Part shown: positions 1 through 35,520 of the stretch, one piece after another | How the letters are laid out: each line of letters begins with the position of its first letter | How positions within the stretch are numbered: the stretch's first letter is position 1 | Source: Pseudomonadota bacterium | GTDB taxonomy: Bacteria > Pseudomonadota > Alphaproteobacteria > CACIAM-22H2 | Direction of reading: 5' to 3' | Length of the DNA: 35,520 nt | Assembly (NCBI GenBank): GCA_016201015.1 | Contig: JACQDQ010000344.1 | Coordinates: 1 to 35,520 of the forward strand | Position numbers and translations under genes: made by a program | Notes under the pieces: generated by a model | The model's database searches: none | Told to the model about the DNA's origin: nothing | The model's input: the letters and a program-made list of their open reading frames with translations, nothing else

Positions 1-512
1 AGCGGCCAGACATCGGCCTTCTGGTAATATTCCTGCTGCGTCAACCCCCAATAGCGCACCGCCTGCGTCGGCCCGTCGCCGCGCTGGCCGGCGGGCTCGT
101 AGAGCGGCTTGTTCTTCATTCGCGGATAGCGGCAGGCGCCGACCGCATTGTAGGCCTGATCGACAGTGCTGATATGCGGCCACACAATGCCATAGACCCC
201 GAGATCGAGCGCCTGCTTGGCGTGCCATTGGCCTTTCTCGCCGCCATTTGGCGGGATACGGACGATCGGAGTGACGGCTGGCGCGATTGAACCGGACCGA
301 GCGATCTGTCCCCGATTCAGCATGTACTGCAGCGAATCCCGGAGCGCGCGGATGTCGAAGGGATTGTGCTCCATCTCAATTACTGTTCCGTCATACTTGC
401 TCATCGAGATCGCGACCGCCGACTCGACGTCCGCCGGAGCGAAGCAGCCGAACGTCGGCCGGCCCTGCTCCAGCGCGCGAATGACTCCATTAAGCCTCGG
501 CAAGTCAGCCAT
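1..512 (-). CDS. HpcH/HpaI-family class II aldolase (3' end cut by window edge)
   Basis: The first 170 residues of an aldolase of the HpcH/HpaI (2,4-dihydroxyhept-2-ene-1,7-dioate aldolase / citrate lyase beta) family are present; the C-terminus lies off the left edge. The family cleaves 2-oxo-4-hydroxy acids to pyruvate plus an aldehyde or oxo acid, using a divalent metal. Visible marks are EMEHNPFD at residues 46-53 (His49 matches the family's catalytic His), VRIP at 84-87 with the substrate-binding Arg, and RYP...QRG at about 128-145 with a small insertion. The ATG at 512 lies 26 bases after the stop of the LigJ-type hydratase, so the two are probably cotranscribed. LigJ makes 4-carboxy-4-hydroxy-2-oxoadipate, so this aldolase is a natural candidate to cleave that product or an analogue; that role is inferred, because the classical enzyme for the step (LigK) belongs to another family. 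Confidence 0.85.
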   Translation of the reverse strand, partial: MADLPRLNGVIRALEQGRPTFGCFAPADVESAVAISMSKYDGTVIEMEHNPFDIRALRDSLQYMLNRGQIARSGSIAPAVTPIVRIPPNGGEKGQWHAKQALDLGVYGIVWPHISTVDQAYNAVGACRYPRMKNKPLYEPAGQRGDGPTQAVRYWGLTQQEYYQKADVWP

Positions 513-538
513 GCTGTCCCCCTATCAATTTGCCGGCG

Positions 539-1570
539 TCACGAAAGCCCACGCTGTTTGAGGACGGCGTCGAGTCGGCCAAAAACCCTACGCGCATTGC
601 CCTCGAAAATTTTCGTCCGGTTCCTGGCGCTCAATGCCGCAAGTTGGTCGATATAGCGTTTGGTGTCGTCGAAATAATTCCCTGTCTCTGGATCCACGCC
701 CTTGACCGCGCCAACCATCTCCGACGCGAAAAGAATATTGTCGATCGGAATCACTTTGGTCAGCAATTCTATCCCCGGGAAGTGATAGACGCAGGTATCG
801 AAGAACACGTTGTTCAACAGGTATTCCGCAAGCGGCGGCCGTTTCATGTCTTGTGCCAAGCCGCGATAACGTCCCCAGTGATAAGGAACCGCACCCCAAC
901 CATGCGGGATAATGAACTTCAAGGTCGGAAAATCCTTGAAGAGGTTGGCGGTCAGGAACTGCATGAACGCCGCCGTGTCGCCGTTGATGTAATGCGCGCC
1001 CGTGGCGTGGAAGCACGGATTGCATGATGAGCTGACATGCACCATTGCCGGCACGTCGAGCTCGACCATCTTTTCGTAGAACGGATACCAATAGCGGTCG
1101 GTCAACGGCGGGTCGCGCCAGTAGCCGCCCGACGGGTCGGGATTGAGATTGCAGCCGATGAAGCCCAGCTCGTTCACGCAGCGCTCAATTTCCGGGATGC
1201 AGTTCGTCGGTGGCACGCCCGGCACCTGCGGCAGCTGGCAAACGCCGATGAAATTCTTGGGATAGAGCGTGCACACGCGGTGGATCAGGTCATTGCAGAC
1301 CCGCGCCCATTGCGCGCCGATGGCGGCGTCGCCGACGTGATGCGCCATGCCGGAGGCGCGCGGCGAGAAAATCGTGACGTCGGTGCCGCGCTGGCGCTGA
1401 AACTTGAGTTGCGCGCCGTCCAGGCTCTGCCGGATCTGGTCGTCGCTAATCCCGAGATCGATGCTCGTCGGCCGCCGAGAGCCATCGGCTAGCCCGGCAA
1501 GCTGGCGGTCGCGGAAGAGTTCGAGCTCGCGCGGCGCGGTCGTGTAATGCCCGTGGCAATCGATGATCAT
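539..1570 (-). CDS. ligJ: 4-oxalomesaconate hydratase, amidohydrolase superfamily (LigJ-like)
   Basis: This 343-residue protein follows LigJ, the zinc-dependent 4-oxalomesaconate hydratase of the protocatechuate 4,5-cleavage and gallate pathways, along its whole length. It opens with IIDCHGHYT and retains FSPRASGMAHHVGD, the ELGFIGCNLNPDPSGG block, VHVSSSCNP and the EGNARRVF end. The residues matching LigJ's zinc ligands are His6, His8, His178 and Glu284, at the same numbering, and His223 is also present. One oddity is residue 225: the usual PHGGGAVPYH segment reads PHGWGAVPYH. The start at 1570 is chosen because the protein then begins at the family N-terminus and AGGGGGCG precedes it; the frame extends upstream to 1615 without family similarity. 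It is third in an operon after the aminotransferase and amidohydrolase. The true substrate could be a relative of 4-oxalomesaconate, since no other ring-cleavage gene is in the window. Confidence 0.85.
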   Translation of the reverse strand: MIIDCHGHYTTAPRELELFRDRQLAGLADGSRRPTSIDLGISDDQIRQSLDGAQLKFQRQRGTDVTIFSPRASGMAHHVGDAAIGAQWARVCNDLIHRVCTLYPKNFIGVCQLPQVPGVPPTNCIPEIERCVNELGFIGCNLNPDPSGGYWRDPPLTDRYWYPFYEKMVELDVPAMVHVSSSCNPCFHATGAHYINGDTAAFMQFLTANLFKDFPTLKFIIPHGWGAVPYHWGRYRGLAQDMKRPPLAEYLLNNVFFDTCVYHFPGIELLTKVIPIDNILFASEMVGAVKGVDPETGNYFDDTKRYIDQLAALSARNRTKIFEGNARRVFGRLDAVLKQRGLS

Positions 1571-1666
1571 GGAGAACGCCCCCTGTTGCAACTCGCGTAA
1601 CCAGAGTGCCGCCAATCTGCTGCATCCGGCGACTGAAGACCCGGTATCGCCCGCATGGCTAGAATT

Positions 1667-2776
1667 CTAGCGGCCAAAGATGGCTTCGGGCAGAAACGCG
1701 GACACCGTCACGTTGGGAAGGTCGACCACGTTACTGATGCGCAAATCCACCGCCACGCTGCAGATCACATAGGCCTGCTCGCGCGTGAAGCCGCGTTCCT
1801 GAAGAAGGTCGATCATGTGGATCAGCGCATTGCGCGCAGCGAGAGTCAGGTCCTCGCCCTCCTGGGTGCCGTCTTCGCGCACGGGCATTCCCGTCGTGGC
1901 GATGAAGTTTTGCGGCGCCGCCCATTCCGGCGCGGTGAAATATCCGGGATGGGCAAATCGCGGCCAGCGGATGTTGCGCCGGGCCGCCTCGCCGCGGTGA
2001 ACGCGGAAACGCACCGTCGCGGTGGCGCCCATCTCGATCGCGCTGACGCAAACCTCTCCGTCACCCTGGGCGTAGTGCGCATCGCCGGTCGAATAGAGCG
2101 CACCCGGGACGCTCACCGGGATCATCAACCGTGAACCGCGGGTAAGTTGCTTGGCATCGATATTGCCGCCGTTCTCGCGCGGCGGCAGAGTGCGCAACCC
2201 TTCGGACGCGATCGGTTCATTCGCGGGCACGGCGTCCCGGGGATCGGGCGGGGAAGCGAACCCGCCGCGACTGCGCAGATCGGCCTCGCGGCGTGACCAC
2301 TCCTGGAGCTGCGCGCGGGACGGCGCCAGACCAGCCGTCCCCATGAACGAGCCGTCCGGGATGCGCACGCCCGGAATTTCTGGCGAGGTGGCCCACCCAT
2401 CCTTCATGTGCCAATGGACAAGGAAGCTGCCGGGAAACAAGTCGCGCAGAAATCCCGAGCCCGGATGAAATCGCGTCCAGCCATGCGGCTGCGCGACGAT
2501 TTCGAGATATTCGATCTCGAGCAGGTCGCCGGGTTGGGCTCCCTTGACGTAAACCGGCCCGGTCAGGGGATGGCCGGACTTGGCGTCCTGTTTGGCAAGG
2601 TCGGAGACAGTGGTTTCGGGACGAATCTGGCCGTCGCGCGCATCCCTGGTTTCCAGCACCAGCTCATCACCCGGACCGATCTCGATGATGGGTGGGATAT
2701 CGGGATGCCAGCGATTGTGCCCGGTGTGCGGCTCCTGCTTCAACCGCTTGCTCCGGTCGATTTTTACGACCTTCAT
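1667..2776 (-). CDS. Acetamidase/formamidase family amidohydrolase
   Basis: A 369-residue protein of the acetamidase/formamidase (FmdA/AmdA) family, which hydrolyses short or small carboxamides to the acid and ammonia in the cytoplasm. Family marks include the N-terminal HNRWHPDIPPIIEI segment with EIGPGDELVLETRDA, the GPVYVKGAQPGDLLEIEYLEI block at about 85-105, ENGGNIDAKQLTRGS around 215-230, the GDAHYAQGDGEV metal-site region at about 250 and the C-terminal LPNVTVSAFLPEAIF. Length is slightly below the roughly 400 residues of characterised members. The ATG at 2776 is preceded by GGGGAGAGAG. The frame stays open to 3241 but that upstream part is antisense to the aminotransferase and is not coding. 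Only 29 bases separate it from the aminotransferase stop and 96 bases from the ligJ start, so it sits inside the operon. Exact amide substrate is unknown. Confidence 0.88.
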   Translation of the reverse strand: MKVVKIDRSKRLKQEPHTGHNRWHPDIPPIIEIGPGDELVLETRDARDGQIRPETTVSDLAKQDAKSGHPLTGPVYVKGAQPGDLLEIEYLEIVAQPHGWTRFHPGSGFLRDLFPGSFLVHWHMKDGWATSPEIPGVRIPDGSFMGTAGLAPSRAQLQEWSRREADLRSRGGFASPPDPRDAVPANEPIASEGLRTLPPRENGGNIDAKQLTRGSRLMIPVSVPGALYSTGDAHYAQGDGEVCVSAIEMGATATVRFRVHRGEAARRNIRWPRFAHPGYFTAPEWAAPQNFIATTGMPVREDGTQEGEDLTLAARNALIHMIDLLQERGFTREQAYVICSVAVDLRISNVVDLPNVTVSAFLPEAIFGR

Positions 2777-2805
2777 CCGCCGTCTCTCTCCCCTTGGCCT
2801 GCGTC

Positions 2806-3984
2806 TCAGAGCGCGCGCATCGCCTTGTCCAGGCGTTCGAGGCCGGGACGGAACGACGAAGGCTCGCCAGCAAAGGTCAAACGGATGAACCCCTCGCCAC
2901 GGGAACCGAATTCGGTGCCGCTGCGCACGGCGACACCGTGCCGCATGCAATGTTCGGTCAACTGCTCGGAGCTGAGCGGTACATTGACGCGCACAAATAC
3001 GTAAAAGGCTCCTTCCGGCTTCGCGCAGTGCAAACCCGGCATCGCGTTGACCATGCCGCACATGAGGTCGCGGCGGCGCGTATATTCGTCCAGCATCCGG
3101 CCGGGCCAGTTGGTTCTCTGGGTGAATGCGGTAACCGCGGCGAGCTGCGCCATCGTGTTCACGTTGCCGAGCGTCGTGCGATGAATCACCGCCGCTGCCC
3201 GGAGGAGGCCGCCGCGCGCGGCAACGTAGCCGACGCGCCAACCGGTCATGGCGAAGGTCTTGGAGCAGGTATTGATAACGATCGTACGATCAGCAATCTC
3301 CTCGAACCGCGCGGCCGAAATCATCGGCCGGTTGTCGTAGACGAGATGATCATATGCTTCGTCGGAAAGAAGCAGCAGGTCGTGACGCCGTACGAAATCT
3401 ACCACCGCGCGCATCTCGGCCTCGGTCAGCACGATGCCGGTCGGATTGACCGGATTGTTCAGCACAAACATGCGCGTGCGCGCGGTGACGGCGCGCTCCA
3501 TGGCCACTATGTCCAACCGCAAATCGGCGGTCCACGGTACGAACACCGGCACGGCGCCAATGGACAGGGCCACGTCGCTGTACAGCGAGTAGGTCGGATC
3601 GTGCAGCAGCACTTCGTCGCCCGGATCGAGATAGGCCAGCATTCCGGCATAGATGCCCGATGCGGCGCCGTTGCTGATGAGCACGTCCTCGGTCTTGAAG
3701 GTTCCGCCGCCCAAGGTCGACAAATCTGCGGCGACGGCGACGCGCAACTCGGTCTCGCCCATAGGCGGCGAATAATGCGTATGGCCAGCGCGGATCGCGG
3801 CGATTCCCGCCTCGCGAATATGATCCGGCGTATCAAAGCTCGGGTCGCCGCTGGCGAGCGACACGAGATCTTTTGGCGGGCGCGAGAGTTTTTTCGCACG
3901 TTGCGACTGACCCAGCCGTTCCACCGCCTGGGAAATTCTGCCCACGGGCTTCTTCCCCTGCGCGATCAACGACGTCGAATCCAT
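2806..3984 (-). CDS. PLP-dependent aminotransferase, class I/II
   Basis: A 392-residue fold-type I aminotransferase that moves an amino group from an amino acid to a 2-oxo acid. NPVNPTG at 177-183 holds the cofactor-contacting Asn180; SDEAYDHLVY at 207-216 supplies Asp208 and Tyr211; NTCSKTFAMTGWRVGY at 238-253 carries the Schiff-base Lys242 and phosphate-binding Arg250; GFIRLTF holds Arg368, expected to bind the substrate carboxylate. The ATG at 3984 is preceded by GAGGAG eight bases upstream; an upstream TTG at 4002 lies across that ribosome-binding site and is less likely. It is the first gene of the minus operon and diverges from the GntR regulator at 4049, with a candidate operator between them. 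It resembles aspartate/aromatic aminotransferase-like enzymes; the sequence does not fix its substrate. Confidence 0.9.
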   Translation of the reverse strand: MDSTSLIAQGKKPVGRISQAVERLGQSQRAKKLSRPPKDLVSLASGDPSFDTPDHIREAGIAAIRAGHTHYSPPMGETELRVAVAADLSTLGGGTFKTEDVLISNGAASGIYAGMLAYLDPGDEVLLHDPTYSLYSDVALSIGAVPVFVPWTADLRLDIVAMERAVTARTRMFVLNNPVNPTGIVLTEAEMRAVVDFVRRHDLLLLSDEAYDHLVYDNRPMISAARFEEIADRTIVINTCSKTFAMTGWRVGYVAARGGLLRAAAVIHRTTLGNVNTMAQLAAVTAFTQRTNWPGRMLDEYTRRRDLMCGMVNAMPGLHCAKPEGAFYVFVRVNVPLSSEQLTEHCMRHGVAVRSGTEFGSRGEGFIRLTFAGEPSSFRPGLERLDKAMRAL

Positions 3985-4004
3985 CGTTGCTACTCCTCGC
4001 AAAT

Positions 4005-4017
4005 ATTGTCTGATAAT
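4005..4017. promoter_or_regulatory. Candidate GntR operator, imperfect palindrome ATTGTCTGATAAT
   Basis: A 13-base near-palindrome (ten of twelve arm positions symmetrical) lies between the divergent aminotransferase and GntR genes. FCD-type GntR proteins often bind short palindromes in the shared promoter region next to their own gene. Just downstream, TTGACT (4019-4024) and TATCGT (4042-4047) with a 17-base spacer form a weak sigma70-like promoter reading toward the regulator; an operator overlapping the -35 side would allow autorepression. Assignment is by position and symmetry only. Confidence 0.4.
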
Positions 4018-4048
4018 CTTGACTGCCTAACTTGCCGACGGTATCGTC

Positions 4049-4807
4049 ATGCAAGTTGTAGAGTCAAGGCGCACGCGCAATATGCAAGAACGGCCAAGCA
4101 AACCGGCCGGGGACGTCTCCGGAAATGAAATGCCGGGCTCTGCCGGCGCGAGCCGATTCGAAAGTGCCCATCGACTACTGAAGTCCGACATCATGTCGGG
4201 CGCCTACTCGCCGAACCAACACTTGGTTGAGGCCGCGCTAACCGGCGCCCTCGGGGTAAGCCGCGCAACCGTGCGGTTGGTGCTGACCCGCCTGCATGAA
4301 GAAGGGTTGATCGACATCGAGCCGAACCGGGGCGCGCGGGTTCGCGCGGTTAGCATTGCGGAAGCGGTTGAAGTCCTTCAGGTGCGCGAAGTGTTGGAGG
4401 GACTGGCTGCGTCGCTGGCGGCGACAAGAGCGAGCACCGCCCAAATCGAAGAACTAGGGCGGATCGTTCAAGAAATGGAGCACGCTATCGCCGGTGGCGA
4501 CCTGTTACGCTATTCCGAGTTGAACGGCCGTTTCCACGGTGCCATTCACACGGCTGCGGCGCATATTTCCGTCGGCCGGACGCTCGAGTCGCTCAACTTT
4601 CCGCTTGTGCGGTACCGGTTTCGCACCGTCCTCGTTCCCGGACGCAAGGAAAAATCGCTGGCGGAGCATCGCGAGATTTACGCTTGCATTGCACGGCGGG
4701 ACTCCGTGGCGGCGGAGCGCGCAGCACGACAGCACGTGGCGCAGGTCTGCGCGGCCTTGAGCCTGCTGAAAGAAACGCAGGAGAATTTGTCCTTACGGTC
4801 AGCTTAG
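4049..4807 (+). CDS. GntR-family regulator, FCD (FadR-like) subfamily
   Basis: A 252-residue one-component regulator. The winged helix-turn-helix spans about residues 38-100 (LKSDIMSGAYSPNQHLVEA..., then LGVSRATVRLVLTRLHEEGLI), followed by an all-helical FCD ligand domain with LEVLEGLAASLAA-like opening and histidines near positions 163, 209 and 229 that fit the family's metal site. FCD regulators usually sense organic acids or sugar acids and repress adjacent catabolic genes. It diverges from the aminotransferase-ligJ operon and leads the transporter operon, so it may control both. The start is uncertain: ATG 4049 has only a weak GACGG upstream and overlaps the best -10 candidate, so ATG 4082 is an alternative; the first 35 residues are not conserved domain. 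Confidence 0.88.
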   Translation: MQVVESRRTRNMQERPSKPAGDVSGNEMPGSAGASRFESAHRLLKSDIMSGAYSPNQHLVEAALTGALGVSRATVRLVLTRLHEEGLIDIEPNRGARVRAVSIAEAVEVLQVREVLEGLAASLAATRASTAQIEELGRIVQEMEHAIAGGDLLRYSELNGRFHGAIHTAAAHISVGRTLESLNFPLVRYRFRTVLVPGRKEKSLAEHREIYACIARRDSVAAERAARQHVAQVCAALSLLKETQENLSLRSA

Positions 4808-4823
4808 GAAGGGATCGCTTGCG

Positions 4824-5741
4824 ATGGCCTCGCCGCTCGTTTTGCGAACCGCGATTGGAAAATACCCCTACGTCCAAGCGCTAAAGGACGGATCAGTGCA
4901 TTCCGATCGCGTCCGCCTTGAATACGTCGAAGTCGAGCCGCTCAATCAAGCATTCCGCCGTCTGTTGCGCGACGGCGAATTCGACGTCTGCGAGATGGCG
5001 CTGACCACACATGCTCTGGCCCACGCCTTCGGCAAGCCATACACGGCGATACCGATCATCCTGCACCGCAATTTCCATCACGGCGCAATTGCTTGCGCGA
5101 AAAACGCGCCGCTACGTGGCCCCAGCGATCTCAGTGGCCGCCGCGTGGGCGTGCGCGCCTATTCGCAGACAACCGGCGTATGGGTTCGCGGCATACTTCA
5201 GCATGAATACGGGGTCGATGTCGGCTCGATAACCTGGGTAACCACCGAGGACGCCCATGTCGCGGAGTACCGCGACCCGCCGAACGTGGAGCGCGCGGCC
5301 GAAGGCAAGGGATTGCGCACGATGCTGCTCGCCGGCGAAATCGACGCGGCAATCGGACTGCGGCAGGAAGACCCGAACGAAGTCCGAAAGGTCATCCCAG
5401 ATACCGATGCGGCGGCGGCTTCTTGGTACCGCAAGACCGGCATTTACCCGGCCAATCACGCGGTGGTCATCAAGAATGACCTGCTGGCCAAGCATCCTTG
5501 GCTGGGCACCGAGTTGATGACAATGTTTGCTGAATCGAAGAGGCAGGCGCAGAAAACGCCGGTCAGCGCGGCCGAGGCGCGGCTGAAAGCGCTGGTCGGC
5601 GATGATCCGCATCCCTATGGCTTGGCGGCGAACCGCAAGCCCATCGAAATGGTTCTCGCATTTTCCACCGAGCAGAAGCTTACGCCGCGAGCCTATAAGA
5701 TCGAAGAACTCTTCGATGCGAAGTCGCTGGCATGGGCGTGA
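4824..5741 (+). CDS. 4,5-dihydroxyphthalate decarboxylase-like protein (Pht5-like, periplasmic-binding fold)
   Basis: A 305-residue protein resembling 4,5-dihydroxyphthalate decarboxylase, an enzyme family built on the type 2 periplasmic-binding-protein fold. Visible marks are the N-terminal LRTAIGKYPYVQALKDGSV, the FDVCEMALTTHALA and YTAIPIILHRNFHH segments near residues 55-90, DLSGRRVGVRAYSQTTGVWVRGIL near 105-125, and the GIYPANHAVVIKNDLL stretch near 215. No signal peptide is present, so it should be cytoplasmic rather than a transporter binding protein. AGGAAGG lies upstream of the ATG, and it starts 16 bases after the GntR stop. The characterised enzyme makes protocatechuate, which would link to the LigJ-type step, but many relatives carry this name without biochemical proof. 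Confidence 0.75.
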   Translation: MASPLVLRTAIGKYPYVQALKDGSVHSDRVRLEYVEVEPLNQAFRRLLRDGEFDVCEMALTTHALAHAFGKPYTAIPIILHRNFHHGAIACAKNAPLRGPSDLSGRRVGVRAYSQTTGVWVRGILQHEYGVDVGSITWVTTEDAHVAEYRDPPNVERAAEGKGLRTMLLAGEIDAAIGLRQEDPNEVRKVIPDTDAAAASWYRKTGIYPANHAVVIKNDLLAKHPWLGTELMTMFAESKRQAQKTPVSAAEARLKALVGDDPHPYGLAANRKPIEMVLAFSTEQKLTPRAYKIEELFDAKSLAWA

Positions 5742-5875
5742 CGATCGGAGGGAAAGCCGCAGGCAATTTCCACGGCCGAATGGCAGAACGGGGACGATCG
5801 AGCACCGAAGTCATTCCAGGCTGCCGGCTGCGGCCCCTACCTAGTCCAAACCGTCTAGATCGGGGGAGAACGGCG

Positions 5876-6793
5876 ATGCCCGACAACTACAGGAAAACCG
5901 TATTCGTGGCGGCGATACTGGCCGCGATCGTTGGCTTCGCGGCAATAAATTCAGGCCAGGCCCGTGCCGAGTCGACATTGCAGACCGTCCTTAAGCGCGG
6001 CGAGCTGATTGCCGGCGTTCCCTACGACGCGCCGCCGAGCAGCTACGTCGATCCGCAGGGAAACGTGGTCGGTTACGCGCCGGACGTGGCGCGCTATATG
6101 GCGAAACGCCTGGGCGTCAAAGTGAAATTCGCCGAGGTGACATCCGCGTCACGTGTGCCCTTGCTGCGCACGGGCCGCATTGACGCCGAGTTCGGGATCA
6201 CGACACCGCAAAAAGTGCGCAATGAGGTTGTCGACTTCACCTACAGCTACATCTGGGACAACGGCGTTCTGATGGTCCGGCAGGCCGATAGCGCCAAGGT
6301 CGAGGATTACCAGAACGCCGACAAGATCATCGGCGCGACCCAGGGCAACGGCTTCATCGACAACTGGAAGCTGGTTTCGCCGAATGCCAAATTCAAAGTG
6401 TACCGCGACGAGTCGGACGTCGTCATTGCGGTGAAGAAGGGCGAGGTCGATGCATATCTCGCCAACTCGTTCAATGCGGCACGCTTCGCCAAGTCCGGCG
6501 GTCTGGCGATAAGTCCGCCCTGGAAGGCGTCGCCTGATTCAATCATGATGCGCCAGGACGATTCGAAATGGCGGAACTGGCTCAACTGGGCCCTGCAACG
6601 CATGTGGCTCGAAGGCACGATCCAGAAGCTCTATGTAAAGTGGTACGGGATCGAACCTGATTTTCGCATGGGGGATAACGGCGAGATCCAGCAACGGGTG
6701 CACATCATCGGGCAGACCGATGATCCGTGGCAGCCGCTGCCCGCCGGATTCATGGAGCAGCTCTTGGGGGACAAGTCATACGCCCTGCAATAG
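5876..6793 (+). CDS. ABC transporter substrate-binding protein, polar amino acid type (family 3)
   Basis: A 305-residue periplasmic solute receptor of the family 3 (GlnH/HisJ-like) class. A signal peptide fills residues 1-32 (charged start, hydrophobic AAILAAIVGFAAI, cleavage after QARA). The mature protein opens with LQTVLKRGELIAGVPYDAPPSSYVDPQG and has the family's GYAPDVARYMAKRLGVKVKF, TGRIDAEFGITTP and KKGEVDAYLANSFNA segments. GGGGGAG precedes the ATG at 5876; the frame extends to 5732 but that part lacks signal-peptide character. It is followed closely by two permeases and an ATPase, making a complete importer for a polar amino acid or related small acid. Length is slightly above typical because of a C-terminal tail (from about 265) after the last family segment. 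Confidence 0.9.
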   Translation: MPDNYRKTVFVAAILAAIVGFAAINSGQARAESTLQTVLKRGELIAGVPYDAPPSSYVDPQGNVVGYAPDVARYMAKRLGVKVKFAEVTSASRVPLLRTGRIDAEFGITTPQKVRNEVVDFTYSYIWDNGVLMVRQADSAKVEDYQNADKIIGATQGNGFIDNWKLVSPNAKFKVYRDESDVVIAVKKGEVDAYLANSFNAARFAKSGGLAISPPWKASPDSIMMRQDDSKWRNWLNWALQRMWLEGTIQKLYVKWYGIEPDFRMGDNGEIQQRVHIIGQTDDPWQPLPAGFMEQLLGDKSYALQ

Positions 6794-6817
6794 ATGCAAT
6801 AGGCCGGCCATGCTGCA

Positions 6818-7492
6818 ATGCCGCGCGCGCCCGCGGCGCTTAAGCCCAAGGACGCGTTTGTGGACTGGTCGATCCTCTGGCAGTACCGCGGGGCTTTCTG
6901 GAGCGGCTTCACGGTCACAGTGTGGTTGTCCGCAGCATGCATCGTCGGCAGCACCATCGTCGGGTTGCTCGCCGGATGCCTAGGCTCTCTGCCGTCTTTC
7001 TTCCTGCGGCGGCTCATCTCCGCGTACACAGAGTTGCTGCGGAACATTCCGCTGGTCGTAAAACTGTTCTTCTTCTATTTCGTGCTCGGTATACCAGGAA
7101 TTCCGGCTGCATTGCTCGCGCTCACTTTACATCAGAGCGCCTATGTCGCCGACGTCGTCACGGCCGGAATCCGCTCGATAGCGCGCGGCCAAGTTGATGC
7201 CGGTCTTTCACTCGGCCATGGCTACTGGCAGATCTTTCGGTACCTGATCATCCCGCAGATGCTGCGCATTGTCATTCCGCCGATGACGTCGCAATACGTG
7301 GCCATCATCAAGCATTCCTCGGTCGTGGGGCTGGTGGCGGTGCAGGACCTCACCTTCCAGACGCAAGAAATCAATGTCGCGACCTTTCGAGGTTTCGAGG
7401 CCGCGACAGCGACCACCGTGCTGTACGGCCTGCTCGCCCTGGCGATGATCGCCGCTATGGCGGCGTTGGAAAAGAGGTTCGCCTGGCGATGA
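6818..7492 (+). CDS. Polar amino acid ABC transporter permease 1
   Basis: A 224-residue inner-membrane permease of the HisM/GlnP type. It has several long hydrophobic segments, the ELLRNIPLVVKLFFFYF motif near residue 70, and the ATPase-coupling EAA loop VDAGLSLGHGYWQIFRYLIIPQ near 128-149. TELLRNIPL is characteristic of amino-acid-type permeases. The ribosome-binding site of the chosen ATG is weak. The gene ends in an ATGA overlap with the next permease, so both are translationally coupled. Confidence 0.9.
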   Translation: MPRAPAALKPKDAFVDWSILWQYRGAFWSGFTVTVWLSAACIVGSTIVGLLAGCLGSLPSFFLRRLISAYTELLRNIPLVVKLFFFYFVLGIPGIPAALLALTLHQSAYVADVVTAGIRSIARGQVDAGLSLGHGYWQIFRYLIIPQMLRIVIPPMTSQYVAIIKHSSVVGLVAVQDLTFQTQEINVATFRGFEAATATTVLYGLLALAMIAAMAALEKRFAWR

Positions 7493-8259
7493 GTGGCGCA
7501 AGCTTCGCCATCGTTCAGTCATTGCGCACCGAGCGCGGCAAGGAATGGCTCTGGCGCCTGGGCGTTCTGCTTGTGGTGATCGCCGGAGCCTACGCGGCAC
7601 GCGATCTCGAATGGGGCAAGGTGGCCGCTTCGTGGCAGTTCCTTTTGAAGGGGTTGGGCCGCTCGTGGTTGCTGGCGCTCGCGTCGATCTTCGTTGGTGC
7701 GGTCGCCGCGTTTCCCCTGGCCTTGGCGCGGGTTTACGGCCCGACCGGCGTGCGCCATGCGGCTACGGCGCTGATCGAGACGGTACGTTCCATCCCCGAG
7801 TTGATGATCATTTTCTGGGTCTATTTCACCTTGCCCCTCGTCATCGGCGCCCAGGTGGACAGTTGGGAGGCCGCCCTGGGCTCGCTCTCGGTCATCGCCG
7901 CTGCATATCTTGCCGAGGTGATCCGCGCGGGGCTGTATTCGGTTCCTAGGGGACAGATCGAAGCGGCCGAAACGACAGGCATGTCGCGGCTTCATATCTT
8001 TCTCCACGTCGTCCTGCCCCAGGCGCTTAGGAACATGGTGCCGGCGCTCATCGCCCAACTCGTCGCGTTGTTCAAGACGACCTCGCTCGTCTACGCGATC
8101 GGCGTCATGGAGTTCCTGCGCTCCGTCACCGTCATCAACAACACGCTGTTCGCGCCCTACCCGCTCTATCTCATTTTGGCGTTGGGCTATTTCGTAAGCT
8201 GCTTCGCGATCACGCGGCTGGTGCGATGGTTCGATCCGAAATACCAGCTGGTCGATTGA
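7489..8259 (+). CDS. Polar amino acid ABC transporter permease 2
   Basis: A 256-residue partner permease of the same class. Its ATG overlaps the stop of permease 1. Family marks are the ETVRSIPELMIIFWVYF segment near residue 93, AAYLAEVIRAGLYSVPRGQIEAAETTGM with the EAA loop near 141-165, and LVALFKTTSLVYAIGVMEFL near 190. It has a longer N-terminus than permease 1, with an extra hydrophobic stretch at about 23-35. The two different permeases should form a heterodimeric channel working with the ATPase that starts 22 bases downstream. Confidence 0.9.
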   Translation: MSGASFAIVQSLRTERGKEWLWRLGVLLVVIAGAYAARDLEWGKVAASWQFLLKGLGRSWLLALASIFVGAVAAFPLALARVYGPTGVRHAATALIETVRSIPELMIIFWVYFTLPLVIGAQVDSWEAALGSLSVIAAAYLAEVIRAGLYSVPRGQIEAAETTGMSRLHIFLHVVLPQALRNMVPALIAQLVALFKTTSLVYAIGVMEFLRSVTVINNTLFAPYPLYLILALGYFVSCFAITRLVRWFDPKYQLVD

Positions 8260-8281
8260 TGGCGCAGCGGGAGAGCCGGGA

Positions 8282-9013
8282 ATGATCACCTTCGACAAAG
8301 TGAACAAATACTTCAATCAACTTCATGTTCTCAAGGATGTGAGCTTTCACATCGAGGCGGGCGAAGTGGTGGTCGTCTGCGGGCCCAGCGGCTCGGGCAA
8401 GAGCACGATGCTGCGCTGTGTGAATCGGCTGGAAAAGATCGACCGCGGCGAGATTGTCGTCAAAGGCGTAAATTTAAACGCGCCCACCAGCGACATCGCC
8501 AAGCTCCGGGCCGAAATCGGCATGGTGTTCCAACACTTCAACCTCTATCCGCATCTGCGCGTCCTCGACAATCTGATCCTGGCGCCGATCAAGGTACGCG
8601 GCGTATCGCGAGAGGTGGCCACCGACACCGCCATGAAGCTATTGGCAAAGGTCGGCATTCAAGAAAAGGCCAGCGCATATCCAAGCCAGCTATCGGGAGG
8701 CCAGCAACAGCGCGTGGCAATCGCCCGCGCCTTGGCAATGCAGCCGAAGATCATGCTATTCGACGAGCCGACCTCGGCGCTGGACCCGGAAATGATCCGC
8801 GAAGTCCTGGAGGTCATGGTCGACTTGGCGAATGAAGGCATGACCATGATCGTCGTCACGCATGAGATGGGCTTCGCTCGCCGGGTCGCGCACCGCGTGA
8901 TCTTCATGGATGAAGGCCGGGTCATCGAAGACGAAAAGCCGGAGGTTTTCTTTTCGCAGGCGAAGGATCCGCGGGCGCGGGTATTCCTGAGCAAGATCCT
9001 GTCCCATATTTGA
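8282..9013 (+). CDS. Polar amino acid ABC transporter ATP-binding protein (GlnQ/HisP-like)
   Basis: A 243-residue ATPase of the amino-acid importer class. Walker A GPSGSGKST at 34-42, Q-loop in MVFQHFNLYPH at 81-91, signature LSGGQQQR at 137-144, Walker B IMLFDEP at 157-163 followed by TSALDPE, and the H-loop His194 in VTHEMGFA. The FNLYPHLRVLDN segment and single-domain length are typical of GlnQ-like proteins and not of Pot-type ATPases. This is the only ATPase of its class in the window, yet two sets of matching permeases and binding proteins are present, so it may energise both. Confidence 0.93.
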   Translation: MITFDKVNKYFNQLHVLKDVSFHIEAGEVVVVCGPSGSGKSTMLRCVNRLEKIDRGEIVVKGVNLNAPTSDIAKLRAEIGMVFQHFNLYPHLRVLDNLILAPIKVRGVSREVATDTAMKLLAKVGIQEKASAYPSQLSGGQQQRVAIARALAMQPKIMLFDEPTSALDPEMIREVLEVMVDLANEGMTMIVVTHEMGFARRVAHRVIFMDEGRVIEDEKPEVFFSQAKDPRARVFLSKILSHI

Positions 9014-9118
9014 GTTTTCGCCATACGCAGAAGCGTGAACGCGGCCAGTTCGATGTAGGATCGACGAAGGAGAGGCGATTGCTAGGGCTACGCCTGCTCT
9101 GTATCCGTGGAGGCGAGC

Positions 9119-10048
9119 ATGACGGTTGTGAATGTTGACCCCAGGCGCATCGCGCTCATCGGTTTCGGCGAAGTCGGCAAAATTTTTGCCGACGGCCTGG
9201 TTCGCTCCGGCAACCACGATGTCGCAGCCTATGACATCCTGCTGGACTCGCCCGGCGCGTCGGCCATTCGTGATAAGGCGCGGCAGCTTGGAGTCGAGGT
9301 CTGCGCCTCGGCGGCGGCCGTTGCCGCGAATGCCCGTATCGTCATATCCGCAGTTACCGCTTCAGCCGCGCGCGCCGTCGCAGAACAGGCAGCCTCTTAT
9401 CTCCGCCCTGGCCAGCTTTTTCTCGATATTAATTCGGTTTCGCCTGACACCAAACGGGATAGCGCGGCGGCGGTCGAAAAGTCGGGTGCGCGTTATGTCG
9501 AGGCCGCCGTCATGGCGCCTGTGCCCCCTTTTGGGATCAAGGTCCCTATTCTGCTGGGCGGTGGCGCCGGTGACGACGTCGCGGCAATCCTCAACCGCGC
9601 CGGAATGAAAATGGAAGCAGTGTCCGCCGTCGTCGGGCAGGCATCCGCAGTCAAGATGTGCCGCAGCATCATGATCAAAGGGCTGGAAGCCTTGATCGTC
9701 GAGTCGATGATCACCGCCCGGCGTTATGGCGTGGAGGACAAGGTGCTGGCTTCGCTCAAAGAGACCTATCCCGGCATCGATTGGAACGAGCTCGCCGGCT
9801 ATATGATCGGCCGCACCATTCATCACGGCCGCCGGCGCGCGAGCGAAATGCGCGAAGTGGCCGACACGGTCTCGGTCGTCGGGCTTGTGCCCTTGATGGC
9901 AAGCGCGACCGCCGGGCGCCAGGACTGGGTCGCCGATCAGGCAGCGGCAATGCCGGAACTGCGCAGCGCCAAGGACAAGAATTGGCGCACGACGCTCGAC
10001 GGAATCCTCGCCAAGGTGGCGGCAAAAACGCCGCAGGTCGCTGAATAG
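9119..10048 (+). CDS. NAD(P)-dependent beta-hydroxyacid dehydrogenase-like enzyme, DUF1932 C-terminus
   Basis: A 309-residue two-domain oxidoreductase of the 6-phosphogluconate/3-hydroxyisobutyrate dehydrogenase superfamily. The Rossmann motif IALIGFGEVGKIFADGL at 11-27 binds NAD(P). LFLDINSVSPDTKR near 100-112 is the substrate-contact segment and GQASAVKMCRSIMIKG at 173-188 has Lys179 in the position of the catalytic Lys. The C-terminal helical part from about residue 190 looks like the DUF1932 module. GGAGGCG precedes the ATG at 9119; a GTG at 9107 would overlap it. It is separated by 105 bases from the ATPase and is probably the last gene of the transporter operon. Its likely role is to reduce or oxidise a hydroxy acid from the imported substrate; the substrate is unknown. 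Confidence 0.82.
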   Translation: MTVVNVDPRRIALIGFGEVGKIFADGLVRSGNHDVAAYDILLDSPGASAIRDKARQLGVEVCASAAAVAANARIVISAVTASAARAVAEQAASYLRPGQLFLDINSVSPDTKRDSAAAVEKSGARYVEAAVMAPVPPFGIKVPILLGGGAGDDVAAILNRAGMKMEAVSAVVGQASAVKMCRSIMIKGLEALIVESMITARRYGVEDKVLASLKETYPGIDWNELAGYMIGRTIHHGRRRASEMREVADTVSVVGLVPLMASATAGRQDWVADQAAAMPELRSAKDKNWRTTLDGILAKVAAKTPQVAE

Positions 10049-10051
10049 GCG

Positions 10052-10705
10052 CTATATTCGGCCCTTGAAGCGTTCGTTCAAGCGCCGCCCGATCAGCGAC
10101 AGGCCGACGCAGAGTACGAAATAGGTAACGGCGAGCGCAGACAACAGCTCGATCGGGCGGAATTCCCGCGCGTTGACCAGCAAGGTGGCGCCGGTGAGTT
10201 CCGTGACGCCAATTACCGACGCGACCGAAGAAAACTTGAGCAGCCGCACGAATTGGCCGAACAGCGCGGGCGTCATCCGCCGCAATGCAAGTGGCACCAC
10301 GATGAGGCGCAACACCTGAACACGCGACAGGCCCGCCGCGACGCCGGCTTCGATCTGGCCACGCGGAATGGAGTGCACGCCGGAGCGAAAATCCTCGGCG
10401 ATATACGCCCCAATGAAAACGACGAAGCCGCCGACCGCGGCCTGATAGGCGCTTAGCCGGTGGCCTGCCAGGAAGGAGAAGCCGAAATAGACCAGGAACA
10501 GCACCACGAGCAGCGGCGTGCCGCGGATCAGTTCGATGTATACGACCGCGAGCTGCTTGAGGCCGGGCAGATGCGCCGTATGTACCAAGCCAATCGATAT
10601 CCCGAGTATGCTTCCCCCGACTATGACGAGGACCGCCGTTTGCAGCGTGAGCGAGAGGCCTTCTGCCAAGAAGCGCCAGTTGTCCCAAACGACGGCGTAG
10701 TTCAT
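10052..10705 (-). CDS. Polar amino acid ABC transporter permease (second system)
   Basis: A 217-residue permease of the GlnP/HisQ class with IELIRGTPLLVVLFLVYF near residue 57, IEAGVAAGLSRVQVLRLIVVPLALRR (EAA loop) near 117-142 and LLKFSSVASVIGVTEL near 153. Its stop is only three bases from the stop of the plus-strand dehydrogenase, so the two operons converge tail to tail with no room for a separate terminator. It is the last gene of the second transporter set, and its start overlaps the stop of the preceding permease by ATGA. Confidence 0.9.
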   Translation of the reverse strand: MNYAVVWDNWRFLAEGLSLTLQTAVLVIVGGSILGISIGLVHTAHLPGLKQLAVVYIELIRGTPLLVVLFLVYFGFSFLAGHRLSAYQAAVGGFVVFIGAYIAEDFRSGVHSIPRGQIEAGVAAGLSRVQVLRLIVVPLALRRMTPALFGQFVRLLKFSSVASVIGVTELTGATLLVNAREFRPIELLSALAVTYFVLCVGLSLIGRRLNERFKGRI

Positions 10706-11388
10706 GTCAGGTCGGCTGAGTACGCCCGGCCGCCGAACACCGCGATCGCGCTGCGGGTAACGAGCGTCACGGTCATGAGGTAAAAGGCGGTGATCCCGAT
10801 ATAGGCTTCAAACGTACGGAAAGTAGCCCCTTCGATCGCGCCCGCGGTAAAGGTCAATTCGGCGACCGAAATGACCGACGACAGCGATGAATCCTTGATC
10901 AATTGCGAAAACACGCTGGCGAGCGACGGCGCCACAAATGCCATCGCCTGCGGCAAGGTAATAAGCCTGAACACCCTGGCTGGCTTCATGCCCAGGGCAA
11001 CGCCCGCGTCGTATTGGCCGACGGGTACGCTCTGGAGACCCGACCGCACCACTTCGGCTATGAACGCACCGCAATACATCGAAAGCGCCAGCACCGCGCA
11101 GAGAAAGCTGGGCAGCCTCAGCATCGAAAGTCCGAGATACCAGAAATACATGTGGATGAGCAGCGGAACGTCGCGCGCCGCTTCGACATAGACCGCAGCG
11201 ATCGCGCGCGGCCACCGTCGCCTACCGGTCGCCAGCACGCCAATCGGAACGCCCAGCACCAGCGCCCCGCCGAGTCCGGCGGCGGACAACGCCAGCGTGG
11301 TCAGATAGGCCGCCAAGAGCTCATGGCGAAATCGCCAAAGAACCTCCCAATCGAAATGGTAGTAGAGCGGCGTGCTCACTTCGGCCAC
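10702..11388 (-). CDS. Polar amino acid ABC transporter permease (second system)
   Basis: A 228-residue permease of the same class, with hydrophobic segments from residue 25, the YVEAARDVPLLIHMYFWYL motif near 67-85, YDAGVALGMKPARVFRLITLPQAM (EAA loop) near 125-148 and LIKDSSLSSVISVAELTF near 163. Its start overlaps the end of the binding-protein gene by 13 bases and its stop overlaps the next permease start, so the three are one transcription and translation unit. It differs clearly from the permease at 6818, so this set is not a recent duplication. Confidence 0.9.
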   Translation of the reverse strand: MAEVSTPLYYHFDWEVLWRFRHELLAAYLTTLALSAAGLGGALVLGVPIGVLATGRRRWPRAIAAVYVEAARDVPLLIHMYFWYLGLSMLRLPSFLCAVLALSMYCGAFIAEVVRSGLQSVPVGQYDAGVALGMKPARVFRLITLPQAMAFVAPSLASVFSQLIKDSSLSSVISVAELTFTAGAIEGATFRTFEAYIGITAFYLMTVTLVTRSAIAVFGGRAYSADLT

Positions 11389-12191
11389 ATCTCGATGGCC
11401 ACTGCCGGCTCGATCTCAAACCAGCGCTTGTATGTCTCGGCGTATCGCTTGCTCTCCCACAGGTCCTGCAAGACCTCGTTGATCAGGTCACGCATGTCCG
11501 AATCGCCCTGGCGAACCCCGATGCCGAACGGTTCGACGCTGAACCTTTCGCCAGTGATCCTGAATCCGGGATTGGCCGCGGCAAAGCCCCGCAATACGTC
11601 ATAACTGCCGGTGAAGGCGTCGGCGCGGCCCTGCCGGAGGGCAAGCCAGGCGCTGTTGTAATCGCGGAATGCCAACTGGCTCGCCGTGGGCGCCGCCGCG
11701 GTCAGGTTCTTCTCCAGCGTCGTGCCTTGCTGGAGTGCCACGGTTTTACCGGCCAGGTCGGAGAGACCGCCGATCTTGCTGGACTCCGGGACAAGCAGAG
11801 TTTGTGCGCCGGTATAGTAGGTGATGCTGAAATCGATGGTTCGGTCGCGCTCGCGCGTGTGCGTCATCGACGCCGCCACCAAATCCACCTGTGCCGATAC
11901 CAGCATGGGAATTCGTGTCGGCGACGTCACCCGCACAAGCTCCAGTTCGACGCTTAGCGCCTTGGCGACCTCGCGCACGAGGTCGATGTCGAATCCGACG
12001 AGTTGATTCGACTTGTCGAGGAAGCCGAAGGGAGGTGTGTCGGCCTTGATGCCGGCCACAAGCTTTTTCCGCTGGCGTATCGCGTCCCTGCTGCCTTGCG
12101 CCGGGGTTCCTTGGGCATTGACGGGCTGCGCCGCGAACAATGTACCGCCGGCAACGGCGGCGCCGGTCGAAAGAAATGTGCGTCTTTTCAT
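11376..12191 (-). CDS. ABC transporter substrate-binding protein, polar amino acid type (second system)
   Basis: A 271-residue family 3 binding protein. The N-terminus MKRRTFLSTGAAVAGGTLFAA ends in PVNAQG and looks like a twin-arginine-type or ordinary signal peptide. The mature part has KKLVAGIKADTPPFGFLDKSNQ, GFDIDLVREVAKAL, the SAQVDLVAASMTHTRERDRTIDFS segment typical of glutamate/aspartate or cystine receptors, and the GKTVALQQGTTLEK lobe-crossing region. The ATG at 12191 has GGAG eight bases upstream; a GTG at 12200 abuts that ribosome-binding site and is rejected. It leads a three-gene operon with two permeases but no ATPase. Confidence 0.9.
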   Translation of the reverse strand: MKRRTFLSTGAAVAGGTLFAAQPVNAQGTPAQGSRDAIRQRKKLVAGIKADTPPFGFLDKSNQLVGFDIDLVREVAKALSVELELVRVTSPTRIPMLVSAQVDLVAASMTHTRERDRTIDFSITYYTGAQTLLVPESSKIGGLSDLAGKTVALQQGTTLEKNLTAAAPTASQLAFRDYNSAWLALRQGRADAFTGSYDVLRGFAAANPGFRITGERFSVEPFGIGVRQGDSDMRDLINEVLQDLWESKRYAETYKRWFEIEPAVAIEMWPK

Positions 12192-13123
12192 CGTCGTCAC
12201 TCCTTTGCCCTCTGTCTCGTAACGATATGGAAGCCATGTGCAGGCTCGTCTGAACAGGAAAGATCTGCGGGAATTCGCGCCGACGCGGCGGCAACGGAGT
12301 CACGCGCCGATCTGCATGCCGTGCATTCGTCCCCGTGTCGCCGTTCCTCAGTCTACCCGATTGTCGCTCGGCGTGGATTCTTCACGGACGACTAGCGACG
12401 TAACGAACTGGCCAGAAAGCGGCGGATGATCTTCCGGCTTCTCGGCTTGTTCGGCTCCCAGCCGCCGTCCTCATAGCGCCTGGGCGTGCCCTCATCCACG
12501 CCGATCAGGCGGGCGACCACTCCCCGAGCCATTCCGAGCTCCCGGTACTTGGCCCTGATCCGCTCGCCGAACGCCTCGCCGGATCAGCCTTATGCCGCCA
12601 GCCAAGAACGTAGCCGGGTTCGGGCGCCGGCATCACGCGGCCGTCGTGGGACAATTACGAGTCGAGACGAGCGGACGACCATCGTCAATCTGTTGCGGCA
12701 TCCGGCCACCCGGCATCGCAAGCGCTGGCGGATAGACCAGCACTCGCCGCGACTGCCACGCTTTCGCGTGCCTTTCGAGTCGTTCATGGAAACCATACGC
12801 TGGTGCTGACGAGGTCGTCGAATGAAGCAGCCGCCGTCCCGTTCCACCGCTGGTGCCATAATAGTCCTCCCGGGCGGGACTACCGCCTGCGTAGCTGGGT
12901 CTCCAAACAGGCTCTGAGGCATTCTATAGAACCCTCGAGGCCGACAAGGGCCTGGTGGGGCTTGTCCCGTGATGACGGCACGCAGGCATCGCGCATTGTC
13001 CTCACCCGCTGCCAACCCTATACTACCCTGTGGGCGGCCGATCCGGTCGGTCATCCGGGGAATGCCGAATAAGACCGCTGCCTCTGGCCTTCTTGCCGCA
13101 GCGCGTGTGCGTGGGGGAAACTC
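12192..13123. other. Gene-poor interval between two transporter operons
   Basis: No convincing intact gene is seen here. The left end must hold the promoter of the second transporter set and the right end that of the Pot-type operon. A decayed XRE-type helix-turn-helix fragment lies at 12392-12583 (own entry). A small imperfect hairpin occurs near 12872-12890 without a T-run. A very long minus-strand open frame crossing 12590-14242 is antisense to the binding-protein gene and is not credible as a gene. Confidence 0.6.
12392..12583 (-). pseudogene. XRE-family helix-turn-helix remnant, N-terminus lost
   Basis: On the minus strand about 63 codons read GEAFGERIRAKYRELGMAR, then VVARLIGVDEGTPRRYEDGG and WEPNKPRSRKIIRRFLASS before a TAG at 12392-12394. 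This matches the helix-turn-helix block of small XRE regulators of the form LGExIRxRRLELGL...VAxxLGVxExTxxxWExGRxEPxxxxxPxIIxFL. An in-frame TGA at 12584-12586 directly precedes it and no good start codon or ribosome-binding site is present, so the normal N-terminus is missing. I call it a relic; a short protein from an internal ATG or GTG cannot be excluded. Confidence 0.5.
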
Positions 13124-14185
13124 ATGACACTGATCAAGCTGAACCGTCGCGAGATCATGGTAGGGGCCGGTGCGGTTGCGCTGACCGCGCGCAGCGCCTT
13201 CGGCCAGAGTGAACCGCCGAAGCCGAAACAGATCGTGGTCAACGCGTCGGGTGGGTCGATGAACACGGCCCTGCGCAAGGCGTATTTCGACGCTTTCGAG
13301 AAGGATACGGGCATCCAGGTCGTTGAGACCTCGCCGGTCGATCTCGGCAAGCTCAAGGCGATGGTCGTCTCCGGCAACGTCGAGTGGAACCTGACCGAGA
13401 TCGGCGGGCAGGACGGGGCTCTCGTGCAGCGCCTCGGCCTGGTCGAAAAGATAGATTCGAAACTTGTCGACCGCTCCGCCTATCCGAAGGAGGCCAAGAG
13501 CGAGTATCTCTTTGCCTCCTCCGTCTACTCGACCGTCCTCGCCTATCGCACCGACGTGTTCGCGCCCGGTAAGCAACCGAAGGGCTGGGCGGAGTTCTGG
13601 GACGTAAAACGGTTCCCCGGACCGCGCAGCATGCGCAACCATCCCGTCGACAACCTCGAATATGGGCTGTTGGCCAGCGGCGTGCCGGCCGACAAGCTTT
13701 ATCCCATCGACATGGATCGCGCCTTCAAGAAGCTGGACGAGATCAAGCCGCATGTGAACGTCTGGTGGACGACTGGCCAGCAACCGGCGCAGCTCCTGCT
13801 CGACAAAGAAGTCGTTCTCGCCACCGGCTGGAACGGCCGCTTCTACGACCTGATGAAGAAGGGCGCGCCGATCGCGGTGGATTGGACCGGGGGTTCGCTG
13901 AAACAGGGTACCTTCGTGATCCCTAAGGGCGCGAAGGAATCGTACTGGGCCCACAAGATGCTGGCCTATATGAGCGACCCGAAGCGCCAGTCGATTTACG
14001 CCAACGAGCTCGGCTATCCGGGCCTCAATCTCGAGAGCATCAAGTACATCGATCCGCAGGCCGCGCCGCACATGCCGACCCATCCGGATAATCTCTCCAA
14101 GCAGTTCTGGCTCAACGCCGCCTGGTGGGACGACAATCTGGAAAAGAGCATGGAACGCTGGAAGCAGTGGCTGCTGAAGACGTAA
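13124..14185 (+). CDS. ABC transporter substrate-binding protein, spermidine/putrescine (PotD) type
   Basis: A 353-residue extracellular binding protein of the PotD-like class. The N-terminus LNRREIMVGAGAVALTARSAFGQ is a likely twin-arginine signal (Arg8-Arg9) with cleavage near residue 26. The mature protein has IVVNASGGSMNTALRKAYFDAFEKDTG, SGNVEWNLTEIGG, SSVYSTVLAYRTDVF, KGWAEFWDVKRFPGPRSMR and YMSDPKRQSIYANELGYPG, all standard for the family. GGGGGAA lies just upstream of the ATG. It leads the transporter operon and overlaps the ATPase frame. The ligand may be a polyamine or another amine or small acid; a PuuB-like amine oxidase downstream favours an amine. Confidence 0.9.
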   Translation: MTLIKLNRREIMVGAGAVALTARSAFGQSEPPKPKQIVVNASGGSMNTALRKAYFDAFEKDTGIQVVETSPVDLGKLKAMVVSGNVEWNLTEIGGQDGALVQRLGLVEKIDSKLVDRSAYPKEAKSEYLFASSVYSTVLAYRTDVFAPGKQPKGWAEFWDVKRFPGPRSMRNHPVDNLEYGLLASGVPADKLYPIDMDRAFKKLDEIKPHVNVWWTTGQQPAQLLLDKEVVLATGWNGRFYDLMKKGAPIAVDWTGGSLKQGTFVIPKGAKESYWAHKMLAYMSDPKRQSIYANELGYPGLNLESIKYIDPQAAPHMPTHPDNLSKQFWLNAAWWDDNLEKSMERWKQWLLKT

Positions 14186-15222
14186 GGGGCGCCGATCTCC
14201 GGGTCGACGGCGTTGCCAAGCGCTACGGCGCCGTCGTCGCACTCGGGGGCGTGTCGCTTTCGGTCGCGGCCGGCGAATTCCTGACCATTCTCGGCCCGAG
14301 CGGGTCGGGGAAGACGACGCTGCTCAAGGTCGTGGCGGGCTTCGAGTTCCCCGATGCCGGCCGCGTTGCCGTCGGCGGCGCCGACATCACCGATGTATCG
14401 CCGGCCAAGCGCAACATCGGCATGGTATTCCAGAACTACGCGCTGTTCCCGCACATGAGCGTTGCGCGCAATATCGCGTTCCCGCTGCTGATGCGCGGCG
14501 TGCCGAAATCCGAGATCGAACGCCGCGTGAACCGTGCGCTGGAACTGGTCGAGCTGCAGAGCTACGGCGAGCGCCGACCCTCGCAGCTCTCCGGCGGTCA
14601 GCAACAGCGCGTGGCGCTGGCGCGAGCCATAGTCTTCGATCCGACGCTGCTACTCCTCGACGAACCGTTTGGCGCGCTCGACCGCAAGCTGCGCGAGTCG
14701 ATGCAGCTCGAGGTACGGCGACTGCAGCGGCGGCTTGGCCTGACCACGGTGTTCATCACCCACGACCAGGAGGAGGCGCTGGTGCTGTCCGACCGCATCG
14801 CCGTGATGGACGACGGCGTGATCCGCCAGGTCGGCGCGCCGGATGAAATCTATGACCGGCCGGCCGATGATTTCGTCGCGCAGTTCATCGGCGAGTCCAA
14901 TCTGCTCGCGGGTGAAATTGCCGCATTGGATCGCGTCGTGCTCGACGGCGGCGCGAGCGTGACGGTGCGCGGGCTCGGCGCTGGTCACGGGCGCGTACGC
15001 TTGTTGGTGCGGCCGGAGAAGATGGCGATCGACGCAGCCACCAACAGGTTCACCGGCACCGTTGTGGAGGCCGTCTATCTCGGCGAAGCGCACAAGTTGC
15101 GGGTGAAGACCGCCGAGGGTATCGAGTTGCTGGTGCGCGGGCACCGCGCCGTGCCGGCGGGCGCAAGCTTGACGGTCGGCTTCGCGCCCGAGGACGCACA
15201 TGTGATCTGCGGGGCCGGGTGA
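14167..15222 (+). CDS. Spermidine/putrescine-type ABC transporter ATP-binding protein (PotA-like)
   Basis: An ATPase of about 351 residues with N-terminal nucleotide-binding and C-terminal TOBE domains. Walker A GPSGSGKTT, Q-loop MVFQNYALFPHMSV, signature LSGGQQQRVALARAI, Walker B LLLLDEPFGALDRKLRE and H-loop FITHDQEEAL are all intact. The C-terminal part after IGESNLLAGEI is the TOBE region, with VRPEKMAID and FTGTVVEAVYLGEAHKLRV. No ATG suits the start: GTG 14167, overlapping the end of the binding-protein gene, gives a normal N-terminus, while GTG 14125 would add 14 residues. Neither has a good ribosome-binding site. Its stop overlaps the GTG start of the next permease. Confidence 0.9.
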   Translation: MAAEDVRGADLRVDGVAKRYGAVVALGGVSLSVAAGEFLTILGPSGSGKTTLLKVVAGFEFPDAGRVAVGGADITDVSPAKRNIGMVFQNYALFPHMSVARNIAFPLLMRGVPKSEIERRVNRALELVELQSYGERRPSQLSGGQQQRVALARAIVFDPTLLLLDEPFGALDRKLRESMQLEVRRLQRRLGLTTVFITHDQEEALVLSDRIAVMDDGVIRQVGAPDEIYDRPADDFVAQFIGESNLLAGEIAALDRVVLDGGASVTVRGLGAGHGRVRLLVRPEKMAIDAATNRFTGTVVEAVYLGEAHKLRVKTAEGIELLVRGHRAVPAGASLTVGFAPEDAHVICGAG

Positions 15223-16055
15223 CGCCCGCAGATCGCGCCCGCCGCCGCGCCGTGGGCAGCGCGATCGCGCTGTCGGTGCCGGGGATGCTCGTGCTCCTGG
15301 CGCTGTTCGCCGTGCCGCTGCTGCGGTTGCTCGCACTCAGTGTCGAAGGCGGCAGCCTCACCGCCTATGAGAAGGCGCTGACCAACGAGCTTTACCTGCG
15401 CGTGATCTTCGAAACCTTCAAGATCGCCGCAATCGTCACCTTTTTTACGTTCGTGCTGGGCTATCCGGTGGCTTACGTCATGGCGACGAGCGGCCGGATT
15501 TGGCAGATTGTGGGCATCGCTTTTGTGCTGCTGCCGTTCTGGACGTCGATCCTGGTGCGCACCTATGCGTGGATGGTGCTGCTCGGCCGCAACGGCGTGG
15601 TCAATCGCACGCTGATGGGCTTGGGCCTAATCGACGGCCCGCTGCCGCTGCTCAACAACCTTTCTGGCGTGCTGATCGGCATGGTCCATGTGCTGCTGCC
15701 GTACATGATCCTGCCGGTGTTCAACGCGGTGAAAAAGGTCGACCCAACTCTCGTGCTTGCCGCCGAGGGGCTGGGAGCTCCGCGCTGGCGCGCATTCCTG
15801 CACGTGACACTGCCGCTGACCATGAACGGCGTGATGGCCGGGATGACTCTGGTGTTCACTCTGTCTCTCGGGTTCTTCATTACCCCCGCCTTGCTTGGCG
15901 GCGGCCGCGTGGTGATGATCGCCAACCTGATCGAGGAGCAGGTGCGCGAGCTGCTCAACTGGGCCTTTGCCGGCGCGCTGTCGGCGATCCTTCTTGCGCT
16001 GACACTACTGGCGTTCTGGGGTATTTCGCGCATCATGCGCACGAGGCCCGCATGA
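15219..16055 (+). CDS. Spermidine/putrescine-type ABC transporter permease (PotB-like)
   Basis: A 278-residue membrane permease with six hydrophobic segments and normal length for PotB. It has a GTG start overlapping the ATPase stop (GTGA). Marks are LPFWTSILVRTYAWMVLLGRNGVVN near residue 105-130, the EAA loop VLAAEGLGAPRWRAFLHVTLP near 183-203 and FITPALLGGGRVVMIANLIEEQV near 220-242. It should pair with the PotC-like product, whose gene follows with an ATGA overlap and is internally deleted. Confidence 0.92.
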   Translation: MTPADRARRRAVGSAIALSVPGMLVLLALFAVPLLRLLALSVEGGSLTAYEKALTNELYLRVIFETFKIAAIVTFFTFVLGYPVAYVMATSGRIWQIVGIAFVLLPFWTSILVRTYAWMVLLGRNGVVNRTLMGLGLIDGPLPLLNNLSGVLIGMVHVLLPYMILPVFNAVKKVDPTLVLAAEGLGAPRWRAFLHVTLPLTMNGVMAGMTLVFTLSLGFFITPALLGGGRVVMIANLIEEQVRELLNWAFAGALSAILLALTLLAFWGISRIMRTRPA

Positions 16056-16615
16056 CTCGCATGCGCCCCGGTCGTCTGCTGCTCGCCGGCTTCGCGGCGC
16101 TGGTCTATGCTTTTTTGCAGCTACCGCTGTTGATAGTGTTCACGATCTCGTTCAGCTCGGCGCAGTACTTGCAATTCCCGCCGCCCGGCTGGTCGCTGCA
16201 GTGGTACGAACGCTATCTGAACAGCCCGAACTGGCTGACGCCGACTTGGCTGAGCCTGAAGGTCGTCGTGTTGGTTGTTGCGGGCTTGCGCGACTTCGAC
16301 ATGAACCAGGAACTGGCGGCGCTCGGCCTCGGCGCAGGCCGCTGGCGCGCGGTGTGGCACGTCACCTTGCCGCAGATCCGACCGAGCCTAGTCTCCGCTG
16401 CCTTCCTTGCCTTCATTTCCTCGTTCGACGAGTTGGTGGTGGCGATGTTCCTCGGCGGAGCCAACATGACGCTGCCCAAGAAGATGTTCGACAACATCCG
16501 CATGGAGATCGATCCAACGATCGCGGCGATCTCCGCGTTGCAGATCGTCCTCGTCTCCGCGTTGCTCGCGCTGGCTGCGCGATTCGGCAGGGGCGGAGGA
16601 ATGCCAGGCCGTTAG
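16052..16615 (+). pseudogene. PotC-like permease with large in-frame internal deletion
   Basis: This 187-residue frame begins like PotC (first membrane segment LLLAGFAALVYAFLQLPLLIVFTISFSS, then LQWYERYLNSPNWLTPTWLSLKV) and ends like PotC (DFDMNQELAALGLGAGRWRAVWHVTLP coupling loop, SFDELVVAMFLGG, final membrane helix). Between LSLKVVVLVV at about residue 70 and AGLRDFDMN, the 70-80 residues holding the second to fourth membrane segments of normal PotC proteins (about 260 residues) are absent, with the frame kept. The start ATG overlaps the PotB stop. The product would lack half the channel core and is probably inactive unless another permease substitutes. I call it a pseudogene with some reserve, because the frame is open and an assembly collapse could produce the same pattern. 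Confidence 0.75.
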
Positions 16616-16649
16616 CCGAGACGGTCGGCGACAGCGAAGGGAGAACGTG

Positions 16650-17981
16650 ATGACCAAGGGCGGTATCTTCCATCCCGAGTTCAAGTCCATGCCCTGGTGG
16701 TGGGAGGCGTGGCAGCCGCCGGCCACGCCGCCGATCGGCCTGCCGACCAGGACCGACGTGGCGATCATCGGTGGCGGCTATGCCGGGCTGAACGCCGCGA
16801 TTGAGCTGGCGAGGGCCGGAATCGACTGCACGGTGATGGAGGCGAACGATTTTGGCTTCGGCGCCTCGACCCGAAGCGGCGGTGCCGTGTCCGGCGGGGT
16901 GAGCCTGGGCAAGGGGTTGGGCGGCAAGCGCCGGATCAATGACGGCGCTGCCGAGACACTGGCCGAACGGCTGCTGAGCGGGGCTTCCGACTCGCTCGCT
17001 CTGGTCGAGGACATCGTCAAGCGCGAGAACATCGAATGCTTCTGGGAGCGCAGCGGCCGCTTCGCGGGCGCCTATACTCGCAAGCACTACGACCAGCTCT
17101 CCGCCAAGGTCGAGATGTTCAACCGGAACGCCGACGCGCAATGCGTCATGGTGCCCAAGGCGCAGCAGCACGAGGAGATCGGCAGCGATTTCTACCAGGG
17201 CGGAATGCTGGTGCAGCGTTCGGGCAAGCTGCACCCGGCGCTCTACTACAAGGGCCTGCTGGATGCAGCGCGGCGGTACGGCATCCGGCTGGCGTCTCGC
17301 ACGAACGTGGAGCGGATCACCGGCAAGCGCGGCGCCTTCCGGGTGCGGACGTCGCGCGGCGAGATGATGGCGGAGCAGGTAATCGTCGCAACCAACGGCT
17401 ATACCGGCGACGCCACGCCGCAGCTCAAGCGCAAGCTGATACCCGTGGCAAGCCACATCATCGCCACCGAGGAGCTGCCGGACGGTCTTGCCAAAAGTCT
17501 CATCCCCAAAGGCCGCACAATCAGCGATACGCCGCGGGTGCTGTGCTACTACCGCCTCTCGCCCGACGGGAAGCGCATGCTCTTCGGTGGCCGCGCGCGC
17601 TTCACCGCAGTCACACCGGAAGTGTCGGCGCCGGTGCTGCACCGCTTCATGACCGACCGGTTTCCGCAGACGAAGGACGCCAAGGTGACGCATGCCTGGA
17701 CCGGGAACGTCGCCTTCACCTTCGACTTCCTGCCGCACATGGGGCAGGTGAAGGACGGCATGCACTACTGCCTGGGCTGCAACGGCTCGGGCGTGGCGAT
17801 GATGACCTATCTCGGCCACCGGACCGCGCAAAAGATCATCGGCGGCGGCAATCGAGTCAGCCCATTCGAGGAACTCGAACTACCGGGACAGGCCGGCTAC
17901 GGCGGCACGCCATGGTTCTTGCCGCTCGTTGGTTCCTACTATCGACTCCGCGATCGATTGGATCGTTTCCTCGACAGCTAA
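16650..17981 (+). CDS. FAD-dependent amine oxidase/dehydrogenase, PuuB-like (DAO family)
   Basis: A 443-residue flavoprotein of the D-amino-acid-oxidase (DAO) superfamily, closest in layout to gamma-glutamylputrescine oxidase PuuB. The dinucleotide motif VAIIGGGYAGLNAAIELARAG sits at about 37-57, after an N-terminal leader with PWWWEAW. FGFGASTRSGGAVSGG near 70-85 is the second FAD contact; QVIVATNGYTGD near 248 and the C-terminal YCLGCNGSGVAMMTYLGH near 373-390 complete the fold. The start at 16650 has GGGAG at good spacing; a GTG directly before it is less likely. It lies 34 bases after the PotC-like gene, so an imported amine is its probable substrate. It would release hydrogen peroxide if an oxidase, or pass electrons on if a dehydrogenase. 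Confidence 0.85.
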   Translation: MTKGGIFHPEFKSMPWWWEAWQPPATPPIGLPTRTDVAIIGGGYAGLNAAIELARAGIDCTVMEANDFGFGASTRSGGAVSGGVSLGKGLGGKRRINDGAAETLAERLLSGASDSLALVEDIVKRENIECFWERSGRFAGAYTRKHYDQLSAKVEMFNRNADAQCVMVPKAQQHEEIGSDFYQGGMLVQRSGKLHPALYYKGLLDAARRYGIRLASRTNVERITGKRGAFRVRTSRGEMMAEQVIVATNGYTGDATPQLKRKLIPVASHIIATEELPDGLAKSLIPKGRTISDTPRVLCYYRLSPDGKRMLFGGRARFTAVTPEVSAPVLHRFMTDRFPQTKDAKVTHAWTGNVAFTFDFLPHMGQVKDGMHYCLGCNGSGVAMMTYLGHRTAQKIIGGGNRVSPFEELELPGQAGYGGTPWFLPLVGSYYRLRDRLDRFLDS

Positions 17982-18365
17982 GATGTGAAATTGCGGTCAG
18001 ACCGAGGCGATGCATGCGCGGTGCCGCGAGCGGTGCGTGGCCGACGCGAAGCCAGAAGCGTTGGGCCGGCGTTTTGGCGAGAGGCACCAAACTGCCGGCG
18101 AAGAAAGTGCGACGCCACTTCCGCGGCGCGCCCAATCAAGCAAACTCACTGGCCTCGCCTCGCAGCCGATCTGCCGGCAATGGCGGGACAGGCCGTTGCT
18201 GCGTCAACAGCCCGGCGTGAAAATCACTGATTGCCGCACGCCAAACAGTGAGATTCGCTACGGGCGAGCTGGTGTTTGGCACCCGATCATGCGTTTCGTC
18301 GCATATTGTCTGCAAGATCGGCCGGTCCAACTGGCCGGGCCTAGTCTCGCCAACCGGAGGGGCAA
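17982..18365. other. Intergenic interval without recognised gene
   Basis: No reading frame here shows a recognisable domain or a convincing ribosome-binding site. The right end probably holds the promoter of the HAD hydrolase. The ten-base string ATATTGTCTG at 18303-18312 also occurs at 4003-4012 beside the first GntR gene. Confidence 0.5.
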
Positions 18366-19115
18366 ATGCCGAAACTCACCGACTTCAATACTCTCACGTT
18401 CGATTGCTACGGCACGCTCATCGACTGGGAGCGCGGCATACTCGCCGAGATCCGCCCGTGGGTCGTCCGCAATGGACGGCAGGATCTCGACGACAACACG
18501 ATATTGGAGACGTTCGGGTCCGTGGAAGCGGCTTGCGAAGCCGAAATGCCGGCCCAGCTCTATCCCGAGATCCTCGCGGAGGTGCATCGCCGCCTTGCCG
18601 CCCGGTGGGGCATCAAGACCGACGCCGCGGAGGCAAGCGCGTTCGGACAGTCGGTCGGTCGCTGGCCGTCCTTCGCCGACAGTGCCACGTCGCTCAAATA
18701 CCTGAAACGCTACTTCAAGCTCGTCATCATCTCCAACGTCGATCGGAATTCGTTCGCCAAGAGCAACGCGAAGCTGGGCGTCGCGTTCGACCGTGTCATC
18801 ACCGCCCAGGATGTCGGCTCCTACAAGCCGAACGTTCGAAATTTCGAATACGCGCTCGCCGACCTCGAGCGCGCCTTTGCGACCAAGAAAAGCGACATCC
18901 TGCACACGGCCCAGAGCATATTCCACGACGTCGTGCCGGCCCGGGCGATCGGGCTCCGGACAATGTGGATCAACCGCCGGAAGAATGTCGGCGGCTGGGG
19001 GGCCACCCCTTCGCCGCGCGCCGCAGGCGCGGCGATGCAGCCGGATTGCGAGGTGGCGAGCATGGCCGATTTTGTGATCTTGCATCAGGCACATCTTCGC
19101 GGCGAATCTGGGTAG
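18366..19115 (+). CDS. HAD-superfamily hydrolase, haloacid dehalogenase type II-like
   Basis: A 249-residue HAD hydrolase. Motif I is FDCYGTLIDWE with the nucleophile Asp13; motif II is VIISNVDRNSF near 120-130; the motif III lysine lies in DVGSYKPNVRNFEYAL near 152-167; motif IV lies in HTAQSIFHDVVPARAIGLRTMWINRR near 180-205. The overall layout is that annotated as haloacid dehalogenase type II, but motif IV differs from the SSNxWDxxGA form of proven L-2-haloacid dehalogenases. Dehalogenase activity is therefore doubtful and a phosphatase is possible. GGAGGGG precedes the ATG. It lies between the amine-oxidase operon and an Lrp regulator. Confidence 0.82.
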   Translation: MPKLTDFNTLTFDCYGTLIDWERGILAEIRPWVVRNGRQDLDDNTILETFGSVEAACEAEMPAQLYPEILAEVHRRLAARWGIKTDAAEASAFGQSVGRWPSFADSATSLKYLKRYFKLVIISNVDRNSFAKSNAKLGVAFDRVITAQDVGSYKPNVRNFEYALADLERAFATKKSDILHTAQSIFHDVVPARAIGLRTMWINRRKNVGGWGATPSPRAAGAAMQPDCEVASMADFVILHQAHLRGESG

Positions 19116-19157
19116 TCCGCAGCGGCGATCGGGCGCACCGGCAGATGGAGGCCAGCG

Positions 19158-19667
19158 ATGAAACGCAGCAGTGGCAGTGCGATCCGGCTGGACCGCTTGG
19201 ATCTGAAGATTCTGTCGGCGTTGCAGACGTCCGGCCGGATCAGCAATCTCGAGCTGGCGAAGAAGGTCGGCCTCTCGGCGACGCCTTGCACCCAGCGTGT
19301 GAAGCGCATGGAGACTGCAGGGTACATCCGCGGTTACGGCGCCGTGCTCGACATCGACCGGCTGTGCCGCAATCTCGTCGTGTTCACCGAGATCACGCTG
19401 CGCAATCACCGCCGCGAGGACTTCCTCAAGTTCGAACGCGGCATCCAGGACATTCCGCAGGTCCTCAACTGCTTCCTGGTGACCGGCGGGTACGACTACC
19501 TGGCGCAGTTCATCGCCCGCGACATTCACGACTACCAGACCGTCGTCGAAGGACTGCTCGATCGCGATCTGGGGGTTGAGAAGTACTTCAGCTACGTCAC
19601 GATCAAGCAGGTCAAGCGCAGCACCGGCTATCCGTTGGCCGCTCTCGTCGCTCAACCCGGCGCTTGA
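19158..19667 (+). CDS. Lrp/AsnC-family transcriptional regulator
   Basis: A 169-residue regulator. The N-terminal helix-turn-helix reads LDRLDLKILSALQTSGRISNLELAKKVGLSATPCTQRVKRME over residues 11-52, and the C-terminal RAM ligand domain spans about 65-150 with VLNCFLVTGGYDYLAQFIARDI. Such proteins form octamers and respond to amino acids, often controlling nearby amino acid or amine catabolism. GGAGG precedes the ATG. It starts 42 bases after the HAD gene, and the likely targets are the Pot-type operon upstream or the flavoenzyme operon downstream. The C-terminal tail after residue 150 is slightly longer than typical. Confidence 0.92.
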   Translation: MKRSSGSAIRLDRLDLKILSALQTSGRISNLELAKKVGLSATPCTQRVKRMETAGYIRGYGAVLDIDRLCRNLVVFTEITLRNHRREDFLKFERGIQDIPQVLNCFLVTGGYDYLAQFIARDIHDYQTVVEGLLDRDLGVEKYFSYVTIKQVKRSTGYPLAALVAQPGA

Positions 19668-19908
19668 ACCGCTCTCCGAGGCTCCTGATTGGTGCACTCA
19701 GGTCGTACCCGAGAACGGCGGCGAGAGGCGGCCAGCAGGCCAGGTCCTCAATTCCTTCTTGCGGCGCCATATTTTTCAATGACTTAGGTGGATGTCCGGG
19801 CTGCCAGCCTGCGGCGGGTTACCGCCCGCCCGAACGCCCGCGCCGACCCGCTGAGCGCCCCGCGCCAGTTCAGGATCGCCAGCCGGCTACCCGAGACACC
19901 CCAAAGCC

Positions 19909-21027
19909 TCATTCTGCCGGCCTCATCTCGTATTGGCGCCCTGAAGCCCAGCGCGCCAGCTCGGCAGGCGACATCTCGCCCGCGAAGGTCGCGAGCACCT
20001 TCTCCCCCACCAGCGGCCCGAACTTGAACATCTGCCCGTCACAGTTGGTGACGAAGAGGCAGCGCCCGGACTTTTCGATGACGAAGCGTCGCTGATCATT
20101 CATCACGTAGTAGCCGACCTGCATCCGCAGCGGCACATAGTCGTCGGCGTCGCGCAGGATTGGCCGAAACGCGTCGATGACCTGCTGCCCCTCAGCAATG
20201 TCCCAGTCGAAGCCGGCCTGTGGCGTGGCGTGGCGGCGATGCCCGCCATAGCCGAACTTGAGTCCGGTTCCGGACAGCGGCGGCAGCGTGTAGCCACTCC
20301 AATTCCCGACGGTGACCAGCGCCGGCGCGCTTTGCCACAGGACGCGATGCCGTTCCGGCGGCTCGACGTAACAGACGGCTTGCCGCCACGTTGGCAGCTG
20401 GCCATACCGATTGGGCGCCAGCGCGGGCAGCCACGCCCCGACGCTGACCACGACCAAATCGCCAACCAGCCGCTCGCCGGTCGCGGTCTGCACCGTGCCG
20501 CCCTCCTCGACGGCGACAGCGGACGTGTGCGGCAAAATACGCACACCCTTGGCCGCGCACAGCCTGGCGAGGTCGGTCACGATACGATCGGCGAATAGAG
20601 GGCCGGCCGGGTGGGCAACGATGCCGCGGCTGCCCCGCGGCAGCGTCAGATGGCTGCACAGCTCCTCCAGCGCCGCGCCGGTAACGGCGCTGTACGGGAT
20701 TCTAAGCCGGCGGAACACCGTCTCCGTCTGGTCAGCGTAGTCTCCCGGTTCCGTGGAGATCGCGATTGCGCCGCTGTCGACGAAGTGGCGCACGCCGAGA
20801 TCGCGCCAGAGCCGCTCCCACGACGGGAAGGCCTCGACCACCATCCGCGCGTAGCCCTGCGCCGCCCCGTAGTGCGGACGGATCATCCGGTGTTGGTCGA
20901 ACGAGGCAGCGTGCCGGCTCGGCACGTCATCCCGGTCGAGCAACGTAACGTCATGGCCGCGCAGGGCTGCAGAGCGCGCGACGCTCAGCCCGATGATGCC
21001 CGCGCCGACGACGATGATGCGCGCCAT
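19909..21027 (-). CDS. FAD-dependent oxidoreductase, sarcosine-oxidase-like (DAO family)
   Basis: A 372-residue DAO-family flavoprotein resembling monomeric sarcosine oxidase and N-methyltryptophan oxidase, which demethylate secondary amino acids. The FAD motif IIVVGAGIIGLSVARSAALRG is at 4-24 and HAASFDQHRMIRPHYG near 44-59 parallels the substrate-site segment of sarcosine oxidase. The C-terminal NCDGQMFKFGPLVGEKV near 335-350 matches the family's GFSGHGFKFAPVIGE. The cysteine that covalently holds FAD in monomeric sarcosine oxidase is not seen: the C-x-Y position reads VGY. The ATG at 21027 has AAGG upstream; a longer frame adds only eight non-conserved residues. It is the last gene of the operon, 96 bases after the GNAT gene. 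Confidence 0.82.
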   Translation of the reverse strand: MARIIVVGAGIIGLSVARSAALRGHDVTLLDRDDVPSRHAASFDQHRMIRPHYGAAQGYARMVVEAFPSWERLWRDLGVRHFVDSGAIAISTEPGDYADQTETVFRRLRIPYSAVTGAALEELCSHLTLPRGSRGIVAHPAGPLFADRIVTDLARLCAAKGVRILPHTSAVAVEEGGTVQTATGERLVGDLVVVSVGAWLPALAPNRYGQLPTWRQAVCYVEPPERHRVLWQSAPALVTVGNWSGYTLPPLSGTGLKFGYGGHRRHATPQAGFDWDIAEGQQVIDAFRPILRDADDYVPLRMQVGYYVMNDQRRFVIEKSGRCLFVTNCDGQMFKFGPLVGEKVLATFAGEMSPAELARWASGRQYEMRPAE

Positions 21028-21123
21028 GGCTTCGCCTTGAACTCCCTCCAACTCATGCCGAGCTTGTCACGCGTCGCCGGACAGGCCAGGCCGTTCTCCG
21101 CGGCGGTCATACGCGACTGCGAT

Positions 21124-21996
21124 CTAGCCCACCGCCTGAAGCGCCAACGCGAAGCGGTACGGCATCCTTGCGCTCTCTGGCCAGGCGCCGCGGATCATTG
21201 TTGTCACCGTTCCGACCGGCGCCAATCCTGCCTGTGTCAGCCAGCCGGCGATGGCGACGCCGCCCGCCGGGATGTCGATCCGCAATAGACCGGGACCCGT
21301 GCCGTCCACCGCCGCTGCAATCAGTGCAATCGCGTCATTCTCCGCCGCCGCTATCACCGGGCCGATCATCTCGCCGCGACCGAACTCACGACGGATGGCA
21401 AACCCGGTCAGGCCCGCTTCGCTTTCGACGACCCAAGCCTTGCCGATCGCGAGGAGCCGCATGATCAGCCCGGCCCGCGGCATGCCGAAGGCGGCGGCGT
21501 CCAACGCAACAAGGGCCTCATGATCGGCAATTCCAACCCGCCGGATGTGCGCCGCTGACGCGGCCGGAATGCTCGTCACTCGGCCCTGATGCTGCCGCAC
21601 CTGCCCGGCGCGGCGAAAGCCGAGGCGATCGTAGAGCGCCAGGCCCGCGGCGGTCGCATTCAGCATGAGCGCGGTCTGTCCGGCGTCTTCGAGCAGCGCC
21701 ATCATCAGGCGCCGACCGATGCCGCCGCCCTGATAGGCGGGCGACACCAGCACCATGCCGACAGTCCCGCCCGCCTCGCCGAAGCGCCACCACATCGCCA
21801 TGCCGATGATCTGCCCAAGCGGGTCGACGGCGACGAAGCCGCCGCCGAGATCGACCAGCATGCGACAATCCGCTAGCCGGTGCGGCCACGAAACCTCGAC
21901 GACGAGTCGGTGAATCGCCTCGAGGTCCGCCGCCTGTATCGGGCGCAACGCTGTCCCCCCGCGCGCCGCGGTGCGCGGCCCTGGATCGCCAGCCAT
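21124..21996 (-). CDS. GNAT-family N-acetyltransferase with two GNAT-like halves
   Basis: A 290-residue protein. The N-terminal GNAT domain covers about residues 16-140, with acetyl-CoA-binding VGMVLVSPAYQGGGIGRRLM near 78-97 and LALYDRLGFRRAG near 119-131. The second half (about 150-285) resembles the C-terminal acetyltransferase-like module of YitH-type proteins. These enzymes acetylate small amines or amino acids. It lies seven bases after the DgcA-like demethylase and may detoxify or trap an amine released in the same pathway; that role is inferred from position. Confidence 0.82.
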   Translation of the reverse strand: MAGDPGPRTAARGGTALRPIQAADLEAIHRLVVEVSWPHRLADCRMLVDLGGGFVAVDPLGQIIGMAMWWRFGEAGGTVGMVLVSPAYQGGGIGRRLMMALLEDAGQTALMLNATAAGLALYDRLGFRRAGQVRQHQGRVTSIPAASAAHIRRVGIADHEALVALDAAAFGMPRAGLIMRLLAIGKAWVVESEAGLTGFAIRREFGRGEMIGPVIAAAENDAIALIAAAVDGTGPGLLRIDIPAGGVAIAGWLTQAGLAPVGTVTTMIRGAWPESARMPYRFALALQAVG

Positions 21997-22003
21997 GTCG
22001 TCC

Positions 22004-24070
22004 TCACAACGCCATGCAGAGACGCAGCGCGTCGTAGATCGCGGCGTGCACGCTGCGGCTGCTCACCGCATCGCCGATGCGGTGAAGCTCGAACCGGCCC
22101 CCCTCGGGCTCGGCGGCAAGCTGGGCGCGGCCGGCGAGCAGCGCGTCGATGTCGGTCACCCCGTCATTCACGGAGCGCGCGCGCAGCGCATCGAAGGCCC
22201 CGCTCATCGGCACGGTGCCGTTCTCGATCACCACCTGCGGCGCGGTCAACTCCATCTCCTTTCCGGTGAGCTCGTGGCGGAACATCGCGACCAGCCGGTT
22301 GCCGCGCGGCTGAACGCGCTCGAGCTGGTGGTCGATGGTTATGGGCACGCCATGCTCCGCGAATCGCTTCCGGTAGACGACGCGCGCGTTGTACTCCATC
22401 TCAGCGCCCATGTTGTCGTCAAGCGTGACGAACTGCACCCCGTGTCCCTGCTCGGCGAGATGCAGTGCGCAGGAGACGGCCTGGTGGCGGCCGGTGCCAT
22501 CATAGACGATCACCTCATCCTTTGCCGCAACCGTCCCCGACAGCACGTCCCACACCGTGGCGCAATGCTCGGCGCCCTCCAGCCACTCCGTGTCGGGCAG
22601 GCCGCCGGTCGCGATGATGACGGTATCCGGCTGCTCGCGCAGCACATCGTCGGCCTCGGCATAGGTATCGAGCCGGACATCGACGCCGAGCCGCGCCAGC
22701 TCGGCGGCGCGCCAGTCGACGATGGCGATGAGGTCGCGCCGCCAGGTCGCGCGCACCGCGAGCAGGAGCTGGCCGCCGAGCCGGCTTGCAGCCTCGAACA
22801 GCACCACCTTGTGCCCGCGCTCGGCGGCAACGCGCGCGGCCTCCAGCCCGCCGGGCCCGCCGCCGACCACGACGACCTTGCGGCCAGGCTTCGCCGAGCG
22901 CGCGACGATCTGCGGCAGGATCTGCTCGCGCCCGGTCGCCGGGTTGTGGATGCAGGCCAGCTTCTTGTACATGCAGTGCGAGGCGCCGACGCACGGACGA
23001 ATACGATCCTCCTCGCCGCGCATCAGCTTGTTGACGATCTGCGGATCGGCCATGTGGGCACGCGTCATCGCCACCATGTCGAGCAGGTTCTCGGCGATCG
23101 CGTGGCGCGCAGTCGCGATGTCGGCGATGCGCGCGGCGTGGAACACCGGCAGCTTGGTCTCGCGCTTGAAGGCACCGACCGTCTTGAGGAACGGCGCCAA
23201 GGGCTGCGACATACCCGGCATGTTGTGCTCGGCGAGCGCCAGGTCGGTGTCCATCCGGCCGAAGATCGCATTGAAGAAATCGATATGGCCCGCGCGTTCG
23301 AACAGCCGCGCGAGGCGCACGCATTCCTCGAAGCCGATGCCCTCGTCGATGTCCTCGTCGACGACGAAGCGGATGCCGACCAGGAAGTCGTCACCGACCC
23401 GCCTGCGGATCGTTTCGTGCACCATCAACCCGAAGCGCGCGCGGTTCTCGATCGAGCCGCCGAACTCGTCGGTGCGGCGGTTGGTGCGCGGCGAGAGGAA
23501 CTGGCCGATCAGGTGGCCGCCGGTCACGGTCTCGACGCCGTCGAGCCCGCCTTCCTTGCAGCGCAACGCGGCCGCGGCGTAGTCGTCGATGATGCGGTCG
23601 ATGTCGTGGCGGTCCATCTCACGCGGGATGTCGCGGTGACGCCGCTCGCGGATCGCGGTTGGCGCAAGCGTCGGCAGCCAGTTCGCGGCCGCCGACGTCG
23701 CGCGCCGCCCGAGATGCGAGATCTGGCACATAATCGCGGCGCCATGACCATGGATGCGCGTGGAGAAGCTCTGCAGATCGGGGATGATCGCGTCGCTCGA
23801 GACATCGATCTGGCCGCCGCCCCAACTCGAATCCGGTGCCACCATCGACGACCCACCGAACATGGTGAGCGCGATGCCGCCCTTCGCCTTCTCCTCGTGG
23901 TAGCGCTGGTAGCGCTCCTTTGGCATCCCGCCCTCGTCGATGGTGGCGGCGTGACTCGTGCTCATGATGCGGTTGCGCAAGGTCAGCCGCTTGATGCGCA
24001 GCGGCTGCAGCAGCGGATCGCGCGCGCGCGGCGCTTTGTCGATCAGGTCGGTTGCGACGGTGTTGGGCAT
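22004..24070 (-). CDS. NADH:flavin oxidoreductase, trimethylamine-dehydrogenase family, DgcA-like demethylase
   Basis: A 688-residue three-part flavoenzyme. An old-yellow-enzyme FMN barrel fills about 15-350 (TLRNRIMSTSHA, EEKAKGGIALTMFGGSS, RTDEFGGSIENRARF), an Fe-S segment lies at 360-373, and a pyridine-nucleotide-type FAD domain starts with VVVVGGGPGGLEAARVAAERG at about 399-419. Overall layout and the ending IGDAV...HAAIYDALRLC resemble DgcA, which demethylates dimethylglycine, and related N-methylproline demethylases. Only three cysteines (360, 366, 373) are in the Fe-S segment; the second Cys of trimethylamine dehydrogenase's C-x2-C is Ala363. An ATG at 24082 overlaps the upstream stop (ATGA) and is an alternative start; 24070 has GAGAGAGA upstream. 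Confidence 0.85.
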   Translation of the reverse strand: MPNTVATDLIDKAPRARDPLLQPLRIKRLTLRNRIMSTSHAATIDEGGMPKERYQRYHEEKAKGGIALTMFGGSSMVAPDSSWGGGQIDVSSDAIIPDLQSFSTRIHGHGAAIMCQISHLGRRATSAAANWLPTLAPTAIRERRHRDIPREMDRHDIDRIIDDYAAAALRCKEGGLDGVETVTGGHLIGQFLSPRTNRRTDEFGGSIENRARFGLMVHETIRRRVGDDFLVGIRFVVDEDIDEGIGFEECVRLARLFERAGHIDFFNAIFGRMDTDLALAEHNMPGMSQPLAPFLKTVGAFKRETKLPVFHAARIADIATARHAIAENLLDMVAMTRAHMADPQIVNKLMRGEEDRIRPCVGASHCMYKKLACIHNPATGREQILPQIVARSAKPGRKVVVVGGGPGGLEAARVAAERGHKVVLFEAASRLGGQLLLAVRATWRRDLIAIVDWRAAELARLGVDVRLDTYAEADDVLREQPDTVIIATGGLPDTEWLEGAEHCATVWDVLSGTVAAKDEVIVYDGTGRHQAVSCALHLAEQGHGVQFVTLDDNMGAEMEYNARVVYRKRFAEHGVPITIDHQLERVQPRGNRLVAMFRHELTGKEMELTAPQVVIENGTVPMSGAFDALRARSVNDGVTDIDALLAGRAQLAAEPEGGRFELHRIGDAVSSRSVHAAIYDALRLCMAL

Positions 24071-24078
24071 AGTCTCTC

Positions 24079-25950
24079 TCATAGGGCTCGTTTGACCACT
24101 CGCTTGAGCGGGAGGATCGCAGCGGACACCGACCCGTGCTTGGACTGCAGCGCCACCAGCTCCTGTTCGGTGCGGTGGCAGCGGATATCGGAGCCCTTGG
24201 CAAAACGGCGGATCGGCGGCGGCGCGGCGTCGCACAGGCCCGGCGCGCGCGCGGCGCAGCGCGAGATGAAGGCGCAAAGATCGGGACTGCCGGGAAACGA
24301 AAACCGGCTGCGCGCTTCGGCGAGGCGGGTCTCATCGATGCTGTCCAGCCAGCCGGGCCGCAGCTCCGGCACCGACGCGGCCAGCAGGTCGGCATAGGGA
24401 TGCTGCGGCGCCTGCATCACCGCCTGACCCGTGCCGCGCTCCATCACCTGGCCGGCGTAGAGGACCATCACCTCGTCGCAGACCGCGCGCACGGTCTTGA
24501 GATCATGACTGATGAACATGAGCGCGAGGCCGAGTTCGCTCCTCAGCTCCGCGAGCAAGTCGAGAATCGCGGCGCCGACAACTGTGTCGAGAGAGGCGGT
24601 GACCTCGTCGCACAGCAGCAGCGCCGGCTCCGCCGCGAGCGCGCGCGCGAGATTGACGCGCGTCTTCTGCCCGCCGGACAGCTCCGTCGGCAGCCGATCG
24701 AGCAATGACGCCGGCAGTCGCACCAGATCGAGCAGGCGGCGCACCCGGCGCCGCTGCTCGCTCCGCGACAAGCCGTGGTAGAACGCCAGCGGGCGGCTGA
24801 GGATGCGCTCCACGCTGTGCGCCGGATTGAGCGCCGTGTCCGCGGCCTGAAAGACGATCTGGATGCGGCGCAGCTCCTCGCGGCCGCGTGAGGCGAGCGC
24901 CGGCGCCAAGCGTTCGCCGTCCAGCCGCATCATGCCGGATGTCGCCGGCAGCAGCCCGGCGATGACGCGCGCGAGCGTGCTCTTGCCCGATCCCGATTCT
25001 CCGATTACGCCCAGCGCCGAGCCGGCACGGATCTCGAGATCCACGTCGTGCAACACTGGTGCCGCGGGACGGCCCTGCCAGGTCGCGCCATAGCCAGCGA
25101 CCAGCCCGCGCACCTCGAGCAGCGGTGCCACCGCCACGTCCCGCGGGGCCGCGGGCGGCTGCGGCTTCGGCGCGTGGGCGGCGAGCAGGCTCTGCGTATA
25201 GGGATCGGCCGGGCCGCTGAGGATTTGCGCGGTCGCCCCGATCTCCTGGATCGCCCCGTCGCGCAGCACGACGATGCGGTCGGCGACCTGCGCGACCACG
25301 GCAAGATCGTGCGAGACGTAGATGGCCGTCGTCTTGCGCTCGCGCACCGCCTCGCGGAAGGCGCGCAGCACCTCGACCTGGGTGGTGACGTCGAGCGCGG
25401 TGGTCGGCTCGTCGAACACTACCAGGTCGGGATCAGTCATCAGAGCCATCGCGGCCATCAGCCGCTGCAATTGACCGCCCGAGACCTGATGGGGAAACCG
25501 CGCGCCGATGCGATCGGGCTCGGGCAGCGCCAGCGCGCGGAACAGGTCGCGCGCCTTCGCCTCCGCATTGGCACGCGACATCAGCCCGCGCATGCGCACG
25601 CCCTCAATCACCTGGTCCATCAGGCGCTGCGATGGATTGAAGGCGGCCGCAGCGCTCTGCGCGACATAGGCGACCTGGCCGCCGCGCAGCCGCGCGAGCT
25701 CGGCCGGCGCGAGCGCGCGCACGTCCGCCCCGCCGACCCGGATGCCGCCGTCGGCGATGCGACAGCCGCGGCGGGCGTAGCCCAACAGCGACAGTGCGAT
25801 CGTGGTCTTGCCGGAGCCGGACTCGCCGATCAGCGCCAGCACCTCGCCGCGGGCGACGGTAAAGCCAATGTCTCGGACGATGTCCGTCTCGGCGCCGCGG
25901 TCATTCGTGGCGGTGACGCGCAGGCCGGAGACTTCGACCAGCGGCGTCAT
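24079..25950 (-). CDS. Peptide/opine-type ABC transporter, fused double ATP-binding protein (DppD-DppF fusion)
   Basis: A 623-residue protein with two complete nucleotide-binding domains, as in YejF-type fusions. Domain 1 has Walker A GESGSGKT near 42-49, VSGGQLQRLMAAMAL and DLVVFDEPTTALDV. Domain 2, from about residue 290, has GESGSGKST, LSGGQKTRVNLARAL and ALLLCDEVTASLD. The C-terminal oligopeptide-type tail carries four cysteines (LCAFISRCAARAPGLC, then DIRCHR), a pattern usual in DppD/DppF proteins. The ATG overlaps the stop of the permease gene and the stop overlaps a possible start of the next gene. It energises uptake through the two permeases upstream. Confidence 0.92.
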   Translation of the reverse strand: MTPLVEVSGLRVTATNDRGAETDIVRDIGFTVARGEVLALIGESGSGKTTIALSLLGYARRGCRIADGGIRVGGADVRALAPAELARLRGGQVAYVAQSAAAAFNPSQRLMDQVIEGVRMRGLMSRANAEAKARDLFRALALPEPDRIGARFPHQVSGGQLQRLMAAMALMTDPDLVVFDEPTTALDVTTQVEVLRAFREAVRERKTTAIYVSHDLAVVAQVADRIVVLRDGAIQEIGATAQILSGPADPYTQSLLAAHAPKPQPPAAPRDVAVAPLLEVRGLVAGYGATWQGRPAAPVLHDVDLEIRAGSALGVIGESGSGKSTLARVIAGLLPATSGMMRLDGERLAPALASRGREELRRIQIVFQAADTALNPAHSVERILSRPLAFYHGLSRSEQRRRVRRLLDLVRLPASLLDRLPTELSGGQKTRVNLARALAAEPALLLCDEVTASLDTVVGAAILDLLAELRSELGLALMFISHDLKTVRAVCDEVMVLYAGQVMERGTGQAVMQAPQHPYADLLAASVPELRPGWLDSIDETRLAEARSRFSFPGSPDLCAFISRCAARAPGLCDAAPPPIRRFAKGSDIRCHRTEQELVALQSKHGSVSAAILPLKRVVKRAL

Positions 25951-26786
25951 CGAACGATCTCGTGGTTGCTGCCGGACAGGCCGTCGATAAGCAGGGTGAT
26001 ACCGATGGTGAGGATGGCGATCGCGACCGCGGGCACGACCACCGCGGGGGCCGCCTCGTAGATGCCGACGATGTTCTCGCGCACCAACGCGCCCCAATCG
26101 GCATTGGGCGGCTGAATGCCGAGGCCGAGAAAGCTGAGCCCGCTCAGCAGCAACACGACAAAGACGAAGCGCAGGCCGAGGTCCGTCATCACTGGGAAGA
26201 GCATATTGGGCAGAATCTCCTCGCGCAGGATGTATGCCGTGCCCTCCCCCCGCGCGCGCGCGACCTGGATGAAATCCATGGCATTGATGTCGAGCGCCAG
26301 CGCGCGCGAGATGCGGAACGAGCCCGGAACGTAGCTTACCGCCGCCATCAGCACGAGCACCGGCAGCGAGGTGCCGAACGCCGCCACCACGACCAGCGCG
26401 AACATCAGATGCGGGATCGAGATGAGCGCGTCCGCCGCACGGCTGATCAGCGCATCGATCCAGCCGCGCCGCACCGCCGCCAGCAGGCCGAGCGTCGTGC
26501 CGGCAAGGCAGGCGAGCACGGTCGCCAGGAGCGCCACGCCCACAGTGTAGCGCGCGCCGTGCAGGATGCGGCTCAGCATGTCGCGGCCGAGATAGTCGGT
26601 GCCGAGCGGATAGGCGGTGCTCATCGGCGCGAAGGGACCGGCATTGACGACGTATCCGGCGCTGTATGGCGCGAGATACGGCCCGAACGCGGCCAGCGTG
26701 GCCCAGAACAGAACCAGCGCGATGCCGATCTGCACGGCGGCTGGAATGCGGCGTCGCGGCGCGGTGATCGGGGCAGCGGCGCTCAT
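25947..26786 (-). CDS. Peptide/opine-type ABC transporter permease (DppC-like)
   Basis: A 279-residue membrane permease of DppC type. A first hydrophobic segment at about 15-35 is followed by the YPLGTDYLGRDMLSRILHGAR motif near 55-75 that marks DppC/OppC proteins, and the EAA loop FIQVARARGEGTAYILREEILPN near 174-197. ATGA overlaps join it to the DppB-like gene before it and the fused ATPase after it. The segment GLGIQPPNADWGALVREN near 225 is also typical. Confidence 0.92.
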   Translation of the reverse strand: MSAAAPITAPRRRIPAAVQIGIALVLFWATLAAFGPYLAPYSAGYVVNAGPFAPMSTAYPLGTDYLGRDMLSRILHGARYTVGVALLATVLACLAGTTLGLLAAVRRGWIDALISRAADALISIPHLMFALVVVAAFGTSLPVLVLMAAVSYVPGSFRISRALALDINAMDFIQVARARGEGTAYILREEILPNMLFPVMTDLGLRFVFVVLLLSGLSFLGLGIQPPNADWGALVRENIVGIYEAAPAVVVPAVAIAILTIGITLLIDGLSGSNHEIVR

Positions 26787-27730
26787 CGCACGCGCAGCCG
26801 CGGGTTGGAGAGGATCGAGCAGAGGTCGGCCGCCAGCACCAGGATCATGAAGGCGGCGCAGAAGATCATCGCGCAGGCCTGGACCAAAGGCATATCGCGC
26901 GTCTCGACTGCGTCGACCGCTAGCTTGGCGAGGCCGGGGTAGCTGAAGATCACCTCGACGATGATCACGCCGCCGAGCAGCGAGGAGAGGTTGAGAGCGA
27001 CCGCGTTGGCGATCGGGCCGGCGGCGTTGGGCAGCGCGTGGCGCAGCACCAGCCGCGCTGGTCGCACGCCCTTGAGCCGCGCCATCTCGATATAGGAGGA
27101 ATCGAGCACGCCGAGCAGCGCCGCACGCGTCATCCTCACCATCTGCGCCATGATGCCGAAGCTCAAAGTCAGCACCGGCAGCGCGAGGGTGCGCAGCGCC
27201 CCGCCCAGCGAGTCGACCACAGGTGTCGCCATGGCGGAAGCCCAGCGCAGCTGGACCGCGAACAGGATCACGCCGATCGTCGCCAGCAGGAATTCGGGCA
27301 CCGAGACCAGCGACACCGCGGTGATGTTGGTCACGCGGTCATAGGCCGTGCCGCGCCAGATCGCCGAGGTGACGCCGAGCAGCAAGGCCAGCGGCACCGC
27401 GACCGCCGCGGTGAGCGCCGCCAGGAACAGCGAGTTGGTGAGGCGCGGACCGATCAGCTGGCCGATCGGCATGCGGTTGATCAACGAGATGCCGGGATCG
27501 CCGGTCAGGAGGCCGGCGAGCCAGCGTAGGTAGCGTTCGGGCGCGGGTAGATCGAGGCCGAGCGCCTGGCGCAGGCCCGCCACCGCCTCGGGCGAGGCGG
27601 ACTGGCCGAGAATCGCCTCGGTCGCGTCCCCAGGCAGGATGCTGGCGCCGACGAACACGACCACCGAGACAACGAGCAAAGTCAGCAGGCCGCCGCACAC
27701 CCGCCGGAGGATCATCCCCAGCATCAGCAT
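26783..27730 (-). CDS. Peptide/opine-type ABC transporter permease (DppB-like)
   Basis: A 315-residue permease of DppB type. The start LMLGMILRRVCGGLLTLLVVSVVVF gives the normal first membrane segment, followed by ILPGDATEAILGQSASPEAVAGLRQALGLDLP, the standard periplasmic region. The EAA loop reads YIEMARLKGVRPARLVLRHALPNA near 205-228, and VEVIFSYPGLAKLAVDAVETRDMP near 255-278 is conserved. ATG 27730 is chosen; ATGs at 27724 and 27715 are possible, with GGGG before the last. The frame is open far upstream, but that part is antisense-like to the binding-protein gene. Confidence 0.9.
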   Translation of the reverse strand: MLMLGMILRRVCGGLLTLLVVSVVVFVGASILPGDATEAILGQSASPEAVAGLRQALGLDLPAPERYLRWLAGLLTGDPGISLINRMPIGQLIGPRLTNSLFLAALTAAVAVPLALLLGVTSAIWRGTAYDRVTNITAVSLVSVPEFLLATIGVILFAVQLRWASAMATPVVDSLGGALRTLALPVLTLSFGIMAQMVRMTRAALLGVLDSSYIEMARLKGVRPARLVLRHALPNAAGPIANAVALNLSSLLGGVIIVEVIFSYPGLAKLAVDAVETRDMPLVQACAMIFCAAFMILVLAADLCSILSNPRLRVR

Positions 27731-27762
27731 GTGCGGCGCCCGCTTCTCAATCGGCCGCTGGC

Positions 27763-29379
27763 TCAGCTCTCGAGCCAGACATTCTCGGAATAGGAGTAGC
27801 CCATCAAACCCCCGGTCGGAATCGCGCGCAGCCCCTTCAGCTTGGTCGTATGGGCATCGAGGATGCTGAAGAACACCGGGATGCCGATGCCGCACTCGTT
27901 GTGCACCAGGGTCTGCATCTCGCCGTACATCTGCCGGCGCCGCGCATCGTCGGTTTCCGCCCGCGCCGTGACCAGCAGCTGGTCGAAGCGCTCGCTGCGC
28001 CACGCACTCTCGTTCCAGTTCGAATCGGACTTGAAGAACAGCGTGAACAGGACATCGGCGCTGGGCCGTGGGTTGATGCTGCCGAAAGTCAGCGGGAACT
28101 TCATCCACACGTTCGACCAATAGCCGTCGGCCGGCATGCGCTTGACGTCGATGTTCATGCCGATCCCCTGCCCTGCCTGCTGCAGCAGCACCGCCTGGTC
28201 GAGCATGGTGCTGCTGGCCATGGTGTGAATCGGGATCGGCGTGTTGGCGAATCCGGAACGTTGGAGATGAAATCGCGCCTTCTCCGGGTCGAACGGCCGC
28301 TGCGCTAGGCCGGGAAAGAAGAAGCGATTCGTCGGGTCGATCGGCTGGTCATTTGCTACCACCGCATACCCCTGGAACACCGCACTCCTCATCTGCTCGC
28401 GGTCTTGCAGATGCTTGAGCGCCAAGACGAGGTCCGGATTGCGGCTCGGATCGGCGTCCTTCCGCATCACGACGTCGTTGTAGCCGCCGGCTTTGGTCTC
28501 GAAGACGGCATAGCCGCTCGCTGTCTGCACGCGGCGCGCCAGGCGTGGGCTGATCGACGCCGCGACGTGGACATCGCCCGACAACAGCGCGTTGAGCCGC
28601 GCGGTCTCATCGGGAATGCCGATCAGCTCGATCTCGTCGAGATAGGGACGGCCGGACTTCCAATAGTCCGGATTGCGCACTGCGATCGACTTGACGCCGG
28701 GCATGAATTCCTGGCAGCGATAGGGGCCGGTACCAACCGCCTTGCTGAAATCGGTCGTGCCGTCCTTGATGATCAGGAAATGCGGCGTGCCGAGCACCAC
28801 TGGCAGGTCGGCATTGGGCGAGGCGAGCGCGATTCGCACCTCGTGCGTTCCGGTCGCGGTGATTTCCTCCATGGGCAATGCCAGTGCGCGCGCCGCCGAC
28901 CCGGTCTTGGGATCCTTGTGGCGCGCGAGCGAATAGACGACGTCGACCGCCGTGAGCGGCGAGCCATCATGGAACTTGACGCCTTGGCGGATCTTGAACG
29001 TCCAGACCGTGGCGCGCTCGTTGGCGAACGATTCGGCGAGCTCGGGCTGCGGCGTCAGGCTCTGATCCAGCCGCGTCAGGCCGTTGTAGAACGTGAAGCA
29101 GCGCGTGTAGTCGGTCTGGTTGTTCTGCTTCGCCGGATCGACCGTATCCGCGGTGGAGGAGGTCTGCGACGCCACCCGAATCCGCCCGCCGCGCTGCGGC
29201 GTCTGCGCCAAGGCGCGGCTCGCGCTAGCAACGATTGTGCTGGCCATGGCCGTCGCCATGCCGGCGGAGCTCAGCCAGCGGATCAATTGGCGCCGACTCG
29301 CCCCACGCCTTAAGGCAGTCTCGATCAGCGCCGTGTCGGAGAATTCCGGCAGGATGGCCGGATAACGCTTCGTAGTCAT
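27763..29379 (-). CDS. ABC transporter substrate-binding protein, family 5 (peptide/opine/nickel type)
   Basis: A 538-residue extracellular receptor of family 5 (DppA/OppA-like). The N-terminus has an unusual 27-residue leader before a twin-arginine-type signal (SRRQLI at 28-33, hydrophobic part, cleavage near RALAQ at about 60). The mature protein has PELAESFANERATVWTFKIRQGVKFHDGSPLTAVDVVYSL, the classic family segment, then GTGPYRCQEFMPG, NPDYWKSGRPYLDEIELI and PFDPEKARFHLQRSGF. AGGGGAG lies upstream of the ATG at 29379. It is the first gene of the large minus operon and diverges from a LysR regulator. Family 5 receptors bind peptides, opines, betaines or heme; here the downstream demethylases favour an N-methylated amino acid. 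Confidence 0.9.
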   Translation of the reverse strand: MTTKRYPAILPEFSDTALIETALRRGASRRQLIRWLSSAGMATAMASTIVASASRALAQTPQRGGRIRVASQTSSTADTVDPAKQNNQTDYTRCFTFYNGLTRLDQSLTPQPELAESFANERATVWTFKIRQGVKFHDGSPLTAVDVVYSLARHKDPKTGSAARALALPMEEITATGTHEVRIALASPNADLPVVLGTPHFLIIKDGTTDFSKAVGTGPYRCQEFMPGVKSIAVRNPDYWKSGRPYLDEIELIGIPDETARLNALLSGDVHVAASISPRLARRVQTASGYAVFETKAGGYNDVVMRKDADPSRNPDLVLALKHLQDREQMRSAVFQGYAVVANDQPIDPTNRFFFPGLAQRPFDPEKARFHLQRSGFANTPIPIHTMASSTMLDQAVLLQQAGQGIGMNIDVKRMPADGYWSNVWMKFPLTFGSINPRPSADVLFTLFFKSDSNWNESAWRSERFDQLLVTARAETDDARRRQMYGEMQTLVHNECGIGIPVFFSILDAHTTKLKGLRAIPTGGLMGYSYSENVWLES

Positions 29380-29514
29380 GCCGCCAGTACTCCCCTGTTT
29401 TGAAGGTGGCGACGACCGGCCGAACCGGCGCCGCGGCACCGTTCTTGCTCTTCGATGGGCGAATATCATCTACCCCTGAACGACAAAGTCATCGCCAGAA
29501 ATCCTGGAAGGGGT

Positions 29515-29529
29515 ATACGCTGGACGTAT
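29515..29529. promoter_or_regulatory. Candidate LysR binding site ATACGCTGGACGTAT overlapping the lysR start
   Basis: A perfect inverted repeat of five-base arms around a five-base centre contains the T-N11-A form recognised by LysR-type regulators. It lies in the 148-base divergent region between the family 5 binding-protein gene and the LysR gene and overlaps the LysR ATG at 29528. Binding here would suit autoregulation. If the true start is further downstream the site would lie in the leader. Confidence 0.4.
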
Positions 29530-30463
29530 GGCCGGACTGGGAAGGCTGATACCGTCGTTGCGGAGCCTGATGATCTTCGAGGCCGTCGCGCGGTCCGGGA
29601 GCTGCAGCGCGGCCGCGCGCGAGTTCAACGTCACCCAGCCCTCGGCCAGCCGCAATATCGCGCAACTCGAAGCGCATCTCGGGACGGCGCTATTTATCCG
29701 CAGCGCGGCCGGTATGGAGCTGACTCGCGAAGGCCAGCTTCTCTTCGCCGCTCTGAGCGATGGCTTCCAGAGGGTGGAGGCGGCCATTCATGACATCGCG
29801 GCGTTGCGCATGCGCAAGGATTTGGTGGAGTTGTCGCTCTCGACCGCCTTCGTCACGCACTGGCTGGTGCCGCGCCTTCCGGCATTCCATCGGGCCTTTC
29901 CCTCGGTCGACCTGCGCTTCCAGCTCATTCCCAGCAACCTGCGCGGCGGACCCGGGCAGGTCGACCTTGCCATGCGCATGAAGGGCGAGCACGACGCGGA
30001 TTACCACAGTTGGCATTTTGCACCCGAGCTCATCGTCCCGGTGTGCAGCCCGAGCTACCTGGCCCAGCATGGGCTCCTGCATGGCACGCTGGGGGAGGCC
30101 GGCCACACGCTTCTGCACCTCTCAGATGCGTATTTCGATCCCCACACTCTGTGGGGCGCGTTCGACCGGCCGCTGTCGCTCCAAGCCCTGCTCGAATTCT
30201 CCGACTACGCCGTCGTGTTGCAGGCGGCGATGCGTGGCGCCGGCATCGCGCCCGGCTGGATTTCGGTCGTCTCCCGCGCGCTTGGCGATGGAGCGCTGGT
30301 GCCGGCTTCGCCGAGGCGGATACGCACGGACAAGCATTTCCACCTCCTCGCGTCGCGCGGCAGGCCGTTGCGGGATATCGTCGTTGCCATCTGCGAATGG
30401 ATGATCGAGCAGATGCAGGAGGATATGGAGCGCGTCGCCGCGTTGCTCAATCCCACGGTGTGA
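29528..30463 (+). CDS. LysR-family transcriptional regulator (GcvA-like)
   Basis: A 311-residue LysR-type regulator. The helix-turn-helix spans about 10-70 (LRSLMIFEAVARSGSCSAAAREFNVTQPSASRNIAQLEAHLG), with the common ELTREGQLLF following. The effector domain (about 95-300) has STAFVTHWLVPRLPAFHRAFPSVDLRF and DLAMRMKGEHD, like the GcvA group. It is transcribed away from the operon 29379-19909 and very likely activates it in response to the imported compound. GGAAGGGG precedes the ATG at a rather long distance, so the start is not certain. Confidence 0.92.
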   Translation: MAGLGRLIPSLRSLMIFEAVARSGSCSAAAREFNVTQPSASRNIAQLEAHLGTALFIRSAAGMELTREGQLLFAALSDGFQRVEAAIHDIAALRMRKDLVELSLSTAFVTHWLVPRLPAFHRAFPSVDLRFQLIPSNLRGGPGQVDLAMRMKGEHDADYHSWHFAPELIVPVCSPSYLAQHGLLHGTLGEAGHTLLHLSDAYFDPHTLWGAFDRPLSLQALLEFSDYAVVLQAAMRGAGIAPGWISVVSRALGDGALVPASPRRIRTDKHFHLLASRGRPLRDIVVAICEWMIEQMQEDMERVAALLNPTV

Positions 30464-30522
30464 CCGGGAGACACGCGATGTCAGTCGCGCGGCGGTTCCG
30501 ACCGGTGCCGACGCGAACTGCG

Positions 30523-30548
30523 AAAAGGGCGATCTCCGCCAATCGCCC
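30523..30548 (-). terminator. Rho-independent terminator for the minus-strand GntR operon
   Basis: On the minus strand GGGCGAT pairs with ATCGCCC across an eight-base loop (30548-30527) and is followed by TTTT (30526-30523). It lies about 50 bases beyond the stop of the SAF-domain oxidoreductase at 30601, the expected place for termination of that operon. The T-run is short. Confidence 0.6.
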
Positions 30549-30600
30549 AACGGCCATTACATCTATGGCGCGGAAGGGCGTCAGATAGCGCGGTCGCCCT

Positions 30601-31962
30601 CTACTCCGCCGCGGCGCGTTTCGGTGCGCGGTGGAGCGTTTCCATCTCGCGGCGTAGGCGCACCGCGTCCTGCGTCTCGTCCACCCGCACGTCCGCCCAG
30701 CGGACGATGCCGCCCGCCGTCACCGGGTTGACCAGCTTCACCTTGTGGGCGAGGCCCAGCGGCAAGGCGCCTGTGTCGAGACTGGCCGCCGCCGGCATCA
30801 GCCGCCCAACCACCGTGTAGCCGCCCTCGCCGTCGAGCACCTCGCCGGGTTTGAGGTCGCGCTTGGCGGTGGCCACAGCGTCGGCACGGAACCCATCGGC
30901 GCAGCCGGTCGGCTCGCCGCGCAAGCCGACGGCGGCGACGCTGATGCCAAGCTCAAGCCCGATCAAATGCCAGCGCTTGTAGAGCGCGGCGTAGCGGCTG
31001 CTCGGGTCAGTCACCACGCCGTATTCGGTGAAACAGCGGCGCACATACTCGCTGTCGCCCTCGAAGACAACGAACACGCCCCAGCGGATGTGATGCGGGA
31101 TCGGCCGCCCGTCGCGCTCCAGCGACGACAGCACCTCAACCTGGCCCTTGGCGTGAAGCTGGCCGCCCTCGGATTTCGGCCGGCAGACGAAGGGCAGATC
31201 GTCGAGCGAGCACGGCGGGAATTCGAGCCCGTTGGGCGGCGGCACCAGGCCGGTCGCGTTGCAGACGGCGGTGGTCTCGATCGCCGGCTTCGATCCGTCG
31301 AGGAAGGAGTTGAACATCTGCGGATTGAGGCCGCCGAGCTTCGCCTGCTCCGGCGTCAGGCCGTAATAGCCCCACACCGTTTCCGGCGTCGACTGCGCGT
31401 AATGCGGCAGCCATTTATGACCGCGCCCGGCGGCGACCACGTCGAAGCCGGCGGCGCGCGACCAATCGACGAGATCGCAGATCAACGCCGGCTGGTCGCC
31501 ATAGGCCAGGCTGTAGACAACCCCAGCCTCGGCCGCCTTGCGGGCGAGCAACGGGCCGCAGAATGCGTCGGCCTCGACCGTCACCATCACCACATGCTTT
31601 TTCGCCGTGAAGGCTTTCAGCGCATGCGTCACGGCGGAAGGTGGATGCCCGGTCGATTCGATGACGACATCGAGGCCAGGGTGAGCGATCAGCGCGCCGG
31701 CATCGTCGCCGACATGCGTGCCGCCGGTCTTCTGCGCCTCGTCGAGGCTGCGCGCGGCGATGCGCGCGGCGTCCCAGCCGGTGCGCGTCAGTGCCTCCCT
31801 GGCGCGCGGAACCGACAGATCGGCAACGCCGAGCAGATGGATACCCGGAGTGCGCCGCGCCTGGGCGAGATACATGGTCGCGAACTTGCCGGCACCGATC
31901 AGGCCGACGCGCAGCGGCTTGCCGGCGGCCTGGCGTTCGAGCAGCTTGCGGTGAAGGTTCAT
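30601..31962 (-). CDS. NAD(P)-dependent oxidoreductase with C-terminal SAF domain (homoserine-dehydrogenase-like)
   Basis: A 453-residue protein. A Rossmann domain at the N-terminus has VGLIGAGKFATMYLAQ at about 19-34 and DVVIESTGHPPSAVTHALKAFTAKKHVVMV near 98-127. The middle region contains GDQPALICDLVDWSRAAGFDVVAAGRGHKW, a signature of predicted homoserine-dehydrogenase-like proteins. The C-terminal part (about 355-430) looks like a SAF domain, with AKRDLKPGEVLDGEGGYTVVGRLMPAA, found in sugar-acid dehydratases and related enzymes. CGGAGA precedes the ATG. It follows the dioxygenase gene after a 146-base gap filled by repeats. No member of this group has a function I can assign; it may act on the hydroxylated product of the dioxygenase. 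Confidence 0.8.
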   Translation of the reverse strand: MNLHRKLLERQAAGKPLRVGLIGAGKFATMYLAQARRTPGIHLLGVADLSVPRAREALTRTGWDAARIAARSLDEAQKTGGTHVGDDAGALIAHPGLDVVIESTGHPPSAVTHALKAFTAKKHVVMVTVEADAFCGPLLARKAAEAGVVYSLAYGDQPALICDLVDWSRAAGFDVVAAGRGHKWLPHYAQSTPETVWGYYGLTPEQAKLGGLNPQMFNSFLDGSKPAIETTAVCNATGLVPPPNGLEFPPCSLDDLPFVCRPKSEGGQLHAKGQVEVLSSLERDGRPIPHHIRWGVFVVFEGDSEYVRRCFTEYGVVTDPSSRYAALYKRWHLIGLELGISVAAVGLRGEPTGCADGFRADAVATAKRDLKPGEVLDGEGGYTVVGRLMPAAASLDTGALPLGLAHKVKLVNPVTAGGIVRWADVRVDETQDAVRLRREMETLHRAPKRAAAE

Positions 31963-31984
31963 TCTCCGGTCTCCGTTCCGCTGG

Positions 31985-32097
31985 CCTCATGGTTCGAGAC
32001 GGCCGCTAACGCGGCCTCCTCACCATGAAGTCAAAACTTTTTACCCCACCCTGAGGAGCCGTGACGCGTAGGCGACGCGGCGTCTCGAAGGGTGAGA
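31985..32097. repeat. Two REP-like palindromic repeats in inverted orientation
   Basis: Two hairpin-forming elements fill the gap between the dioxygenase and oxidoreductase genes. Copy 1 (31985-32030) begins CCTCATGGTTCGAGAC and ends TCCTCACCATGAAG. Copy 2 (about 32045-32097) begins CCACCCTGAGGAGCC and ends CGTCTCGAAGGGTGAG, the same element reversed. Each has a variable GC-rich central stem. Intergenic palindromes of the form CATCCTGAGGAG...GTCTCGAAGGATG are, to my knowledge, common in Bradyrhizobium and related genera. They could act as mRNA-end hairpins between the two genes. Confidence 0.75.
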
Positions 32098-32108
32098 CGC
32101 TGACGGCC

Positions 32109-32915
32109 CTACTCCGCCGCGCTGCGACGCCCGCGCGCGTCGCGGATCAAGCAGTCGTCCGGCAGCGTCTCGATCGGCGTGAATTCGTGATTTGCTATCC
32201 AGGTCGGCCGCTTGAAGCGGCGGATGGCGTTGTCGCAACGGTTGAGCGACAGATAGACGATCCAGCGTGACCACGGCGTCAGGTTGGAGCTCGAGGCGTG
32301 TACCATGTTGCCGTGAAACAGCAGCATCGATCCCGGCGGCCCCTTCGGCGCAACAATCCCGCCCTCGGCCACCAGCCGCGTGATCGTCTCGTTGTTGATC
32401 GTCCACAGCGGATAGCTGGTCGTAGTCACGTCATGGCCGGCCTCAAGCCGCCCCTTGCGGTGGCTGCGTGGGATGAACATCAGCGGGCCATTGAACTCGT
32501 TGGCCTCGGCCAGGAACAGCGCAATGTTCATAGCGCGTGGGTTGGGCATGTCGTCGTCTTGGTGCCAGGTCGCATAGTCCTGGTGCCACTGCCATACGGC
32601 CCCGTCGAACGCCGCCTTGGCGTTGATCTTGAACTGGTGCATGTAAAGCTTGTCGGAGCCAAGCAGTTGCGCGCCCGGTTCCAAGAGCCGCGGATGTCGC
32701 GCCAGTTTTTCGTAGACCGGATTCCACGTCTGCACATAGAAGGCCGAGCGCGGCGACGTGCTGCCCTTCTCGCGGATCACCTCCTGGCGCTGCTCGGCGA
32801 AGATGCCGGGCACCGCGCCGTTGAGGACGTCCATCTCCTCTATCGTGAAGACATTCGGCAGGAAGAGATAGCCTTCTTCCTCGAACTGGCGGATTTGCTC
32901 CGGTGTCAGCTTCAT
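32109..32915 (-). CDS. Fe(II)/2-oxoglutarate dioxygenase, phytanoyl-CoA dioxygenase family (EctD-like)
   Basis: A 268-residue non-haem iron dioxygenase of the PhyH family that should hydroxylate a small molecule while converting 2-oxoglutarate to succinate. The iron triad is His111 and Asp113 in WQWHQDYATWHQDD, plus His206 in GNMVHASSSNLTPWSRW. FNGPLMFIPRSHRKG at 141-155 and the WHQDDDMP segment parallel ectoine hydroxylase EctD, so a free amino acid or osmolyte-like substrate is more likely than a CoA ester. GGAGAAGG precedes the ATG at 32915; the frame extends to 32951 but overlaps the GntR stop. No ectoine synthesis genes are nearby. It is the middle gene of a three-gene operon. Confidence 0.88.
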   Translation of the reverse strand: MKLTPEQIRQFEEEGYLFLPNVFTIEEMDVLNGAVPGIFAEQRQEVIREKGSTSPRSAFYVQTWNPVYEKLARHPRLLEPGAQLLGSDKLYMHQFKINAKAAFDGAVWQWHQDYATWHQDDDMPNPRAMNIALFLAEANEFNGPLMFIPRSHRKGRLEAGHDVTTTSYPLWTINNETITRLVAEGGIVAPKGPPGSMLLFHGNMVHASSSNLTPWSRWIVYLSLNRCDNAIRRFKRPTWIANHEFTPIETLPDDCLIRDARGRRSAAE

Positions 32916-32947
32916 CGGCGCCTTCTCCACACTTTGCGAAGTTGACT

Positions 32948-33631
32948 TCAAGCGGATTGCCTCACGACGTCAACGTGACGGTGCATCAACTCCGCGGTAA
33001 GCATCCGTGCCGCCGCCTCCGCGTGCGCGCGTGCCCGGGACTCGGCCTGCGTTGCATCGCCTATGATGACGGCGGCGAGAATAGCCGCATGCTCGTCCCA
33101 AATATGCTCGACGGGCCGATCGGAGCGCAGAACTGCCCCCATCATCCGCCGTATGTGTTGCCAGTGCAGAGACGCGGTCTCCGCAATCAGCGGATTGCCC
33201 GACAAGTCGTAGATGAAGCGATGAAAATCGATATCGGCGCGAATCAACCAATCAACGTCGCGCGCGGCTGCCGCCGCACGACCAGCCGCTATTAGTTGCT
33301 CACCGCGGACGGCCGCATCGCCGGAGCGGTGCGCCGCGGCGCTGTGCGCTGCCGTGGCGTCGAGCGCCGCGCGCACTTGATAAAGTTGCTCAACGAAGAC
33401 GGGATCGAGCGGCGCCACGGCCAGACCGCGGCGGCCGGAATCCCGTACGAATCCCTGTTTCTTGAGCAACAGGAGCGCTTGCAACACGGGCTGTCGCGAA
33501 ACGGAAAGGGTCGTGGCAAGACCGTCCTGCGTGATCCGCTCACCCGGTGCCAGGCGACCAGCGCAAATCGCGTCCTGTATCGCCGCATACACTCGATCGA
33601 CGAGCTGGGGGTGCACTTCCAATTTTTGCAA
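32948..33631 (-). CDS. GntR-family regulator, FCD subfamily (TTG start)
   Basis: A 227-residue regulator. The winged helix-turn-helix is at about 8-75 (LVDRVYAAIQDAICAGRLAPGERI, then LATTLSVSRQPVLQALLLLKKQGFV), and the FCD domain at 80-210 keeps the metal-site pattern with Asp133/His137, His181 and His203. The start is placed at TTG 33631 because AAGAGAG lies nine bases upstream, the protein then begins next to the DNA-binding domain, and the promoter and operator at 33655-33691 lie just upstream. A longer frame to 33730 would run through that promoter. It is the first gene of an operon with the dioxygenase 32 bases downstream and probably represses it together with its own gene. Confidence 0.88.
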   Translation of the reverse strand: MQKLEVHPQLVDRVYAAIQDAICAGRLAPGERITQDGLATTLSVSRQPVLQALLLLKKQGFVRDSGRRGLAVAPLDPVFVEQLYQVRAALDATAAHSAAAHRSGDAAVRGEQLIAAGRAAAAARDVDWLIRADIDFHRFIYDLSGNPLIAETASLHWQHIRRMMGAVLRSDRPVEHIWDEHAAILAAVIIGDATQAESRARAHAEAAARMLTAELMHRHVDVVRQSA

Positions 33632-33654
33632 TGACTTAACTCTCTTTCGGAACG

Positions 33655-33673
33655 TTCGTATACCGTATACGAA
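33655..33673. promoter_or_regulatory. 19-bp GntR operator TTCGTATACcGTATACGAA
   Basis: Nine-base arms form a perfect inverted repeat around one central base. The GTATAC cores fit the TNGTATACNA-like sites bound by FCD-type GntR regulators. It lies 24 bases upstream of the GntR start and overlaps the -10 element of the promoter, the standard geometry for autorepression. Confidence 0.8.
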
Positions 33674-33691
33674 TTTCCGTCCTCGCGTCAA
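33664..33691 (-). promoter_or_regulatory. Sigma70-type promoter of the GntR-dioxygenase operon
   Basis: Reading the minus strand, TTGACG (33691-33686) and TATACG (33669-33664) are separated by 16 bases. The -10 box sits inside the 19-base palindrome, so regulator binding would block polymerase. The predicted start point near 33657 gives a leader of about 26 bases before the TTG start. Confidence 0.65.
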
Positions 33692-34255
33692 GGGCAAGCA
33701 TCGGCCGCGCAGCCGACCAACAATCCGCAAGGCTTCGAGCGCCGCAAAACTCCTGACTCCGCCGCCCGCGCACCAATGCCGAACTCGACGGCGAGGCGCT
33801 CGAAGCGCTGGCGGCGCCCGAGCCGGCCGGCCGCAAAGATTAAGTGCGTGCGGATACCGTTGTAGTAGTTGGCTTACTTCCTCAGGATGCGTCGCAGGTG
33901 AGCGGCACTGACGACGATCAGGTGGTCAAGGCAATCCCGGCGGTTCGATCCAATCAAACGCTCTGCATGCGCGTTGTACCAAGCAGAGCGTGGCGCGGTC
34001 GGTATCGGATGCCCATCGATCGGGCGCGACACTGGAATGGTGCACCATACGACGTGTCGCGATCACGTATCAGAAAGCGCGGAGCCGAGTCCCACGGGAC
34101 CGCTTCCGAGATCTGGCGCGCTGGCCACCCCGTCGTTGGGTGGCCGTCACACCGATCGACACCAGCTTACGGCGGGCATGCCGCAGGATAACGAAGACGT
34201 TTGCTCCACCCCAAGTCGATGCAGGCATGACGAAGCATCGATTGCGTATCCAAAC
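33692..34255. other. Decayed intergenic region
   Basis: No intact gene is visible. The main content is the transposase relic at 33836-34202 (own entry). The part at 33692-33835 has no recognised coding sequence. Confidence 0.6.
33836..34202 (-). pseudogene. Insertion-sequence transposase relic (integrase-core, DDE type)
   Basis: Three minus-strand reading frames give consecutive pieces of an integrase-core transposase. Piece 1 (about 34202-34150) reads FVILRHARRKLVSIGVTA. Piece 2 (about 34137-34000) reads WPARQISEAVPWDSAPRFLI, then RDRDTSYGAPFQCRARSMGI. Piece 3 (33999-33877) reads TAPRSAWYNAHAERLIGS, then RRDCLDHLIVVSAAHLRRIL, followed by an in-frame TAA at 33876-33874 where a Tyr is expected, after which NYYNGIRTHL continues. 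The catalytic Asp (DRD) and Glu (AHAERL) are recognisable. Frameshifts lie near 34140 and 33997. The N-terminal half is missing. It resembles IS481-like elements, and no terminal repeats could be defined. Confidence 0.8.
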
Positions 34256-34930
34256 TCAGGCCGCAAAGACGCCGCCGTTGACGTCGATCGTCGCGGCCGT
34301 GACGTAGGACGCCTCATTACTGACGAGAAACATGACCGACGCCGCGACATCGCCCGGGACGCCGACACGCCGCACCGGTATGGTCGCCGCCGCCTCGCGT
34401 GCTGTCTCTGAGTCGGCCGGCGCGGTCATGTTCGAGCTGATCCAGCCGGGCGCAAGGCAATTGACCGTGATGCCGTATGGCGCCAGATCGACCGCCAGGG
34501 CGCGCGTCAGTCCGGCAAGGCCGGCTTTGGCGGCGGCGTAATGCGGCCCGGCAATCCTGGGGGTCGTGCGTCCGGCGATTGAGCCAATGTTGACGATGCG
34601 ACCCCAGCCGCCCGCCATCATGACCGGCACCACGGCGCGGCTGCACAGCCAGGCACTGGTCAGATTGATGTCGATCACCCACCGCCATTCGTCGAGCTCG
34701 ATTTGGCCGCCCCATGACTCCGGCGACCGTCGCTTGGGCGAGAGGCAGGCGTTGTTGACAAGGATATCGATCCGGTCGATTTGCCGATGCACATCGTCGA
34801 AGAAATCGATTACGGCAGTCGGATCGGTGAGCCGGCCGACAACTCGATCGCTGGCGGCGCATTCAGCCGGCGCGGCCGCTAGGTGCTCGCGGCTGGTGCC
34901 ACAGAAGGCCACGCGTCCACCGGCAGTCAA
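34256..34930 (-). pseudogene. Short-chain dehydrogenase/reductase, 5'-truncated
   Basis: About 224 codons match the classical SDR fold from the second beta strand onward: GRVAFCGTSREHL, DILVNNA near 55-61, INIGSIAG-like NIGSIAG with the catalytic Ser near 113, HYAAAKAGLAGLTRALAVDL with Tyr and Lys near 127-131, NCLAPGWISSNM and the C-terminal ATIDVNGGVFAA. The first 30 or so residues, including the TGxxxGIG cofactor motif, are absent. Upstream in frame there is only an unrelated short stretch and then a TGA, and the only possible starts are a TTG without a proper ribosome-binding site. The enzyme should be unable to bind NAD(P) and is best seen as a broken gene next to the transposase relic. 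Confidence 0.8.
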
Positions 34931-35520
34931 CAGCTGACGATGACGACCGCCCCATCACTCTCCTACACCATTCCCAGGGACACGACACATCTGCGACGCA
35001 ATTTGGGCATGTACTCCGATTGTTGCGACAGTTACCGCGCGCACTCATCTTTGCGAAGGATGCGCCCTTCGGACGGGCAATCCAGCGTACCGGACGTGTC
35101 GTCCGCATCTCTACATTCGGCGGACCGCACCATGCTTGTACAACGGTCAAATAGATGGAAACCACAGGTACAGACGGCAATAGAATGCATTCACGCTCCA
35201 TTGACAGCCGGTCGAACTCTGGATGCGTTCTCTTTGCGTTCTAAGAAAGGTGGGCTGCCTGCAACGGGCAATACTCTGACGACCTTGGGTGACCTTGAGG
35301 ACGCACATGGTTTGCTCCGTGCATCCGCGCCGAGCTCACTTGCCCACGAGTTATGACGCGAACGATCTGATACATGGCGGGGCCTTAACGTGGGCAATAT
35401 CCTTCCGGCGCGCGAATCTCCGGCCGGTGAATTCCGATAGCGGGCTTGTATCCCTGTGGCAGGCGGTGAGCATGTCCCGGTCGAACGAGTTCTTGGGAAT
35501 GGGTTGACATGGATCTCGAC
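34931..35520. other. Apparently non-coding tail, possible IS-end scar
   Basis: No frame shows a recognisable protein, and the sequence looks less GC-rich than the flanking genes. The stretch TCCTACACCATTCCCAGGGA at 34961-34980, continued by CACGACAC, recalls the terminal region of mutator (IS256) type insertion sequences and lies next to the break in the dehydrogenase gene; this is only a visual resemblance. An ATG at 35509 could begin a gene beyond the right edge, but four codons cannot support a call. Confidence 0.4.

Follow-up and report, generated by a model that had tools for sequence, protein, structure and literature searches.

The window, the whole 35,520-nt stretch of DNA analyzed here, carries a GntR-type regulator gene, two enzyme genes behind it, and an operator-like element in front of it (Table 1). 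The regulator combines an N-terminal GntR winged helix-turn-helix domain (PF00392, 44.6 bits against a cut-off of 27) with a C-terminal FCD domain (PF07729, 76.4 bits against a cut-off of 24.3). The residues D133, H137, H181, and H203, which we take to be the metal ligands of the FCD family, are kept in 21 of 21 full-length regulator rows, a count that leaves out the truncated proteins of L007 and L009. The recognition-helix arginine R46 is kept in 23 of 23 rows. The initial annotation recognised the regulator and the site before it and missed the two enzyme genes. For the PhyH-type dioxygenase, the in-frame ATG at 32915 appears likelier as the start than that of the longest reading frame, and the best solved relatives of its product are chains named as phytanoyl-CoA dioxygenase (7dzz, E 1e-58), leucine hydroxylase (5nch, 3e-48), and ectoine hydroxylase (4mhr, 1.5e-40). 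The 146-nt gap that separates the PhyH gene from the DXR-II-like (DRL) gene (31963-32108, minus strand) holds a TTGAC, so the third gene may have a promoter of its own there.

Table 1 Features of the regulator locus in the window.
Feature	Coordinates	Strand	Remarks
GntR/FCD-domain regulator	32948..33631	minus	TTG start 33631, 227 aa
19-bp perfect inverted repeat, proposed operator	33655..33673		two self-complementary GTATAC cores 7 bp apart
TTGACG, proposed -35 element	33686..33691	minus	within CTTGAC
TATACG, candidate -10 box inside the palindrome	33664..33669	minus	weak, 4/6, without the last T
AAGAGAG, plausible ribosome-binding site	33640..33646	minus	8 nt before TTG 33631 (33631-33629)
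PhyH-type dioxygenase, longest ORF	32109..32951	minus	PF05721; overlaps regulator end by 4 nt
DXR-II-like (DRL) oxidoreductase, apparently DLO2-like, third gene	30601..31962	minus	PF21135, E 3.5e-54

The regulator, PhyH, and DRL genes stand together in 14 of the 19 genomes with flanking sequence (among the 22 relatives, G377, G086, and G029 came without longer flanks). Of the five that depart from this arrangement, four belong to one genus and the fifth is G149. In two loci read as examples, L034 and L046, the regulator lies near a thiamine-diphosphate enzyme. At L034 (2243-9346), a related regulator is clustered with genes for a methylmalonyl-CoA mutase, a B12-binding protein, an AMP-ligase, and a TPP-enzyme, which suggests, from this one genome, that operators of this type may also act in a different pathway. 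The neighborhood of the trio in the window (19909-30463) holds genes for a peptide-type ABC transporter, an FMN/FAD oxidoreductase, a GNAT protein, a DAO-type oxidase, and a LysR regulator. A decayed integrase-type transposase remnant (33877-34062, minus strand) lies between an SDR gene and the regulator promoter; its rve_3 match is below the cut-off (E 3e-4), and the stretch is interrupted by stops.

The protein of the third gene matches the Brucella DXR-II structure 3upy over residues 3-427 of 453 (E 1.2e-54). According to the available part of the published comparison of DXR-II and its relatives (PMC3847144), Thr229 and Gly121 are marks of DXR-II, and Pro, Ser, or Ala at position 229 has been reported for DLO2. 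Counted along the 3upy alignment, the protein from the window differs from DXR-II in carrying Pro at the Thr229 place and Ala at the Gly121 place, and all 14 relatives examined differ at position 229 too, nine with Pro and five with Ser. By this residue rule at positions 229 and 121, the third gene would be DLO2-like. Its residue at position 250 is Glu, which fits neither the His of DXR-II nor the hydrophobic residues of the DXR-II relatives in the same partial account. A search for DXR-I (PF02670) gave no match in the genome of the window (96% complete) and a match in 10 of 14 control genomes. Three DRL-family genes were found in this genome, namely the window copy and those on contigs C109 (L051) and C457 (L052). 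We rejected the window gene as the DXR of the genome, since it has GSKP at the Thr229 place while the two other copies have GSKT. By eye, the C457 copy lies beside an IspG-like reading frame and the C109 copy beside a dehydrogenase E1-like one. Given the three DRL genes, the missing DXR-I match, and the surroundings of the C457 and C109 copies, isoprenoid synthesis in this genome probably uses DXR-II.

The element in front of the regulator reads TTCGTATACCGTATACGAA on the plus strand and consists of the arms TTCGTATAC-C-GTATACGAA, which fill 33655-33673 and form an inverted repeat that is perfect about one base, as found by script and by eye. On the minus strand, TTGACG (33691-33686) is followed after a spacer of 16 by TATACG (33669-33664). 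The palindrome agrees base for base with the initial annotation, which had likewise given the spacing of 16, reproduced here by script, and the placement of AAGAGAG before TTG 33631. Its further description of a textbook -10 box within the palindrome was borne out in part: the position is promoter-like, while TATACG lacks the final T, a promoter scan of 33400-34300 requiring that T found no promoter, and the spacer is not conserved. We therefore demoted the exact promoter TTGACG-16-TATACG to a possible one, the hexamer being weak and its spacing variable among relatives. Compared with the S. meliloti promoter query CTTGAC-N17-CTATAT given in the accessible portion of PMC2573895, the CTTGAC half fits here and the second half fits poorly. 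The site stands between TTGAC and the start codon, a position that would place it on the promoter of the regulator, with the exact -10 as a candidate.

The longest reading frame of the regulator begins at TTG 33730, 99 bases upstream of TTG 33631, and the GntR domain match begins at residue 11 when TTG 33631 is taken as the start. The codon aligned with TTG 33631 is ATG, GTG, or TTG in 20 of 23 loci; L020, L024, and L025 instead have an in-frame start two codons upstream. Further in-frame start codons occur upstream in L005, L008, and L023, and another in-frame ATG lies inside the site itself in L017 and L018. The revised start at TTG 33631, in place of TTG 33730, had already been put forward by the initial annotation and is well supported, though not proved, by this alignment. 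A loose Shine-Dalgarno-like tetramer was found in 14 of the 23 loci. In L017, L018, L022, and L023, a gap of 2-5 nt separates the site from the aligned start and TTGAC lies upstream, so the transcripts of these four loci may be leaderless.

As an anonymous palindrome, the element is unremarkable in 35 kb. A search for repeats with arms of at least 9 and a loop of at most 3 gave 5 rows for the window, from 3 places, while 100 dinucleotide shuffles averaged 1.6 and reached 7 at most; for the 400-bp stretch around the palindrome, 20 of 2000 shuffles contained one such repeat. The palindrome alone was thus rejected as evidence, since similar repeats arise by chance, and the case rests on the relatives. 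With up to 3 mismatches allowed, the 19-mer has a single occurrence in the window and none in 100 shuffles. A genome-wide search for the 19-base site, proposed beforehand as a check, found a single copy in the genome of the window (5.33 Mb, 96% complete). The 13-bp core is also single there at up to 1 mismatch, and the reversed control pattern also matched 1 place, which puts the chance level at about one per genome at that looseness. Lone GTATAC hexamers occur in the window at 7089, 10538, and 29513, with no second doubled site; the last (29513-29518) lies in a 58-bp gap between a solute-binding-protein gene and a LysR gene, and no second core adjoins it. We rejected a wider regulon or global role, as neither the window nor the genome yielded a further doubled site, and the single site argues for a local switch.

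The comparison with relatives was made at two depths. Within the family, the regulator is present in 4 of 23 genomes at E 1e-40 or better, and the 19-bp site (up to 3 mismatches) was found in the same 4 of 23, directly upstream of the regulator each time. Besides the window, the two nearest relatives, G007 and G002, have the site without mismatch (the G002 regulator gene is split over two contigs) and G001 has it with 2 mismatches, and the reversed control pattern matched in 1 of the 23. Pairwise promoter alignments show the site intact among diverged flanks. Wider searches covered 96 and 385 genomes, of which 8 and 19 matched at E 1e-30 and 1e-50, respectively. The promoter set comprises the 23 loci with a readable promoter, window included. 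Excluded from it were L001 and L047-L050, which duplicate other places; L010, the promoterless C-terminal half of the split G002 gene; and L011, whose contig appears identical to that of L003.

Each of these loci has a GWATWC-N-GWATWC element upstream of the start at a distance of 2-46 nt, the gaps in L005 and L009 depending on which of the tied pattern placements is chosen. Scored against GWATWCNGWATWC, the best match in the promoter region reaches 12/12 in 12 loci, 11/12 in 10, and 10/12 in one, and among 11,500 shuffles 0.26% reach 11 and none reaches 12; the score of L021 is reached by 18 of 500 shuffles. The pattern was formed after the loci had been seen, so the 19-mer of the window itself was used as a less circular probe. 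With it, no other 125-bp stretch of the locus scores as high as the promoter region in 17 of the 22 other loci; the five failures are L008, L009, and L013, which have GAATTC cores, and L016 and L021. A far-upstream control carries little weight, with 3 usable loci scoring 8, 8, and 7.

In 15 of the 23 loci, the 30 nt before the site contain TTGAC; elsewhere in these loci, 38 of 4920 overlapping windows do so (0.8%). Of the eight loci that lack it, one is cut off by its contig. From TTGAC to the core, the spacer measures 16 in the window. The two nearest relatives, which have the same palindrome, both show 14, and the remaining twelve of the fifteen loci with a close TTGAC range from 13 to 31; values of 18-20 are found in L005, L012, L014, L017, and L018. 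The enrichment supports TTGAC as a -35-like element, and the promoter comparison supports the site as a conserved operator-like element before the GntR/FCD regulator.

The core of the element occurs in two dialects, as L006, L008, L009, L013, and L026 have GAATTC and not GTATAC. Position 50 of the recognition helix is V, Q, or S in the GAATTC group (5 rows) and L, I, G, or H in the GTATAC group (18 rows), where rows were counted regardless of relatedness, and the core groups were assigned by us, including the placement of L016 and L021 with their imperfect cores in the GTATAC group. One could go further and describe an alphaproteobacterial FCD clade with a doubled, 7-bp-spaced GWATWCn operator bound by two side-by-side dimers, two dialects set by residue 50, and an unstudied PhyH-DLO2 pathway; such a combined picture is unlikely to hold.

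These observations lead us to consider it very probable that the 19-bp element is the operator of the adjoining GntR/FCD regulator, through which the regulator would shut off the gene that encodes it along with the downstream enzyme genes. By analogy with the family, a regulator dimer would bind the two GTATAC half-elements and cover the promoter in the interval that separates the TTGAC box from the start codon. Transcription would thereby be blocked for the regulator gene, the PhyH dioxygenase gene, and probably also the DLO2-like oxidoreductase gene. Binding of a small metabolite to the FCD domain, near D133, H137, H181, and H203, would release the regulator, so that the genes would open when their substrate is present; this ligand is probably carboxylate-like or amino-acid-like. 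What is observed here comprises the sequence and its conservation, the joint occurrence of site and regulator within the family, the conserved start codon, and the conserved gene order. Autorepression is a sound inference, and binding, co-transcription, the transcription start, the exact -10, and the effector are predicted with it. The module would then be an ordinary local autoregulatory switch, made credible by the comparison with relatives.

The main competing arrangement reads the operator as a short row of tandem 7-bp GTATACn units occupied by two adjacent dimers, in the manner of NanR on its GGTATA repeats. Each GTATAC is self-complementary in its own right and agrees with the GntR pattern GT-N2-AC, Atu1419 is described as binding a single ATGTATACAT in the available part of its report (PMC7797058), and two units at 7-bp spacing score 10/12 or better in 23 of 23 loci. 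Some loci have a partial third unit in register, the average score out of 6 being 2.9 at offset -7 and 3.1 at offset +14; this unit is weak, and neighboring offsets score nearly as high (1.2-2.7 at the others). In the nearest clade, however, TTC/GAA flanking the cores prolongs the symmetry, in keeping with one 19-bp palindrome. NanR offers a precedent for side-by-side dimers on repeats, yet the excerpted account (PMC8012715) traces its cooperativity to a 32-residue N-terminal extension, and here the GntR match starts at residue 11 if TTG 33631 is the start. We regard the array as possible, if rather improbable.

Activation in place of repression from the same site has a parallel among FCD regulators in CitO, which binds upstream of the cit promoters and induces them, as stated in the accessible part of PMC4746285. 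In the 23 loci, between 2 and 46 nt separate the end of the site from the start codon, and in the 15 with a close TTGAC the site lies downstream of it; a site so placed suits blocking better than recruiting polymerase, which leaves activation very unlikely. A chance repeat or an RNA or terminator element would account for a palindrome of a kind that does arise by chance in a 35-kb window; it would leave unexplained the position-specific conservation among relatives with diverged flanks and the co-occurrence with the regulator gene, and we consider it extremely improbable.

The analysis supports a corrected start for the regulator gene, provides a testable candidate operator for regulators found in several families of the class, and ties the regulator to a conserved gene trio whose third enzyme is a relative of an isoprenoid enzyme. 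The DXR-II relatives were termed uncharacterised in 2013 in the part available of PMC3847144, and an inducer for this promoter would point directly to the substrate of the PhyH-DLO2 pathway. Literature searches for the doubled GTATAC core in four spellings returned no bacterial-regulator paper by title, and no paper was found that combines GntR, phytanoyl-CoA dioxygenase, homoserine dehydrogenase, and operon. Specialists may find the PhyH-DLO2-like pair and the doubled operator, with its GTATAC and GAATTC dialects, most worth examining.

The FadR-subfamily survey of Suvorova et al. 2015 (PMC4494728), as far as its available text goes, describes GT-Nx-AC palindromes, an FCD partner domain, and a recognition-helix arginine, all of which are seen here, and the GTATAC cores, being GT-N2-AC, match its operator form NyGTNxACNy. 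The survey gives TKGT/ACMA as common, mostly with 3 nt between GT and AC, unlike the core TCGTATAC, which has 2 nt. A gap of 2 nt is reported there for several groups, which makes it a usual exception and not a ground for exclusion. The window differs from that subfamily in that its GT-AT-AC cores are doubled at 7 bp, and Leu50 takes the place of FadR Arg-49 in a by-eye alignment. E. coli NanR is likewise an FCD-type GntR protein with closely spaced short repeats as its operator; unlike the window system, it uses GGTATA repeats, three dimers, an N-terminal extension, and sialic acid as effector, according to the portion of PMC8012715 at hand. The closest system in print, judged from the accessible sections of PMC7797058, is Atu1419 of Agrobacterium fabrum, a GntR/FCD repressor whose 10-bp site has a GTATAC core and lies over the -10 box of two target genes and between the -10 and -35 of its own gene. 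The window regulator is a distant relative of its structure (6z74, E 2e-6) and shares with it the FCD-type GntR architecture, the GTATAC core, and probably a site at the promoter; Atu1419 has a single GTATAC in each of two sites, which lie 190 bp apart and are joined by tetramer looping, whereas the window has two cores 7 bp apart.
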